Position numbers and translations under genes: made by a program
From: Streptomyces sp. V3I8
Lineage (GTDB): Bacteria > Actinomycetota > Actinomycetes > Streptomycetales > Streptomycetaceae
NCBI RefSeq assembly: GCF_030817535.1
Contig: NZ_JAUSZL010000002.1
Span: 7,502,001-7,566,000, forward strand
Reading direction: 5' to 3'
DNA length: 64,000 bases
In this document: piece by piece, positions 1 through 64,000 of the stretch
Layout: each line of letters starts with the position of its first letter
Position numbering within the stretch: position 1 is the first letter of the stretch
Notes under the pieces: generated by a model
What the model was told of the DNA's origin: nothing
Seen by the model: only the letters and a program-made list of their open reading frames with translations
Databases searched by the model: none

Positions 1-32
1 AGTGAGATCCATAGGAAATCCGTTTCGCTATA

Positions 33-47
33 CGGCACGGCGTGCCG
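33..47. promoter_or_regulatory. Perfect 7-bp-arm palindrome upstream of the IclR gene
   Basis: CGGCACG and CGTGCCG flank a single G. The site lies about 120 bp before the probable IclR start, where an autoregulatory operator would be expected. IclR-family operators are often short palindromes, but the assignment is inference only. Confidence 0.35.
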
Positions 48-168
48 CACAGTAATCCACGCATCCCGCCCCCGACAAGGGGTTGCCTGTGCCGCGATGC
101 GAGATGGCTGCGCGGTGGGTGGTACGCTCAGGAGTTCACATCTGGGATACGGGGAGGCTGGCGGAGAC

Positions 169-954
169 GTGACCGGGCAGGACAGGCCGAGCAGTGGTAT
201 TCGGTCGATGAACAGCGTTCTCAGCACACTTCGCGTCCTCGAGGAAGTCGCCGTGCGACAGCCCATCGGCGTCTCGGAGCTGGCGCGTGTCACGCAGATC
301 CCGAAGAGCTCGGTCCAGCGCTGCCTCGTCACACTTCAGCAGGCCGGCTGGCTACGGGTCGTCGACCCTGAGCACGCGCGGTGGGGCGTGACGATGAAGG
401 CTCTCGCCATCGGATTGCGCGGGGCCGGTGAGCAGGACCTCCGGGATCTGGCGGCGCCCGTGGTCAAACGCCTCGCCACGGAGACCGAGGAGACGGTCCA
501 ACTCGGGCTGCGCGACGGGGAGGACTACGTCATCGTCGCCACGCAGGAGAGCACGCACGTGGTCCGTGTCATCCTTGAGGTGGGCACGCGTCTGCCGCTC
601 AGGGCCACTTCGGCGGGCGTGGCGATCATGTCGCGCCTTGCCTCCACTGATGTGGATGAGTTGCTGAAGCGTGAGCTGAGGGAATACGCGCAGTCCCCCG
701 TGCTGAGTTCCGACGAGCTGCGCGAGGAGATCCGGCGGACCGCCGGGCTCGGATACGCGCGCAACGTGTCCGGGTGGTTCCGTCCGCACGTCGCCTCGCT
801 CGCCGCGGCCATCACGGACCCGTCCGGACGGCCCATAGCAGGAGTCACGCTCGCCGTCCCGGAGATGCGCTACGACAATTCGCAGGAAGAGACCCTGGCA
901 GCGCTGGTCGTCGCGGCCGCGGACGAGATCAGCACGCTGATCGCATCCGCCTGA
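169..954 (+). CDS. IclR family transcriptional regulator
   Basis: A 261-aa DNA-binding regulator. The N-terminal winged helix (about residues 15-75) contains the IclR recognition-helix pattern IPKSSVQRCL. The C-terminal effector domain (about 90-255) shows the usual LPLRATSAGVAIMS segment, although the family's common Cys in this area is not evident. The GTG at 169 was chosen because GGGGAGG lies 11 nt upstream; an internal ATG at 208 has no ribosome binding site. It faces the amidohydrolase/transporter pair and probably senses a small organic acid used by this catabolic region. Family assignment is firm; target and ligand are inferred. Confidence 0.88.
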   Translation: MTGQDRPSSGIRSMNSVLSTLRVLEEVAVRQPIGVSELARVTQIPKSSVQRCLVTLQQAGWLRVVDPEHARWGVTMKALAIGLRGAGEQDLRDLAAPVVKRLATETEETVQLGLRDGEDYVIVATQESTHVVRVILEVGTRLPLRATSAGVAIMSRLASTDVDELLKRELREYAQSPVLSSDELREEIRRTAGLGYARNVSGWFRPHVASLAAAITDPSGRPIAGVTLAVPEMRYDNSQEETLAALVVAAADEISTLIASA

Positions 955-1024
955 CCTTGACGCCGGGGCACCGTCCGCCGGAGCGGGCTTCGATGTCTTC
1001 CTCGTCTTGTGATCACCGCTGTCG

Positions 1025-1957
1025 TCAGAGGCGGTTCTCCGGGTCCTGGTCGGCATTGCGCCACACGTAGTCGGCGATCTCGCCATGCGTGGCGTACCAG
1101 ACGTTCTCATGCGACTTCATGTGCTCGACCAGCCCGCGCAGCGCGTGCATCCTCGAGCGGTGGCCGATGATGTGCGGATGACAGACCATCTGGAAGACCG
1201 CTCCGTCGGCATAGGCCGAGTCGAACTCGTCCTTCATGATCTCGGCCCAGGCGCGGGGAGGGGTGTAGGGCCGGTGGGGACCGAACCGCGTCATCATGAA
1301 GTAGGGCGCGTCGTCGCGGATCCACTCCATGGGAACCTCCACGATCCCCGTGGGGCGCCTGTTCGAGAGGATCTCGTAGGGCATGTCGTCGGCCATGAGT
1401 GACGTGTCGTACCGGAACCCGAGCTCCTGCAGGATCTCCACGGTGGAGTCGGAGAAGTCGGCACTGGGTGTCCTGATCCCGACCGGCCGCTGACCGACGA
1501 GGTTCTCCAGCACATCCAGGCTGCGGCGGTTGAGGTCGAGCTCGTCCTCCGGGGTCAGCAGCGCGTTCCGCTCGTGGATCCAGCCGTGCGCACCGATCTC
1601 GTGGCCTGCCGCGGCGTAGTCCTTGGCCTCCTGCGGGTGCAGCAGCGCGGACACCGCGGGGATGAAGAACGTGGCCGGGATCTGGAACTCTTCGAGAAGC
1701 CGGAGAATCCGGCGCGATCCCACCCGCGACCCGAACTCGCCCCTGCCCATCGCGCCGGGCGAGGTGTCGCCCTCGCGCAACGAGAGCGTCTCGTGGTCGG
1801 GATCGAAGGAGAGTGCCACGGCCATACGGGCGCCGCCCGGCCATTCCCGCGGAGTCAGGTCCCGCCCCGCGCGGACGCGCTCAGCGTGTCCCCGCCATAC
1901 GGCCTCGTCCCACTGCCACGGCTCTTGTCCCGTTGATGCCTCGGGTGAAGTACTCAT
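1025..1957 (-). CDS. Polysaccharide-deacetylase (NodB fold) family amidohydrolase
   Basis: A 310-aa cytoplasmic protein with no signal peptide. The metal site is visible as FDPDHE (D52, D54, H55) and HGWIH (H124, H128), followed by RTPSADFSDST, as in the carbohydrate esterase 4 / PuuE-like superfamily. Cytoplasmic members of this fold hydrolyse small amides such as ureides and cyclic imides as well as sugars, and lack of export argues against a cell-wall substrate. Its ATG shares one base with the stop of the upstream transporter gene (TGATG), so translation is probably coupled. An imide or amide substrate is inference; exact activity is unknown. Confidence 0.8.
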   Translation of the reverse strand: MSTSPEASTGQEPWQWDEAVWRGHAERVRAGRDLTPREWPGGARMAVALSFDPDHETLSLREGDTSPGAMGRGEFGSRVGSRRILRLLEEFQIPATFFIPAVSALLHPQEAKDYAAAGHEIGAHGWIHERNALLTPEDELDLNRRSLDVLENLVGQRPVGIRTPSADFSDSTVEILQELGFRYDTSLMADDMPYEILSNRRPTGIVEVPMEWIRDDAPYFMMTRFGPHRPYTPPRAWAEIMKDEFDSAYADGAVFQMVCHPHIIGHRSRMHALRGLVEHMKSHENVWYATHGEIADYVWRNADQDPENRL

Positions 1958-3282
1958 CAGTCGAGTGATCCCTTCTTCACGCCGTCGGACATCGTCATGA
2001 TCGTGACCATGCCGATCGCTGCCGAGGCGATGATGTAGATCCAGATCTTGTCCTGGTGCCCGATGCTGGCCAGCCAGGTGGTGAAGTACGGTGCGGTGCC
2101 GCCGAACAGCGCGACGGCCGTCGCGTAGGGAAGTCCGATCCCGGTCGTCCGCACCGAGGTCGGGAAGAGTTCGGCGTAGATGGCGGCCACGATCGCGCAG
2201 TTGCCGGCGAGCAGGACCATCCCGATGGATTCGACCAGTAGCAGCGTCCAGAAGCCGCCGGCGCCGAGCATGCGATAGGCGGGCCAGGCGTACAGCGCGA
2301 AACCGATCACGAAGAACAGGAACAGGGGACGCCTGCCCCAGCGGTCCGACAGGATTCCGCCGATCGGAAGCAGGATCATGAACAGGACGACCGCGAGGGA
2401 GTTCGCGAGCAGCGCCTTGTCCAGGTCGAGGCCGTTCGTCGTGCTGGCGTAGCCCGGCATGCTGGTGATCCACAGGTAATAGATGATCGCGCCGGGAACC
2501 GTGATCCCGATGACGCGCAGCATGTTCAGCTTGTGTGAGGCGAACAGCGTCTTGACCGGCTTGTGGGTCTTGCCCGACTGTTCCGCGTTGTCGAAGTGCT
2601 CGCTCTCCTGCGTACGGAGGCGCAGCCACAGGACGATCAGCCCCAGAGCGGCGGCGACGGCGAAGGCGATCCGCCATCCGTACCTCTCCATCTGGTGGTC
2701 GTTCAGGTTCGAGGTCACGGCCAGCGAGAGCAGCGAGGCGAGCAGCATTCCACTCGCCGTCGACACCTGCTGGAAGGATCCGGCGAACGCCCGCCGTCCC
2801 GGTGCCGCGTTCTCGACGATGTACGACACGGAGCTCGGCCACTCGCCGCCGGCGGAGAAGGCCTGCACCAGCCTGGCTACCAGCAGCACCAGGGGCGCGC
2901 CGACTCCGATCTGCTCGTACGTCGGACACACCGCGATGGCGAGGCCGCCGGCCGACATGAGGGTGATGGTCAGCGTGAGGGCCTTCTTGCGGCCGTACCG
3001 GTCGGCGTAGGCGCCGAGGACGAGGCCGCCGAGAGGGCGTACGAAGAATCCCACCGCGAAGATCGCCAGTGTGGACAGAAACGCTGTGGTGGGATCCCCC
3101 TTGGGGAAGAACTGACCTGCGAAGACCGGAGCCAGGGACGCATAGATTCCCCAGTCCACGTACTCGACCGTGTTCCCGAGCGAGCCGGCGAAGATCGCCT
3201 TCATCTGTCTGCGGGTCATCCTGCTCGAAGGCGCATCACCGTTTGCGCGTCCGATCACGGCGGTTTGCTGTTCTGCTGCCAC
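1957..3282 (-). CDS. MFS transporter, metabolite:H+ symporter (MHS) type
   Basis: A 441-aa integral membrane protein of about 12 helices. It shows the MHS hallmarks: GNTVEYVDWGIYASLAP in helix 1, RPLGGLVLGAYADRYGRKKAL between helices 2 and 3, and RLVQAFSAGGEW in helix 4. MHS carriers import organic acids, amino acids, betaines or aromatic acids with protons. The start is the GTG at 3282, preceded by AGGAGA; an upstream in-frame extension lacks that signal. It is the first gene of a two-gene operon with the NodB-fold hydrolase and probably imports its substrate. Substrate unknown. Confidence 0.85.
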   Translation of the reverse strand: MAAEQQTAVIGRANGDAPSSRMTRRQMKAIFAGSLGNTVEYVDWGIYASLAPVFAGQFFPKGDPTTAFLSTLAIFAVGFFVRPLGGLVLGAYADRYGRKKALTLTITLMSAGGLAIAVCPTYEQIGVGAPLVLLVARLVQAFSAGGEWPSSVSYIVENAAPGRRAFAGSFQQVSTASGMLLASLLSLAVTSNLNDHQMERYGWRIAFAVAAALGLIVLWLRLRTQESEHFDNAEQSGKTHKPVKTLFASHKLNMLRVIGITVPGAIIYYLWITSMPGYASTTNGLDLDKALLANSLAVVLFMILLPIGGILSDRWGRRPLFLFFVIGFALYAWPAYRMLGAGGFWTLLLVESIGMVLLAGNCAIVAAIYAELFPTSVRTTGIGLPYATAVALFGGTAPYFTTWLASIGHQDKIWIYIIASAAIGMVTIMTMSDGVKKGSLD

Positions 3283-3634
3283 GACTTCTCCTATGCATCG
3301 GAGTGAGGAGGAGTTCCGTCGAACCGCCACGAGGGTCGGTCGTCAGGGAGACGCGGGTGCCGAGCGGCTGCAGCGGGCGGCACACGGCGCTCCTCCGCCG
3401 AGGCAAGAGAACTCTGTGGTCCGGGTGATCTTGTCCGGTGCCACGTCGTGCCACTCTCCGGGCCCGCTGCCCGCGTTGTGCCGGCCCGTCGCGACGCATC
3501 CGGGTCCGGCTTCGTTGCTGCGTTCGTTCCCTTGTTGGACCATCTAGTGGCACGGAGTATCGTGTTGCGGTACGGTGACTGTCAACCTTTTGTATTACTG
3601 GAATACGCACGGCGTGAAGAAAGTGAGTCCAGGT
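3283..3634. other. Divergent promoter region (transporter / Old Yellow Enzyme operons)
   Basis: About 350 bp without a convincing gene. It separates the leftward transporter operon from the rightward flavin-reductase operon, so it must hold both promoters. The only clear signal is the GntR-type operator match at 3590-3600. Other frames here lack ribosome binding sites and typical codon use. Confidence 0.6.
3590..3600 (+). promoter_or_regulatory. Putative GntR operator, copy 1 (TTGTATTACTG)
   Basis: Matches the core YTGTATTACNG also found at 6421-6431 and 7931-7941. It also lies within a looser inverted repeat, GTATT-N5-AATAC. It sits 35 bp before the chosen start of the flavin reductase. The form resembles FadR-subfamily operators (TnGTnnnACnA). 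Confidence 0.55.
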
Positions 3635-4723
3635 GTGTCCAGCACAGAGTTCGCGGGCCCGGAAATGACCCCGCTGCGACTGCGGGAAGTCACCATCCCC
3701 AATCGCCTGTGGATGTCCCCCATGGCCCAGTACGCGGCCGGAACCGACGGGAAACCGACCGACTGGCACCTCGTGCACTACGGTGCGCGCGCAGTCGGCG
3801 GAGTGGGCCTGGTCATGATCGAGTCCAATGCCGTCGGACCGCTGCACCGGACCACGTCGGCGGACCTCGGAATCTGGAACGAGGAGCAGGCCGCCGCGCA
3901 CCGGCGCCTGACCTCGTTCATAGCCCAGCAGGGCGCGGTCCCCGCGGTCCAGCTGCTGGCCGCCGGCAGGAAGGGATCCCACCAGGTTCCCTGGGAGGGC
4001 GAGGGGCAGAACGGCCCCGTGAGCGTGGCCGACGGCGGCTGGGACGTGTTCGGGCCGTCCGCGGTCCCGTTCGGCGACCTGTCCGTTCCCCGGAAAGCCA
4101 CCTCCGCGGACATGGACGAGGTCGTCGAGGCCTTCGCCCGGTCGGCGCGGATGGCCCATCTGGCGGGGTACGAGGTCGTCGAGATCCACGCTGCGCACGG
4201 ATACCTTCTGCACCAGTTCCTCTCCCCCCTGGCCAACCAGCGGACGGACGAGTACGGCGGCAGCCTGCAGAACCGGATGCGTCTTCCGCTGCGCGTGGCC
4301 GAGGCCGTCCGTGAGGCCTTTCCGGCGGAGAAGCCCGTCTTCGTCCGCATCACCGCGACGGACTGGGCCGAGGGCGGCATCACCATCGACGAGGCGGTGA
4401 CGTTCGCCAAGGAGCTGGCGACCGTGGGCATCGACCTTCTCGACGTCACCTCAGGCGTGCTCGTGCGCGACCTGGAGGCCCGTCCGCCGGCCCGGGACGG
4501 GGTCAATGTCGAGTTTGCGAACACACTGAAGAAGGCGTCGGGACTCGCGGTCGCCCCGGTCGGACAGATCGCCGACCTGTCGCTGGCCGGCCGGGTCCTG
4601 GCCGACGGCCAGGCGGACGCCGTGCTGGTCGGACGCGCCCTGCTGCGCGATCCGTACTTCGCCCTGCGCAACCGGGCCGGCGACCCGGCGGCCTGGCCGG
4701 CCCGGTACCACCGTGCGCTGTAA
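3635..4723 (+). CDS. Old Yellow Enzyme family NADH:flavin oxidoreductase (YqjM-like)
   Basis: A 362-aa FMN-dependent ene-reductase expected to reduce an activated C=C bond with NAD(P)H. The TIM barrel is complete. EIHAAHGYLLHQFLSP carries the substrate-anion histidines (H185, H188), followed by NQRTDEYGGSLQNR and a C-terminal VGRALLRDP. Two YqjM features are altered: the FMN-modulating Cys in MSPMC is Ala here (MSPMAQY, A31), and the usual AHAGRK motif reads LAAGRK. The GTG at 3635 was chosen because family members begin just before the TPLRLR motif; the ribosome binding site is weak. The alpha/beta hydrolase gene follows 43 bp downstream in the same operon. Confidence 0.86.
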   Translation: MSSTEFAGPEMTPLRLREVTIPNRLWMSPMAQYAAGTDGKPTDWHLVHYGARAVGGVGLVMIESNAVGPLHRTTSADLGIWNEEQAAAHRRLTSFIAQQGAVPAVQLLAAGRKGSHQVPWEGEGQNGPVSVADGGWDVFGPSAVPFGDLSVPRKATSADMDEVVEAFARSARMAHLAGYEVVEIHAAHGYLLHQFLSPLANQRTDEYGGSLQNRMRLPLRVAEAVREAFPAEKPVFVRITATDWAEGGITIDEAVTFAKELATVGIDLLDVTSGVLVRDLEARPPARDGVNVEFANTLKKASGLAVAPVGQIADLSLAGRVLADGQADAVLVGRALLRDPYFALRNRAGDPAAWPARYHRAL

Positions 4724-4766
4724 TCCGGATGTGCTGTGGAGACCGCAAGAGGAAGAGAGGACGACA

Positions 4767-5564
4767 GTGACGACCAGAATTGCCGCGAGCCGCGAGGTTC
4801 AGCGCGCCGACCACACGACGATCCACTACACGATCAGCGGCCCGGCCGACGGCCCGACCCTGGCCTTCATCCACGGCTGGGGCTGCAACCGTAACGACTT
4901 CGACGCGATAGCCGGCTTCCTCCCGGAGAATTACCGCCTCCTCGCGGTCGATCTCGGAGAGCACGGCGACTCCCGGTCCACCCGTGACGTCTGGACGATG
5001 GAGGAGTTCGCCCATGACGTGAAGGCCGTGCTGGAAACGGAGTCGGTGGACGACTGTGTCGTGGTCGGGCACTCCCTCGGCGGAGCGGTCGCCGTCGAAG
5101 CCGGCCGGCTCCTTCCCGACGTGGTCTCCCATGTGGTCGCGCTCGACGCCCTGCACTACCTCGCGTTGTTCCCCGCACCGGACGAGCAGCTCGCCAAGGC
5201 GCTCCTCCAGCCGTTCCACGACGACTTCCCCGCCGCGGTACGCGGCCTGGTCGAGGGAGGCTCGCTGGAGGACACCGATCCGGCACTGAAGGACGCCTAC
5301 TTCGAGAAGATGTCGGCCGTACGGCAGCCTGCGGGCCTGAGATCGATCGAGGGCCTGGTGCACTGGGACATGGACGCCGCGCTGCGCGAGGTCAAGCAGC
5401 CGATCACGCTGTTCGCGGTGCGCGACATCCTCACGCAGGAAGCCATCGACCGCTACGGCGACCGCATCCATATCGTGCCCGTCGACCTGGGAAGCCACCA
5501 CTTCCACGTCGAGTCCCCCGAAGGCACCGCCAAGCTGCTGGTCGACGTGGTGTCCGCCCGGTAG
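4767..5564 (+). CDS. Alpha/beta-fold hydrolase
   Basis: A 265-aa cytoplasmic hydrolase. HGWG forms the oxyanion region, VDLGEHGDS follows, and the nucleophile elbow GHSLGG places Ser103; the C-terminal SHHFHVESP supplies the catalytic His. The family includes enol-lactonases, esterases and C-C hydrolases. The GTG at 4767 has GAGAGG 6 nt upstream. Placed directly behind the Old Yellow Enzyme gene, it probably acts on the reduced product, for example by opening a lactone or ester. The substrate is not known. Confidence 0.84.
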   Translation: MTTRIAASREVQRADHTTIHYTISGPADGPTLAFIHGWGCNRNDFDAIAGFLPENYRLLAVDLGEHGDSRSTRDVWTMEEFAHDVKAVLETESVDDCVVVGHSLGGAVAVEAGRLLPDVVSHVVALDALHYLALFPAPDEQLAKALLQPFHDDFPAAVRGLVEGGSLEDTDPALKDAYFEKMSAVRQPAGLRSIEGLVHWDMDAALREVKQPITLFAVRDILTQEAIDRYGDRIHIVPVDLGSHHFHVESPEGTAKLLVDVVSAR

Positions 5565-5740
5565 TGCTGCGCCCGGTTCCTCTGCCAGGTCGTGGATTGC
5601 GTCCAGCACCTGGCAGAGGGTCAGGCCGGCACATGTGCTTGTGTGCTGAGCCGCCGCAGGGTACGGACGGCATACGGTGAGCCCCGGATGACGCCGTGGT
5701 CGTGGGCCGGTACCGGCACGGCCCACCCCACACCGGCCGG

Positions 5741-6185
5741 GGACGAACACCTCGGCCACCAACTTCTCGCTGAGGTCCCACAGCCGCCGTGCCGACTCGG
5801 GGACCAAGGCGTGGCTGACGGCCGCGGAGGGGATGCTGTCGGGCGTCACGGGCGTCACGGGCGTCATCTCGTCGTCCAGCGATGCGATGTCGTTGTCCTT
5901 GAGGTAGACGCCGCCGACGTCGGCCAGCTGTGAGGTGGTGGCCGCGAATACGATCGTGCCGGCGCCCTGGTGCGGGGTCTTCTTCCCGTGCGCGGTGTCG
6001 ATGACCGGCCGACCTCGTCGAACAAGCCCATGGCCCGCGGCCCCTTCCGGCCGACCGCACCGTTGAGGGCCGTACCGACGACGACACCCGGTGCACCGCA
6101 TAGCCGCGGATCCCGTCGGCCCGGCGCCGGTCGAGCTCGACGGTGAACAGTGCGTTGGCGAGCTTGGACTGTCCGCACCGATACC
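5741..6185 (-). pseudogene. Degraded short-chain dehydrogenase (SDR) remnant
   Basis: Reading leftward, three frames together give a recognisable SDR C-terminal half: CGQSKLANALFTVELDRR (active-site helix), then GVVVGTALNGAVG, then GAGTIVFAATTSQLADVGG and ARRLWDLSEKLVAE. Frame changes fall near 6088, where one C is missing between AVH and the expected P of PGVVV, and near 6006 between FDEVGR and RPVIDT. The N-terminal Rossmann portion is absent and no stop occurs at the usual place. The gene was probably once a reductase of the surrounding pathway and is now non-functional. Confidence 0.72.
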
Positions 6186-6406
6186 ACGGGTTCCTCCGGT
6201 GCCGACGGCACGTGCTCCGTGCAGACCCGGATCCGCGCTCGGACCGGGCAGCAGGGCAGGTCGAACCGCCCTGCACCACGCCGACATCCCTGACCCGGAC
6301 CTCGTAGAGCCTGAAACGGGCGGCCTGGCGGCGGAACACCCCTTCCGCGGAAGAGACGGACAAGCCGGCCCAGGACTGAACACAGACCCGGGCACAGACC
6401 TATGGC

Positions 6407-6437
6407 GGCATACCGTAATACTGTATTACGGTATGCC
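6407..6437. promoter_or_regulatory. Perfect 15-bp-arm operator palindrome, GntR operator copy 2
   Basis: The arms GGCATACCGTAATAC and GTATTACGGTATGCC surround one central T. Position 6421-6431 within it reads CTGTATTACGG, the core shared with the sites at 3590 and 7931. It ends 26 bp before the ATG of the CMD-family gene, a position typical of a repressor operator overlapping promoter or leader. Repression by the GntR regulator at 7979 is inferred. Confidence 0.72.
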
Positions 6438-6462
6438 TGGTCGCCAATCGAAGGAGCACACC

Positions 6463-6885
6463 ATGACCACTGCTCAGGATCCCCAGCTCTACATCGATGA
6501 GATGGCACGCAAGCGGGGCTACGTCCTCGACTACCACAAGGTGATGGCCAAGCAGGACTTCCCCGTTCTCCAAGCCGCCAACGGCCTTGTCGGCGCCGCC
6601 TATCTCGACCAGCGGACACTGGACCGCAAGACGAAGGAACTCATCTTCATCGTCAGCCTCACGGTGATGCGGGCCTCGAAGGGGCACATCCAGAGTCACA
6701 TCAGAGTCGCCCTGGACCTGGGGGTCACTCCGCAGGAGATCCTCGAAGCGATCGAGATCAGCCTGCCCGAGGCCGGCATCGTGGCCTTCCAGACCGGGTT
6801 CGAGGCCTGGCGTGAGGTCGTGGGCGCCGACGGCCTGGAGCCGACCGTGGAGGCTCACCAGGGAGGATCGGGCGCGGGCGCCTGA
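6463..6885 (+). CDS. Carboxymuconolactone decarboxylase (CMD/AhpD) family protein
   Basis: A 140-aa all-helical protein of the CMD family, with AAYLDQRTLDRKTKELIFIVSL followed by HIQSHIRVALDLGVTPQEILEAIE. The family either decarboxylates gamma-carboxymuconolactone or, with a CxxC pair, reduces peroxides. Here the position of that pair reads ASKGHIQSH and the protein has no cysteine at all, so AhpD-type redox chemistry is excluded. The conserved His and Glu remain, which fits a lyase or isomerase role. The ATG at 6463 has AAGGAG 6 nt upstream. The dehydrogenase gene follows after 69 bp. Confidence 0.82.
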   Translation: MTTAQDPQLYIDEMARKRGYVLDYHKVMAKQDFPVLQAANGLVGAAYLDQRTLDRKTKELIFIVSLTVMRASKGHIQSHIRVALDLGVTPQEILEAIEISLPEAGIVAFQTGFEAWREVVGADGLEPTVEAHQGGSGAGA

Positions 6886-6954
6886 TGTCGTCAGACAACT
6901 CCTGACGACCGGGAATCCAGGCCGTCCAGGACCAGCAAGGAAAGCAGGTCAGAC

Positions 6955-7857
6955 ATGACGGACACCGTGACCTTCATCGGCTTGGGCACGATGGGGCAGC
7001 CCATGGTCCGCAACCTCGCACGATCCGTGCCGGTAACGGTCTACGACACCGACGCCGACGCGATCGCCGTGGCCGCCCGGAACGACGGTGTGACGGCCTT
7101 GGCGAATCCCGACGACGCGGCCGACACCGACGTCCTCATCCTCATGCTCCCCAACAGCGGGATCGTCCAGCGTGTGCTCGGCGATCCGCAGGACCCCGCG
7201 AGCCTCGCCGGCCGACTGCGTCCGGGTTCCCTCGTCGTGGACATGGGCTCGTCGGCACCCCGGGCCACCCAGGAGCTGGCCGAGCGGCTCCGGGAGCGCG
7301 GAGTGGGGATGGTCGACGCTCCGGTCTCCGGCGGCCCGCGCAAGGCCAGGACGGCCGAGCTCACGATCATGGCGGGCGGGCCGGCCGACGACTACGAGCG
7401 GTCGCTCCCGCTGCTGCGCGCCGTGGGAACGTCGGTGACGCACGTCGGCGCCGCCGGTTCCGCGCATGCGCTGAAGGCGCTCAACAACCTGCTGTCGGCC
7501 ATCGGACTGGTCGGAGCACTCGAAGTCCTCACCGCGGGAACCAAATTCGGCCTGGATCCACGGATCATGCTCGACGTCATCAACCGGTCCACCGGTCGCA
7601 ACCAGTCGACCGAGGTCAAGATCGGGCCGGAGGTGCTGGACGGACGGTTCCAGGTCGGGTTCTCCCTCCCGCTGACCGTAAAGGACATCACCACCGCGCT
7701 GGACCTGTTCACGTCACTGGACCTGTCGCCGGAGGTCTCGCAGGCCTGTGTCCGGTTCTGCCGAGCGGCGCTCGCTGGCCTCGACGGGGAGAACCCGGAT
7801 CAGTCCGAGATCGCCCGCTACATGGCGACGACGACCGGTGTCGACCTCACCCGGTGA
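6955..7857 (+). CDS. NAD(P)-dependent beta-hydroxyacid dehydrogenase (3-hydroxyisobutyrate dehydrogenase family)
   Basis: A 300-aa oxidoreductase. The Rossmann signature FIGLGTMGQPM is at residues 7-17, the substrate-binding DAPVSGGPRKA at 121-131, and the catalytic lysine K174 lies in HALKALNN. Family members oxidise 3-hydroxyisobutyrate, tartronate semialdehyde or related beta-hydroxyacids. It follows the CMD-family gene with a GGAAAGCAGG-type binding site. In this cluster it probably handles a short hydroxyacid or semialdehyde intermediate; the exact substrate cannot be read from sequence. Confidence 0.87.
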   Translation: MTDTVTFIGLGTMGQPMVRNLARSVPVTVYDTDADAIAVAARNDGVTALANPDDAADTDVLILMLPNSGIVQRVLGDPQDPASLAGRLRPGSLVVDMGSSAPRATQELAERLRERGVGMVDAPVSGGPRKARTAELTIMAGGPADDYERSLPLLRAVGTSVTHVGAAGSAHALKALNNLLSAIGLVGALEVLTAGTKFGLDPRIMLDVINRSTGRNQSTEVKIGPEVLDGRFQVGFSLPLTVKDITTALDLFTSLDLSPEVSQACVRFCRAALAGLDGENPDQSEIARYMATTTGVDLTR

Positions 7858-7930
7858 CGCGCCGGTGTGAGCTGCCCGCCGAAATCTCCTCGAACATCGC
7901 GGCAGTGTCATGACCAGCCTTGCCGAATTA

Positions 7931-7941
7931 CTGTATTACAG
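7931..7941 (+). promoter_or_regulatory. Putative GntR operator, copy 3 (CTGTATTACAG)
   Basis: A perfect palindrome CTGTA-T-TACAG (extendable to ACTGTA/TACAGT), 37 bp before the regulator's start. It shares the core YTGTATTACNG with 3590-3600 and 6421-6431. The position suggests autoregulation. Confidence 0.65.
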
Positions 7942-7978
7942 TGTTACGTAAGAACCGGTGACGAGAAGGAGCGGCCGC

Positions 7979-8677
7979 GTGGCAGGGCAGCGAGTGCAGC
8001 GTGTGGCCGCGCCACTACGGTCCCAGGTGCTCGAACTGCTCCGGCAAGACATCCTGGCAGCGGAGTTCACACCCGGGGAGCGGCTGGTCGAGGCGCGGCT
8101 GTGCGCACGGTACGAGGTCTCCCGGACGGTGATCCGTGAGGTCTTGCGACAGCTTGAGTCCGAAGGGCTTGTGACCACGGTTGCGAACCGCGGTCCGGTC
8201 GTCACCGAACTGACGGCCTCCGACGCCAAGGCGCTCTACGAGGTGCGGTGCGCGCTGGAGGGCCTGGCCGGGGCCCTGTTCGCCGAGCGGTCCACCCCCG
8301 AACAGTGTGAGCAGATGGGTGAGTTGGTTCGCCGTTTCTCACGCACCTACGGCAAGGCCGACCTGAGCGAGCGGCTCTCGATGAAGGACGAGTTCTACGA
8401 CGTCCTCACTGCCGGGGCGGGGAATACGATCATCGATTCGACCCTCCGCGGCATCCACGCACGCGTGCAGATGCTGCGTGGGCTGTCCATGCAGGCTGAA
8501 GGGCGGGACCCGGAGACCGTCCGGGAACTTACCGCCATCCACGATGCCGCGGCCGTGCGCCGTGATGCCGGTGCCGCTCGTGAAGCGTGCGAGATTCACG
8601 TCCGCAATGCCGCGGCGACCGCACTGGCACAGCTCGCCGCGCAGCGCTCCGAGCACCAGAGGACCGCCGCCGGCTGA
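7979..8677 (+). CDS. GntR family regulator, FadR/FCD subfamily
   Basis: A 232-aa regulator. The N-terminal winged helix (about residues 8-75) shows LRSQVLELLRQDILAAEFTPGERLVE and VSRTVIREVLRQLESEGLV. The C-terminal FCD domain (about 85-215) contains the expected metal/ligand positions, including the pattern ALYEVRCALEG and later HDAAA and HVRNA. The GTG at 7979 has AAGGAG 7 nt upstream. The palindrome in its own leader and copies before the two neighbouring catabolic units suggest it represses the Old Yellow Enzyme, CMD and its own genes until a pathway acid binds. The regulon assignment is inferred. Confidence 0.88.
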   Translation: MAGQRVQRVAAPLRSQVLELLRQDILAAEFTPGERLVEARLCARYEVSRTVIREVLRQLESEGLVTTVANRGPVVTELTASDAKALYEVRCALEGLAGALFAERSTPEQCEQMGELVRRFSRTYGKADLSERLSMKDEFYDVLTAGAGNTIIDSTLRGIHARVQMLRGLSMQAEGRDPETVRELTAIHDAAAVRRDAGAAREACEIHVRNAAATALAQLAAQRSEHQRTAAG

Positions 8678-8753
8678 CCGAGCCCGGCCCCGTCACCGTC
8701 CCGACCTTCTGCTCGACTTGCCATGAACGTTCCGTCACGGCCAGGCTCGAGCA

Positions 8754-9587
8754 TCATTCGGCCGGCTCCCGGACTTCTTCTGCCCGGGCCAGGACACCCC
8801 TTGCCCGTTCGAATACCGGCCGATCGACCATCTGTCCGCCGACCACGGTGACCGAATCGCCGACGCCCAGGACGCTGCGTGCCCAGCGCAGTTCGTCGGC
8901 GGTGGGAGCGAACCCGTCGGCGGCGGGCCGCACCTGAGCGGGGTGAATGCACAGCTTGCCGGTGAAGCCCAGGCGCCGGGCGTGCGCGATGTCGGCATCG
9001 AGCGCACCGGCGTCCCGTACGGCGGTGGTGACACCGTCGACGGGCGGGCGGATGCCGGCTGCCGCGGACGCGAGCACCAGTCGGGAGCGGGCATGTGTGA
9101 GGGCGACATGGTCATCCGGGGCAACGCCCAGCTGAACGGCAAGATCGACATTGCCGAAAGCGACGCGCACGACTCCGGGGACGGAGCACACCTCATGGGC
9201 CCGCTCGATGCCGAGAGCCGTCTCGACCAGCGGGATCAGCGGGCAGCGTCCGGCCACACGGCCGGCGATCTCTGCCAGGACGTACGCGTCCTCGGCCTTG
9301 GGCACCATGACGGGGCAGCCGTGGGCGGCCGCTTGCGCCAGGTCCGCCTCGAACCAGGGGGTGCCGGGTGGATTGATGCGTACGACGGCTCGGGTGCCAA
9401 GGGCAGGCCAGGTGCTCGCGTTGCCGCGGGCACTGTCCTTGTCGTCCGGGGCGACGGCGTCCTCCAGATCGATGACGACCAGGTCGGTGCCGGATGAGGC
9501 TGCCTTGTCGAAGCGGTCGGGCCGGTTGCCCGGGACGAAGAGCAGGGTTCGCGCGGCGGTGACGCGGTCGCCGTCCGGGTGGCTCAT
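8754..9587 (-). CDS. HpcH/HpaI (CitE-like) acyl-CoA lyase, probable citramalyl-CoA lyase
   Basis: A 277-aa TIM-barrel protein of the CitE family. TLLFVPGNRPDRFDKA opens the chain, VVIDLEDAV follows, and the Mg2+ ligands are E122 in PLVETALG and D148 in FGNVDLA. Stand-alone CitE proteins cleave citramalyl-CoA or malyl-CoA to acetyl-CoA plus pyruvate or glyoxylate. Its ATG overlaps the stop of the upstream hydratase gene by 4 nt (ATGA). With the CoA-transferase and hydratase nearby it fits the last step of itaconate or mesaconate breakdown. Substrate preference is inferred from context. Confidence 0.83.
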   Translation of the reverse strand: MSHPDGDRVTAARTLLFVPGNRPDRFDKAASSGTDLVVIDLEDAVAPDDKDSARGNASTWPALGTRAVVRINPPGTPWFEADLAQAAAHGCPVMVPKAEDAYVLAEIAGRVAGRCPLIPLVETALGIERAHEVCSVPGVVRVAFGNVDLAVQLGVAPDDHVALTHARSRLVLASAAAGIRPPVDGVTTAVRDAGALDADIAHARRLGFTGKLCIHPAQVRPAADGFAPTADELRWARSVLGVGDSVTVVGGQMVDRPVFERARGVLARAEEVREPAE

Positions 9588-10453
9588 GCGAAGGTCACCT
9601 CGGCGGTGGCGTGCCGGGCCTCGCGGTAGGTGGCGACGCGCAGCCGGGCCTGTCCTTCGGTGGGTGTGCCGCCGGCGATGAGGTGCTCGCCGACGAACGC
9701 AGGCCGGTGCAGCCGGTAGGAGAGCGACCGTACCCGGCGCCTGGGGGCGTTCCTGCGCACGAGTTCCAGGATGAGCAGAGCCAGCAGCGGGCCGTGGACG
9801 ACGAGACCCGGATACCCCTCCACATCCCGCGCGTACGGAGTGTCGTAGTGGATGCGGTGAGCGTTTGCGGTGAGCGCGCTGAACCGGAACAGCAGCGTTT
9901 CGGTCGGCCTGAGCCGGAGCTGCCACTGCCCCTCCGCCTCCGGTACGGCCGAGATGTCGAGCGTGGCCGGATGCCGGGGCGCGTTGCCGTTGCCCGACCG
10001 GTAGACGATGTCCTGCTCCTCCACCACGCAGAGGCGGCCGTGCTGCCGGAACTCCTGGCGCTCGGTGACGAACAGAAGCTCGCCACTGCGGCCGTGCCTG
10101 GGGGTGACCGCGGCCAGGCTGCTGGTGCGTTCGGCCGGCTCGCCGAGACGCAGGGGCTCGATGACCTCGCAGCGTCCACCGGCGAACATGCGCCGACGGT
10201 CCGGAACGGGCGGCAGATTGCGGCCGTCGCGCAGGTGTCCGTCGGGGCCGAGGCCCTGCTGGGGAACCCACTGCAGGAAGTAGAGCCACTGCCACAGAGG
10301 CGGCAGCGGATCGCCGGACTCGGCGGCGGCGCCGGGGAGGTCAAGCAGGTTCGAAAAGGCCGCCGCCGGGCCGAGCAACAGGGGATCCTTGGCAGTCGCC
10401 GGTTCGGGATGCCAGGACTCCACATAGGAGGCGAGGGGCGCAGGCATGGGCAC
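9584..10453 (-). CDS. MaoC/FAS1-like hydratase, probable itaconyl-CoA or mesaconyl-CoA hydratase
   Basis: A 289-aa two-part hotdog protein. The N-terminal half includes PLPPLWQWLYFLQWVPQQGLGPDGH and GGRCEVIEPLRLGE. The C-terminal MaoC-type half contains RFSALTANAHRIHYD and VVHGPLLALL, with the hydratase Asp/His environment. This layout is that of 3-methylfumaryl-CoA (mesaconyl-C4-CoA) hydratase and the itaconyl-CoA hydratase group. The GTG at 10453 with AGAGGA upstream is preferred over the ATG two codons later. It is translationally coupled to the lyase and probably makes citramalyl-CoA. Confidence 0.78.
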   Translation of the reverse strand: MPMPAPLASYVESWHPEPATAKDPLLLGPAAAFSNLLDLPGAAAESGDPLPPLWQWLYFLQWVPQQGLGPDGHLRDGRNLPPVPDRRRMFAGGRCEVIEPLRLGEPAERTSSLAAVTPRHGRSGELLFVTERQEFRQHGRLCVVEEQDIVYRSGNGNAPRHPATLDISAVPEAEGQWQLRLRPTETLLFRFSALTANAHRIHYDTPYARDVEGYPGLVVHGPLLALLILELVRRNAPRRRVRSLSYRLHRPAFVGEHLIAGGTPTEGQARLRVATYREARHATAEVTFA

Positions 10454-10693
10454 GGTTTCCTCTCATCGGGGTGACGACCTGCAGGGCCGGCGCGTGGCGG
10501 CCGTACCAGTGGGCGCAGGTGCCGCCCCGGAGGGCGGCGGGGGAGTGGGTGACTCGTGCACGCCGTACATCATGAGTGCTGATGGATGGAGCTGAACAAT
10601 AAAAAGGCATGATGCAGGTATGCCCGGCCTGTATGACTGCACGGCCGGCAGGGGGACGTCGTCCGGTCCGGATCTGGAACGGGCTGGACGACG
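10454..10693. other. Leader of the hydratase/lyase operon
   Basis: About 240 bp with no gene between the LysR stop and the hydratase start. It contains the LysR-type box at 10570-10584. It also holds a hairpin at 10521-10538 (GCCGCCC, 4-nt loop, GGGCGGC) that would form in the leftward leader RNA. Confidence 0.5.
10570..10584. promoter_or_regulatory. Putative LysR box upstream of the hydratase/lyase operon
   Basis: TCATGAGTGCTGATG matches 14 of 15 bases of TCATGAGTGCTCATG found at 11691 in the LysR/CoA-transferase promoter. It contains a T-N11-A element. Two near-identical copies at the two promoters of one pathway point to one LysR regulon. Confidence 0.6.
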
Positions 10694-11626
10694 TCACTCA
10701 CCGTGAGGCTGCGCGGACGGCCATCGGCCCTCACGCACGGCCACGCTGATCTGCCGTACAAGCTCCTGAGCCACCGCATCCACGGCGGGTGGCGTCCGGC
10801 CGGACCTCGGGGTGGCGAGGACGATCGAACGCCACACCGCCGGCTCGGTGAGCGGCGCTGCGCTCAGAGTGCCGTTCGCGACGTCCTCGGCGATGCCGAC
10901 CCCGGGCAGCACGGTCCAGCCGTGCTCGGCCAGTACGAGCTGTTTCTGCACCCGCAGGGAGTTGGTCTGGACGACGACCTCCATGTCGGCCTGCGCGCGC
11001 GCCGCAGCGGCGTCGATCAGTGCGCGCAGGGCATGGCCGGAGGCGGGCAGGACCATGGGATGGCCGGCGACCTCGGCAAAGGGCACGGGACGATCGGCCT
11101 TCAGGCCGGCGGAGGGCGGGGCTGCCACCCACAGCTGTTCGCGCACCAGCGGCCGGGTGTGGAGCGAGGGGGTGCTGTCCAGGTTGTACAGCAGCGTCAG
11201 GTCCAGGTCCCCGTCGTCGAGCCATCGCTGGAGGTGCCCGGAGTAGGCCGTCATCAGGCGCAGTTCGACACCGGGGTGCTTCCTGGCGAGGGCCGAGACC
11301 AGTGGTTCGGCCAGCAGATCGATCGTGCTCTCGAGCAGGCCGGCGTTGACGATGCCCGTGACAGCGCCGGGTGCGGGCCGCACCTCGGCACGGGCCCGTT
11401 CCAGCTCGTTCAGCGCCCGCCGAGCCCGGTCCACCATGATCGAGCCGGCCTCGGTGGGGCGCATGCCCAGCCGGGTCCGCTCGAAGAGCGGGACGCCGAG
11501 TTCGTGCTCCAGGGTGCGGATCTGCCGGGTCACGGCCGGCTGCACCAGGTGCAGCAGCTCCGCAGCGCGGGTCACGCTTCCCACCTCGGCAACCGTGACG
11601 AGCGCTTTCAGCTGTTTGACGTCCAC
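10694..11626 (-). CDS. LysR family transcriptional regulator
   Basis: A 310-aa LysR regulator. The N-terminal helix-turn-helix reads LKALVTVAEVGSVTRAAELL and QPAVTRQIRTLEHELGVPLF; the ligand-binding domain starts near residue 90. The GTG at 11626, with GGGGAG 4 nt upstream, places the HTH at the usual position; upstream in-frame starts would add an unlikely tail. It lies between the hydratase/lyase operon and the divergent CoA-transferase/dehydrogenase operon, like the LysR activators of itaconate genes in pseudomonads. The two TCATGAGTGCT boxes are its likely targets; itaconate or its CoA ester is a plausible inducer. Confidence 0.88.
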   Translation of the reverse strand: MDVKQLKALVTVAEVGSVTRAAELLHLVQPAVTRQIRTLEHELGVPLFERTRLGMRPTEAGSIMVDRARRALNELERARAEVRPAPGAVTGIVNAGLLESTIDLLAEPLVSALARKHPGVELRLMTAYSGHLQRWLDDGDLDLTLLYNLDSTPSLHTRPLVREQLWVAAPPSAGLKADRPVPFAEVAGHPMVLPASGHALRALIDAAAARAQADMEVVVQTNSLRVQKQLVLAEHGWTVLPGVGIAEDVANGTLSAAPLTEPAVWRSIVLATPRSGRTPPAVDAVAQELVRQISVAVREGRWPSAQPHGE

Positions 11627-11690
11627 TGCTCTCCCCTCAGCATCCGCACCGGGCATGATGCCATCACGATTTAGTATTTCACTCCCACTG

Positions 11691-11706
11691 TCATGAGTGC
11701 TCATGA
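11691..11706. promoter_or_regulatory. LysR box between LysR and CoA-transferase genes
   Basis: TCATGAG and CTCATGA are perfect 7-bp inverted arms around TG. The site includes the LysR T-N11-A pattern and lies 40 bp before the CoA-transferase start and 65 bp before the LysR start. The near-copy at 10570 supports its use. Confidence 0.7.
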
Positions 11707-11745
11707 TGGCTTCAGCGGGTCGAGTCCACTCCCGGAGGCCAACGC

Positions 11746-12945
11746 ATGCCTGAGCACCCCGAAAACCTGCCCCTGTCCGGTGTTACCGTCGTCAGCGTCG
11801 AGCAGGCGGTGGCGGCCCCGTTCGCCACGCGGCAACTCGCCGACCTCGGCGCCCGGGTGATCAAGGTGGAGCGGCCGGGAGGAGGTGACTTCGCCCGCCG
11901 GTACGACACAAGCGTGCACGGTGAGTCCAGCTATTTCGTCTGGCTCAACCGCTCGAAGGAGTCCCTGACCCTCGACCTGAAGACCGGACGGGGACGACAC
12001 ATCCTGGAACAACTCCTCGCCCGGGCTGATGTGTTCGTGCAGAACCTGACGCCCGGCGCGGCTGCGAGGATAGGTCTGGGAACAGACGCGCTGCGCGAGC
12101 GTTTCCCGTCACTGATCCCCTGCTCGATCTCCGGCTACGGCGCCACCGGACCCTGGGCCGAACGCAAGGCGTACGACCTGCTGGTGCAGTGCCAGACCGG
12201 ACTCGTCTCCCTCACCGGAAGCCCGGAGGAACCCGCCAGGGTGGGCATCTCCATCGCCGACATCGCGGGCGGTATGTACGCCTACTCGGGCATCCTCACG
12301 GCTCTGTTCACCAGGGCCACCACGGGTGCCGTACGACCTGTGGAGGTATCGCTGTTCGAGGCGCTGGCGGAATGGCTGGGCCAGCCCGCGTACTACACCC
12401 GCTTCACCGGCAGCCAGCCCCCACGGGTGGGTACCCAGCACGCCACCATCGCCCCTTACGGCGTCTACACCTGCGCCGACGGCAAGGACGTCCTGTTCTC
12501 CGTCCAGACTGAACGCGAGTGGGCCGCGCTGTGCGAGCGCTTCCTCGACGCCCCCGATCTGGTTGACGACCCGCGCTTCGCCTCCGGCCCGGCACGCGTC
12601 GCCCACCGCGAGGAACTGAACGCGGTCGTGACCGCACGGTTCGCGGAGACGGACAGTGCCGAGGCGATGAGACTGCTGGACGAGTCCGCCATCGCCAACG
12701 CCGGAGTCAACGACGTCGAGGACTTCCTTGCCCACCCGGTGCTTGCCGCACGCGGCCGCTGGCGGGACGTGCCGATTCCTGGCGGAATGACGGTGCCGGC
12801 CCTGCTTCCTCCGGCCGACCTGGCAGGCGTGATGCCCCGCATGGGCGCCGTGCCTGCTGCAGGCGAGCACACCGAGCCTCTCCTCGCCGAACTGGGATAC
12901 AGCCCGGCCGAGATCCAGGACCTACGAGCCGCCCGCATCCTCTGA
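11746..12945 (+). CDS. CaiB/BaiF family III acyl-CoA:carboxylate CoA-transferase
   Basis: A 399-aa family III CoA-transferase. The N-terminal LSGVTVVSVEQAVAAPFATRQLADLGA and KVERPGGGDFAR are characteristic. The catalytic aspartate that forms the mixed anhydride is D144 in RKAYDLLVQ, and the domain end contains AGVNDVEDFLAHP. It most likely moves CoA from succinyl-CoA to a C5 dicarboxylate such as itaconate, mesaconate or methylsuccinate, the first step of the LysR-controlled pathway. The dehydrogenase gene follows after 31 bp. Family certain; substrate inferred. Confidence 0.87.
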   Translation: MPEHPENLPLSGVTVVSVEQAVAAPFATRQLADLGARVIKVERPGGGDFARRYDTSVHGESSYFVWLNRSKESLTLDLKTGRGRHILEQLLARADVFVQNLTPGAAARIGLGTDALRERFPSLIPCSISGYGATGPWAERKAYDLLVQCQTGLVSLTGSPEEPARVGISIADIAGGMYAYSGILTALFTRATTGAVRPVEVSLFEALAEWLGQPAYYTRFTGSQPPRVGTQHATIAPYGVYTCADGKDVLFSVQTEREWAALCERFLDAPDLVDDPRFASGPARVAHREELNAVVTARFAETDSAEAMRLLDESAIANAGVNDVEDFLAHPVLAARGRWRDVPIPGGMTVPALLPPADLAGVMPRMGAVPAAGEHTEPLLAELGYSPAEIQDLRAARIL

Positions 12946-12976
12946 CATCGGCGCCCACTCCCAGGAGCAACTCAAC

Positions 12977-14143
12977 ATGAGCACTCTCGACACCCTGTCC
13001 GAGGACGAGCGGTTCATCGTCCGCACGGTGCACGAATTCGTGGACAAGGAGGTGAAACCTGTCGTCCAGGAGCTGGAGCACGCCAACACCTACCCCGAAG
13101 CCCTGATCGAGCAGATGAAGCAACTCGGCATCTTCGGCCTCGCCGTCCCCGAGCAGTATGGCGGCACCCCTGTCTCCGGCCCCTGCTATGTGCTGATCAC
13201 CGAGGAACTGGCCCGCGGGTGGATGAGCCTGGCCGGCGCGATGGGAGGCCACACGGTCGTGTCCAAGCTGCTGCTGCACTTCGGCACCGAGGAGCAGAAG
13301 CGGCGGTACCTGCCCAAGATGGCCACCGGCGAGATCCGGGCGACCATGGCCCTGACGGAGCCGGGCGGCGGCTCGGATCTGCAGGCGATGCGCACGGTCG
13401 CCCGCAGGGAGGACGACGGATATGTCGTCAACGGCACCAAGACGTGGATCACCAACTCCCGCCGCTCGCAACTGATCGCCCTGCTGTGCAAGACGGACCC
13501 CGAGGCCGCTCCCGCACACCGGGGCATCTCCGTCCTCCTGGTCGAGCACGGGCCGGGGCTCACCATCTCCCGAGACCTGCCCAAGCTCGGCTACAAGGGT
13601 GTGGAGAGCTGCGAACTGTCCTTCGAGGAGTATCGGGCGCCGGCCGACGCTCTGCTCGGCGGCGTGGAGGGCAAGGGCTTCGGGCAGATGATGAAGGGCC
13701 TGGAGACCGGGCGGTTGCAGGTTGCCGCCCGCGCGCTCGGGGTCGCTCGGGCGGCGCTGGAGGACGCGCTGGTTTACGCCCAGGAGCGGGAGTCGTTCGG
13801 CAAGCCGATCTGGCAGCACCAGTCGATCGGCAACTACCTGGCGGACATGGCGACTTCACTGACAGCTGCCCGGCAGCTGACCCTGTACGCGGCGCGAGAG
13901 GCTGACGCCGGGCGGCGAGTAGACATGGAAACAGGGATGGCGAAGCTATTCGCCTCCGAGACGGCCATGCAGATCGCCCTCAACGCCGTGCGCATTCACG
14001 GCGGTTACGGCTACTCCACCGAGTTCGACGTCGAACGCTACTTCCGAGACGCCCCGTTGATGATCGTCGGCGAGGGCACCAACGAGATCCAGCGCAACAT
14101 CATCGCGAGCCAGCTGATCAAGCGAGGAGGTCTGGAGAGGTGA
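12977..14143 (+). CDS. Acyl-CoA dehydrogenase
   Basis: A 388-aa FAD-dependent acyl-CoA dehydrogenase of normal length. It has MALTEPGGGSDLQAMRT and NGTKTWITNS in the middle beta domain, and the catalytic base E366 in VGEGTNEIQRNI. It is co-transcribed with the CoA-transferase. A dehydrogenase next to itaconate genes is known in Pseudomonas. Here it could oxidise methylsuccinyl-CoA to mesaconyl-CoA, linking saturated C5 acids to the hydratase/lyase steps; that role is inference. Confidence 0.88.
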   Translation: MSTLDTLSEDERFIVRTVHEFVDKEVKPVVQELEHANTYPEALIEQMKQLGIFGLAVPEQYGGTPVSGPCYVLITEELARGWMSLAGAMGGHTVVSKLLLHFGTEEQKRRYLPKMATGEIRATMALTEPGGGSDLQAMRTVARREDDGYVVNGTKTWITNSRRSQLIALLCKTDPEAAPAHRGISVLLVEHGPGLTISRDLPKLGYKGVESCELSFEEYRAPADALLGGVEGKGFGQMMKGLETGRLQVAARALGVARAALEDALVYAQERESFGKPIWQHQSIGNYLADMATSLTAARQLTLYAAREADAGRRVDMETGMAKLFASETAMQIALNAVRIHGGYGYSTEFDVERYFRDAPLMIVGEGTNEIQRNIIASQLIKRGGLER

Positions 14144-14309
14144 ACCTCGTAGGTGCGTGACGTACGTGGCGACGGGCAGAGTCGATCTGAAGTTCCCCCG
14201 CTGAGCTGGACAGCCTGATACTGGGACTGACGGGTCCCGGAGGAAGCAGTTCCAGGTAGTGAGCAAGAAGAGCAACATGAGCAAGCGGTACACGGCTGAC
14301 CGCGGGCAC

Positions 14310-14640
14310 GGGCCCGCGGGTGCCACCTCCTTGAGGATGTCGACCTCGCACTCCTGACCGCTGTCGGGATCGGTGACCAGGAAGCGGGCGGAGAGCGGGG
14401 AAACCTCGATGGTCTCGGCCCGCCATCCGAGCCGGGTCAGACCGTCGACCAGGTAGTGGGCGATGTCGGCCATGGGGGCAGGGTTCTGGGTGGCGACGTC
14501 CAGATCCTGGCTGGGGCGGTCGACGAGCTGGTCGCCTGGACGGCGTAGCCGCCGGTCGGCACCAGCGGGTAGGGCGAACCGAGGGCGAGGACGTCTTCGA
14601 GGAGCCGGGCGTGCAGCTCCGGCATCGGTGGTTTCTTCAC
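14310..14640 (-). pseudogene. Frameshifted and truncated AbiEii-type nucleotidyltransferase
   Basis: The first part reads MKKPPMPELHARLLEDVLALGSPYPLV..TGGYAVQA. After one missing base near 14532 the frame continues as QLVDRPSQDLDVATQNPAPMADIAHYLVDGLTRLGW..VDILKEV. GG and DLD are the nucleotidyltransferase-fold motifs of AbiEii/MNT-type proteins. The chain loses homology near 14310, so the C-terminal half is missing. Its GTG at 14640 overlaps the stop of the upstream gene by 4 nt. A toxin-type role would be lost; a base-calling error could explain the frameshift but not the truncation. Confidence 0.72.
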
Positions 14641-15005
14641 GTGGCGGTGGCCTGACCGGCTTCACGCAGCTCGGGGAAGGCGCCCTCCCAGGCGTCGCGG
14701 ACGGCGGTGCCGATCAGGGTGCGCAGAGTCGGCCATAGCTCGATCAGCAGGTCGGCGTTGAGGAAGCGGCACAGGTCCTCGCGCATGCCCTCGGACAGCA
14801 CCGTGCGGTACAGGCTCATCCGTAGCCGCGGCCGGTCCAGGTCGAAGGAGCGCAGCCCGGACCAGGCCACCGTCAGCGGCAGCTCGAGCACGCCGTGCAC
14901 CGGTCCGCGCAGCTCGTCCAGGGAGCCGGGCAGCCGCCGGACGAACTTGATTCGGTACGGGTCGGCGACGCCCGGGGCGAGTGCGACGGCTCCGGGGAGC
15001 GACAT
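14637..15005 (-). CDS. Hypothetical protein coupled to the AbiEii-type gene
   Basis: A 122-aa protein beginning MSLPGAVALAPGVADPYRIKF, with no signal peptide or membrane helix and no motif I can name. Its stop overlaps the GTG of the nucleotidyltransferase remnant (GTGA), so the two formed one translational unit. By position it may be the AbiEi-like or regulatory partner, but I see no clear helix-turn-helix. It appears intact although its partner is broken. Confidence 0.55.
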   Translation of the reverse strand: MSLPGAVALAPGVADPYRIKFVRRLPGSLDELRGPVHGVLELPLTVAWSGLRSFDLDRPRLRMSLYRTVLSEGMREDLCRFLNADLLIELWPTLRTLIGTAVRDAWEGAFPELREAGQATAT

Positions 15006-15406
15006 GGCGTCGATTATCCCCGATCGACGCCCGTTGGCAGGAACGGTCTGACATCCAGGTCCAGATTGCTCGGGGATTTGGTGAAGCGTGCGCAGGCTTC
15101 ACCGCGAGCGTGGCCCCTGGACCCGGGGGCTCGGGGCGGCGGAGGCCAACCTCCGTGGCCGTGCGTCAAGGCGCGCTCTGCCCTGACGGCCGCCCTGGCG
15201 CCGGGGCGCCGCCGGACGTGACCGAACCGGCCGCGGCGGACGCCGGAAGCGCGCCTCGTCCGGCTCATCCTCACGGCCGCCGCCGCGCTGGACGACCTCA
15301 CGGGCGATGCCTGGGACACGGTGGATGACCGGCTGCGTTTCCCTCGTGGCGAGGATTGCGGCGTGGGCCGGACATGAACCTCAGCTGATCCGCCCCACCC
15401 TGGGTA

Positions 15407-15444
15407 CGGAAGGGCCCGCACGGCTTGCCGTGCGGGCCCTTCCG
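15407..15444. terminator. Strong hairpin terminator
   Basis: Perfect 18-bp arms (15407-15424 and 15427-15444; inner part GGGCCCGCACGGC) around a TT. There is no T-tract, as is common for actinomycete terminators. No expressed gene ends directly before it, so it may be left over from a deleted gene. Confidence 0.7.
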
Positions 15445-15501
15445 CGTCATCCCCTGCTTCGCGGACGCACACGTCCTAGTGGGGTGTATCCCGCCTCCCC
15501 G

Positions 15502-15534
15502 GTGGGAGATGAGTGGGAGACAAGTGGGAGATGA
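15502..15534. repeat. Three 11-bp tandem repeats (GTGGGAGAYRA)
   Basis: GTGGGAGATGA, GTGGGAGACAA and GTGGGAGATGA follow one another without gaps. Short direct repeats like these are typical of integrase arm sites or protein-binding iterons. Their place at the compositional boundary is suggestive but not proof of an attachment site. Confidence 0.6.
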
Positions 15535-15599
15535 TCATGGCGCGGTGCTGCAATCAGGCGCTGGGAAATGCTCGATGGCGCTACCTGTGCGGCCCTGGT

Positions 15600-16475
15600 T
15601 CAGCCGCCGGATTCAGCCGCATGAGGACTCAGCGCACCCATGCTGACCAGCACAATGATGACGATGCCGAGCGCGATGCGGTAGTAGACGAACGGCATGA
15701 AGCTCTTGGTCGTGATGAACTTCATGAACCACGCGATGACCGCGTAACCCACCAGGAACGCGATGACCGTGGCGAAGATCGTGGGCCCCCACGACACATG
15801 GCCGCCCTCGCTCGCGTCCTTCAGCTCGAACACGCCGGAGGCGAGCACCGCCGGGACGGCGAGCAGGAACGAGTAGCGGGCCGCGGCCTCGCGGGTGTAG
15901 CCCATCAGGAGACCGCCGCTGATGGTGGCGCCGGAGCGCGACACGCCGGGGACGAGGGCCATCGCCTGGCAGAGGCCGTAGATCAGGCCGTCCTTGACGC
16001 TCAGGTCGCGCAGGGACTTGCGCTCCCTCGCGGCCCGGTGCTTGCCGCCCGTCTCGTCACGCGCCGCCAGCCGGTCCGCGACCCCCAGGATGACGCCCAT
16101 CACGATCAGCGTGGTCGCGGTGACGCGCAGATCGCGGAACGGCCCCTCGATCTGGTCCTTGAGGGTGACGCCGAGGACGCCGATCGGAATCGAGCCGATG
16201 ATCACGAGCCAGCCCATCCGGGCGTCGTGGTCCTGGCGCATTTCCTTGTTGAACAGGGAACGGAACCACGCCGAGACGATCCGCGCGATGTCCTTCCGGA
16301 AATAGATCAGCACCGCCGCTTCCGTGCCGATCTGGGTGATCGCCGTGAAGGCCGCTCCCGGGTCCTCCCAGCCCGCGAACGCCGCGGTCAGCCGCAGGTG
16401 CGCGCTGGAGGAGACGGGCAGGAACTCGGTCAGCCCCTGGACGAGTCCGAGGATGAGGGATTCAAACCAAGACAT
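15600..16475 (-). CDS. uppP: Undecaprenyl-diphosphate phosphatase (BacA type)
   Basis: A 291-aa membrane enzyme that removes a phosphate from undecaprenyl diphosphate, recycling the lipid carrier for peptidoglycan synthesis and giving bacitracin tolerance. The two BacA signatures are present: QGLTEFLPVSSSAHL near residues 14-28 and PGVSRSGATISGGLLMG in the second half. Eight or so hydrophobic helices are visible. It is transcribed alone, divergent from the sugar operon. Both catalytic motifs are intact. Confidence 0.95.
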   Translation of the reverse strand: MSWFESLILGLVQGLTEFLPVSSSAHLRLTAAFAGWEDPGAAFTAITQIGTEAAVLIYFRKDIARIVSAWFRSLFNKEMRQDHDARMGWLVIIGSIPIGVLGVTLKDQIEGPFRDLRVTATTLIVMGVILGVADRLAARDETGGKHRAARERKSLRDLSVKDGLIYGLCQAMALVPGVSRSGATISGGLLMGYTREAAARYSFLLAVPAVLASGVFELKDASEGGHVSWGPTIFATVIAFLVGYAVIAWFMKFITTKSFMPFVYYRIALGIVIIVLVSMGALSPHAAESGG

Positions 16476-16886
16476 GAAGTTTCGTGATCCAAGTGCTGAT
16501 GGCGGGAGCGGAGCGAATGGACAGGCGTACGGGCCGCGTTGTCGTCCGCGGTGATCAGGCGCGCCCGGGGCAGCGTAGCGCCCCCGGATGACCGTACGAC
16601 GACAGGGCTCCCCGGTACGGGGCGCACGGGCCGACAGCGGGCATCGCCGGGAACGGCGGAGCGGGCCGCACGGAACGTCGACGAGGACCTGACGTGGGGG
16701 GCGGCGACGGGAGGTGCGCGGGGCGGTGACGGGAGTCGTGCGGTGCGACCGGGCGGGGCGCACGGGGCCGCAGCGCGCGTCGCGCCGGACCGCCGTCCGG
16801 GTCCCGCGGGCTCTGTCCTCAGGGCGGGCCCTGCCCTTGGGCCGGGCCCGGCTCCCGGAGGCGCGGGGAACCGCGCATTCTTTCGG

Positions 16887-16942
16887 CCCGGCCGGCGCCG
16901 CCGGCTCGGCCGCGCGCGGCCGAGCCGGCGGCGCCGGCCGGG
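16887..16942. terminator. 56-nt perfect palindrome (28-bp arms, no loop)
   Basis: Every base pairs around the centre between 16914 and 16915; the core reads GGCCGCGCGCGGCC. As RNA it would be a very stable hairpin. It ends 4 bp before the putative -35 box of the sugar operon, so it could insulate that promoter from upstream transcription. Confidence 0.65.
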
Positions 16943-16945
16943 GTG

Positions 16946-16999
16946 TTGACCCGCGACGACGTCGCCGCTTACGTTTCCGCGAGGAGTGAAAGCGCTTGC
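16946..16999 (+). promoter_or_regulatory. Promoter plus LacI-type operator of the sugar operon
   Basis: TTGACC (16946-16951) and TACGTT (16970-16975) are 18 bp apart, a fair HrdB-type promoter. GAAAGCGCTTGC at 16988-16999 differs by one base from the LacI-family consensus GAAAGCGCTTTC. It sits just downstream of the -10 box, where bound repressor would block initiation. Confidence 0.65.
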
Positions 17000-17108
17000 T
17001 ACGGCCGGACCGCCCCCTGGTCGCCGTGCCGGGCAGGCGTCCGCCAGGTCCGCCGTCACGTCCACCGTCACGTCCGCCGTCACGTCCGATGGAGCGCTGA
17101 TCCCGTCC

Positions 17109-18386
17109 ATGCGTACTTCCCGCGACGCCACCACCGGCAAGTCGCCCGACCCCGAATCCGGAAAACCTGCCGCGGCCCCCCTCGGAGGTGCCGGAGGCCT
17201 CGGAAGCCTCCGGGGGCGCCGTATCAGGGCCGCCGTCATCGGCACCGGGGCCATCGCCGCCGGCAGCCATCTGCCCGCGCTCGCCGCCCTCGCCGCCGAG
17301 GGCGAGGTGGAGGTCGTCGCCGCGGTCGACATCGACGCCGGCGCGGTGCGCCGGTTCTGCAGGGACGGCGGGGTCCCGCACGGGTACACCGACCTCGGCC
17401 GGATGCTGGCCGAACAGCGCCCGGACCTCGTCTCCGTCTGCACCCCGCCCACCCTGCACCGCGAGCAGACCGTCGCCGCGCTGCGCGCCGGTGCCTGGGT
17501 GTGGTGCGAGAAGCCGCCCGTGCCGTCCCTCGCCGACTTCGACGCCGTCGAGGCCGAGGAGGGCGACGGCGGTCCCTACGCCTCCATCGTCTTCCAGCAC
17601 CGTTTCGGTTCGGGCGCGCGGCACGTACGCCGCCTGATCGCCGACCGGGCCATGGGGCGGCCCCTGGTGGCCCACTGCCAGACCACCTGGTACCGCGACG
17701 CCGCCTACTACGCCGTGCCCTGGCGCGGCAGATGGGAGACCGAGGGCGGCGGCCCCGCCATGGGCCACGGCATCCACCAGATGGACCTCCTGCTCGACCT
17801 GCTCGGGCCGTGGAGCGAGGTGCGGGCCATGACCGGACGCCTGGTGCACGACGTGCAGACGGAGGACGTGTCGACCGCCCTCGTGCGGTTCCGGAGCGGC
17901 GCCCTCGCGACCGTGGTCAACAGCGTCCTCAGCCCGGACGAGGTCAGCCGCATCCGCATCGACTGCGAGCGCGCGACGGTCGAGCTGACCCACCTCTACG
18001 GGCACCGCAACGAGAACTGGCGCATCACCCCCGTACCGGACGAGCCGGCCGGGAACGTGGCCGCTTGGCGGGACTTCGGCGCCGACGTGCCCAGCTCGCA
18101 CCTCGCCCAGCTGCGCGAGCTGGTCGCGAGCATGCGCGCGGGGGAGCGGCCGCGCAGCAGCGGCACCGACGGGCGCACCGGCCTCGAACTGATCACCGCG
18201 CTCTACAAGTCGGCGTTCACGGACACGACCGTCCGGGCCGGCGGCATCGGCCCCGGCGACCCCTACTACACGGCCCTGCACGGCGGCGCCCCCGGCTGGG
18301 CACCCGCATCCGCCCCGGCCCCCGCATCCGCCTCCGTCCCCGCATCCGCACCCGCATCCGCGCCGCACGAGGAGACACCGGCATGA
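17109..18386 (+). CDS. Gfo/Idh/MocA family oxidoreductase
   Basis: A 425-aa NAD(P)-dependent sugar dehydrogenase-like protein. The Rossmann motif VIGTGAIAAGSH starts near residue 43 and the family lysine lies in CEKPP. GHGIHQMDLLLDLLG is in the alpha/beta C-terminal domain. An N-terminal extension of about 38 residues is Ala/Gly/Pro-rich, and the C-terminus ends in an Ala-Pro-Ser repeat tail. The ATG at 17109 is used although no strong ribosome binding site is visible; a start near residue 38 cannot be excluded. It overlaps the next gene by 4 nt. Confidence 0.84.
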   Translation: MRTSRDATTGKSPDPESGKPAAAPLGGAGGLGSLRGRRIRAAVIGTGAIAAGSHLPALAALAAEGEVEVVAAVDIDAGAVRRFCRDGGVPHGYTDLGRMLAEQRPDLVSVCTPPTLHREQTVAALRAGAWVWCEKPPVPSLADFDAVEAEEGDGGPYASIVFQHRFGSGARHVRRLIADRAMGRPLVAHCQTTWYRDAAYYAVPWRGRWETEGGGPAMGHGIHQMDLLLDLLGPWSEVRAMTGRLVHDVQTEDVSTALVRFRSGALATVVNSVLSPDEVSRIRIDCERATVELTHLYGHRNENWRITPVPDEPAGNVAAWRDFGADVPSSHLAQLRELVASMRAGERPRSSGTDGRTGLELITALYKSAFTDTTVRAGGIGPGDPYYTALHGGAPGWAPASAPAPASASVPASAPASAPHEETPA

Positions 18387-19327
18387 CCGCACGAGAGGGC
18401 CTGCGCGTCGTCCACGCCCACGGCGACCGCGTCACGGTCACCGAACCCACCACCGGCGTGGAGCTGTTCAGCTACGTGTACGGCCCGGAGGCGGCCTGGG
18501 AGGCCCCGAAACCGTATCTGCACCCGATCAGGACCCTCGCCGGCGACGTCGTCACGGACTACCGGCCCAACGACCACCGCTGGCACAAGGGTCTGCAGAT
18601 GACCGCCTCGCACCTGTCGGGGGCGAACCTGTGGGGCGGCAACACGTATGTGCACGGCGAGGGGTATCTCGAACTGCCCGAGCGGGTCGGGTCGATGCGG
18701 CACGTCGCCTTCGACCGGGTCGGGACGGACGGCGCCGAACCGGGTGGCGCGGTCATCGCGGAGCGGCTCACCTGGCACCCGTACGACGGCTCGCTCTGGG
18801 CGCAGGAGGAGCGCCGCGTCGAGGTGCGCGACGTGGATCCCGCGTCCGGCTCGTGGGCGCTGACCTGGACGACCTCCGTCACCAACCGCCGGGACGAACC
18901 CCTGCGGTTCGGCAGTCCCACGACGGCCGGGCGCGAACTGGCCGGGTACACCGGCCTGTTCTGGCGCGGCCCCCGGGGCTTCCGGGGCGGGCGGATCATC
19001 GGCCCGGACGCGGAGGGCCCCGGACTCATGGGGCGGCAGGCGCCCTGGCTCGCGTACCGCGCCGAGCACGACGGCGCCGACGGGCACGCGACGCTCGTCT
19101 TCGCGCACGCCCCCGAGAACGACCACACGGGCGGGAACGGGGCCCACCCCGCCCACTGGTTCGTCCGCGACGAGCCCTTCGCGGCCGTCGCGCCCTCCCT
19201 CGCCTTCTTCGACGAACTGGAACTGGCGCCCGGCGACACGCTCACCCGCCGCTACCGCGTGGTCGTCGCCGACGGTGCCTGGGAGCGCGCGCAGATCGCC
19301 GAGTACCTGGCGGAGCACCCGTGGTGA
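18383..19327 (+). CDS. PmoA family protein (DUF6807-like)
   Basis: A 314-aa cytoplasmic protein of the family annotated PmoA-like, usually found beside Gfo/Idh dehydrogenases in sugar clusters. Characteristic stretches are KPYLHPIRTLAGDVVTDYRP, DHRWHKGLQMT and TGLFWRGPRGFRGG. It is not the particulate methane monooxygenase subunit and no copper-site motif is seen. Its biochemical role is unknown; operon position (ATGA overlap upstream, GTGA overlap downstream) implies action on the same carbohydrate as the neighbouring dehydrogenase. Confidence 0.75.
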   Translation: MTAREGLRVVHAHGDRVTVTEPTTGVELFSYVYGPEAAWEAPKPYLHPIRTLAGDVVTDYRPNDHRWHKGLQMTASHLSGANLWGGNTYVHGEGYLELPERVGSMRHVAFDRVGTDGAEPGGAVIAERLTWHPYDGSLWAQEERRVEVRDVDPASGSWALTWTTSVTNRRDEPLRFGSPTTAGRELAGYTGLFWRGPRGFRGGRIIGPDAEGPGLMGRQAPWLAYRAEHDGADGHATLVFAHAPENDHTGGNGAHPAHWFVRDEPFAAVAPSLAFFDELELAPGDTLTRRYRVVVADGAWERAQIAEYLAEHPW

Positions 19328-20064
19328 GCGCCGACGGCGACCGCGCCGGGACGCCGCAGGGCTTCGGCGGTCTGCCCGGCGGGGTCGCCGTCTCGCACCT
19401 GCGCGTCTACGACTGGCCCGCCGACGACGGCGTGTGCGGCGGAACACCCCATCTGCACCTGACCTGTTCGGAGGCGTACGTCGTCACCGGCGGCCGGGGC
19501 GCGGTGCAGACGCTGACCACCTCCGGGTACGAGGTCACGCCGCTCACGCCCGGCACGGTCGCCCGGTTCACGCCCGGCACCGTCCACCGGCTGGTCGACG
19601 AGGGCGGCCTGCGCATCACCGTCCTCATGCAGAACGGCGGGCTGCCGGAAGCGGGGGACGCGGTGCTCACGCTGCCCCCCGCGTACCTGAGCGACCCGCG
19701 GACCTACGCCGCCGCGACCGTGATCCCGGCGGACGCGCCCGAGGAGGAGAGGGAGCGGATCGCCCGCGTCCGGCGCGACCTCGCCCTGACGGGGTACCGG
19801 GCGCTGCGCGAGGCGGACGGGCCCGAACCCCTCGCCGCGTTCCACCGGGCCGCCGCGGCCCTCGTGCGGCCCCGGCTCGCCGAGTGGCGGGAGCGGTGGC
19901 GGCGGGGTGCCGCGGCGGCCTCCGCGGCGACGGGGGAACAGCTCGACCGGCTGGAGCGCGGGGACGTGTCCCACCTCGCGGAGGCCGCCGTACGGGCCGA
20001 ACAGCCCTCGGAGTACGGGAAGTACGGCATGTGCGGGCGGCTCGACGTGTACCGGGCGCAGTAG
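19324..20064 (+). CDS. Cupin-domain protein
   Basis: A 246-aa protein. HLHLTCSEAYVVTGGRG and PGTVHRLVDEGG mark one cupin barrel (about residues 30-110) with the His/Glu/His metal-ligand pattern. The C-terminal half is helical and Arg/Ala-rich. The GTG at 19324 overlaps the preceding stop by 4 nt. A sugar isomerase or sugar-sensing role fits the operon, but specificity is unknown. Confidence 0.75.
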   Translation: MSADGDRAGTPQGFGGLPGGVAVSHLRVYDWPADDGVCGGTPHLHLTCSEAYVVTGGRGAVQTLTTSGYEVTPLTPGTVARFTPGTVHRLVDEGGLRITVLMQNGGLPEAGDAVLTLPPAYLSDPRTYAAATVIPADAPEEERERIARVRRDLALTGYRALREADGPEPLAAFHRAAAALVRPRLAEWRERWRRGAAAASAATGEQLDRLERGDVSHLAEAAVRAEQPSEYGKYGMCGRLDVYRAQ

Positions 20065-20090
20065 CCGGCGCCGTCGGGTCCCGGACGGGC

Positions 20091-20579
20091 TCACACCCCC
20101 GCGGGCCCCGTGGCCGTCCAGCCCGGCGTCTGCGGATGGGCCGTCAGGTCGTCGTGGCGGACCTTCTCGCCGCACTCCGCGCAGATGACGACCGGGACCA
20201 GTTCATGGCCGCCGGGACGGCCGCCGGCCTGTCCGCGGCCCTCCATGTGTTCGAGCACCATCGGACGGCCGCCGTCGTCGAGGTGCCGGTCGCCCCACGC
20301 CATGAGCGTCAGCAGCACCGGCTCCAGCTCCAGACCGGCCCCGGTGGCCCGGTACTCGTAACGCGGCGGCTTCTCGCTGTACGCGACCTTCTCCAGCAGA
20401 TCCGCCTCGACGAGCCGCTTCAGCCGGGCCGCCAGGACGTCCCGCGGGGCGCCGGTGTTGCGGACCAGTTGGTCGAACCGCGTGGCCCCCAGGGTCACCT
20501 CGCGCAGCACGAGCAGGGAGTACTTTTCGCCGACGAGGGCGAGGGTGCCGGCGATCGAACAGGGGCGGGCGTCCTTCAT
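20091..20579 (-). CDS. HxlR family transcriptional regulator
   Basis: A 162-aa winged-helix regulator. The N-terminal Cys common in HxlR proteins is in DARPCSIAGTLALVGEKYSLLVLRE, followed by GATRFDQLVRNTGAPRDVLAARLKRLVEADLLEK. A C-terminal extension carries a CAECGE zinc-ribbon-like half-site, so it may respond to redox or metal. It is divergent from the thiolase gene, with a clear inverted repeat between them. Confidence 0.87.
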   Translation of the reverse strand: MKDARPCSIAGTLALVGEKYSLLVLREVTLGATRFDQLVRNTGAPRDVLAARLKRLVEADLLEKVAYSEKPPRYEYRATGAGLELEPVLLTLMAWGDRHLDDGGRPMVLEHMEGRGQAGGRPGGHELVPVVICAECGEKVRHDDLTAHPQTPGWTATGPAGV

Positions 20580-20596
20580 GGCGCCCAGTCTACGGG

Positions 20597-20619
20597 GTGG
20601 GTTGGTTCTTCCAACCCAC
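20597..20619. promoter_or_regulatory. HxlR operator (GTGGGTTGG-N5-CCAACCCAC)
   Basis: Perfect 9-bp inverted arms separated by TTCTT, starting 18 bp upstream of the HxlR ATG and 90 bp before the thiolase ATG. Partial repeats of the arm (CCCACTGGGTTACC, AACCCACTGA) follow toward the thiolase. Control of both genes is likely. Confidence 0.72.
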
Positions 20620-20708
20620 TGGGTTACCGTGGAGTCACCCAGTCGGTCCGGAATCCAAACCCACTGACTCCGGCGCCGCTTCCGACACTGATCCCGAGGA
20701 GCCGGACC

Positions 20709-21878
20709 ATGCGTGACGCAGTCATCGTCGAAGCCGTACGCACCCCGATCGGCAAAGGCAGGCCGAACGGCGCGCTCGCCCACGTCCATCCCGTGGAACT
20801 CCTCGCCCACACGCTCCGTACGCTCGTCGAGCGGTCCGGTGTCGACCCCGCGCTCATCGACGACGTGATCGGCGGCACGGTCGACCAGGTCGGCGAGCAG
20901 GCCATGAACACCACCCGGTACGCCGTCCTGTCGGCGGGCTTCCCCGAGTCGGTGCCGGCGACGACGGTGGACCGCCAGTGCGGGTCCTCCCAGCAGGCCG
21001 TGCACTTCGCTGCCCAGGGCGTCATTTCCGGGGCGTACGACCTGGTCGTGGCCTGCGGAGTGGAGTCGATGAGCCGGGTGCCGATGTGGTCGAACGTCCC
21101 GGAGGGCAAGGACCCCTTCGGGCCCGGGGTGGCCGCGCGCCACCCCGGGGGCCTGGTCCCGCAGGGCATCAGCGCCGAGCTGATCGCGGCGAAGTGGTCG
21201 GTGTCCCGGGAGCGGATGGACGCCTTCGCGGTGGAGTCGCACCGCAGGGCCGCGGCCGCGTGGGAGGGCGGACTGTTCGACGCCGAGGCCGCGCCCCTCG
21301 ACGGGGTGACGCGCGACGAGTGCGTGCGGCCGGACAGCAGCACGGAGGTCCTGGCCGGGCTCAGGTCCGCCTACTACGACCCGGGCTTCGGCGAGCGCTT
21401 CCCGCAGATCGACTGGAACGTCACCGCGGGCAACGCCAGCCCGGTCAACGACGGCGCCTCGGCCGTGCTCATCACGTCCGGCGAGACCGCGGCCCGGCTG
21501 GGCCTGCGGCCGCTGGCCCGGCTGCACAGCTTCGCCGTCACCGGGTCCGACCCGCTGCTGATGCTCACCGGTGTCGTCCCGGCCACCGAGAAGGTGCTGC
21601 GCCGGGCCTCGTTGACCCTCGACGACATCGACCTCTTCGAGGTCAACGAGGCGTTCTCCAGTGTGGTGCTCGCCTGGCAGCAGGAGACGGGCGCCGACCT
21701 CGCCAAGGTCAACGTGCACGGCGGTGCGATCGCGATCGGCCATCCGCTCGGCGCGAGCGGGACGCGGCTGACGACCACCCTCGTCCACGCGATGCGGGAG
21801 CGTGGGGCCCGGTACGCGCTGCAGACGATGTGCGAGGCGGGCGGACTGGCCAACGCGATGGTGCTGGAAGGCCTGTAG
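20709..21878 (+). CDS. Acetyl-CoA C-acyltransferase (thiolase)
   Basis: A 389-aa thiolase of full length. The acylation nucleophile is C91 in DRQCGSSQQA. GHPLGASGTRL contains the catalytic His, and MCEAGG holds the second Cys near the end. EAFSSVV and NVHGGAIAIGHP are intact. It cleaves or forms beta-ketoacyl-CoA in fatty-acid or acetoacetyl-CoA metabolism. It stands alone behind the HxlR operator, so it is probably induced by a reactive or lipophilic compound rather than belonging to a beta-oxidation operon. Confidence 0.92.
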   Translation: MRDAVIVEAVRTPIGKGRPNGALAHVHPVELLAHTLRTLVERSGVDPALIDDVIGGTVDQVGEQAMNTTRYAVLSAGFPESVPATTVDRQCGSSQQAVHFAAQGVISGAYDLVVACGVESMSRVPMWSNVPEGKDPFGPGVAARHPGGLVPQGISAELIAAKWSVSRERMDAFAVESHRRAAAAWEGGLFDAEAAPLDGVTRDECVRPDSSTEVLAGLRSAYYDPGFGERFPQIDWNVTAGNASPVNDGASAVLITSGETAARLGLRPLARLHSFAVTGSDPLLMLTGVVPATEKVLRRASLTLDDIDLFEVNEAFSSVVLAWQQETGADLAKVNVHGGAIAIGHPLGASGTRLTTTLVHAMRERGARYALQTMCEAGGLANAMVLEGL

Positions 21879-21924
21879 CCACCGCGGGGCCAGGGCCAGG
21901 GCCCGCGGGCCGGGGCGGCCGGTG

Positions 21925-22698
21925 TCAGCGGGCGCGGATCTGGTGGCGCTTGCGCCAGGCGACGACCGCGCCGACCAGGGCGGGGAGTGCGATGAAGCCC
22001 ATCGCGATCAGGAAGGCCGGGGAGGTCGGGGCCGAGGCGCGGGCACCCGCGACGGCGTACGCGGCGGTGTTGGGGATCGAGCCGAGACCGGTGGCGAGAA
22101 GGAAGGGGAACCAGCTCATCCGGGACACCGACGCGCAGTAGTTCGCGGCCCAGAACGGCACCCCGGGGAAGAGTCGCGCGGCCATCATCGAGCGGAAGCC
22201 GTGCCGGCTGAGCTGCCCGTCGGCGGCCTTCAGCCAGCGGCCGCGCACCAACGGCCGCAGCGCGTCCTGCCCCAGCATCCGGCCGAGCCCGAAGGCGATT
22301 CCGGCCCCGAGGACCGTGCCTGCGAGCGCCGCCCCGAGCCCCAGCTGCGAGCCGAAGAGGGCGCCCGCCGCGAGGTTGAGGATCGGCCGGGGCACGAACG
22401 CGACCGTGCACAGGCCGTACGCGACCGCGAAGACCAGGGCCGCCGCGGCGCCGTTCAACTGCGGTGGCCAGCCGTCGGACAGCAGTCTCTGCGGCTCGAA
22501 CAGCAGTACCGTCCCGGCGGCCGACAGCAGGAGCGCGACCAGCAGCGAGAGCCGGGACCACGGCGAGAGCAGTGCTCTCGTGCAGCGGGCGGCCAGGCCC
22601 GTGGGCACGGTGGTGAACTCGACGGGGACGAGTTCTGTCGCGGGGAGGGGGGGAGTGACCGTGGCGGTGCCCCCAGAGCGGGTGGTGGCATCGAGCAT
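21925..22698 (-). CDS. TVP38/TMEM64 family membrane protein
   Basis: A 257-aa integral membrane protein of the VTT (DedA-related) domain group. GALFGSQLGLGAALAGTVLGAGIAFGLGR is the re-entrant/glycine-rich core; FPGVPFWAANYCASVSRMSWFPFLLATGLGSIPN follows. About six helices are visible, with a short charged C-tail. Related proteins move phospholipids or undecaprenyl phosphate between leaflets; the function here is not known. It converges with the thiolase gene. Confidence 0.84.
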   Translation of the reverse strand: MLDATTRSGGTATVTPPLPATELVPVEFTTVPTGLAARCTRALLSPWSRLSLLVALLLSAAGTVLLFEPQRLLSDGWPPQLNGAAAALVFAVAYGLCTVAFVPRPILNLAAGALFGSQLGLGAALAGTVLGAGIAFGLGRMLGQDALRPLVRGRWLKAADGQLSRHGFRSMMAARLFPGVPFWAANYCASVSRMSWFPFLLATGLGSIPNTAAYAVAGARASAPTSPAFLIAMGFIALPALVGAVVAWRKRHQIRAR

Positions 22699-23409
22699 CC
22701 GGTGACACTAACCGACCCGTGTATGTGATTGCCGTATGGAACGTCTCACGGGCGTCACAGCTTCCGGAACGCCGGACGGCTGTTCGGAACCGCCGCCGGG
22801 CGGTCCGGCGGACCCCGTGCCCGGCCGGCCGGCCCCCGGCCACGCCGCCGCGGCCGGTCCGGAACGGGCCGCACGGACGCGCGCGTGACAGGAGGGACCT
22901 CACCCCTTCACCGGGCCTGACCACGGCTGACGGTCGCGCACCCGGTTCGGGCGGTCCTGCGGGGGATGCCGCGCGCGGACGGAACCCGCCGCACGGCGGT
23001 GGCGTCGCGCGGCCGGCGGTCACCGGCACACGCGTACCGGTACTTCACCGCCGGCCATCCGCACCGCATGTGAGGCGTCTCTCGTCCGTGGCCCCGTCCG
23101 TGGTCCTGTCCGGGTCCCGTCCGGGACCCGTGGAAAACCATTCGACGCGGCCGTGGCCGTCGGCGATGATCGCCTCATGTTCCGGTACGCCTTCCCTTTC
23201 GCAGCGCCCGCAGTCGCGGACGCCCCGAAGGCTGCCGTCGTGAACACCGTGGCCGCCGCAGAAGGCGCCCGAAGCTGACCCTTCCCGGATCGTCCGGCGG
23301 ACCCCGCAGGGGGAGGGTCGGCAAGTCCTCGGGGTCCCCGTTCCGGCCGATCTGACGCCGGGGCCATCCCTCAGCTCTGCTGAAACCGAAGAGGCTTCGA
23401 GGTACAGCC
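22699..23409. other. Long gap upstream of tuf3
   Basis: About 710 bp with no supported gene. A hairpin (CGGGTCCC, 4-nt loop, GGGACCCG) lies at 23111-23130. A long leader or several promoters for tuf3 are plausible, since tuf3-type genes are reported to respond to growth state, but I cannot place a promoter with confidence. Confidence 0.45.
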
Positions 23410-24579
<1,170 letters not shown>

Positions 24580-24591
24580 ACCGCTCCACCG

Positions 24592-24631
24592 CCGCCGCCC
24601 GCCTCCCGTCCGGACGGGAGGCGGGCGGCGG
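24592..24631. terminator. tuf3 terminator, 20-bp perfect inverted repeat
   Basis: Arms run 24592-24611 and 24612-24631 (core CTCCCGTCC/GGACGGGAG), starting 13 bp after the tuf3 stop. It is followed by a purine-rich tract rather than T residues. Confidence 0.8.
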
Positions 24632-24679
24632 GCGGGAAAGAGGCGGGCCGGTGCCTCGCCCCGCGGGCACAATGGACCC

Positions 24680-25525
24680 GTGGACGAGCCGATACCCGTG
24701 ACCAGGACCGTGGACCACGGGACCGCCAAGCTGATGCCGGACGTCGACCGGGAGCGGGCCTGGCTGCTGACCGTCGACGGGGCGCCGCAGTCGTACGTCG
24801 ACCTGGACGAGCCGACGCACCTGGAGTTCGAGTACACGCGGCGCCTCGGGCACGTCCTGGACTCGGTCGCGGCGCCGGGACGCCCGCTGGACGCGCTGCA
24901 CCTCGGCGGCGGGGCGCTCACGCTGCCCCGCTACCTCGCCGCGACCCGGCCCGGGTCCCGGCAGGACGTCGTCGACGCCGACAGCGCCCTCCTGGACCTC
25001 GTCGGCGAGTACCTGCCGGTCCCCGCGGACGCGGGCATCGCGCTGCACGGCGCGGACGCCCGCGCCTGGCTCGAGTCCGCCCCCGCCGCCTGCGCCGACG
25101 TCCTGATCGCCGACGTCTTCGGGGGTTCCCGGGTACCGGCGCACCTGACCTCGGTGGCGTACGCGCGCGAGGCCGTACGGGTGCTGCGGGGCGACGGCGT
25201 GTACCTGGCGAACCTCGCCGACGCCTCGCCCTTCGCCTTTCTGCGCTCGCAACTGGCCACGTTCGCCACGGTGTTCGAGGAGCTCGTGCTGATCGCCGAG
25301 CCGGGCGTGCTGCGCGGCCGCCGCTTCGGCAACGCGGTCCTGGTCGCCTCGCACCGGCCGCTCGACACCGCCACCCTGATACGCCGCACGGCCGCCGACG
25401 CCTTTCCGGCGCGGGTCGAGCACGGGGACACGCTGCGGGTCTTCACGGGGGACGCGCGTCCCGTACGGGACGAGGACGCGGTGGGGTCGCCGGTGCCGCC
25501 GGACGGGGCGTTCGGCATCGGCTGA
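24680..25525 (+). CDS. Spermidine-synthase-like (PABMT superfamily) protein
   Basis: A 281-aa Rossmann-fold protein. LHLGGGALTLPRYLA is the nucleotide-binding loop, VDADSALLDLVGEYL the acidic second strand, and DVLIADVFGG the catalytic-region aspartate stretch of spermidine/spermine synthases. Conserved polyamine-binding residues are not all recognisable, so it may be a related methyltransferase-like protein of unknown substrate, as is common in actinomycetes. The GTG at 24680 begins the frame; the stop lies 20 bp from the convergent exporter gene. Confidence 0.75.
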   Translation: MDEPIPVTRTVDHGTAKLMPDVDRERAWLLTVDGAPQSYVDLDEPTHLEFEYTRRLGHVLDSVAAPGRPLDALHLGGGALTLPRYLAATRPGSRQDVVDADSALLDLVGEYLPVPADAGIALHGADARAWLESAPAACADVLIADVFGGSRVPAHLTSVAYAREAVRVLRGDGVYLANLADASPFAFLRSQLATFATVFEELVLIAEPGVLRGRRFGNAVLVASHRPLDTATLIRRTAADAFPARVEHGDTLRVFTGDARPVRDEDAVGSPVPPDGAFGIG

Positions 25526-25544
25526 CCGGTGGAGGCGAGGACGC

Positions 25545-26834
25545 TCAGCCCTCGGAGCGGACCGGCTCGTTCTTCGCCGGGATCCCCTGCGCCACTTCCT
25601 TCGTGCGCCGGGTCAGATTGCGTACGTCGGGCACGAACAGCACCCCCGCCGTCACCACGACCACCAGGACCGCGCAGCCCCACAGGGACGGCGTCCGGCC
25701 GAAGGCGGACTCGGCGGGACCCGCGAGGGCGGTGGCGAGCGGTACCATGGCGATCGAGCCGAACCAGTCGTACGCCGAGACGCGGGAGAGCTTGTCCTCC
25801 GGGATCTCCTGGTGCAGCGCGGTCATCCAGGAGACGCCGAACACCTCGATGGCGACGCCGGTCACGAACATCACCGCGCACAGGGCGCCGACCGGGAGCG
25901 GAACGGCGAGCGCGGCGGACGGCAGGGCGAGCGGGAACACGCAGAGCGTTCCGGCGAAGAGCAGCCTGCGGGGCTTCCAGCGCATCATCAGGACCGCGCC
26001 CCCGACGGTCCCGCCGCCGAACGCGGCGAGGGCCAGGCCCCACGGGCCGGCGCCGCCGAGACTGTCCCGGGCGACCAGCGGGCCGTACACCGCCTCGGCG
26101 GCGCCGACGACGGCGACCACGACCGAGAACTGCGCGACGATCGCCCACAGCCAGGGCCGTCCGACGACCTCCCGCCAGCCCTCGCGCAGGTCGGAGAGCA
26201 GACCGGTGCCCGGCACCCGGGGCGGTATGTGCCCCACCCGCAGGAAGGCGCGCAGGGCGCCCGCCACCGCGAAGGCCGCCGCGTCCACGGCGAGCACCCA
26301 GCCGGGTCCGACCAGCGCGACCATGACACCGCCGAGCGCGGCGCCGCCGAGGCCCGCGCCGTGCATCGCGAGGCGGAACACCGCGAAGGCGCGGCCGGCC
26401 TGTCTGCCGCTGACCGAGGAGAGCAGCATGCCCTCGGCGGCCGGGTTGAAGAACGCCTGGCCGGTGCCGCCGAGGGCGGTGAGCAGCATCATCTGCCACA
26501 GCCGCGGCTCACCGGCGATGACGAGGACCGCGAAGGCCGCCTGGGAGACGCAGTTGAGCGCGTTGGCGGCGACCATCACACGGTGCCGGGGCAGCCGGTC
26601 CGCGACCGCGCCGCCGATCAGCAGGAAGAGCACGAGGGGCAGGGTGCGGGCCGCCGCCACCAGACCCACGTCGCCGCCGTCACCGCCCTCGTCCAGGACG
26701 GCGAACGCCGCCGCGATCAACGCACCCTGGCTGCCCAGGTTCGTCACCACCGCGGCGGCGGTCAGCAGGGTGTAGTTGCGGCCCGCCCAGGAGGGGCGGC
26801 GCAGTCGGGCGCGGGAGTCGGCGGCGGGGTTCAC
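25545..26834 (-). CDS. MFS exporter (EntS/MFS_3 type)
   Basis: A 429-aa protein with about 12 membrane helices. The 2-3 loop reads LIGGAVADRLPRHRVMVAAN, and TALGGTGQAFFNPAAEGMLLSSVSG and VSAYDWFGSIAMVPL are typical of the enterobactin-exporter-like MFS branch. It is probably an efflux carrier for a siderophore or drug-like compound; no substrate can be assigned. The GTG at 26834 is favoured; a TTG 36 nt upstream is an alternative. Confidence 0.82.
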   Translation of the reverse strand: MNPAADSRARLRRPSWAGRNYTLLTAAAVVTNLGSQGALIAAAFAVLDEGGDGGDVGLVAAARTLPLVLFLLIGGAVADRLPRHRVMVAANALNCVSQAAFAVLVIAGEPRLWQMMLLTALGGTGQAFFNPAAEGMLLSSVSGRQAGRAFAVFRLAMHGAGLGGAALGGVMVALVGPGWVLAVDAAAFAVAGALRAFLRVGHIPPRVPGTGLLSDLREGWREVVGRPWLWAIVAQFSVVVAVVGAAEAVYGPLVARDSLGGAGPWGLALAAFGGGTVGGAVLMMRWKPRRLLFAGTLCVFPLALPSAALAVPLPVGALCAVMFVTGVAIEVFGVSWMTALHQEIPEDKLSRVSAYDWFGSIAMVPLATALAGPAESAFGRTPSLWGCAVLVVVVTAGVLFVPDVRNLTRRTKEVAQGIPAKNEPVRSEG

Positions 26835-26919
26835 CAGGCGACTATCCCTGCCGGCGGGGCGACTTGCCAAACGGGTTACCGGCCTCTTCCGCGCCGGGCG
26901 GACGCGGCCCGCCGCGACG

Positions 26920-27942
26920 TCAGCCGTCCGTCGGCGCGTCCTCGGTGAGGCGTACGGTGCTGAGGATCTTCTGGACCGTCGCCTCGGGGATCTCGTCGTC
27001 GACGCCCTGGGCGCCGTACAGGTTCCAGGTGACGAAGTCGCCCGTGCCGTTCTTGAAGGCGAAGGTGATGGCCTTGCCCTCGCTGTCGCACTTCTCGTTC
27101 TGCGGGGTGTTGCTGGAGTGTGCCTTGGCGACGCTGCCCCGCAGCCCCGACTTCGTGGTGTAGGCCGTCGCCTTGTCCCACTTCACGCTCTTCTTGTCGG
27201 GCTGCGTGTAGCCACCGAAGATCCACCAGGGCACGCGGGTCTCGGCCGCCTCGGCCGTGTCCTTGGCGCCGTTCTCACCGCGCGTGCCGGCGACGGCCAG
27301 CGCGGTGTCCTCCTTGCGGCCGTCCTTGTCGCTGTCGCTGGTGCACCACTTCGACTTGAGGTAGGCGGGGGCGGTGACCGTCGTACGGTCGGTCTTGCCC
27401 TTTTCCTCCCACTCGAAGCCGACGCTCGTGTCGGTGCTCTCGATCTCCCACTCGGCCGGCACGTCGAACATCGTGCCGAAGCGGGGATTGACGACGACCT
27501 TCCAGCCGGCGACCGTCGGCTTCTCGTCGTCCGTGCCGCGCGGGTTGTCCTCACCGGCGGACGCGGACGCGCTCGGGTCCGCGGGCGCGCTCGACGACGG
27601 CGGCCGCGAGGCCTTGCCGCCCTTGTCCCCGTCGGCCTCGTCGTCCTTGTCGCCGCCCAGGACCAGCAGGCCCGTGACGCCGGCCGCGACGACCACGGCC
27701 GTGGCGGCCACGATCGCGACGATCTTCGTCCGGTTCCCGCCGCCCTGCGGGGGCTGCGGCGCGCCGGGCGCGCTCCAGCCGTGCTGTCCCGGCTGCGCGT
27801 ACGGGGTCTGCGGCTGGGGCACGGTCGGGTACCCGGGCTGCTGGTACGGATTCGGCTGCTGGTACCCCGGCTGCTGGTACGGGTTCGGGTTCTGGTCCTG
27901 CGGGTTCTGCTCGCCCCCGGGCGGCTGGTTTCCTGGCCACAT
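26920..27942 (-). CDS. Single-pass membrane protein with Pro/Gln/Tyr-rich N-terminus
   Basis: A 340-aa protein. The cytoplasmic N-terminus (1-70) has repeated NPYQQPGY units. A membrane anchor follows at about 74-96 (KIVAIVAATAVVVAAGVTGLLVL), then an acidic/Ser-Pro linker and an extracytoplasmic domain with two cysteines that could pair (KWCTS and NEKCDS). The layout is common among actinomycete surface-exposed proteins of unknown function. It has its own promoter and no operon partner. Confidence 0.7.
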   Translation of the reverse strand: MWPGNQPPGGEQNPQDQNPNPYQQPGYQQPNPYQQPGYPTVPQPQTPYAQPGQHGWSAPGAPQPPQGGGNRTKIVAIVAATAVVVAAGVTGLLVLGGDKDDEADGDKGGKASRPPSSSAPADPSASASAGEDNPRGTDDEKPTVAGWKVVVNPRFGTMFDVPAEWEIESTDTSVGFEWEEKGKTDRTTVTAPAYLKSKWCTSDSDKDGRKEDTALAVAGTRGENGAKDTAEAAETRVPWWIFGGYTQPDKKSVKWDKATAYTTKSGLRGSVAKAHSSNTPQNEKCDSEGKAITFAFKNGTGDFVTWNLYGAQGVDDEIPEATVQKILSTVRLTEDAPTDG

Positions 27943-28123
27943 GGCGAGAACCCTAATGCCGCACCGGACACGGTTGGGTCACCGGCTCCCGTCAGGCGCG
28001 TACCGGATCAGGAGCCAGATGCGCCCCAATGTGGACGTACCGGAACCGAGGGTGCCGCCGCGGGACCGGCCGGAGGCGGGACGCTCTTGTTCAGAGATGG
28101 CTACTCATGGGTAACGTTCGGCC

Positions 28124-28576
28124 ATGAGCGCAGACCAGATGTCGATCGGCGAGCTGCTCGCCGCCACGGTGCCGATGGTCCGGACCCTGAAGCTGGAGTA
28201 CCTCGAGACCACTCCGGAGAAGGCCGTGCTCGCGCTGCCCGATCAGAGCGAGTACCACAACCATGTGGGCGGGCCCCACGCCGGCGCGATGTTCACGCTG
28301 GGGGAGTCGGCGAGCGGGGCGGTCGTGCTGGCGGCGTTCGGCGACCAGCTCGCCCGGGCCGTGCCGCTGCCCGTCAGCGCCGGGATCGCGTTCAGGAAAC
28401 TGGCCAGGGGGCCCGTCACGGCCACCGCCACCCTGGGCCGCCCCGCCGCCGACGTCGTCGCCGAGCTCGACGCGGGCGGGCGCCCGGAGTTCCCGGTCAC
28501 GGTCGCCATCCGGCGCGAGGACGGCGCGGTGACCGGTGAGATGACGGTCGTCTGGACACTGCGCCCCGACGGCTGA
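28124..28576 (+). CDS. Hotdog-fold thioesterase-like protein (DUF4442/PaaI type)
   Basis: A 150-aa single hotdog domain. YHNHVGGPHAGAMFTLGESASG resembles the conserved HxxG...HxGA...E arrangement of PaaI/DUF4442 thioesterases, with the candidate catalytic Glu in LGESASG. It probably hydrolyses an acyl-CoA; the substrate is unknown. It is monocistronic and convergent with the LacI gene. Confidence 0.75.
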   Translation: MSADQMSIGELLAATVPMVRTLKLEYLETTPEKAVLALPDQSEYHNHVGGPHAGAMFTLGESASGAVVLAAFGDQLARAVPLPVSAGIAFRKLARGPVTATATLGRPAADVVAELDAGGRPEFPVTVAIRREDGAVTGEMTVVWTLRPDG

Positions 28577-28607
28577 GGACCGGCGGCCGGGCGCCGGCCC
28601 CCAGCCG
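28570..28607. terminator. Bidirectional hairpin between convergent genes
   Basis: GGCCGG (28585-28590) pairs with CCGGCC (28594-28599), and outer CGGCTG pairs with CAGCCG. It fills the gap between the thioesterase and LacI stops. Confidence 0.5.
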
Positions 28608-29657
28608 TCAGGTGCCGGCGGCGACGAGCGGGGTCTCCGGTGGCATGTTGTACGGCGTCACCACCTGGATCGCCGACGGGAGCGCGGGGGACGGGTCGGC
28701 GGGCAGGGCGTCGTGGGCCCGTATGACGGCCCGGCAGGCGGTGCGCATGTCCTGGCGCAGGTCGTGGTGGAGCACGGCGGAGAGGCGTCCGGCACGCAGC
28801 AGGCGGGCGTTGTCGTGGTCCAGGTCGTGGGCGACGAAGACGGCGCACTGCCGCCCGATGGCGTCGAAGGCCTCCAGCGTGGCGTTGTTGCCCCCGCCCA
28901 TCGAGTAGACGGCCCTGATCCGCGGGTCCTGCCGCAGCGCGTCGAGCACCAGGTCGTACTGGGTGGCGTCCAGGCCGTCGCTGTCGGTGACCTCGACCAG
29001 GCGCCGGGCCGGCCGCAGTGTGCGCATCGTGGCCCGGAAACCCATCTCCCGCTCCTCCTCGCCGCGGAAGAAGCCGCGGCTGATGGTGGTCAGGACGTGC
29101 CCCGGGCCGTCGCCCAGCCACTGGCCCATCAGGTACCCGGCCGTGGCACCCGCCGCCCGGTTGTCTATACCGACGTAGGCGAGCCGGCCGCTGGCGGGCA
29201 GGTCCGTCACCAGGGTCACCACCGGGATGCCCGCGGCCACCAGCCTGCCGACGGCCGCCGTCACCCCCGGTACGTCCGGCGCCTTCAGGAGCACGCCCTG
29301 GGAGCCGCGCCCGGCGATCCGGTCCAGCGTCGCGATCAGGTCGTCCGGCGCGCCAGTCTCCCGGAAGTGGAAGCGGCAGCGCATCACCGCCGGGCTCAGC
29401 GACGGCAGTTCGGCCTCCAGCGCGGCGCGCACCGCGCTGGAGAACCGTTCCGGTGTCTGCATGACGACGTCGGTCATGAAGGTGCGGCCGGTGAGCCGGA
29501 CCTGGGTCCGCTGCCGGTCGAGGTCCGTGACGGCCTGGTGCACCGACCGTGCCGTGCTCTCCCTGACCCCGCCCCGCCCGTTCAGGACCCGGTCCACGGT
29601 CGCCTCGCTGAGGCCCGCCTGACGGGCTATCTCCCTGATCGCGTAGGGGTGGCCCAT
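28608..29657 (-). CDS. LacI family transcriptional regulator
   Basis: A 349-aa repressor. The N-terminal HTH reads YAIREIARQAGLSEATVDRVLNGRGGVR, followed by a periplasmic-binding-protein-like sugar domain. The ATG at 29657 has AAGGAG 7 nt upstream. It is divergent from the PhyH/SDR/Gfo operon and most simply represses it in the absence of a sugar or cyclitol. In this family the SEATVDRVLNG variant occurs in regulators near inositol-type clusters, but the ligand is not established here. Confidence 0.88.
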   Translation of the reverse strand: MGHPYAIREIARQAGLSEATVDRVLNGRGGVRESTARSVHQAVTDLDRQRTQVRLTGRTFMTDVVMQTPERFSSAVRAALEAELPSLSPAVMRCRFHFRETGAPDDLIATLDRIAGRGSQGVLLKAPDVPGVTAAVGRLVAAGIPVVTLVTDLPASGRLAYVGIDNRAAGATAGYLMGQWLGDGPGHVLTTISRGFFRGEEEREMGFRATMRTLRPARRLVEVTDSDGLDATQYDLVLDALRQDPRIRAVYSMGGGNNATLEAFDAIGRQCAVFVAHDLDHDNARLLRAGRLSAVLHHDLRQDMRTACRAVIRAHDALPADPSPALPSAIQVVTPYNMPPETPLVAAGT

Positions 29658-29795
29658 GCGCCTGCTCCTTGAGGGGTTTTTGATGGCCCGCTGACGATTG
29701 CCCGAGGGATGCGGCGTCACAAGAATGACATCAATGCGTCGCCGCGGCCCGGACGGTACGCCGCGACCGCAGAGGACGACTCCGAGAGGACGACG

Positions 29796-31010
29796 ATGTC
29801 CCGCACCCTTTCAGAACCTCAGGCGCCTTCAGGCCCCCGCGCCCTTTCAGCGCCCCGAGCCTGGTTGTCCGCCGACGACTGCGACCTCGCCGCCTTCCGC
29901 GAGCTGGTCGAGCGGGACACCGACCCGGCCGACCACCCGTACGCCGCCGCCGTCGAGCGGAACGTGCCGCTGTACGACAGCGCGAGCCTGCGCACCGAGA
30001 TCCGTACGCCGCGGGGCCGCCGCGCCGTACAGGCGGAGCTGGTCGCGGCCCTCAGCGACGGACCCGGCATCGCGGTGTTCAAGGGCGCCTTCCCCGACCG
30101 CGCGGTCCTGGACCGGGCGACCGGTGTCTTCGACGCCCTCATCGCCGGGCAGCGGGCCTCCGGCGCCACCGCCGGCGACCACTTCGCCAGGCCGGGCGCG
30201 AACGACCGGGTCTGGAACGCCCTGGAGAAGGCGGGCCTGCTGGACCCGGAGGCGTTCGCCGACTACTACGCCAACGACATCCTCGCCCTGGTCTCGCACG
30301 CCTGGCTCGGCCCCGGCCACCAGGTCACCTCGCAGATCAACGTCGTGAACCCGGGCGGCGCCGCGCAGACCGTGCACCGCGACTACCACCTGGGCTTCCT
30401 GAGCGACGAGGCCGCCGCCGCGTACCCCGCGCACGTCCACCGCCTCTCGCCGGTGCTGACGCTCCAGGGCGCGGTCGCCCACTGCGACATGCCCGTCGAG
30501 TCCGGCCCGACGATGTACCTCCCGCACTCGCAGAAGTACGAGCCCGGCTACCTGGCCTGGCGGCTGCCGGAGTTCCGCGCGTACTTCGAGGCACAGCACG
30601 TCCAGCTGCCGCTGGAGGCGGGGGACGCCGTGTTCTTCAACCCGGCCCTCTTCCACGCCGCCGGACACAACAGGTCCGCGGACATCCGCCGCATGGCCAA
30701 CCTGCTGCAGATCTCCTCCGCCTTCGGCCGCGCCATGGAGAGCGTCGACCGCGAGGCGCTGTCGAACGCCGTCTACCCGGTGCTGCTGCGGCGCAGGGCG
30801 GAGGGCGCGAGCCAGGAGTGGCTGGACGCGGTCGTCGCCGCCTGCGCGGAGGGGTACCCCTTCCCCACCAACCTGGACTCCGACCCGCCCGTCGACGGAC
30901 TGGCCCCGCCGTCCCAGGCGGACCTCGTGCGCCGCTTCCTGGGCGAAGGCCGCTCCCCGGACGACCTGCGCGCCGCACTGCGCGCCGCCGCCGGGCGCCG
31001 GGAGAGCTGA
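29796..31010 (+). CDS. Phytanoyl-CoA dioxygenase (PhyH) family Fe(II)/2-oxoglutarate oxygenase
   Basis: A 404-aa protein. The facial-triad motif HxD is seen in TVHRDYHLGF and the distal His in NPALFHAAGHNRSADIRRM, with the Arg that binds 2-oxoglutarate nearby. Members hydroxylate varied small molecules. It is the first gene of an operon with an SDR and two Gfo/Idh dehydrogenases, so the likely substrate is a sugar or cyclitol derivative, where hydroxylation could trigger demethylation or dehydrogenation. The ATG at 29796 has GAGAGGA upstream. The function is inferred from context. Confidence 0.82.
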   Translation: MSRTLSEPQAPSGPRALSAPRAWLSADDCDLAAFRELVERDTDPADHPYAAAVERNVPLYDSASLRTEIRTPRGRRAVQAELVAALSDGPGIAVFKGAFPDRAVLDRATGVFDALIAGQRASGATAGDHFARPGANDRVWNALEKAGLLDPEAFADYYANDILALVSHAWLGPGHQVTSQINVVNPGGAAQTVHRDYHLGFLSDEAAAAYPAHVHRLSPVLTLQGAVAHCDMPVESGPTMYLPHSQKYEPGYLAWRLPEFRAYFEAQHVQLPLEAGDAVFFNPALFHAAGHNRSADIRRMANLLQISSAFGRAMESVDREALSNAVYPVLLRRRAEGASQEWLDAVVAACAEGYPFPTNLDSDPPVDGLAPPSQADLVRRFLGEGRSPDDLRAALRAAAGRRES

Positions 31011-31042
31011 GAGAGCCGGGAGAGCCGAGGAGGAAGCAGCGC

Positions 31043-31843
31043 ATGGGACTTTTCGCGGACCGGGACACCGGACTGCTCGACGGCAAGGTCGTCCTCGTCA
31101 ACGGCGGCAGCCAGGGCGTCGGCGCGGCCGTCGCCCGGGCCGCCGCCCGCGAGGGCGCGACCGTCGCGGTCACCGGCCGCCGTCCCGGGCCCGGCGAGGC
31201 CCTGGCCGCCGAGCTGACCGCGGCAGGCGCCGAGGCCCGGTACGTACGGGCCGACCTCGCCGACGCCCGGCAGGCGCTCGGCGGCGTGGCCGAGGTGATC
31301 GACGCGTACGGACGTGTCGACTGCCTGGTCAACTCCGCCGGGCTCACCTCGCGCGGCACGCTGCTCGACACCACCCCCGAGCTGTTCGACGCGCACATCG
31401 CGGTCAACCTCAAGGGCCCGTTCTTCGCCATGCAGGCGGCCGTCGCCGACATGGTGGCCCGCGGGGCGCCCGGCACGGTCGTCAACATCATCACCAGCTC
31501 CGAGCACGGCGGACAGCCCTTCCTGGCCCCGTACGTCGCCGCCAAGGCCGGACTGGCCGGGCTCACGCGCAACGCCGCGCACGCCCACCGCTGGGACCGG
31601 ATCCGGATCAACGGCCTCAACATCGGCTGGACGGCCACCGAGGGCGAGGACGCCACCCAGCGCGCCTTCCACGACGCGGGCGACGACTGGCGCGAACGGG
31701 CCGCCGAGCGGCTGCCGATGGGCAGGCTCGGACAGCCCGACGAGATCGCCGACTTCGTCGTGCTGCTGCTCTCCGACCGCAGCGGCGTCGTCACCGGCGC
31801 GGTCCTCGACTGGGACCAGAACGTCCTCGGCGGCCTCGACTGA
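31043..31843 (+). CDS. Short-chain dehydrogenase/reductase
   Basis: A 266-aa SDR. The cofactor motif is NGGSQGVG near residue 20 (Asn in place of the usual Thr), with NSAG in the middle and the active-site Ser and YVAAK following. GRLGQPDEIADFVVLLLSD and VTGAVLDWDQ close the fold. It probably oxidises or reduces a ring or chain hydroxyl of the operon's sugar substrate using NAD(P)H. Confidence 0.88.
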   Translation: MGLFADRDTGLLDGKVVLVNGGSQGVGAAVARAAAREGATVAVTGRRPGPGEALAAELTAAGAEARYVRADLADARQALGGVAEVIDAYGRVDCLVNSAGLTSRGTLLDTTPELFDAHIAVNLKGPFFAMQAAVADMVARGAPGTVVNIITSSEHGGQPFLAPYVAAKAGLAGLTRNAAHAHRWDRIRINGLNIGWTATEGEDATQRAFHDAGDDWRERAAERLPMGRLGQPDEIADFVVLLLSDRSGVVTGAVLDWDQNVLGGLD

Positions 31844-31946
31844 CCCGCCCCGGCGACGGTTCCGGCCGATCCGCCCGCCCGCCGACCCGCCCGGCCCAGT
31901 ACAGCAGCACGTAAGCCAGCAGCACGTGAGCAAGGAGCACCTGAAC

Positions 31947-32951
31947 ATGCGTATCGGCATCCTCGGCCTCGGCCGGATCGGCGCCTTCCACGCCGAGACC
32001 CTCTCCCGGCTCGACGTGGTCGAGTCCCTCGTCGTGGCGGACCCCTTCACCGGCGCGGTCACGGCCGCCGTCGAGCGCTTCGGCGCCGAGGCCGCGGACT
32101 CGCCCGAGGCACTGCTGGCCGCCGGCGTGGACGGCGTGGTCGTCGCCGCCGCGACCGACGCCCATCCCGGCCTGATCCTCGCCGCGGTCCGGGCGGGCGT
32201 GCCGGTCTTCTGCGAGAAGCCCGTCGCCCGCACCATGAAGGAGGGCACCGACGTCCTGGACGCGGTGCTCGACAGCGGCGTCGAGATCCAGATCGGCTAC
32301 AACCGCCGCTTCGACGCGGGGTTCGTGGCCGCCCGCGCCGCCGTCCTGGGCGGCGAACTCGGCCCGCTGCACACCGTGCGGTCCACCACCCTGGACCCGG
32401 CGCCGCCCCCGGCCGCGTACATCGCGGCCTCCGGCGGCATCTTCCGCGACTGCTCCGTGCACGACTTCGACATCATCCGCTGGGTCACCGGGCGCGAGGT
32501 CACCGAGGTGTACGCGACCGGCAGCAACCGCGGGGAGGCCTACATCGCCGACGCCGGTGACGCCGACACCACCGCAGCGGTCCTCACGCTGGACGACGCC
32601 ACCCTCGCGGTGGTCTCCAACTCCCGCCACAACGCCCGCGGTTACGACGTCCGGATGGAGCTGCACGGCTTCCGGGACAGCATCGCGGTGGGCCTGGAGG
32701 ACAAGCTGCCGCTGCGTTCCGTCGAGCCCGGCGTCACCTTCCCGGCGGGCGTCCCGCACGACTTCTTCATGGACCGCTTCACCGAGGCGTACCGTGCCGA
32801 ACTGAGCGCGTTCACCGATGTCGTCGCCGGCCGGCTGACCTCGCCGTGCACCGTCGCCGACGCGCTGGAGGCGGGCTGGATCGCCGAGGCCTGCACGCTG
32901 TCCCTGCGCGAGCACCGCACCGTGACGATCGAGGAGGTACGCGGCGCATGA
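31947..32951 (+). CDS. Gfo/Idh/MocA dehydrogenase, inositol 2-dehydrogenase-like
   Basis: A 334-aa NAD-dependent dehydrogenase. ILGLGRIGAFHAETL starts the Rossmann fold, the catalytic Lys is in FCEKPVA, and YNRRFDAGF plus RDCSVHDFDIIRWV match the inositol 2-dehydrogenase (IolG) branch. It is expected to oxidise myo-inositol or a relative to the 2-keto form. It overlaps the next gene by 4 nt. IolG assignment is reasonable but other cyclitols are possible. Confidence 0.82.
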   Translation: MRIGILGLGRIGAFHAETLSRLDVVESLVVADPFTGAVTAAVERFGAEAADSPEALLAAGVDGVVVAAATDAHPGLILAAVRAGVPVFCEKPVARTMKEGTDVLDAVLDSGVEIQIGYNRRFDAGFVAARAAVLGGELGPLHTVRSTTLDPAPPPAAYIAASGGIFRDCSVHDFDIIRWVTGREVTEVYATGSNRGEAYIADAGDADTTAAVLTLDDATLAVVSNSRHNARGYDVRMELHGFRDSIAVGLEDKLPLRSVEPGVTFPAGVPHDFFMDRFTEAYRAELSAFTDVVAGRLTSPCTVADALEAGWIAEACTLSLREHRTVTIEEVRGA

Positions 32952-33961
32952 CGATCCCCGCCGAGCCACTGCGCATCGGAGTGCTGGGCGCCGCCCGCAT
33001 CGCCGACCAGGCCCTCGTCGGCCCGGCCCGCGCGACCGGGCACCGGCTGGTGGCGGTGGCCGCCCGCGACCGGTCCCGGGCCGAGGCCTTCGCCGCCGAG
33101 CACGACGTCGAGCGGGTCCTGGACTCGTACGCCGACGTGATCGCCGACCCCGGGGTCGAGGTCGTCTACAACCCTCTGGCGAACGGCCTGCACGGGCCGT
33201 GGAACCTCGCCGCGCTCGCCGCGGGCAAGCACGTGCTGACGGAGAAGCCCTCCGCGAGCAACACCGAGGAGGCCGTCGAGGTCCAGGACGCCGCGGGCAA
33301 GGCGGGCACCGTCTTCATGGAGGCCTTCCACTACCTCTTCCACCCCGTCACCCGGCGCCTGCACGAGCTGCTGGAATCCGGTGAGCTCGGCGAACTCCGG
33401 CATGTCGAGACGCTCGTCGCCATCCCCGCCCCGCCCGCGCAGGACCCCCGCTGGTCGCTGTCGCTGGCCGGGGGCGCCCTCATGGACCTCGGCTGCTACG
33501 GCCTGCACGCCCAGCGCATGCTCGCTCCCTGGGCGGGCGGGGCGCCCACCCTGCTCGGGGCCCGGGGCGGGGGCCGCGAGGGCGCTCCCGAGGTGGACGA
33601 GTGGCTGGACGCGGACCTGGCCTTCCCGGGCGGCGCGACCGGTTCCGCCCGCTGCCACATGGACCACGGCGAGCTGCGGATGACCTGCCGGATCGTCGGC
33701 TCCCGCGGTGAGGCGACCGCGATGAACTTCGTCCTGCCGCAGCGGGACGACCGGGTCGTCGTCCGCACGCCCGCGGGGGAGCGCACCGAGCAGCTCGGCA
33801 AGCGGTCCTCGTACATGTACCAACTGGAGGCGCTCGCCGCCCATGTGCGCGGCCGGGCGGCGCTGCCGCTCGACGCGCAGGACGCGGTGGCGACGATGCG
33901 GCTGATCGACGACTGCTACCGGGGGGCCGGGTTCGCGCCCCGGCCGCGCACGGAGCTCTAG
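32948..33961 (+). CDS. Gfo/Idh/MocA family dehydrogenase
   Basis: A 337-aa dehydrogenase. VLGAARIADQALVGPARATG opens the cofactor domain, TEKPSASN holds the conserved Lys, and FMEAFHYLFHPVTRRL is typical of the glucose-fructose-oxidoreductase / dimeric dihydrodiol-dehydrogenase subgroup. It is coupled (ATGA) to the inositol-dehydrogenase-like gene, giving two sequential oxidoreductases. The substrate is unknown. Confidence 0.83.
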   Translation: MTIPAEPLRIGVLGAARIADQALVGPARATGHRLVAVAARDRSRAEAFAAEHDVERVLDSYADVIADPGVEVVYNPLANGLHGPWNLAALAAGKHVLTEKPSASNTEEAVEVQDAAGKAGTVFMEAFHYLFHPVTRRLHELLESGELGELRHVETLVAIPAPPAQDPRWSLSLAGGALMDLGCYGLHAQRMLAPWAGGAPTLLGARGGGREGAPEVDEWLDADLAFPGGATGSARCHMDHGELRMTCRIVGSRGEATAMNFVLPQRDDRVVVRTPAGERTEQLGKRSSYMYQLEALAAHVRGRAALPLDAQDAVATMRLIDDCYRGAGFAPRPRTEL

Positions 33962-34051
33962 CGCGTGGCGCCCCGCGGGTTCGGCCGGGTCCGGGCGGTT
34001 CGTCGCCCGCGGGCCGGCGTGGGCCGGGCGCGCGGTTCCCCGCGCTTCTGA

Positions 34052-34084
34052 GAAGAGGGGGGGCCGGTCCGGCCCCCCCTCTTC
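34052..34084. terminator. Bidirectional terminator
   Basis: A 16-bp perfect stem (AGAGGGGGGGCC type) centred on T34068, between the convergent dehydrogenase genes ending at 33961 and 34095. The A/T-flanked G/C run resembles a two-way intrinsic terminator. Confidence 0.8.
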
Positions 34085-34094
34085 CCAGGGCGGT

Positions 34095-35113
34095 TCAGCC
34101 GTAGAAGGCCGGGCGGTCGACGAGCCGTACCTCGATGCGGCCGCCCTCCTGCTGGGCCCGGACGCCCGCCTCGCAGACCGCGGCCGTGGCGTAGCCGTCC
34201 CAGGCGCTGGGCCCGGTGACCTCGCCGCGCCGGGTGGCGTCCACCCAGGCCTGCATCTGGCGGTCGTACGCGTCCTCGAACCGCTCGGTGAAGTCCTGGG
34301 CGATGCCGCCGCCCCAGCGGCCCGCCTGCTGGGTGACCAGGGCGTGTCCGTCGCCGATCCGGGCCGTGCCGCGCTCGCAGACCACCTCGGCCTGCACCTG
34401 GTAGCCGAAGCCGCAGTTGACGTTGATCTCGACGTCCACGATCGCGCCGCCGGCGGTCTCGAACACCACGAACTGCGGGTCCTGCAGGCCCTCGGGGGCG
34501 TTGCCCGACGGGGTCGGCTTCAGCACGGTGACCGCGGTGATCTCCTGCCCGAGGAGCCAGCGGGTGATGTCCATCTCGTGCACGACGGAGTCGTTGATGA
34601 GCATCTCGCTGGTGAAGCCGGGCGGGGTCGACACGTTGCGGTGCCGGTTGTGCAGCATCAGCGGCCGGCCCAGCCGGCCCGTCTCCAGCAGCGCCTTGAG
34701 CTGCGCGTACTCGGCGTCGTAGCGGCGCATGAAGCCCACCTGGACCCTGCGGTGCCCGAGCCGCTGCTCGGCCTCCAGGATGCGCAGCGCCGAGGCCGAA
34801 CCGGGCGTCAGCGGCTTCTCGCACAGGACGGGCAGGTCGTGCTCGAAGGCCGTCATCAGGGCCGCCTCGTGGGCGGTGCCCGGGGAGGCGACGAGGACGG
34901 CGTCGACACCGTCCGCGGCCATCGCGGCGGCCGGGTCGGTGTACGCGGAGCAGCCCTCGATGCCGTCGGCGATCCGCTTGACCCGTTCCGCGTCGACGTC
35001 GACGACCGCCGCCACATGGGCGCCGTTGGTCACCTCGTGGAGCCGGCGCACATGGTCGGCCCCCATCCTGCCGGTGCCGACGACGGCCACGCCCAGGCTG
35101 GCGCTCCGGGCCA

Positions 35114-35114
<1 letters not shown>
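34095..35114 (-). CDS. Gfo/Idh/MocA family dehydrogenase, inositol-dehydrogenase-like
   Basis: A 339-aa dehydrogenase. [18 protein letters not shown] is the Rossmann start and LCEKPLT holds the catalytic Lys. [11 protein letters not shown] and [16 protein letters not shown] match the inositol 2-dehydrogenase subgroup. Its ATG overlaps the ABC-ATPase stop by one base (TGATG), so it is the last gene of the transporter operon and probably performs the first oxidation of the imported cyclitol. Confidence 0.85.
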
Positions 35115-36109
<995 letters not shown>

Positions 36110-36112
36110 GGG

Positions 36113-37195
36113 TTACCTCCGGGTCGCCTGACGGCGGACCCACAGATTGACGAGGGCGGCGAGCAGGAGCATGACGCCGAGGAAGGCCTTGAACCAGTCG
36201 GGGTTCCAGTTGGCGTAGACGATGCCCTGGGAGACCATGCCGAAGATGAAGGCACCGATGACGGCGCCGACCGCGGAGCCGTAACCGCCGGTGAGCAGGC
36301 AGCCGCCGATGACCGCGGCGATGATGTACAGGAACTCGTTGCCCACGCCCTCGCCGGACTGGACGGTGTTGAACGAGAACAGGATGTGCATGCCGACGAA
36401 CCAGGCGCCGGCACCGACGGTCATGAACAGGGTGATCTTGGTGAAGGTGACCGGCACACCGACCGCGCGGGCGCTCTCCTGGTTGCCGCCGGTGGCGAAG
36501 ATCCAGTTGCCGAACTTGGTGCGCAGCAGCAGCCAGGTCGCGAGGGCGGCGAAGATCAGCCAGTAGAAGACGGTGATCTTGACGTCGACGCCGCCGATGG
36601 TCACCTCCGACGCGAAGACGGCCTTGGCCTGGTCGAAGCCGTCCATGTCGCTGATCGAGTCGGTGGCGACGTTCCCCGTGTACCACTTGGTGACGGCGAG
36701 GTTGGCGCCCTGCAGGATCAGGAACGAGCCCAGGGTGATCAGGAACGACGGCAGACCGGTGCGGACCAGCAGCCAGCCGTTGAACGCGCCGACCGCCAGC
36801 GCCACCACGAGGGCGACGAGGACGCCGGTCCACACGTTCATGGACAGCTGGAAGCTCCAGATGCTGGCGGTCAGCGCGGAGGTGGTGACCGCGACGCCGG
36901 CGGACAGGTCGAACTCCCCGCCGATCATCAGCAGCGCCACCGGCAGCGCCATGATGCCCATGACCGAGGCCTCGTACAGCACGTTGGCCAGCGAGCTCGC
37001 CTCACGGAAGGGGGAGGCGACCGCGAAGAAGAAGACGTAGACGACGACCGCCGCGATCAGTGCGCCGATCTCGGGGCGGGCCGCCAGCCTGCGGGACAGG
37101 GACCGCTGTGTGGTCCGGCCGTCCTTGGGGGCGGCCGGCGATGCCGGCGGCGAGGAGCTCGCCGCCGGTGCCGTGGCCTGGGTCATGGGTGTCAC
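36113..37195 (-). CDS. CUT2-type sugar ABC transporter permease
   Basis: A 360-aa integral membrane protein with about 8-10 helices. [51 protein letters not shown] and [19 protein letters not shown] are the RbsC/BPD_transp_2 signatures. The GTG at 37195 overlaps the lipoprotein gene's stop by 4 nt (GTGA) and is preferred to the ATG three codons later. It forms the membrane channel for the inositol-type transporter. Confidence 0.9.
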
Positions 37196-38208
37196 CGAGT
37201 GCCCTTCGCGGCGAACTTCGAGACGTCGGCCACGTTCTCCTTGTCGACGAACGCCGGACCGGTCAGCACGGGCTGCTGCCCGCCACCGCTGAAGTTGCCG
37301 TTCGTCTTGTAGAGCCACAGGGAGTCCACCGACAGATAGCCCTGCAGGTAGGGCTGCTGGTCCACGGCGAACTCGATGTCGCCGTCCTGGACGGCCTTGA
37401 CCATCTCCTTGTTCAGGTCGAACGTGGCGACCTTCGCCTTGCTGCCGGCGTCGTCCACGGACTGCACGGCGGTCAGGGCGAACGGGGCACCGAGCGCGAC
37501 CACGTAGTCGATCGACGTGTCCTGCTTGAGCTTGGCGTTGATCGTCGACTTCACGGACGGCATGTTCGTGCCGTTCACGTTGAGGTTCGTGGTCTTGCCC
37601 TTGAACGTCTTCTTCACACCGGAGCAGCGCGCCTCCAGGGAGACGCTGCCCTGCTCGTGGATGACACAGATGGCGTTCTTCGCGCCGAGCGTGTTGAGCT
37701 TCTCGCCGAAGGCCTCACCGGCCACGAACTCGTCCTGCCCGAAGTACGACAGGAGCCCCTGCTTTTTCCAGTCCTCGATGCCGCCGTTGAGGCCGACGAC
37801 GGGGATGCCGGCCTTCTCCGCCTTGGCGACCACGGACTTCATCGCGTCGGGCTTCGCGAGGGTGACCGCGATGCCGTCGACCTTCTGGTCGATCGCGTTC
37901 TGGACGAGGTTGGCCTGCTTCGCCGAGTCGGGGTTGTTCGAGTAGATCAGCTCGACGTTGTCCTTGGCGGCGGCGGCCTGCGCGCCCTTGCGTATGAGGT
38001 CCCAGAAGGTGTCACCGGGGGCCGCGTGGGTGATCATCGCGACCTTCATACGGGGGGTGTCGGCCTTGCCGGCGGACCCGCCGCCCGAGTCCTCCTCGGC
38101 CTTCTTGCCGCCGGAGTCGCTGGAACAGCCGGTGACTATCAGGGCCGCCGCGGCGGCCGCGGCGGCGAGGGCGAATCTGCGGGAGCGGGGGCGAGACGTG
38201 CGGTCCAT
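37192..38208 (-). CDS. Sugar/inositol ABC transporter substrate-binding lipoprotein
   Basis: A 338-aa binding protein. A lipoprotein signal ends in VTGC with Cys28 as the lipidated residue, followed by a Ser/Gly/Lys linker. The body is a type I periplasmic-binding fold: AMITHAAPGDTFWDLIRKGAQAAA, NAIDQKVDGIAV and VVGLNGG. It would capture the sugar outside the membrane. First gene of the leftward operon, transcribed from a promoter that mirrors that of iolC, which supports myo-inositol as ligand. Confidence 0.9.
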   Translation of the reverse strand: MDRTSRPRSRRFALAAAAAAAALIVTGCSSDSGGKKAEEDSGGGSAGKADTPRMKVAMITHAAPGDTFWDLIRKGAQAAAAKDNVELIYSNNPDSAKQANLVQNAIDQKVDGIAVTLAKPDAMKSVVAKAEKAGIPVVGLNGGIEDWKKQGLLSYFGQDEFVAGEAFGEKLNTLGAKNAICVIHEQGSVSLEARCSGVKKTFKGKTTNLNVNGTNMPSVKSTINAKLKQDTSIDYVVALGAPFALTAVQSVDDAGSKAKVATFDLNKEMVKAVQDGDIEFAVDQQPYLQGYLSVDSLWLYKTNGNFSGGGQQPVLTGPAFVDKENVADVSKFAAKGTR

Positions 38209-38275
38209 CTTTCCGGCACCTCACTGTGCGACAGAGGGAGAAGAAGCGGATATTCGGCTGTGCTGTTGGGAGGGG

Positions 38276-38305
38276 ATGTAAGTCCCTGTACGACCCCGCT
38301 GTCAA
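38276..38305 (-). promoter_or_regulatory. Promoter of the inositol ABC transporter operon
   Basis: On the minus strand TTGACA and TTACAT are separated by 18 bp and preceded by ACAAAGTA. The same block, ACAAAGTnTTGACA with ACTTACATC, appears in the opposite orientation at 38350-38387. Confidence 0.72.
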
Positions 38306-38363
38306 TACTTTGTTAAGACATCATTTCACGATCACGTGAGAATGTAAGTACAAAGTCTTGACA
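38300..38363. promoter_or_regulatory. Mirror-image operator region between transporter and iolC
   Basis: TGTCAAnACTTTGT (38300-38313) and ACAAAGTnTTGACA (38350-38363) are 14-bp inverted copies sharing a dyad near 38332. On that dyad lies a smaller inverted repeat, TTTCACG-ATCA-CGTGAGA. The minus strand also reads TGTCTTAACA at 38311-38320, which fits the KGWCHTRACA motif I recall for the Corynebacterium GntR-type IolR. Control of both operons by the regulator at 44713 is inferred. Confidence 0.65.
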
Positions 38364-38386
38364 TGGGTTCGGCGCCGGACTTACAT
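38358..38386 (+). promoter_or_regulatory. Promoter of the iolC operon
   Basis: TTGACA (38358-38363), 17-bp spacer, TTACAT (38381-38386). Near copy of the divergent transporter promoter, 70 bp before the iolC ATG. Confidence 0.72.
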
Positions 38387-38455
38387 CTGGGACACACCGG
38401 TCCCGCTGCACCCCACACCCCGGAACTCCGCACCCCACCACGAGGAGCGACGCGC

Positions 38456-39406
38456 ATGACCGAGTCCTTCGACCTGATCACCATGGGTCGCATCGGAGTC
38501 GACCTCTACCCCCTGCAGACCGGCGTACCGCTCGCCCGTGTCGAGACGTTCGGCAAGTTCCTCGGCGGTTCGGCAGCCAACGTGGCGGTCGCCGCGGCAC
38601 GTCTGGGACGCGCCACAGCGATCGTCAGCCGTACCGGCGATGATCCCTTCGGAGCCTATCTGCACCAGAGTCTGAAAGAATTCGGGGTCGACGACCGCTG
38701 GGTCACCCCGGTCGAGGCATATCCCACGCCGGTCACGTTCTGTGAGATCTTCCCGCCCGACGACTTCCCGCTGTACTTCTACCGGCAGCCGAAAGCACCG
38801 GACCTGGAGATCCGCACCGACGAACTCGACTTCTTCGCGCTGCGCGCCGCGAAGATCTTCTGGATCACCGGAACCGGACTGAGCGAGGAACCCAGCCGCT
38901 CGGCCACCCTCGCCGCCCTCAAGGCCCGCGACAAGGCCGGGACCACCGTCTTCGACCTCGACTGGCGCCCCATGTTCTGGAAGGACCCCGACGAGGCCCG
39001 CCCGTACTACGCCGAAGCCCTCCGGCACGTCACCGTCGCGGTCGGCAACCTCGACGAGTGCGAGATCGCCACCGGGGTCCGGGAACCGCGGGCCTGCGCC
39101 GAGGCGCTCCTGGCGGCGGGCGTGGAGCTGGCCGTCGTCAAGCAGGGCCCCAAGGGCGTCCTCGCCGTCCACCGCGACGGCACCACCGCCGAGGTACCGC
39201 CCGTACCGGTCGAGGTGGTCAACGGCCTCGGCGCGGGTGACGCGTTCGGCGGTTCGCTCTGCCATGGTCTGCTGGGCGGCTGGGAACTGGAGAGGATCAT
39301 GCGGTACGCCAACGCGGCCGGCGCCCTGGTCGCCTCCCGCCTCGCCTGCTCCTCCGCGATGCCGACCGCCGCCGAGGTCGAGGAACTCGTCGCTTCCCGC
39401 GGCTGA
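38456..39406 (+). CDS. iolC: 5-dehydro-2-deoxygluconokinase
   Basis: A 316-aa PfkB-family kinase that phosphorylates 5-dehydro-2-deoxy-D-gluconate in myo-inositol breakdown. MGRIGVDLYPLQTG at the N-terminus is typical of IolC, FLGGSAANVAVAAARLG is PfkB signature 1, and NGLGAGDAFGGSLCHGLL is signature 2 with the catalytic Asp. GAGGAG precedes the ATG at 38456. It is the first gene of the rightward inositol operon. Confidence 0.92.
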   Translation: MTESFDLITMGRIGVDLYPLQTGVPLARVETFGKFLGGSAANVAVAAARLGRATAIVSRTGDDPFGAYLHQSLKEFGVDDRWVTPVEAYPTPVTFCEIFPPDDFPLYFYRQPKAPDLEIRTDELDFFALRAAKIFWITGTGLSEEPSRSATLAALKARDKAGTTVFDLDWRPMFWKDPDEARPYYAEALRHVTVAVGNLDECEIATGVREPRACAEALLAAGVELAVVKQGPKGVLAVHRDGTTAEVPPVPVEVVNGLGAGDAFGGSLCHGLLGGWELERIMRYANAAGALVASRLACSSAMPTAAEVEELVASRG

Positions 39407-39436
39407 CACCGCAACCCCCGAAACGGAGTCACACCC

Positions 39437-40315
39437 TTGAGCATCACCATCCCCGACCTCGTCAGGGTGCGTGCCCGGCATCCGGAGGCCGTGGCCGAAG
39501 CGGCCGCGCGCCGCACCCGGCGCCCCCTCGTCGGCGACAGCGGCCGCCTCATGATCGTGGCCGCCGACCACCCGGCCCGCGGCGCGCTCGGCGTCGGCGG
39601 CCACGAGCTGGCCATGGCCAACCGCGCCGACCTGCTGGAGCGCCTGTGCGTCGCGCTGTCCCGGCCCGGTGTGGACGGGGTGCTCGCCACCGCCGACGTC
39701 CTGGAGGACCTCCTCCTGCTCGGCGCGCTGGAGGACAAGGTCGTCATGGGCTCCATGAACCGCGGGGGCCTGGCCGGCGCGGCCTTCGAGATGGACGACC
39801 GCTTCACCGGGTACCGCGCCGAGGACATCGCCCGGCTGGGGTTCGACGCGGGCAAGCTGCTGCTGCGCATCGACTACGACGACCCCGGCTCGCTGACCAC
39901 GCTGGAGTCGTCCGCCCGGGCGATCGACGACATGGCCGCGCACCGGCTCCCCGTGTTCGTCGAGCCGTTCATCTCCCGCCGCGTCGACGGGAAGGTCCGC
40001 AACGACCTCTCCGCGGAGGCCGTCACCCGGTCCATCGCCATCGCCTCCGGCCTGGGCGGCACCTCCGCGTACACCTGGCTGAAGCTGCCGGTCACCAGCG
40101 ACCCGGACGACATGGCCGCCGCGCTGGAGACCTCCACCCTGCCCGCCGTCCTGCTCGGCGGCGAGGTCGGCCGGGACCAGGAGGGCGCGTACGAGAAGTG
40201 GCGCAAGTCCCTGCGGCTGCCCACCGTCCAGGGCCTGGTCGTCGGCCGGTCCCTGCTCTACCCCGCGGAAGGCACCGTGGAGACCGCCGTGGACACCGCG
40301 GTCGGCCTGCTCTGA
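39437..40315 (+). CDS. Cgl0159-family aldolase-like (beta/alpha)8 protein
   Basis: A 292-aa barrel protein of the group often annotated Cgl0159 family, found beside iolC in actinobacteria. LMIVAADHPARGALG, KLLLRIDYDDPGS and VVGRSLLYP are characteristic. By position it probably replaces IolJ, cleaving 2-deoxy-5-keto-gluconate 6-phosphate to glycerone phosphate and malonate semialdehyde; a catalytic Lys in the later strands (TWLKLPV) would suit a class I aldolase. The start is TTG at 39437. The activity is inferred. Confidence 0.78.
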   Translation: MSITIPDLVRVRARHPEAVAEAAARRTRRPLVGDSGRLMIVAADHPARGALGVGGHELAMANRADLLERLCVALSRPGVDGVLATADVLEDLLLLGALEDKVVMGSMNRGGLAGAAFEMDDRFTGYRAEDIARLGFDAGKLLLRIDYDDPGSLTTLESSARAIDDMAAHRLPVFVEPFISRRVDGKVRNDLSAEAVTRSIAIASGLGGTSAYTWLKLPVTSDPDDMAAALETSTLPAVLLGGEVGRDQEGAYEKWRKSLRLPTVQGLVVGRSLLYPAEGTVETAVDTAVGLL

Positions 40316-40359
40316 ACGCACCAGCCCGCCCCGACCGGACATCGGAAGGACCCCACCTC

Positions 40360-41235
40360 GTGACCAGCGCACACCACCTGCCCGCGGGCAAGGCCGCCAG
40401 CGGCCCGTACGCCGTGGACGTCACCCCGGAGAGCGCGGGCTGGGCCCACTCCAGTCTGCGCGTCCTCGAACTGCCGCCCGGCGGCACGCACCTGTTCACG
40501 GCCGGGGACAGCGAGTGGATCGTCACCTCGCTCGGCGGCTCCTGCACCGTCGCCGTCACCGACGACTACGGCCAGGACGAGTTCGAACTGCGGGGCCGCC
40601 CGGACGTGTTCAGCGGCGTCAGCGACTTCGTCTACGTGCCCAGGGACGCGACCGCCGGCCTCACCTCCCACCAGGGCGGCCGGTTCGCCCTCACCGGGGC
40701 CCGCTGCGAGCGCCGTCTGCCGGCCCGCTACGGGCCCGCCGACGCCGTGCCCGTCGAACTGCGCGGCAGCGGCACCTGCTCCCGCAGGGTCCACAACTTC
40801 GGCGCGGCCGGGGTCTTCGAGTGCGACAAGCTCATCGCGGTCGAGGTGATCACCCCCGGCGGCAACTGGTCCTCCTACCCGCCGCACAAGCACGACGAGG
40901 ACCGGCCCGGCGAGGAGTCCGAGCTGGAGGAGATCTACTACTTCGAGATCGCCGGCCACGAGGGCACCCCCGGCCTCGGCTACCAGCGCGTCTCGCCCTC
41001 CGGCCACGGCGGCGGCACGGACGTGCTCGCCGAGGTGCGCGGCGGGGACGTCGTCCTGATCCCGGACGGCTGGCACGGCCCCTCCATCGCCGCCCCGGGC
41101 CACGACATGTACTACCTGAACGTCATGGCGGGCCCCGGCGCCGACCGCGCCTGGCTGATCCGCGACCACCCCGACCACGCCTGGATCAGGGAGACCTGGC
41201 CGGACCAGCCCGTCGACCCCCGGCTGACCCCGTGA
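40360..41235 (+). CDS. iolB: 5-deoxy-glucuronate isomerase
   Basis: A 291-aa bicupin. It isomerises 5-deoxy-D-glucuronate to 5-dehydro-2-deoxygluconate. The C-terminal cupin carries the metal motif YPPHKHDED with ELEEIYYFE and a later WHGPSIAAPGHDMYYLNVMAG, all strongly conserved in IolB. The GTG at 40360 follows GGAAGGA. It lies between the aldolase-like gene and iolD. Confidence 0.93.
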   Translation: MTSAHHLPAGKAASGPYAVDVTPESAGWAHSSLRVLELPPGGTHLFTAGDSEWIVTSLGGSCTVAVTDDYGQDEFELRGRPDVFSGVSDFVYVPRDATAGLTSHQGGRFALTGARCERRLPARYGPADAVPVELRGSGTCSRRVHNFGAAGVFECDKLIAVEVITPGGNWSSYPPHKHDEDRPGEESELEEIYYFEIAGHEGTPGLGYQRVSPSGHGGGTDVLAEVRGGDVVLIPDGWHGPSIAAPGHDMYYLNVMAGPGADRAWLIRDHPDHAWIRETWPDQPVDPRLTP

Positions 41236-41269
41236 CCCCCTGCCACCTCCCCGTCCCAGTGAGGAACCG

Positions 41270-43144
41270 ATGAGCAGCTCCACCCTCCGCCTGACCGTCG
41301 CCCAGGCACTGGTGCGCTTCCTGGCCGTCCAGTACACCGAACGCGACGGCGAACGGCACCGGCTGATCGCCGGCACCTGGGGGATCTTCGGCCACGGCAA
41401 CGTGGCAGGACTCGGCCAGGCGCTCCTGGAGGCCGGCGAGGAGACCATGCCCTTCCACCAGGGCCGCAACGAACAGGCCATGGTGCACGCCGCCGTCGGG
41501 TACGCCCGCCAGCTCGACCGGCTCTCCGCGCAGGCCGTCACCACGTCCATCGGTCCCGGCGCCACCAACCTCGTCACCGGCGCGGCCCTGGCCACGGTCA
41601 ACCGCCTGCCCGTGCTGCTCCTGCCCGGCGACTACTTCGCGACCCGGGTGGCCGACCCGCTGCTCCAGCAGCTGGAACACCCGGTCGAGGCCGACCTGTC
41701 CGTCAACGACACCCTGCGTCCGGTCTCCCGCTACTTCGACCGCGTCCACCGCCCCGAGGCGCTCATCCCCTCCGCCCTCAACGCGATGCGGGTGCTCGCC
41801 GACCCCGTGGACACCGGAGCCGTCACCCTCGCCCTGCCGCAGGACGTGCAGGCAGAGGCGTACGACTGGCCCGAGGAGTTCTTCGCCGAACGGATCTGGC
41901 ACGTGCGCCGCCCGGCGCCCGAACCGGCCGAACTGGCCGCCGCGGCGCAGGCCGTACGCGGCTCGCGGCGCCCCCTGATCGTCGCGGGCGGCGGCGTCCA
42001 CCACAGCGAGGCCGAGCAGGCACTGAAGGCGTTCGTGGACGCCACCGGCATCCCGGTCGCGTCCACCCAGGCCGGCAAGGGCTCGCTGCGGTACGACCAC
42101 CCGGCCGACGTCGGCGGCATCGGCCACACCGGCACCGCCGTAGCCGACGAACTGGCCCGCACCGCCGACCTGGTCATCGGCGTCGGCACCCGCTACTCGG
42201 ACTTCACCACCGCCTCCGCCACCCTCTTCCAGGCGCCGGACGTACGGTTCGTCAACCTCAACGTCGCCGCCTTCGACGCGCACAAGCTGAGCGCGCGGAC
42301 CCTGGTCGCCGACGCCCGCGCGGGCCTCGAAGCCCTCACCGAGGCACTCGCCGGCCACCGCGTGGACGCGGCCTACGAGGCCGGGTACCGCGAGGGCAAG
42401 GAACGCTGGGAAGCCGTCGTGGACGCCGCCTACCGGGCCGACGACGAGCACGCCGTCCCCACCCAGACCCAGGTCCTGGGCGCCCTGGACGCCGTGGTCG
42501 GCGACGACGACGTGGTCATCAACGCGGCCGGCTCGCTCCCCGGCGACCTGCACAAGCTCTGGCGGGCGCGCAGCCCGCGCCAGTACCACCTGGAGTACGG
42601 CTACTCCTGCATGGGCTACGAGATCCCGGCCGGCATCGGCGTCCAGCAGGCCGCCCCCGGCACCCCGGTCTGGTCACTGGTCGGCGACGGCACGTACCTC
42701 ATGATGCCGACCGAGATCGTCACGGCCGTCCAGGAGGGGCTGCCCGTCAACCTGGTGCTCATCCAGAACCACGGGTACGCGTCCATCGGCGGGCTCTCCG
42801 AGTCGGTGGGCGCCGAGCGCTTCGGCACCGCCTACCGCTACCGGGCCCCCGACGGGACGTTCACCGGCGACCCGCTGCCGGTCGACCTGGCCGCCAACGC
42901 CGCCAGCCTCGGCATGGACGTCCTGCGCGCCAAGACCGTGCGCGAACTGCGCGACGCGCTGGCCACCGCCCGCGCCAGCGACCGGCCGACCTGCGTGTAC
43001 GTCGAGACCGACCCGACGCCCACCGCCCCCGGCGCCGAAGCCTGGTGGGACGTACCGGTCGCCGAGGTCGCCTCCCGCGAGGCCGCCACCCGCGCCCGCG
43101 CGGCGTACGACGAGCAGGTCGCCGACCGCCGCCGCCACCTCTGA
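41270..43144 (+). CDS. iolD: 3D-(3,5/4)-trihydroxycyclohexane-1,2-dione hydrolase
   Basis: A 624-aa thiamine-diphosphate enzyme that opens the inositol-derived ring. The N-terminal catalytic Glu is in QGRNEQAMVHAAVGYAR. The central domain contains VAGGGVHHSEAEQALK, and the C-terminal ThDP-binding segment reads VGDGTYLMMPTEI through IQNHGYASIGGL. Length and order (PYR, TH3, PP) match IolD. The gene is 34 bp after iolB. Confidence 0.94.
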   Translation: MSSSTLRLTVAQALVRFLAVQYTERDGERHRLIAGTWGIFGHGNVAGLGQALLEAGEETMPFHQGRNEQAMVHAAVGYARQLDRLSAQAVTTSIGPGATNLVTGAALATVNRLPVLLLPGDYFATRVADPLLQQLEHPVEADLSVNDTLRPVSRYFDRVHRPEALIPSALNAMRVLADPVDTGAVTLALPQDVQAEAYDWPEEFFAERIWHVRRPAPEPAELAAAAQAVRGSRRPLIVAGGGVHHSEAEQALKAFVDATGIPVASTQAGKGSLRYDHPADVGGIGHTGTAVADELARTADLVIGVGTRYSDFTTASATLFQAPDVRFVNLNVAAFDAHKLSARTLVADARAGLEALTEALAGHRVDAAYEAGYREGKERWEAVVDAAYRADDEHAVPTQTQVLGALDAVVGDDDVVINAAGSLPGDLHKLWRARSPRQYHLEYGYSCMGYEIPAGIGVQQAAPGTPVWSLVGDGTYLMMPTEIVTAVQEGLPVNLVLIQNHGYASIGGLSESVGAERFGTAYRYRAPDGTFTGDPLPVDLAANAASLGMDVLRAKTVRELRDALATARASDRPTCVYVETDPTPTAPGAEAWWDVPVAEVASREAATRARAAYDEQVADRRRHL

Positions 43145-43200
43145 CCGCCCCGCCCCGCCCCGTTCAGGACCTCCACGCCCACGAAAAGGACCCGTACCCC

Positions 43201-44697
<1,497 letters not shown>

Positions 44698-44712
44698 AGA
44701 GAGGGGGCTCTC

Positions 44713-45495
44713 GTGGCAGAGACCGGCACCGCACGCCCGGCCGGCGCCGGGGCTTTCGAGCGCCTGGAGGTAGCCCTGGACCGGGGCAGTCCGATCCCGC
44801 TCTACTACCAGCTCGCCCAGCAGCTGGAGTCCGCCATCGAGCAGGGGGCGCTCGCCCCGGGCGACCTGCTGGGCAACGAGGTGGACATCGCCGCCCGCCT
44901 CGGCCTGTCCCGGCCGACCGTCCGCCAGGCGATCCAGTCCCTGGTCGAGAAGGGCCTGCTGGTACGCCGCCGGGGCATCGGCACCCAGGTGGTGCACAGC
45001 CAGGTCCGGCGCCCGCTGGAACTGAGCAGCCTGTACGACGACCTCGCCGCCGCCGGCCAGAGCCCCGCCACCCGGGTCCTGCGCAACGACGTCGAGTCCG
45101 CCTCCGCGGAGGTCGCCGCGGCCCTCGGCATACCCGAGGGCCGGGACGTCATCGTGCTGGAACGGCTGCGCTCCACCCACGGCGAGCCCATGGCGCACCT
45201 GCGCAACCACCTGCCCGCCGCGCTCCTCGACGCGGACACCGCGAAGCTCGAGTCGACCGGCCTCTACCGGATGATGCGGGCCGCCGGGATCACCCTGCAC
45301 AGCGCCCGCCAGACCGTGGGCGCCCGCAGCGCCACCGCGGCCGAGGGCGCCCTGCTCGACGAACCCGCCGGAGCCGCGCTGCTCACCATGCGGCGCACGG
45401 CCTACGACGACACCGGCCGGGCCGTGGAGTACGGCACGCACGTCTACCGCGCCTCCCGCTACGCCTTCGACTTCCAACTGCTCGTCCGGCCCTGA
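44713..45495 (+). CDS. GntR family regulator with UTRA domain, probable IolR
   Basis: A 260-aa regulator. The winged helix (about residues 18-95) includes PLYYQLAQQLESAIEQGALAPGDLLGNE and LSRPTVRQAIQSLVEKGLL; a UTRA ligand domain (about 110-255) follows, with VLERLRSTHGEPMAHLRNHLP. The GTG at 44713 lies 15 bp after mmsA, so it is part of the inositol operon and probably feeds back on the mirror-image promoters at 38300. Its ligand is probably an inositol-pathway intermediate (inference). Confidence 0.88.
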   Translation: MAETGTARPAGAGAFERLEVALDRGSPIPLYYQLAQQLESAIEQGALAPGDLLGNEVDIAARLGLSRPTVRQAIQSLVEKGLLVRRRGIGTQVVHSQVRRPLELSSLYDDLAAAGQSPATRVLRNDVESASAEVAAALGIPEGRDVIVLERLRSTHGEPMAHLRNHLPAALLDADTAKLESTGLYRMMRAAGITLHSARQTVGARSATAAEGALLDEPAGAALLTMRRTAYDDTGRAVEYGTHVYRASRYAFDFQLLVRP

Positions 45496-45625
45496 TCGGG
45501 CGCGGTCGCCGGGCTCGCGGTCCCCGCGCGACGGTAGGTTGGTCCGTGCGGCGCGGGTGCACCGAGCGTGTCGAACGGGAAGACCACTCCCATGGGAGAC
45601 CACTCCCGGGAACGGAGACGGTCGG

Positions 45626-48091
45626 GTGGCGACGAGCGAGGAGAACGGTGTGGCGCGGCGGCAGCCCGACATGGCGGACGCCGCGGTGGTGCTGCTGGAC
45701 GCCCACGCGGCGGTCACCGGCTGGACCGCCGACGCCGAACGGCTGTTCGGCCACCGCGGGGCCGACGTCGTGGGCCGCCCGGTGGCCGGCCTGCTGCTGC
45801 CCGAGGACGCGGCGCGCCTGCCCGCCCTGACGGCCCGGTGCGCGCGGGACGGCGGCTGGAGCGGGCTCCTGGCGGTGCGCCACCGGGACGGGCATCCCGT
45901 CGTCGCCACCGTCCGGGTCCTCCCGGCCGGGGAGGCGGCGGACGGCCCGCCCCGCTGGGTGGCCCTGGCCGCCGACACGGCGGGCACCCCCGGCTGGCGC
46001 ATGAGCCGCGGGGCGCTGGAGCGGATGGCCGCGCACACACCGATCGGCATCGCCATGGTCGACGTCGACCTGCGGTTCGTCTGGTCGAACGCCGCGCTGG
46101 AACGGTTCGGCGGCGGGCCGGGGCGCGAGCGGATCGGCAAACGGCTCGCGGACATCCAGCCGGGCCTGGACGCGGAAGCCCTGGAAGGGGTGATGCGCCA
46201 GGTCCTGGCGACCGGCGAGAGCGTCGCCGGCTACGAGCACGTGGGCACGATCCGTTCGGCGCCCCACCGGCAGACCGCCCACGCCATGTCGTTCACCCGG
46301 CTCGACGACGACGCGGGCAGACCGCTCGGCGTGTACTACACGGTCGTGGACGTCACCGACCGCCACCGGGCCCGTGAGCGCCTCACCCTCCTGGACCAGG
46401 CGGGCGAGCGCATCGGCCGCACCCTGGACGTCACCCGGACCGCGCAGGAACTGGCCGACGTCGCGGTGCCGGGCCTCGCCGACCTCGTCACCGTCGACCT
46501 GCTGGAGACCGTCCTGGAGGGCGGCGAACTCGTCCCCGGACCGGTGGACGGGCCCGACGCCGCGCCGCTGCGCCGGGCCGCCCACCGGTCGGCCGACGAC
46601 ACGGCGGCACCCCCCGCCGGTGTCGGCCAGGTCGTCCGCTACCCCGCCGACGCGCCCCCGCTCACCGTCCTCACCAGCGGCGCGTCCTGGATCGAGGAGC
46701 GCCTCGACCCGCCGGCCGGGCGGTGGACCGCCGGCCCGCCCGGCGACGGGGCCGCCGCCTTCCCGGACCTCGGACTGCACACCGCGATGATCGTGCCCGT
46801 GCGGGCACGCGGCACCACGCTCGGCATCACCACGTTCTTCCGCCGCGGCCGCAAGGAGCCCTTCGACCGGGACGACCTGGCCCTGGCGGAGGAGTTCGTG
46901 GCGCGCGCCGCCCTGTGCCTGGACAACGCCCGCCGCTACACCCGCGAACGCGACGCCGCGCTGGTCCTGCAGCGTCACCTGCTGCCCCACCGGCTCCCCG
47001 AGCAGGACGCGATGGAGGTCGCGGCCTGCTACCGGCCCGCCGACGAACTGACCGGCCTCGGCGGGGACTGGTTCGACGTCATCCCGCTGTCGGGCGCCCG
47101 GGTCGCGCTCGTCGTGGGCGACGTCGTCGGGCACGGCATCGAGGCCGCCGCCGCCATGGGCCGGCTGCGGGCCGCCGTCCAGACCCTCGCCGACCTGGAC
47201 CTGCCGCCCGAGGAGGTGCTGGCCCACCTCGACGACCTGGTCGACCGGTCCGCGAGCGAGGACGGGCCCGGCACCCCGCTGCGCGCCGACGGCGTACGGG
47301 CCAGGGGCGCCAGTTGCCTCTACGCGGTGTACGACCCGGTCGGCGGCCGGTGCGCCATGGCCTCCGCCGGCCACGCCCTGCCCGCCGTGGTCGCCCCGGA
47401 CGGCACGGTGGACTTCCCCGGGCTGCCGCCGGGGCCCGGGCTGGGCATCGGCGGTCCGCCCTTCGAGGCGTTCGAACTGCGGCTCGCCGAGGGCAGCGTG
47501 CTCGCCCTGTTCACCGACGGCCTGCTCGCCGCCGAGGGCCCCGCGGGCCTGCGGGACGGCGCCGCCGACCGGGAGCGGCTGCGCCGCGCGCTCGAGCAGC
47601 CGGCCGCCGGGCTCGACGACCGCTGCCTGGCCGCGGTCGACGCCCTGGTCCCGGTGCGCCCGCCGGACGACGTGGTGCTGCTGCTGGCCCGCGCCCGCCG
47701 TCTGCCGGCGGACCGCATGGTGTCCTGGGAGCTGCCCGCCGACCCGGCCACGGTCGCCGAGGTCCGCAAACGGACCTCGCGGCAGCTGTGCGAGTGGGGT
47801 CTCGACGACCTGACCTTCACGACCGAACTCGTCGTCAGCGAGCTCGTCACCAACGCGATCCGGCACGCCACCGGGCCGATCACGCTGCGGCTGATCATGT
47901 CCAGGACCCTGGTCTGCGAGGTGTGGGACGCCAGCCCCACCGCCCCGCACCTGCGTCACCCGAAGACGACCGACGAGGGCGGCCGCGGCCTCTTCCTGAT
48001 CTCCCGCTGCACCCAGCGCTGGGGAACCCGCTACACCCAGGACGGCAAGATCATCTGGACGGAGCAGTCCCTCACGGGCCCGTCGGTCTGA
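45626..48091 (+). CDS. PAS/GAF/SpoIIE phosphatase with C-terminal HATPase domain
   Basis: An 821-aa soluble signalling protein. Two PAS-like domains (about 15-125 and 130-245) precede a GAF domain (about 260-430). A SpoIIE/PP2C phosphatase (about 450-670) follows with GGDWFD and VGDVVGHG supplying metal-binding aspartates. A C-terminal anti-sigma-type HATPase (about 690-815) has ELVTNAIRHA and GGRGLFLISR. Such proteins dephosphorylate anti-sigma-factor antagonists and may also phosphorylate them, tuning a stress sigma factor. GTG 45626 with GGAG 8 nt upstream; earlier in-frame starts lack this. Confidence 0.88.
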   Translation: MATSEENGVARRQPDMADAAVVLLDAHAAVTGWTADAERLFGHRGADVVGRPVAGLLLPEDAARLPALTARCARDGGWSGLLAVRHRDGHPVVATVRVLPAGEAADGPPRWVALAADTAGTPGWRMSRGALERMAAHTPIGIAMVDVDLRFVWSNAALERFGGGPGRERIGKRLADIQPGLDAEALEGVMRQVLATGESVAGYEHVGTIRSAPHRQTAHAMSFTRLDDDAGRPLGVYYTVVDVTDRHRARERLTLLDQAGERIGRTLDVTRTAQELADVAVPGLADLVTVDLLETVLEGGELVPGPVDGPDAAPLRRAAHRSADDTAAPPAGVGQVVRYPADAPPLTVLTSGASWIEERLDPPAGRWTAGPPGDGAAAFPDLGLHTAMIVPVRARGTTLGITTFFRRGRKEPFDRDDLALAEEFVARAALCLDNARRYTRERDAALVLQRHLLPHRLPEQDAMEVAACYRPADELTGLGGDWFDVIPLSGARVALVVGDVVGHGIEAAAAMGRLRAAVQTLADLDLPPEEVLAHLDDLVDRSASEDGPGTPLRADGVRARGASCLYAVYDPVGGRCAMASAGHALPAVVAPDGTVDFPGLPPGPGLGIGGPPFEAFELRLAEGSVLALFTDGLLAAEGPAGLRDGAADRERLRRALEQPAAGLDDRCLAAVDALVPVRPPDDVVLLLARARRLPADRMVSWELPADPATVAEVRKRTSRQLCEWGLDDLTFTTELVVSELVTNAIRHATGPITLRLIMSRTLVCEVWDASPTAPHLRHPKTTDEGGRGLFLISRCTQRWGTRYTQDGKIIWTEQSLTGPSV

Positions 48092-48279
48092 CCGCGGCGC
48101 CGGCGGGCGGCGGGGCCCGCTCTTCCGGTGGGGTCGAATGTGACGCCGTGTCAGTGGTGCCTCACGGTCTGTCAGGTCGCCCTGTCGCATAGTGCGTGCC
48201 GGAGGGCGAACCAGGACGGCCGCCCGCGCGCCCCGCGGTTCACCTCCTCGTGCCCGCACCCAACGAGGAGTGACACCTC

Positions 48280-50742
48280 ATGTCCGACACCGTGTCCCGG
48301 CGCTCCGTCCTGCGCCTGCTGGGCGGCGCGACCGCCGTCGCCCTCGCCGCCACCGCCGCCGGCCCCGCGCCCGCCCGGGCGGCCGTGCGCCGGCCGGCCG
48401 CGGGCCCCCGCGTCGAGGGCCTGCTCACCCGGCTCACCCTGGACGAGAAGATCTCCCTGCTGCACGGCGCCACCGACCCGAAGTCCCTCGGCCAGGCCGG
48501 CTACGTCCCCGGTGTACCGCGGCTGGGCATCCCGCCCCTGCGCCTCGCCGACGGCCCCGCCGGCGTCCGCGTCGGGCAGCGCGCCACCGCCCTGCCCGCA
48601 CCCGTCCTGCTCGCCTCCGCCTTCGACCCGGACCTCGCCCGCCGCTACGGCCGGGTCATCGGCCACGAGGGCCGCGCCCTCGGCCAGGACGTGCTGCTCT
48701 CCCCGATGGTCAACCTGGTCCGCACCCCCTACGCGGGCCGCAACTTCGAGACCTTCGGCGAGGACCCGCTGCTCTGCGCCGACCTCGTCGCCGAGGAGAT
48801 CAGGGGCATCCAGGAGGAGGGCCTCATCGCGACCGTCAAACACTTCGCGATGAACAACCAGGAGAAGGACCGCGAGAGCATCGACGTCCGGGTCGACGAG
48901 CAGACCCTCAACGAGGTCGAACTGCGCGGCTTCGAGGCCGCCGTCGGCGCCGGCGCCCGCGCGGCCATGGGCGCCTACAACAAGGTCAACGGCACCTACG
49001 CCTGTGAGAACAAGGAGCTCCTCACCGGCATCCTGCGCGACCGCTGGGGCTTCGAGGGCTGGGTGATGACCGACTGGTACGCCGCCCACAGCACCGTCGC
49101 CTCGCTCGCCGCGGGCCTCGACATGGAGATGCCGAACGGCAGGTACTTCGGGGCCGCGCTCAGGACGGCGGTGCACGACGGCGGCGTCCCCGAGGAGTAC
49201 GTCGACCGGTCCGTACGCCGTGTCCTCACCGCGATGGACGACTTCGGCCTGCTCGACGGCAGCGCCCCGCCCCGGCCCCGGCGGGACCCGGCGGCGGGCG
49301 CGGCCGTCGCCCTGGAGGTCGCCAAGGCGGGCGCGACCCTCCTGCACAACCGGAACGGCGCGCTCCCCCTGACCGGCGAGGCCGCCCGCAGCATCGCCGT
49401 CGTCGGCCCCACCGGTGCCGTGCCGTTCGTCAGCGGCGGCGGCAGCGCCCACGTCGTCCCCGACCACGCCGACAGCCCGCTGGAAGCCATCAGGTCCCGC
49501 GCCGGACAGGGCGCCCGGGTGTCGTACGCGCTCGGCGAGGACCTCTACGGCAAGCCCCTGCCGAAGAACGCGCTCTCGGCGGGCATCACCCCCGAGGCCC
49601 AGCGGGTCGGCGCCGGCAGGACCTGGACGTACGACGGCACGCTCACCGTCGAGGACGACGACGAGTGGACCTTCGTCATCCACTACTCCGGTACGCGGCC
49701 CCGGGTGCTCCTCGACGGGACCGAACTCTTCCCGGTGGCGGCCGGGCTCGCCGAACGGTTCGCCGGCGGACTCGTGCCGACTGCACCCGACGGCCTCGAC
49801 GTGCGCCGCAGGACGCTGGACCTGGCGGCGGGCGGGCACCGCATCGAGATCACCGCGCGGGGCGGCGCCGCGGGGCAGACGTTCCGGCTGCGGCGCGTCA
49901 CCGGCGCGACCCGCGCCCAGGACGTGGCCGAGGCGGTCGGGGCCGCGAGCGCCGCGCACAGCGTCGTCCTCTTCGCCTACGAGGACGCCACCGAGAACCA
50001 GGACCGCACGACCCTCGCGCTGCCCGGCCACCAGAACCGGCTGATCGAGGCGGTGACGGCGGCGAACCCGCGCACGACCGTCGTCCTCAACACCTCGTCC
50101 TCCACCTCGATGCCGTGGCTGGAGCGCACCGCCGCCGTGCTGCAGATGTACTACCCGGGCCAGGAGGGCGCGGCGGCCACCGCCGCCGTCCTGTTCGGCG
50201 ACTGCGACCCCGGCGGACGGCTCACCCAGACCTTCCCGGCCGACGACGACAGCCACCCCGTCGCCGGCGAACCCCTGCGCTACCCGGGCGTCGACGGCGT
50301 CGAGGAGTACTCGGAAGGCATCCACGCGGGCCACCGCTGGTACGACGCCCAGGGCGTACGGCCGCTGTTCCCGTTCGGGCACGGGCTCTCGTACACCTCC
50401 TTCGTCCACGAGGACCTGACGGTGGAGCGGACCGGGGACGGCCTGGACGTGACCTTCACCGTGCGCAACACCGGGCGCCGGCCCGGCATCGACATCCCGC
50501 AGGTCTACCTGGGCCCCTCGCCCGACCTGCGGGTCGAGCGGGCCGTCCGGGTCCTGGGCGGCTACCGGCGGCTCGCCCTCGCGGCGGGGCGATCGCGCAG
50601 GATCACCGTGCGCGTCGACGAACGCACCCTCTCCTCCTGGGACCCGCGCCGGCACGGCTGGGTGCTCGGCACCGGGCGGCGGACCGTGTGGGTCGGCGCC
50701 TCGTCCCGTGACCTGCGGCTGCGTACGACGGTCGCCGTGTGA
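48280..50742 (+). CDS. Secreted glycoside hydrolase family 3 beta-glucosidase with PA14 domain
   Basis: An 820-aa enzyme exported by the Tat route (SRRSVLRLLGG, likely cleavage after ARA near residue 34). The GH3 N-domain has KHFAMNNQE and the nucleophile D265 in GWVMTDW. The C-domain follows, with a PA14-like insertion (about 445-540) and a terminal fibronectin III-like domain. It would release glucose or related units from beta-glycosides outside the cell. No transporter gene adjoins it. Confidence 0.9.
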   Translation: MSDTVSRRSVLRLLGGATAVALAATAAGPAPARAAVRRPAAGPRVEGLLTRLTLDEKISLLHGATDPKSLGQAGYVPGVPRLGIPPLRLADGPAGVRVGQRATALPAPVLLASAFDPDLARRYGRVIGHEGRALGQDVLLSPMVNLVRTPYAGRNFETFGEDPLLCADLVAEEIRGIQEEGLIATVKHFAMNNQEKDRESIDVRVDEQTLNEVELRGFEAAVGAGARAAMGAYNKVNGTYACENKELLTGILRDRWGFEGWVMTDWYAAHSTVASLAAGLDMEMPNGRYFGAALRTAVHDGGVPEEYVDRSVRRVLTAMDDFGLLDGSAPPRPRRDPAAGAAVALEVAKAGATLLHNRNGALPLTGEAARSIAVVGPTGAVPFVSGGGSAHVVPDHADSPLEAIRSRAGQGARVSYALGEDLYGKPLPKNALSAGITPEAQRVGAGRTWTYDGTLTVEDDDEWTFVIHYSGTRPRVLLDGTELFPVAAGLAERFAGGLVPTAPDGLDVRRRTLDLAAGGHRIEITARGGAAGQTFRLRRVTGATRAQDVAEAVGAASAAHSVVLFAYEDATENQDRTTLALPGHQNRLIEAVTAANPRTTVVLNTSSSTSMPWLERTAAVLQMYYPGQEGAAATAAVLFGDCDPGGRLTQTFPADDDSHPVAGEPLRYPGVDGVEEYSEGIHAGHRWYDAQGVRPLFPFGHGLSYTSFVHEDLTVERTGDGLDVTFTVRNTGRRPGIDIPQVYLGPSPDLRVERAVRVLGGYRRLALAAGRSRRITVRVDERTLSSWDPRRHGWVLGTGRRTVWVGASSRDLRLRTTVAV

Positions 50743-50785
50743 GGGGCCGACGGGGCGCCGGGCCGTCCGGGTGAGCGGGTAGGCT

Positions 50786-50819
50786 GCCCGGCGTGCGCGC
50801 GAGCGAGCGCACGCCGGGC
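50786..50819. terminator. Terminator after the beta-glucosidase gene
   Basis: GCCCGGCGTGCGC and GCGCACGCCGGGC form a perfect 13-bp stem with an 8-nt loop, 44 bp after the stop and 39 bp before the DedA start region. Confidence 0.78.
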
Positions 50820-50857
50820 CCGGCCCGGTCCGTGGTGAATTTCGGGAGGAGCCGGCG

Positions 50858-51508
50858 TTGCACGTCCAGGAGTGGCTAGAGACCGTGCCTGCGGTCAGCA
50901 TCTACGCGCTGGTGGGCCTGGTCATCGGCCTGGAGAGCCTGGGCATCCCGCTGCCGGGCGAGATCATCCTCGTCTCCTCGGCGCTGCTCGCCTCCCAGCA
51001 CGGTGACATCAACCCCGTCGTCCTCGGCGCCTGCGCGACCGCCGGCGCGATCATCGGGGACTCCATCGGGTACGCCATCGGCCGCAAGGGCGGACGCCCG
51101 CTGCTGACCTGGCTGGGCGCGAAGTTCCCCCGGCACTTCAGCGAGGGCCATGTCGCCACCGCCGAGCGGTCCTTCGAGAAGTGGGGCATGTGGGCCGTCT
51201 TCTTCGGCCGCTTCATCGCCCTGTTGCGCATCTTCGCGGGCCCGCTCGCGGGTGTGCTGCGCATGCCGTACTGGAAGTTCCTGATCGCCAACGTGCTCGG
51301 CGGCGTCATCTGGGCGGGCGGCACCACCGCGGTCATCTACTACGTGGGTGTGGTCGCCGAGTCCTGGCTCAAGCGCTTCTCCTGGCTCGGCCTGGTGGCC
51401 GCGGTCCTCATCGGCCTGGCCTCCATGCTGATCATGAAGCGCAAGGCGAAGAGGATGACAGCGGAAAAAGAGGCCGAGGGAGCCACGCCGGACCCGGTGA
51501 CCCCGTAG
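50858..51508 (+). CDS. DedA family membrane protein
   Basis: A 216-aa protein with about five helices. GLVIGLESLGIPLPGEIILVSSALLAS, GDSIGYAIGRKGGRP and FFGRFIALLRIFAGPLAGVLRMPYWKFL are DedA signatures, including the acidic and Arg residues thought to couple to protons. Recent work links the family to undecaprenyl phosphate or phospholipid flipping. The start is a TTG at 50858 with GGGAGGA 7 nt upstream. Confidence 0.9.
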   Translation: MHVQEWLETVPAVSIYALVGLVIGLESLGIPLPGEIILVSSALLASQHGDINPVVLGACATAGAIIGDSIGYAIGRKGGRPLLTWLGAKFPRHFSEGHVATAERSFEKWGMWAVFFGRFIALLRIFAGPLAGVLRMPYWKFLIANVLGGVIWAGGTTAVIYYVGVVAESWLKRFSWLGLVAAVLIGLASMLIMKRKAKRMTAEKEAEGATPDPVTP

Positions 51509-51540
51509 CCCCGTAGCCCCGTAGCCCCGTAGCCCCGTAA
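51501..51540. repeat. Five 8-bp tandem repeats (CCCCGTAG)
   Basis: Four CCCCGTAG units and a final CCCCGTAA run directly on from the DedA stop codon, which lies in the first unit. They are probably a slippage-prone repeat. Confidence 0.85.
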
Positions 51541-51606
51541 AGGGTGCGGGGAACTGCGCGATCAGCCACCACGGACCCGCACCCGCACCACGGACCCGCA
51601 CCCGCC
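51541..51606. repeat. Dispersed intergenic repeat with internal 19-bp duplication
   Basis: GCGGGGAACTGCGCGATCAG is the kind of intergenic sequence repeated many times in Streptomyces genomes. It is followed by CCACGGACCCGCACCCGCA, repeated almost twice. It separates convergent genes and may act as a transcript end. Confidence 0.55.
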
Positions 51607-51622
51607 GAGCAACCCTCCGCGG

Positions 51623-52153
51623 CTACCCCTCGTGCGCCGCCCGATGGGCCGCGGCCAGCTCCACGTAGAACACCCCGTTCAGGGAGACACCCTCCCGCTC
51701 CTCCTGGGTGAGCTCCCGCTTGACCTTCGCGGGGACACCTGCGACGAGCGACCCGGGCGGGACCCGCATCCCCTGCGGCACGAGCGCCTGCGCGGCGACG
51801 AGCGACCCCGCCCCGATCACCGCCCCGTTGAGGACGGTCGCCCCCATCCCGATCAGGCAGTCGTCCTCGACCGTGGCCCCGTGCAGCACCGCGTTGTGCC
51901 CGACGGACACCCGCTCCCCGACGGTGACCGGAAAACCCGGGTCGACATGGAGCGTGCAGTTGTCCTGCACGTTGCTGTCCGCGCCGACGACGATCGGCCC
52001 GGCGTCGGCACGCAGCACCGCGCCGTACCAGACACTCGCGCCCCGGCCCAGAGTGACCTCGCCGATCACCACGGACGTGGGCGACACGAACGCCGCCGGA
52101 TCCACCTGCGGATCCTTGCCGCCGAACCCCATGACCAGCGCCTCTGTGCCCAT
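51623..52153 (-). CDS. Gamma-class carbonic anhydrase family protein
   Basis: A 176-aa left-handed beta-helix protein made of hexapeptide repeats. The zinc histidines are recognisable in NCTLHV, VGHNAV and VLHGATV, as in CamH/YrdA-type proteins. It either hydrates CO2 or has a related zinc or scaffold role; catalytic loop residues of archaeal Cam are not all present. The ATG at 52153 has GAGGAG a short way upstream. Confidence 0.85.
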   Translation of the reverse strand: MGTEALVMGFGGKDPQVDPAAFVSPTSVVIGEVTLGRGASVWYGAVLRADAGPIVVGADSNVQDNCTLHVDPGFPVTVGERVSVGHNAVLHGATVEDDCLIGMGATVLNGAVIGAGSLVAAQALVPQGMRVPPGSLVAGVPAKVKRELTQEEREGVSLNGVFYVELAAAHRAAHEG

Positions 52154-52320
52154 CACCGTCTCCTCGTCGTCGGTACACCGGCACGGTAGGCGATGGCCCG
52201 TCCGCACGGCCCGCCGGGTCCGTGCCGCGGCCGGTGTCACCCGCCCCGGGCGAGGCGCGAAGGGCCCGGTGCGAACAGGGTGGGATGCCGGCAGTTCCCC
52301 GGGGGCAGGAAGGCACGCGC

Positions 52321-54600
52321 ATGGGATTCACCCGGCTCGCCAGGTCGTTGACGGGCCGCGTCGGCCGGCAGCTCGTGAGCGTGAGCATCCTCGACATGGC
52401 GACCCGGCTCGCGGCGCAGGCCTTCCTTGCCGCGCTGCCGCTGCTCCTGGCGGTCGCGTCCTTCACCCCGCCCGTGGTGCGCCGGGAACTCGTGGCGACC
52501 CTGCGCCTCCAGCTGGGGTCCTCGGGACCCGTCCTGACCCAGGTCGACGAGGTCTACCGGGGCGGCGGGGCGACGGATACCTGGGGCGCGGTCGGGGTGC
52601 TCGTGGCGCTGCTGTCCGCGACGGCCCTCAGCCGGGCCCTGCAACGGCTGTGCGAGCGCTCCTGGCACCTGCCGCGCTCCGGGCTGCGCACGGTGGCGTG
52701 GCGCTGGGCGGTGTGGCTCCTCGTCTGGATCACGGTGCTGGTGCTGCAGGGAACGCTGCGCGACGGGTTCGGCGCCGGTCCCGCGCTGGGAGTTCCCCTG
52801 CAGCTCGCCGCCTCGGTCCTGATGTGGTGGTGGACGCAGCACCTGCTGCTGGGCGGCCGGGTGGCCTGGCCGCCGCTGCTGCCGGGCGCGCTGCTCACCG
52901 GCGTCGGCGTCGTCGTGTTCTCCTCCCTGTCCGGGATCTGGCTGCCGCGTTCGCTGAGTCTGAGCGTGGCGCGGTACGGGCAGCTCGGCTCGGTCTTCAC
53001 CGTGCTGACGTGGCTCATCGGCTTCTTCGCGATCGTCGCCGGCGGGATCGCCGTCGGGTACGTCCTGGCCCACGACGACCTCCTCAGGACCAGGCTCGGC
53101 CTGCCCGACACCCCGCCGCGGGCAGAGCCCCCGCCCGAGCGCACCGAGCGCACCGAGCGCACCGAGCGCACCGAGCGCACCGGGGACGCCGTGCCGCCGC
53201 CCGCCGCGCACGCCGCCGGATCGCCCACCGGATCCCCTGCCGGGGGTGATGCGCCGCGCCGGACCGCGAACGATCATGACCCCATGGAACCCACTACGAG
53301 GGGACAGCGGTGGTCGGCGCGCGCGTCGCTGACGGCCGCCGCGGCGGCGATGCTGGTGCTGGGCGTGTTCGCCGGACTGCGGACCTTCGCCCTGCTGGGT
53401 GTGGGACTCATCGGTCTGGCGGTCACGGCCGCGGCGCTCTGGTGGGTGCTCACCCGCCGGAGCGTGTGGCGCCTGCTCGCCGGCGTGCTGGCCCTCGCCG
53501 CCCCGGTGTGGATCGTCGTCGCGTACACCAGGGCGCATCTGGCGTGGGTCGTCGTCCTGGCCGGGGCGCTGTCGCTGGTCGCGGTGGCCGCGGGCCGGCA
53601 TGCCCTCCTGCGCTCCGACGGACCGGCCCGGACGTCGGAACACCCCGCCCCGCGGGTCCGGCACCCCGTGCTGATCATGAATCCGCGCTCGGGCGGCGGC
53701 AAGGTGGGGCGGTTCGGGCTGCGCGAGAAGGCCGAGGCACTGGGCGCGCGGGTGCTGCTCCTGGAAGGGCCCGGCGAGACCGACGTGACCGAACTGGCGC
53801 GCGCGGCCGCGGCCCGGGGCGCCGATCTGCTCGGGGTCGCGGGCGGGGACGGCACCCAGGCGCTGGTCGCCGACGTCGCCGCGTCGCTCGGCCTCCCGTT
53901 CCTCGTCGTGCCCGCCGGTACCCACAACCACTTCGCCCTCGACCTCGGCCTGGACCGCGCGGATCCGGCGAAGGCGCTGGACGCCCTGCGCGACGGGGTG
54001 CTGCTCCGCGTCGACCTCGGCCGGGCGGGCTCGCACCCCTTCGTCAACAACGTGTCGTTCGGGGCCTACGCCGAGGTGGTGCAGAGCCCGTCCTACCGCG
54101 ACGGCAAGACCCGTACGACCCTGGAACTCCTCCCCGGCCTGCTCGTGGGGCACCGGGGTGCGCGCCTCGCCGCCCGGGCGGGCGACACGGCGCTGAGCGA
54201 GTCGCAGGCACTGCTGGTGAGCAACAACCCGTACGGCACGGGTGACATCGCGGGTCTCGGGCGCCGGGCCCGCATGGACGGCGGGGAGCTGGGGGTCGTC
54301 GGCGTCAAGGTGAGCGGCGCCGCCCAGGCCGCCGGCCTGCTGCGCGGGCGCCGGGCCACCGGTCTGACCCGGGTGACCGCCCGGGAAGTGATCGTCGACG
54401 CGGACCGGGAGCGGATCCCCGTCGGCGTCGACGGCGAGGCACTGCTCCTGAGCGTCCCCGTGCGCTGCGAGGCGCGGCCGGGCGCGCTGTCCGTGCTGGT
54501 GCCGCGCGACCGCCCGGGGACCCCCCGGGCGGTGCCGCGGCTCGACTGGCGCCGGATCGCGCGGCTGGCCCTGCCGACGGCCCCGGGCCGTGCCCGGTGA
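52321..54600 (+). CDS. YihY/BrkB-like membrane protein fused to diacylglycerol-kinase domain
   Basis: One uninterrupted 759-aa reading frame. Residues 1 to about 270 are a YihY/BrkB-type membrane domain of about six helices. Residues about 275-295 are a linker with five ERT repeats. From about 322 a second part starts at an internal Met, with three to four helices and then a lipid/diacylglycerol-kinase catalytic domain (MNPRSGGGK, GVAGGDGTQAL, PAGTHNHFALDLGL, NNVSFGAY). In relatives these are, as I recall, usually separate genes. The fusion is read directly; internal initiation at ATG 53284 remains possible. ATG 52321 has AGGAAGG upstream. Confidence 0.8.
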   Translation: MGFTRLARSLTGRVGRQLVSVSILDMATRLAAQAFLAALPLLLAVASFTPPVVRRELVATLRLQLGSSGPVLTQVDEVYRGGGATDTWGAVGVLVALLSATALSRALQRLCERSWHLPRSGLRTVAWRWAVWLLVWITVLVLQGTLRDGFGAGPALGVPLQLAASVLMWWWTQHLLLGGRVAWPPLLPGALLTGVGVVVFSSLSGIWLPRSLSLSVARYGQLGSVFTVLTWLIGFFAIVAGGIAVGYVLAHDDLLRTRLGLPDTPPRAEPPPERTERTERTERTERTGDAVPPPAAHAAGSPTGSPAGGDAPRRTANDHDPMEPTTRGQRWSARASLTAAAAAMLVLGVFAGLRTFALLGVGLIGLAVTAAALWWVLTRRSVWRLLAGVLALAAPVWIVVAYTRAHLAWVVVLAGALSLVAVAAGRHALLRSDGPARTSEHPAPRVRHPVLIMNPRSGGGKVGRFGLREKAEALGARVLLLEGPGETDVTELARAAAARGADLLGVAGGDGTQALVADVAASLGLPFLVVPAGTHNHFALDLGLDRADPAKALDALRDGVLLRVDLGRAGSHPFVNNVSFGAYAEVVQSPSYRDGKTRTTLELLPGLLVGHRGARLAARAGDTALSESQALLVSNNPYGTGDIAGLGRRARMDGGELGVVGVKVSGAAQAAGLLRGRRATGLTRVTAREVIVDADRERIPVGVDGEALLLSVPVRCEARPGALSVLVPRDRPGTPRAVPRLDWRRIARLALPTAPGRAR
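53137..53181 (+). repeat. Five 9-bp tandem repeats encoding Glu-Arg-Thr
   Basis: GAGCGCACC occurs five times in a row inside the linker of the membrane/kinase fusion. The copies are identical, suggesting recent slippage. The unit is three codons, so copy-number change keeps the frame. Confidence 0.9.
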
Positions 54601-54635
54601 ACGGGCGCCACGGCGCACCGGGGCCGCGGTGGCGA

Positions 54636-55097
54636 TTACAGCGGCGCGCCGTAGACCTTGTGGGCCTGGGCCTGGCCGTAGGTGGCCAGGGACCAGATGA
54701 TCAGCACGTCGAACGCGATGATCAGGATCGACCAGACCGGGTAGTACGGGGTGAAGAGGAAGTTCTCCAGCGCGCTCAGCGCGGCGACCGTGATACCGAC
54801 GACGCGCGCCCACGTCCGGCCCTTGAACACGGTGAAGGCGGCGGCCAGGACGACGATCCCGGAGATCAGGTGGACCCAGCCCCACACATTGATGTCGAGG
54901 TCGTACGGATAGTCGTTCGACCGCGTGTAGAAGTTGTCCTCCATCAGCGCGCCCATACCGACGAACACCTGGTACGCGCCCACGATCGCCATCATGCAGA
55001 CGGCGAAGACGACCCCGCCGACCATCAGCGGCTTGATCCGGGGTTCCGGCGGGGAAGAGCCGCGCCGGGGCTGTCCTGTGGATGTCTGCTCGGCCAT
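54636..55097 (-). CDS. Four-helix membrane protein of unknown function
   Basis: A 153-aa protein. After a short polar N-terminus come four hydrophobic segments, with WGWVHLISGIVVLAAAFTVF and RVVGITVAALSALENFLF in the middle. The family is widespread in Streptomyces, annotated only as membrane protein. It is convergent with the kinase fusion gene. No enzymatic motif seen. Confidence 0.75.
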   Translation of the reverse strand: MAEQTSTGQPRRGSSPPEPRIKPLMVGGVVFAVCMMAIVGAYQVFVGMGALMEDNFYTRSNDYPYDLDINVWGWVHLISGIVVLAAAFTVFKGRTWARVVGITVAALSALENFLFTPYYPVWSILIIAFDVLIIWSLATYGQAQAHKVYGAPL

Positions 55098-55293
55098 GTC
55101 GAGTACCTCCGTCTCGGGGGAAGGAGCATCCCGCCGGTACGCGGGCCGGAGCCTCACCCGCCGTGGATGAGTCTCGGTGCGTGTGTGCGCACGAGGCCGG
55201 CCGCCTCCGTCACCCACCCTGTGTGAGGTGCGGACGACGCGGTTCCTGGAAAGGTCGGAACGACCCCGGCTGCGGCGGCGGAGGTGGTGCGTC

Positions 55294-55590
55294 ATGGGAA
55301 CGGCGGAGGAACGCCCGGGACCCGAGCGGGACGAAGCGCGGCAGGTGGGCGACGACTTCGAGATCCGTATCAAGGGCAGGGTGTCCCAGGCCTTCCGGTC
55401 CGCCTTCGCGGAACTGACGGTCACGGTCAGTCCGCCGGAGACCGTCCTGCAGGGCGCCCGGCTCGACCAGGCGGCGCTGTACGGGATCCTGGACCGCATC
55501 CAGGCACTGGGACTGGAACTGGTGGAAGTGCGCCGACTGCCCGAGGGCCGCGGTCCCGATGCGGCTCCCGAACCCCACGGCCCGGCGTAG
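55294..55590 (+). CDS. Small hypothetical protein
   Basis: A 98-aa acidic protein. Its centre, DDFEIRIKGRVSQAFRSAFAELTVTVSPPETVLQGARLDQAALYGILDRIQALGLELVEVRR, reads like the short domain seen beside two-component and redox genes in actinomycetes. I cannot give a function. GGAGG precedes the ATG at 55294. A LuxR gene follows about 110 bp later on the same strand. Confidence 0.65.
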   Translation: MGTAEERPGPERDEARQVGDDFEIRIKGRVSQAFRSAFAELTVTVSPPETVLQGARLDQAALYGILDRIQALGLELVEVRRLPEGRGPDAAPEPHGPA

Positions 55591-55701
55591 ACACCGTCCG
55601 GCATCGGGATGAAATGACCCAGAACCCTCTTCCCGTTCCAAGATCCAGCTCCGACGGTAGTGGTGTACCCCCCTCCGCACTCTGTCGAGGAGGTGAGTCA
55701 T

Positions 55702-56262
55702 ATGCCTGCCGTGCCGAACACAGGATGCAGAAGGAGGCAAGCGCACTCGCAAGGGACGGAACCCGGACGGGTGTCCGTGCTGCGGGGACGGTTGCGGGCT
55801 CTGGACCGGGCCGGCGAGGACACGGACTCGGTGGTGGCGGCCTGTCTGGTGTGGGTCGCCGACGCGCTCATGGAGATCGCGGTCGCGTCACCCGACCCGC
55901 GCAGTACGCACATGCTGCTGGACGAGGCGTCGGCGGCACTGGCCGCCGTACCTCCCACCGAGACCGCCGAAGCCACTGGAACCGCCGAAGCCACTGGAAC
56001 CGCCGAGGCCGCCGAGGTCGACGACGCCGTTCGAACCGATGCCGGACGCCCTGCCCCCGCGTCAACGGCAGCCCTCCTGACGGAACGCGAACACGCGGTG
56101 CTCGTCAGGCTCCAGGAGAACGTGCCGCTCCGGCAGATCGGCTCGGACCTCTTCGTGTCGCACAACACGGTCAAGAGCCATGTGCGGGTCGTCTACCGCA
56201 AACTCGGGGTGTCGTCGCGCGCGGCGGCCGTCGACCGGGCGAGGCACCTGCGGTACCTGTGA
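55702..56262 (+). CDS. LuxR-type helix-turn-helix regulator
   Basis: A 186-aa protein. The C-terminal LuxR HTH (about 120-180) reads LTEREHAVLVRLQENVPLRQIGSDLFVSHNTVKSHVRVVYRKLG. No receiver domain precedes it; the N-terminal part is helical and contains a duplicated EATGTA unit from an 18-bp DNA repeat near 55970. The start at ATG 55702 has GAGGAGG upstream. It lies tail to tail with the large LuxR ATPase, whose HTH is similar. Confidence 0.82.
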   Translation: MPAVPNTGCRRRQAHSQGTEPGRVSVLRGRLRALDRAGEDTDSVVAACLVWVADALMEIAVASPDPRSTHMLLDEASAALAAVPPTETAEATGTAEATGTAEAAEVDDAVRTDAGRPAPASTAALLTEREHAVLVRLQENVPLRQIGSDLFVSHNTVKSHVRVVYRKLGVSSRAAAVDRARHLRYL

Positions 56263-56298
56263 CGGGCCTGCGCGACGTCCCGGGGCGTTCAGAGGAGT

Positions 56299-58974
56299 TC
56301 AGAGGAGTTCGAGCTCGCGCGCGCGCCGTACCGCGGCCGAGCGCCGGGTCACGGAGAGCTTGCGGTAGACGCTCTTGAGGTGGGTCTTCACCGTGTTGAC
56401 CGACACGTACAGCTCTTCGGCGATCTCCTCCGTCGTCATCATCTGCGCCAGGTGGCGCAGCACATCGCGTTCCCGCGCGCTGAGCTGCTCCACCGGGGGC
56501 CGCTCCTGACGGGGCGGCTCCGGCGTGGCGCACAGGCCGGTCCGCCGTACCGCGAGCGGATGGGCGCGGGCCTCGGCGAGCGAGGCGGCGCACGCGTGCC
56601 GCACCGTCTGCCGCAGTTCCTCGGCCGGCCGGCCCTGCGCCGGCGTACCGAGCAGGCCGTCCGGTGCCTCGACGTGGTGGGCGCCGCTCTCCACCGCGGT
56701 GACCAGCCTGGCGACCAGTGAACCGACGCCTGTGACGAAGGGATCGGGCACCGCCCGCAACGCCGTGTTCGCCTGCGCGAGTTCGCCGCGGACACGCGCC
56801 GCGTCGAAGCGGGTGAGGGCGACCCAGGCGCGTACGACGTGCAGGGCGGCCAGGGACGGATCGGGCACCGCGGAGGCCGGCAGCGGCGGCCGCCGGGCGT
56901 GCGCGGCGAACTGCTCCGCGGCACGGAAACGCCCGCGCAGCACCTCCAGAAGGGCAAGCTCGACGAGGCAGTCGCGGCGCAGGACGCCGTTCCCGGCGGC
57001 GCAGGCGGCCTTCAGCCCCGCGGTCAGGGACACCTCGGCGGCCTTGAGCCCGCCGTCCCGCAGCTCGGCGCGGCCGAGGACCGACAGGGTCAGCGCCACC
57101 AGTTCGGGCCGCTCCTCCCGCGAAGCGCGCGGGAGCAGCGTGAAGCGGTGCTCGGCGTCCGCCGCCGCGGCCCGTGCCGCGGCGAGGTGCCGGGGACGGT
57201 CCCTCGTCGTACGGATCACCGCGTGCGACAGTCGGCACCGGGCGATCCGGTCGGCGCCGCCGCCGGGCGGTCCGCCGACGGGCAGTTCACCGATCAGCCG
57301 GTCGGCGAGCACCAGGTTCTCCGTGCAGGCGGGGCCCTCACCACGGGCCAGCGCCGCCGCCGCGGCGACCAGCGCGGACTCCGGGCCCGCAGGACGTCCG
57401 GAGCGCCTGGTGAGATCGGCGGAGGTACGCGCCAGCAGTTCCGCCGGCAGCCGCGAGGCGGCCAGGGCGAGGACCTGCCCGATCGCCAGGTGGCGTACGA
57501 CGAGACGGTCGGCCTGACTCCGGTCGCCCGCGTCCAGGGCGTGCCGTACGGCCTCGGCGAGGAGGCCGTGCTCACCCAGCCACTCGGCCGCCCGCCCGTG
57601 CAGATCGGGCACGAGGTCCGGCGCTTCGTGCCGCAGCCGCACCCGCAGCACGTCGCAGAACATCCGGTGGCACCGGTACCACCCCTGACCGACGTGCTGG
57701 AGGAAGGAGTTCTGCTCGACGAGCGCCGCGAAGTGCCGGCCGGCCTCCGGCCCCGCCAGCCGGGTGGCCAGCTCGGCGTTCAGATGGTCCAGCACACTGG
57801 TCGTCAGCAGGAGGCGGCGCATCGCCGGGGGCTGGCCGTCGAGGACCTCCTCCACGAGGTAGCTGACGATCGCCTCGTCCTCGCCCGCGAACTGCGCGAC
57901 GAGCTTCTCCGGACGGGGATGCCCCTCCATCGACATGGCGGCCAGCCGCAGACCCGCGGCCCAGCCGTCCGTCCGCTCGCGCAGCGCGTTCACCGACGCC
58001 CTGGGCACCTCGACACCGTGCTGGGCCAGCAGCGCCGCCGTCTCCCGGTCGTCGAAGGCGAGGTCCCCGGTGCGCAGTTCGGTGAGGTCGCCGGCCAGCC
58101 GGTGCCGGTGCAGGTGCAGGGGAGGGTCCCGGCGCGAGACCACGATCAGCCGCAGCGCGGGGGCCGCGTGTCTGATCAGGCGGACCACGCCCTCGGCGAC
58201 CGGCGAGCCGCTCTCCGGCTGGAAGTCGTCCAGCACGAGGACGACGGGCTCGTCCCGTGCCGCGAGGTCGGCCGCGAGAGCGGCCACCAGCAGCGGCTGT
58301 CCGGCCAGCGGGCCGGCCGGCGCCACCATGGCGGGAAAACCGTGCGGTGCCAGGTCGTCGCAGGCGGCGCCGGCCAGATGGGCGTCCTGCAGGGGGATGC
58401 CGGTGAGGACGCCGTCGCGCGGCGCCGTGCCGATCGGCTCCGGCGGCTCCGGCGGGACACCGGTCACGGCGTCGTCGTCGTACGGGCCGCCCGCCGGTGT
58501 GCCGCCCGCGGAGGGGACTCCACCGGCGACGGAACCGGACGGATGTGTTCCGGAAGCCGTGCCGCGGGACCCGGTCGCACCGGGTCCCGCCGTACCGGGC
58601 CCGGCGACACCGTTGACGCCGGTGCCCGGAGCGGGGACGTCCAGGGCGCCGCGGCCCGGCGGATCCATGGCCGCGATCGGGGACGAGAGCGTCGGTGAGG
58701 CGGACTCCAGTTCGACACCGGCTTCGCGCAACGCCGCGAGCACCCGCGGCCAGAAGACGTCGGGCCGTTCCTCCGCGCCGTCACAGGTGACCCAGGCCAC
58801 CGGACCCGGCGCCCGCCGGGTGTGCGCCCACTCCACGGCGAGGGCCGACTTGCCGGCGCCCACCGGGCCCACGACCACGGTCAACGGCCCCAGCACGCCG
58901 CCCGCGAGGCGGTCCGTCAGACGGGGGCGCGGGACCAGCCACGTCGGCAGCGGCGGTACGCCGGGACGGGACAT
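56299..58974 (-). CDS. Large ATP-binding LuxR (LAL/MalT-like) regulator
   Basis: An 891-aa STAND-type regulator. Walker A GPVGAGKS is at 36-43 and Walker B is in PVVLVLDDFQ. A MalT-like helical-repeat region and a C-terminal LuxR HTH (LSARERDVLRHLAQMMTTEEIAEELYVSVNTVKTHLKSVYRKL) follow. About 110 residues after the P-loop are Gly/Pro/Thr-rich and look inserted. The ATG at 58974 with AGGAG 6 nt upstream is chosen; an in-frame ATG at 59076 is an alternative. Such proteins often activate antibiotic, lipid or carbohydrate genes; the target is unknown. Confidence 0.85.
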   Translation of the reverse strand: MSRPGVPPLPTWLVPRPRLTDRLAGGVLGPLTVVVGPVGAGKSALAVEWAHTRRAPGPVAWVTCDGAEERPDVFWPRVLAALREAGVELESASPTLSSPIAAMDPPGRGALDVPAPGTGVNGVAGPGTAGPGATGSRGTASGTHPSGSVAGGVPSAGGTPAGGPYDDDAVTGVPPEPPEPIGTAPRDGVLTGIPLQDAHLAGAACDDLAPHGFPAMVAPAGPLAGQPLLVAALAADLAARDEPVVLVLDDFQPESGSPVAEGVVRLIRHAAPALRLIVVSRRDPPLHLHRHRLAGDLTELRTGDLAFDDRETAALLAQHGVEVPRASVNALRERTDGWAAGLRLAAMSMEGHPRPEKLVAQFAGEDEAIVSYLVEEVLDGQPPAMRRLLLTTSVLDHLNAELATRLAGPEAGRHFAALVEQNSFLQHVGQGWYRCHRMFCDVLRVRLRHEAPDLVPDLHGRAAEWLGEHGLLAEAVRHALDAGDRSQADRLVVRHLAIGQVLALAASRLPAELLARTSADLTRRSGRPAGPESALVAAAAALARGEGPACTENLVLADRLIGELPVGGPPGGGADRIARCRLSHAVIRTTRDRPRHLAAARAAAADAEHRFTLLPRASREERPELVALTLSVLGRAELRDGGLKAAEVSLTAGLKAACAAGNGVLRRDCLVELALLEVLRGRFRAAEQFAAHARRPPLPASAVPDPSLAALHVVRAWVALTRFDAARVRGELAQANTALRAVPDPFVTGVGSLVARLVTAVESGAHHVEAPDGLLGTPAQGRPAEELRQTVRHACAASLAEARAHPLAVRRTGLCATPEPPRQERPPVEQLSARERDVLRHLAQMMTTEEIAEELYVSVNTVKTHLKSVYRKLSVTRRSAAVRRARELELL

Positions 58975-59127
58975 GCGGTGCTCCTGGACGCGCTGCACAG
59001 GAGGGGGGCGGCCACGGGTGGGCGCGGACGCGCCGGGTGCGTTCGGTGGAGGTCGTCGTTCCGTGTGCTCGCCCATCGACGATACCTCGCTCCCGGAACG
59101 CAGTGGATGTCCGCCAGACGAGAGTGT

Positions 59128-59192
59128 GGCCCGCACCGGGGAACCGCGAACCGGTGCGGGCCGCAATCTCACCCGGGTGAACTTCACCCGGG
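59128..59192. terminator. Two tandem hairpins downstream of the DUF1269 gene
   Basis: GGCCCGCACCGG (59128-59139) pairs with CCGGTGCGGGCC (59151-59162). CCCGGGTGAA (59172-59181) pairs with TTCACCCGGG (59183-59192). They follow the leftward DUF1269 operon and precede the LuxR ATPase; the second could also be an operator. Confidence 0.65.
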
Positions 59193-59206
59193 CGGAGCGT
59201 GGTCGC

Positions 59207-59689
59207 TCACTGCTGCAGGGTGGCGATCAGCTCCTCCTCGCGCTCCTTCGTCAGCGACGTGCGCAGCACGGTGGGCCCGAAGGGACGCAGCGCATCGCGC
59301 ACCCGGTCGGGGGTGGAACGCCGGACGAGCGCGAAGACGGCGGCCCTGCCCGGTTCGAGGGTGCCGGCGATCTCCTTGATGAAGGCGTCGTTGATCCCCA
59401 CGTCCGTGAGCTTCCCGGCGAGCGCACCCGTGGCCGTGCCGACCGCGGCACCGAACACCGGCATCAGGAACAGCATGCCGAAGAGCGTGCCCCACAGGGC
59501 GCCCCCGGCCGCTCCGTGTCCGGTGGGGCTGAAGGACTGGCGCACGTGGATCTTGCCGTCCGGGGTCCGCCAGGCGAGAGCGGCGTCCTCCAGATCGAGA
59601 AGTTCCTGTTGGGACAGGTCCTTCGAGAGGCGCAGCACGGATTCGGCCTTCTCCTTGTCGGAGAAGCCCAGTACGACGAGATCGGTCAT
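59207..59689 (-). CDS. DUF1269 family protein
   Basis: A 160-aa protein typical of DUF1269: MTDLVVLGFSDKEKAESVL at the start, a Gly-rich hydrophobic hairpin (GAAGGALWGTLFGMLFLMPVFGAAVGTATGALAGK) and an RRSTPDRVRDAL region. The family looks membrane-associated and turns up in stress operons; no activity is known. Its ATG overlaps the stop of the upstream gene by one base. Confidence 0.85.
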   Translation of the reverse strand: MTDLVVLGFSDKEKAESVLRLSKDLSQQELLDLEDAALAWRTPDGKIHVRQSFSPTGHGAAGGALWGTLFGMLFLMPVFGAAVGTATGALAGKLTDVGINDAFIKEIAGTLEPGRAAVFALVRRSTPDRVRDALRPFGPTVLRTSLTKEREEELIATLQQ

Positions 59690-60243
59690 CAGGACCTCCT
59701 GGTGTTCCGGCCGGATGCCCGGCCCTCGGGGGTGTTCTCCGCGGCGGCTTCGTCGAGCCGGGCGACGGCCTCGGTGATCTCGGCGACCACCAGGCCCAGG
59801 GATTCCTCGGTGAGGAAGCCCTCCGCGACGGGCACGCCGCCCGCCTCACGGACGGCCGCCCTCAGCTCCCGGGCCCAGGTGTGTTCCAGCAGCACGAACC
59901 CGGCCGCGGTCCCCGGGTCCAGCTGCCGTGCCATGGCCCTGATGTCGTCCAGGGCGAGACCGAAGGCGTTCCCCTCGGTCAGTGACGGAACGGTTCCCCG
60001 CGCGTCCTCCAGCACATCGCGCGGGATGCCGAGCAGCGCGGCGACCGTCTGCCCCATGCCCTCCGCCTGGTAGTCCAGCGTGACGAGGCTGCCGTCCGTC
60101 TCCTTCTGCACGAAGAGCAGGTCCAGCACCCGGACGTGGCCCCCCTGGTCCAGTGCCCCGAGCTCGTCGATGATCCTTCCCTCGAACTTCGCGTCGGGTC
60201 CGAACTCGACCGTCAGCAGTTGTACAGGTCCGATCCTGACCAT
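59689..60243 (-). CDS. DUF6325-like protein
   Basis: A 184-aa protein. GPVQLLTVEFGPDAKFEGRIIDELGALDQGGHVRVLDLLFV at the start and FVLLEHTWARELRAAV later match the small actinomycete family usually next to DUF1269. It has no membrane helix. The start at ATG 60243 is divergent from the carbohydrate operon. Role unknown; coupling to DUF1269 suggests one complex or stress response. Confidence 0.78.
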   Translation of the reverse strand: MVRIGPVQLLTVEFGPDAKFEGRIIDELGALDQGGHVRVLDLLFVQKETDGSLVTLDYQAEGMGQTVAALLGIPRDVLEDARGTVPSLTEGNAFGLALDDIRAMARQLDPGTAAGFVLLEHTWARELRAAVREAGGVPVAEGFLTEESLGLVVAEITEAVARLDEAAAENTPEGRASGRNTRRS

Positions 60244-60378
60244 GTCCGCTCCCTTCGTGCGGTCCCTCTCCATCCAGCCGCCCGGCGGCCCGGTCCGCGT
60301 CACCCGTGGGAGGTGAGGCGCGCGGCAGGGCGGCCGGACAGACTGCGCATCCCGGTAGGCCTGTGACAGGGAGCCAGG

Positions 60379-63135
60379 ATGAGCGCGCGGACGAACGGTG
60401 AACGGATCGGCCCGACCGGCGAGGACGGCGGACGGTGGCGGTTGTGGGGGCCCTACCTGAGCGAGCGTCAGTGGGGCACGGTCCGGGAGGACTACAGCGA
60501 GGGCGGGGACGCCTGGTCGCACTTCCCCCACGACCACGCGCGGTCGCGCGCCTACCGGTGGGGCGAGGACGGACTCGGCGGCATCTGCGACGACAAGCAG
60601 CGGCTGTGCCTGGCCCTCACCCTGTGGAACGGCCGCGACCCCATCCTCAAGGAGCGCGCCTTCGGCCTCACCAACAGCGAGGGCAACCACGGCGAGGACG
60701 TCAAGGAGTACTACTTCTACCTCGACAGCACGCCGAGCCACTCCTACATGAAGTACCTGTACAAGTACCCGCAGGCCGCCTACCCGTACGACGACCTGGT
60801 GGCCGTCAACCGGGACCGCGGCAGGCAGGACTACGAGTACGAACTCCTCGACACCGGTGTCTTCGAGGAGAGCCGCTACTTCGACGTGACCGTGGAGTAC
60901 GCCAAGGCGGCGGCCGACGACGTGCTGGCCCGGATCACCGTCGTCAACCGGGGCCCCGACGAGGCTGACCTGCACGTCCTGCCCACCCTGTGGTTCCGCA
61001 ACACCTGGGCGTGGCAGCGCGGCGACAGGACGGCGAAACCACGGATGAGCGCGGTCCAGGGCCCGTCCGGAACGGCGACCGTCCGCGCCGAGCACCCCCG
61101 ACTCGGCGTCTACGACTGCCGGTTCGCCGGACCGGTGCCGCTGCTGTTCACGGAGAACGAGACGAACACCGAGCGGCTCTTCGACGCGCCCAACTCCTCC
61201 CCGTACGTCAAGGACGGCATCGGCCGGTACGTCGTCGACGGGGAGGCGGGAGCCGTCAACCCGGCGCTGGAGGGCACCAAGGCGGCCGCGCACCACCTCC
61301 TCACCGTCCCCGCCGGCGGCTCCAGGACGCTGCGGCTGCGCCTCGCGCCCGCGGACACGGAACCGTCCCTCTGCGACGACTTCGACGCGGTGTTCCGGGA
61401 GCGGATCGAGGAGGCCGACGCCTTCTACCGGGACCTGCTCCCCGAGGGCGCGGACGAGGACCGGGCCCGGGTGCAGCGGCAGGCGCTCGCCGGGATGCTC
61501 TGGTCGAAGCAGTACTACCTGTTCGACCTGGAGACCTGGCTGGCCGAGCACGGCCTGGACCCGTGGAGCATGCCGAGCCCCGGCGTGCGCAACCGCGAGT
61601 GGTTCCACATGGTCAGCGACGACATCGTCTCCATGCCGGACAAGTGGGAGTACCCCTGGTTCGCCGCCTGGGACCTGGCGTTCCACGCCGTGGCCCTGTC
61701 GGCCGTGGACGTCCGCTTCGCCAAGGAGCAGCTCGAACTGCTCCTCAAGGACACCTATCTGCACCCCAACGGCCAGATCCCGGCGTACGAGTGGAACTTC
61801 ACCGACGTCAACCCGCCGGTGCACGCCTGGGCCGCGTACTTCGTCTACATGATGGAGGAACGCACCACCGGCCGGGCCGACCGCGCGTTCCTGGAGCGGA
61901 CCTTCCAGAAACTCCTGACGAACTTCACCTGGTGGGTCAACCGCAAGGACCCCGACGACCGCAACGTCTTCGAGGGCGGTTTCCTCGGCCTCGACAACAT
62001 CGGCGTCTTCGACCGCAGCGCGCCCCTGCCCACCGGTGGCCGGCTCGAACAGGCCGACGGCACCGCGTGGATGGCCCTCTACTGCCAGGCGATGCTGCAG
62101 ATCGCCGTGGAACTCGTCGAGCACAACGAGGCGTACGAGGAACTGGTCCTGAAGTTCTTCGAGCACTACCTGTGGATCGCCGCCTCCATGGACCGGGTCG
62201 GCGACCTCGGCGACGAACTCTGGGACGAGGAGGACGGGTTCTACTACGACGTCCTGCGCCTGCCCGACGGACAGGCCGTACGGCTCAAGGTCCGCTCGAT
62301 GGTCGGTCTGCTCCCGCTGTGCGCGGCCACCGTCTTCCGGCCGTCGCAACTGGCCCGGGTGTCCGGCATCGGCGAGCGGCTGCGGCAGTTCGCGGACCGC
62401 CACCCTTCGCTCTCCGTCACCCTCGTCTCCGCCCGGGCAGGGGCGGCGGGCGGCCCCCGCCTGCTGTCCGTGGTCGACGAGAAGAAGCTGCTGCGGGTGC
62501 TCTCGTACCTCCTGTCCGAGGACGAGTTCCTCAGCCCGTACGGCATCAGGTCCCTCTCCCGCCACCACGCCGAACACCCGTACCGCTTCTGGGTGCACGG
62601 CGAGGAGTACCACGTCGGCTACCTCCCCGCCGAGTCGGACACGGGGATGTTCGGCGGCAACTCCAACTGGCGGGGCCCCGTGTGGTTCCCCATGAACGCC
62701 CTCGTCGTGCGGGCCCTGCTCAACCTGTACGGCTTCTACGGCGACGACCTCACCGTGGAGTGCCCGACCGGGTCCGGTGTCCGTATGACCCTCTTCGAGG
62801 TGGCCCAGGAGATCTCGGACCGGCTCACCCGGCTCTTCCTGCGCGGCGACGACGGGCGCAGGCCCGTGTACGGAGGACAGCAGGTGTTCCAGGACGACCC
62901 GCACTGGCGGGACCTGCTCCTGTTCCACGAGTACTTCCACGGCGACAACGGCGCCGGGATCGGCGCCGCCCACCAGACCGGCTGGACGGGCCTGGTCGCC
63001 ATGCTGATGTCGGTCTTCGGCACGCTCACCCCGGCCGACTTCCTGGCCGGCCGCGGCCGGCACGCCGCCGGGGCACCGGACGAGGAGCCGGACGAGAAGA
63101 CAGGGAAGAAGTCGGGTAAGAAGGGGACATCATGA
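60379..63135 (+). CDS. MGH1-like/GH63-type alpha-glycosidase
   Basis: A 918-aa cytoplasmic protein with no signal peptide. The N-terminal beta-sandwich domain includes DHARSRAYRWGEDGLGGICDDKQRL. The (alpha/alpha)6 barrel contains YPWFAAWDLAFHAVALS (candidate acid Asp), GQIPAYEWNF and GGNSNWRGPVWFPMNALVVRAL, conserved in mannosylglycerate-hydrolase/GH63-like enzymes. It probably hydrolyses a compatible-solute glycoside or oligosaccharide. It overlaps the next gene by 4 nt (ATGA). A Lys-rich tail ends the protein. Confidence 0.85.
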   Translation: MSARTNGERIGPTGEDGGRWRLWGPYLSERQWGTVREDYSEGGDAWSHFPHDHARSRAYRWGEDGLGGICDDKQRLCLALTLWNGRDPILKERAFGLTNSEGNHGEDVKEYYFYLDSTPSHSYMKYLYKYPQAAYPYDDLVAVNRDRGRQDYEYELLDTGVFEESRYFDVTVEYAKAAADDVLARITVVNRGPDEADLHVLPTLWFRNTWAWQRGDRTAKPRMSAVQGPSGTATVRAEHPRLGVYDCRFAGPVPLLFTENETNTERLFDAPNSSPYVKDGIGRYVVDGEAGAVNPALEGTKAAAHHLLTVPAGGSRTLRLRLAPADTEPSLCDDFDAVFRERIEEADAFYRDLLPEGADEDRARVQRQALAGMLWSKQYYLFDLETWLAEHGLDPWSMPSPGVRNREWFHMVSDDIVSMPDKWEYPWFAAWDLAFHAVALSAVDVRFAKEQLELLLKDTYLHPNGQIPAYEWNFTDVNPPVHAWAAYFVYMMEERTTGRADRAFLERTFQKLLTNFTWWVNRKDPDDRNVFEGGFLGLDNIGVFDRSAPLPTGGRLEQADGTAWMALYCQAMLQIAVELVEHNEAYEELVLKFFEHYLWIAASMDRVGDLGDELWDEEDGFYYDVLRLPDGQAVRLKVRSMVGLLPLCAATVFRPSQLARVSGIGERLRQFADRHPSLSVTLVSARAGAAGGPRLLSVVDEKKLLRVLSYLLSEDEFLSPYGIRSLSRHHAEHPYRFWVHGEEYHVGYLPAESDTGMFGGNSNWRGPVWFPMNALVVRALLNLYGFYGDDLTVECPTGSGVRMTLFEVAQEISDRLTRLFLRGDDGRRPVYGGQQVFQDDPHWRDLLLFHEYFHGDNGAGIGAAHQTGWTGLVAMLMSVFGTLTPADFLAGRGRHAAGAPDEEPDEKTGKKSGKKGTS

Positions 63136-64000
63136 CCGAACTCCCGGCACAGCCCGTCGTCCACGAGGTCAACACGCGGGTCTGGCTCCAGGAGGTCCTG
63201 CGGAGCACCGGCCGGCGCGGGGGACTGGCCGACGTGTCGAAGGACGCCTGGGACCGGATCACCCCGCACGGCGTCGACGCCGTCTGGCTCATGGGCGTGT
63301 GGGAGCGCAGCCCGCAGGGCCGGGACATCGCGCTGCGGGACCCGTCGCTGACGGCCGCCTTCAAACGGGCCGTGCCCGACATCCGCGAGGACGAGATCGC
63401 CGGCTCGCCGTACTGCGTCCGCCGCTACGAGGTCGACGAGGCCCTCGGCGGGACCGAGGGCCTCGCGGCCGCGCGCGCCGAGCTCGCCGGCCGGGGCGTC
63501 GGGCTGCTCCTCGACCACGTGCCCAACCACGTGGCGCCGGACAGCCCCTGGACGACCGCGCACCCCGAGTACTTCGTGCGGGGCGGCGAGGACGAGCTGC
63601 GCGACGATCCGGCCGGCTACCTCGCGGTCGGGGGCGGCGTCCTCGCCCGCGGCCGCGACCCCTTCTTCCCGCCCTGGCCCGACGTGGTCCAGCTCAACGC
63701 GTTCGCGCCCGCCCTGCGCGCGGCCACCACGGACGTGCTGACGCGGATCGGCGACCTGTGCGACGGGGTCCGCTGCGACATGGCGATGCTGATGACGAAC
63801 GACGTCTTCGCCCGGACCTGGGGGGAGCGGGCCGGAAAGCGGCCCGCGGAGGAGTTCTGGCCCACGGTCCTCTCCGGCGTACGGCGACGGCACCCCGGCA
63901 TGATCTTCGTCGCCGAGGCGTACTGGGACCTCGAACGGGAGCTGCAGCAGCAGGGGTTCGACTTCTGCTACGACAAGCGGTTCTACGACCGGCTGCTGCA
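63132..64000 (+). CDS. GH13 alpha-amylase family protein (partial, runs off window)
   Basis: The first 289 codons are present and open to the end. Region I DHVPNHV, region II GVRCDMAM with nucleophile D216, and region III VAEAYWD with acid/base E262 establish GH13 catalysis. It lacks a signal peptide and is coupled to the MGH1-like gene, suggesting intracellular alpha-glucan, trehalose-like or glucosyl-solute metabolism. The C-terminal part and exact subfamily cannot be judged. Confidence 0.88.
   Translation, partial: MTELPAQPVVHEVNTRVWLQEVLRSTGRRGGLADVSKDAWDRITPHGVDAVWLMGVWERSPQGRDIALRDPSLTAAFKRAVPDIREDEIAGSPYCVRRYEVDEALGGTEGLAAARAELAGRGVGLLLDHVPNHVAPDSPWTTAHPEYFVRGGEDELRDDPAGYLAVGGGVLARGRDPFFPPWPDVVQLNAFAPALRAATTDVLTRIGDLCDGVRCDMAMLMTNDVFARTWGERAGKRPAEEFWPTVLSGVRRRHPGMIFVAEAYWDLERELQQQGFDFCYDKRFYDRLL

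Follow-up and report, generated by a model that had tools for sequence, protein, structure and literature searches.

The window, the 64,000-nt stretch that was analysed from the genome of the soil actinomycete Streptomyces sp. V3I8, contains a gntR gene next to genes for several putative metabolic functions, and it raises the question of whether a single regulator controls these genes through a common operator. The original prediction, made from the sequence of the window, was that the 11-mer YTGTATTACNG represents this operator and that it is shared by three promoters of a GntR regulon. The analysis described here addresses the nature of the operator, its conservation, and the identity and probable action of the protein that would read it. 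The genes and elements involved are listed below.

208..954, + strand: IclR-type regulator, member of the same conserved cluster
1025..1957, - strand: polysaccharide-deacetylase/PuuE-like hydrolase, adjoining the MFS gene at its end
1954..3282, - strand: MFS transporter of the metabolite/H+ symporter family
3556..3585, - strand: promoter-like pair TTGACA-18-GATACT in the direction of the MFS gene, 6 bp away from array 1
3592..3606, no strand: candidate operator array 1, GTATTAC-t-GGAATAC, 2 units, flanked by OYE (+) and the MFS transporter gene (-)
3632..4723, + strand: Old Yellow Enzyme family oxidoreductase (OYE; PF00724)
4767..5564, + strand: alpha/beta hydrolase (ABH), following OYE on the same strand
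6407..6437, no strand: candidate operator array 2, GGCATAC-c-GTAATAC-t-GTATTAC-g-GTATGCC, 4 units, before CMD
6463..6885, + strand: CMD-family protein (PF02627)
6955..7857, + strand: beta-hydroxyacid dehydrogenase (PF03446 and PF14833)
7925..7947, no strand: candidate operator array 3, GAATTAC-t-GTATTAC-a-GTGTTAC, 3 units, upstream of gntR
7979..8677, + strand: gntR, 232 aa, winged helix-turn-helix (PF00392) and FCD (PF07729) domains, likely reader of the arrays

Candidate operator arrays of the cluster

Exact matching located YTGTATTACNG three times in the window (3590-3600, 6421-6431, and 7931-7941, all on the + strand), at each of the predicted positions. The motif was found in 0 of 100 dinucleotide shuffles, a zero that overstates the case because YTGTATTACNG was itself derived from those three sites; the genome-wide and cross-genome motif tests presented below are more independent. 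The middle copy indeed lies in a 31-bp near-perfect palindrome (6407-6437), of which only the central base breaks the symmetry. The 11-mer is present at the three sites but is too small to represent the operator, as it is just a part of larger arrays. The candidate operator consists of 7-bp GTAWTAC units, placed one per 8 bp, with 2-4 units per array, and the 31-bp palindrome is the four-unit case of such an array. The gaps between the arrays and the likely start codons are 25 bp for OYE (GTG, 3632), 25 bp for CMD (ATG, 6463), and 31 bp for gntR (GTG, 7979).

The assignment of the three sites to the regions upstream of OYE, CMD, and gntR holds for their positions, but the site at 3590 does not belong to OYE alone, since it lies in the divergent OYE/MFS intergenic region, where a promoter-like pair reads from 3585 to 3556 toward the MFS gene (1 such pair found versus a shuffle mean of 0.3). 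As array 1 adjoins this divergent promoter, four transcripts are probably involved, the MFS gene being the probable fourth beside OYE, CMD, and gntR, and the gene for the PuuE-like hydrolase is probably co-transcribed with the MFS gene.

The 8-bp register was evaluated in 24 promoters from nine clusters, without a neighbour tie-break and against 1000 shuffles; orthologous promoters are related and hence do not represent independent samples, either for this phase test or for the array counts that follow. Unit matches amounted to 3.79 at offset -8 (shuffle maximum 2.50), 5.29 at +8 (2.38), and 3.12 at +16 (2.46), and at offsets -16 and +/-24 they did not rise above all 1000 shuffles. When an in-phase unit was counted at 5 or more of 7 matches to GTAWTAC, at least two units were present in 23 of 25 promoters, at least three in 10 of 25, and exactly two in 13 of 25; the exceptions, with one unit at threshold, are the gntR promoters of both Actinomadura loci. 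Outside these 25 promoters are those of ABH in S. spiralis (L030), of the MFS genes of L028 and L033, and of gntR in L031, which has its array in common with CMD, and L037, which duplicates L031 in coordinates and matches, was counted once.

Conservation and association with GntR

One scan retrieved nine gntR loci, eight of which encode proteins of 78-84% identity and belong to five genera, i.e., Amycolatopsis (2), Actinosynnema, Streptomyces (2), Actinomadura (2), and Nocardia; the ninth (L036) encodes a 33% homologue and has no site within two mismatches. The genes for CMD, the dehydrogenase, GntR, ABH, OYE, the MFS transporter, the PuuE-like hydrolase, and IclR recur in shuffled order and orientation, not every one of them being present in every orthologous locus, and PGA_cap-type genes were found in three loci among those tested (L028, L033, and L037). 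The CMD promoter carries an array in all nine clusters, including the window and S. spiralis, in which CMD lies on a separate contig. Arrays of at least two units head OYE or ABH in 8 of the 8 cases counted, a count from which the ABH fragment of S. spiralis, with no array before the gene, was left out; neither is there an array before the MFS gene of L033. The gntR promoter has at least two units in 6 of 8 loci, and in S. iranensis gntR and CMD are divergent with one array common to both. Clusters that keep the regulator and lack the motif had been named beforehand as the observation that would speak against the regulon, and the orthologous clusters of five genera keep both; comparison of these sequences therefore lends good support to the proposal of one GntR and one operator at several promoters.

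In the 9.3-Mb genome of the strain itself, GTAWTACWGTAWTAC occurs within one mismatch only at the three array places (in four registers) and with two mismatches at one place, and at up to three mismatches it gives 14 forward matches versus 6 for a reversed control pattern. Within the window, no place besides the three arrays matches GTAWTACNGTAWTAC within 2 mismatches, and control of the HpcH/MaoC/LysR/CoA-transferase/acyl-CoA dehydrogenase genes (8754-14143) was set aside on that basis. The motif was spotted by eye and after the fact, as could happen with a chance repeat that has no regulatory role, but its genome-wide specificity and its retention at the same promoters across genera leave that explanation with practically no probability.

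The distribution of the sites was further compared with that of the regulator. A search of 392 genomes from the genus gave GntR matches (E <= 1e-40) in seven and a site within one mismatch in four, which are the genomes with the four best GntR matches (100, 81, 55, and 55% identity) and in which the site lies 0.1-12.5 kb from gntR; the reversed pattern was found in 2 of the 392. The chance of such agreement is 1/C(392,4) = 1e-9, a figure for which the homology cut was picked after the result had been seen. Genomes with homologues of 42-46% identity (G092, G233, and G237) contained no site within one mismatch. In 13 chosen genomes, 20 places matched the pattern (in 11 of the 13), 18 of them in the contig region of gntR or, in the case of G765, upstream of CMD on a different contig, and the other two being operator-like places outside the cluster.

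The IclR regulator of the cluster is a second candidate for reading the arrays, as it is kept in 7 of 8 orthologous loci and, in S. spiralis, is encoded on the contig that carries CMD. The two regulators are separated by five genomes: G032, G360, and G384 have IclR homologues (82, 73, and 47% identity) but neither a GntR match (E <= 1e-40) nor a site within one mismatch, whereas G125 and G248 have a GntR (55%) and sites, and at E <= 1e-40 IclR is matched at best with 38% identity in G125 and not at all in G248. By this double dissociation the sites appear to follow GntR and not IclR, which was set aside as array reader and has very little probability in that role. As judged by comparison, the arrays are present, specific to the cluster, conserved, and track GntR.

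Proposed regulation by GntR and known counterparts

GntR scores 64.7 bits for PF00392 (cut-off 27) and 72.1 bits for PF07729 (cut-off 24.3), and with its N-terminal winged helix and C-terminal FCD domain it belongs to the FadR/FCD subfamily of the GntR family. Its predicted model, a confident one (mean pLDDT 91.7), places the first helix at residue 13 and has its best fold matches with 7u5q (Brucella), PmiR, AlkR, and VanR, the NanR chains 6on4 and 6wfq coming further down; over the full length, the fold matches 7u5q, 7xp0, and 9isw at 22-28% identity. These proteins are thus its nearest structural relatives at low sequence identity. With the NanR model NF003011 the protein reaches 54 bits versus a cut-off of 260, which places it outside the NanR sequence family.

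The most probable reading, to which a probability of about 0.83 is assigned, is that GntR is a local regulator of the cluster, acting as an autorepressor on the phased arrays and released by a metabolite of the pathway. We infer that GntR binds the GTAWTAC arrays at its own promoter, at the CMD-dehydrogenase promoter, and in the OYE/MFS intergenic region, where it would block RNA polymerase, and that a substrate or intermediate of the pathway, probably a small organic acid, would fill the FCD domain and make the protein let go. Dissociation from DNA upon binding of a small carboxylate is a trait of the FadR/FCD subfamily. Such a regulator would be an FCD-type GntR autorepressor, possibly with more than one dimer per array in a roughly NanR-like manner. 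The autorepressor reading follows from the position of the arrays: in each of the seven orthologous regions on the OYE side, the array begins 2-4 bp behind a TTGAC box (a count without shuffle control), and protein bound directly behind such a box should block the polymerase. The geometry is not uniform, and blocking is not obvious everywhere: in the window, unlike in the orthologues, array 1 has the box on its opposite flank and lies beyond the MFS -35, and L033 and L035 have no transporter that is transcribed from the side of the TTGAC box.

Activation by GntR, alone or together with repression, at some promoters would suit this location of array 1 immediately before the MFS -35 box, and a precedent may be found in HypR of Streptomyces coelicolor, for which one activator-like site and one promoter that is weaker in the deletion strain are reported (PMC6608401). 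It is nevertheless unlikely in view of the 25-31 bp between the arrays and the start codons of CMD and gntR in the window, and of the arrays that directly follow the TTGAC box in the orthologues. The number of dimers per array is a more balanced matter. A single GntR dimer could occupy a 15-bp dyad, GTAWTAC-N-GTAWTAC, any extra units reflecting a preference for certain flanks or a palindrome remnant rather than the seat of a second dimer; the 13 promoters with just two units are in line with this, as are the predicted start of the first helix and the missing counterpart of the 32-residue extension on which NanR cooperativity depends. The 10 promoters with at least three in-phase units, the signal at offset +16, and the presence of a GT-N3-AC core already within a single unit argue against it. 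As the repeat arrays fit NanR and the extension is missing, several dimers and one dimer per array are held about even, the one-dimer arrangement having slightly less than an even chance.

With respect to the autorepressor proposed here, the system is of a known type, with an operator that is larger and more structured than first described. The claim that the motif has the form of FadR-subfamily operators is about half right. These regulators share the domain make-up of GntR and the GT-N3-AC core of its arrays, and they recognise one TKGT-N3-ACMA palindrome (PMC4494728), whereas here the unit is repeated in phase and the outer TK and MA boxes are mostly absent: T was found at -1 in 10 and A at +9 in 5 of 40 units, which had been preselected as matching GTAWTAC at 6 or more of its 7 positions and therefore contain the core by construction. 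NanR of Escherichia coli is an FCD-type GntR protein of which three dimers occupy (GGTATA)3 and for which two repeats are the minimum (PMC8012715), and the operators are alike in consisting of short repeats at a close fixed spacing, with two or more repeats in an 8-bp register in the 23 promoters mentioned above. In contrast to NanR, the unit is near-palindromic, the genes controlled differ, and cooperative binding, which has been shown for NanR, is a hypothetical feature of the present arrays. Moreover, the 32-residue N-terminal extension required for NanR cooperativity, which its authors consider unique among closely related regulators (PMC8012715), appears to be missing from the modelled GntR, and none of 36 aligned sequences (the query and 35 of 120 listed homologues) has an N-terminal extension of that length. 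Repeated GTATT-like units are also cited for FarR (direct repeat TGTATTAWTT) and NagQ (TGGTATT) (as cited in PMC4494728), but these belong to the HutC subfamily, whereas GntR has an FCD effector domain. HypR is, likewise, a Streptomyces FadR-subfamily regulator that represses its own gene and catabolic genes, but its motif is CTNTGC(A/C)ATGTCAC and its targets are hydroxyproline genes (PMC6608401). Literature searches among open-access papers gave no title or abstract beginning that describes this operator or cluster, which may have been published elsewhere.

Range of the operator code and the pathway possibly controlled

In the genomes with 55% homologues (G125 and G248), the arrays lie near genes for a luciferase-like monooxygenase, an alcohol dehydrogenase-like protein, and a periplasmic-binding protein, and one operator code may thus serve different pathways. 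At loci of 46% homologues (L040 and L041), two units are spaced by 16 bp, and a weak unit lies in between. A tentative generalisation, less likely than not, is that an actinomycete lineage of FCD-type GntR proteins uses phased arrays of self-palindromic GT-N3-AC units and binds each array cooperatively as several dimers without the NanR extension, the code being kept down to approximately 55%, perhaps 46%, identity while the target genes change. A class-wide protein search retrieved the strain's own genome only (1 of 394), a genus search with a 46% homologue as query retrieved 4 of 392 genomes, and a plasmid search gave 9 records, all below 60% identity.

The arrays offer an operator code that can be tested, for a regulator that appears to be uncharacterised, and they would tie OYE, the hydrolase, CMD, the dehydrogenase, the transporter, and the PuuE-like hydrolase into one pathway. 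With this gene set under one operator code, the inducer might be sought by an acid screen on a single reporter. A weak lead, rather doubtful as it stands, points to a cyclic imide or N-heterocyclic acid as the substrate of the cluster. It derives from the structural matches of the PuuE-like hydrolase (1025..1957) with 3qbu and PuuE, which are the relatives named for the Aspergillus nidulans cyclic imidase HxnM (PMC9304392), from the parallel with HxnT, an OYE that also acts in the HxnM pathway (PMC9304392), and from the best solved relative of the dehydrogenase, the 2-hydroxymethylglutarate dehydrogenase 3cky. Structure look-ups for the substrate led little further.

The G032 genome, without any site within one mismatch, offers a natural test of the association between regulator and sites. 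It contains the ABH, OYE, dehydrogenase, CMD, IclR, MFS, and PuuE-like genes, but the search for gntR gave only a fragment, which covers residues 39-112 (25-111 under different settings). The MFS gene is split between two frames, and the cluster may therefore be decaying or the assembly faulty. The CMD array of this genome is worn, with scores of 16/21 and 11/14 versus the 17-19 and 13-14 reached by nine CMD promoters that are intact, and some of the weaker intact OYE arrays score equally low.

Arrays near other GntR homologues

A GntR homologue with 55% identity to the window regulator was present in two comparison loci, L038 (genome G248) and L039 (genome G125), where a CMD gene (81%) accompanies it; several arrays lie close to genes for a luciferase-like monooxygenase, an alcohol dehydrogenase-like protein and a periplasmic-binding protein.

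L038:14738-15346, gntR homologue (55%)

These loci apparently represent a second regulon, with the operator code of the window cluster. Upstream of the 46% GntR homologues in loci L040 and L041, units occur at 16-bp spacing with a weak unit in the middle (L040:8390-8412 and the corresponding L041 place).

Operator-like places and a worn array

Two operator-like places were located outside the cluster. The one at G770:C47:86542 (L049:3543) is preceded by a TTGACC box, with no clear target gene observed; the other, at G125:C2:435233 (L050:3234), overlaps an ORF end. In the cluster of genome G032, only a fragment of gntR was found, the transporter gene is divided over two frames, and the CMD operator array is worn.

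L057:1443-16096, G032 cluster

Neighboring genes in the window

Window 8754-14143, CoA-type acid pathway genes, adjacent to the cluster

This set encodes an HpcH lyase, with a RipC match (149.6 bits) below the cut-off of 375, a MaoC-like protein, LysR, a type III CoA transferase and an acyl-CoA dehydrogenase, and contains no array. In locus L033, relatives of several members of this set adjoin CMD. Between the alpha/beta hydrolase and CMD genes (window 5600-6360), minus-strand ORF pieces were observed that, by eye, look like a decayed short-chain dehydrogenase.
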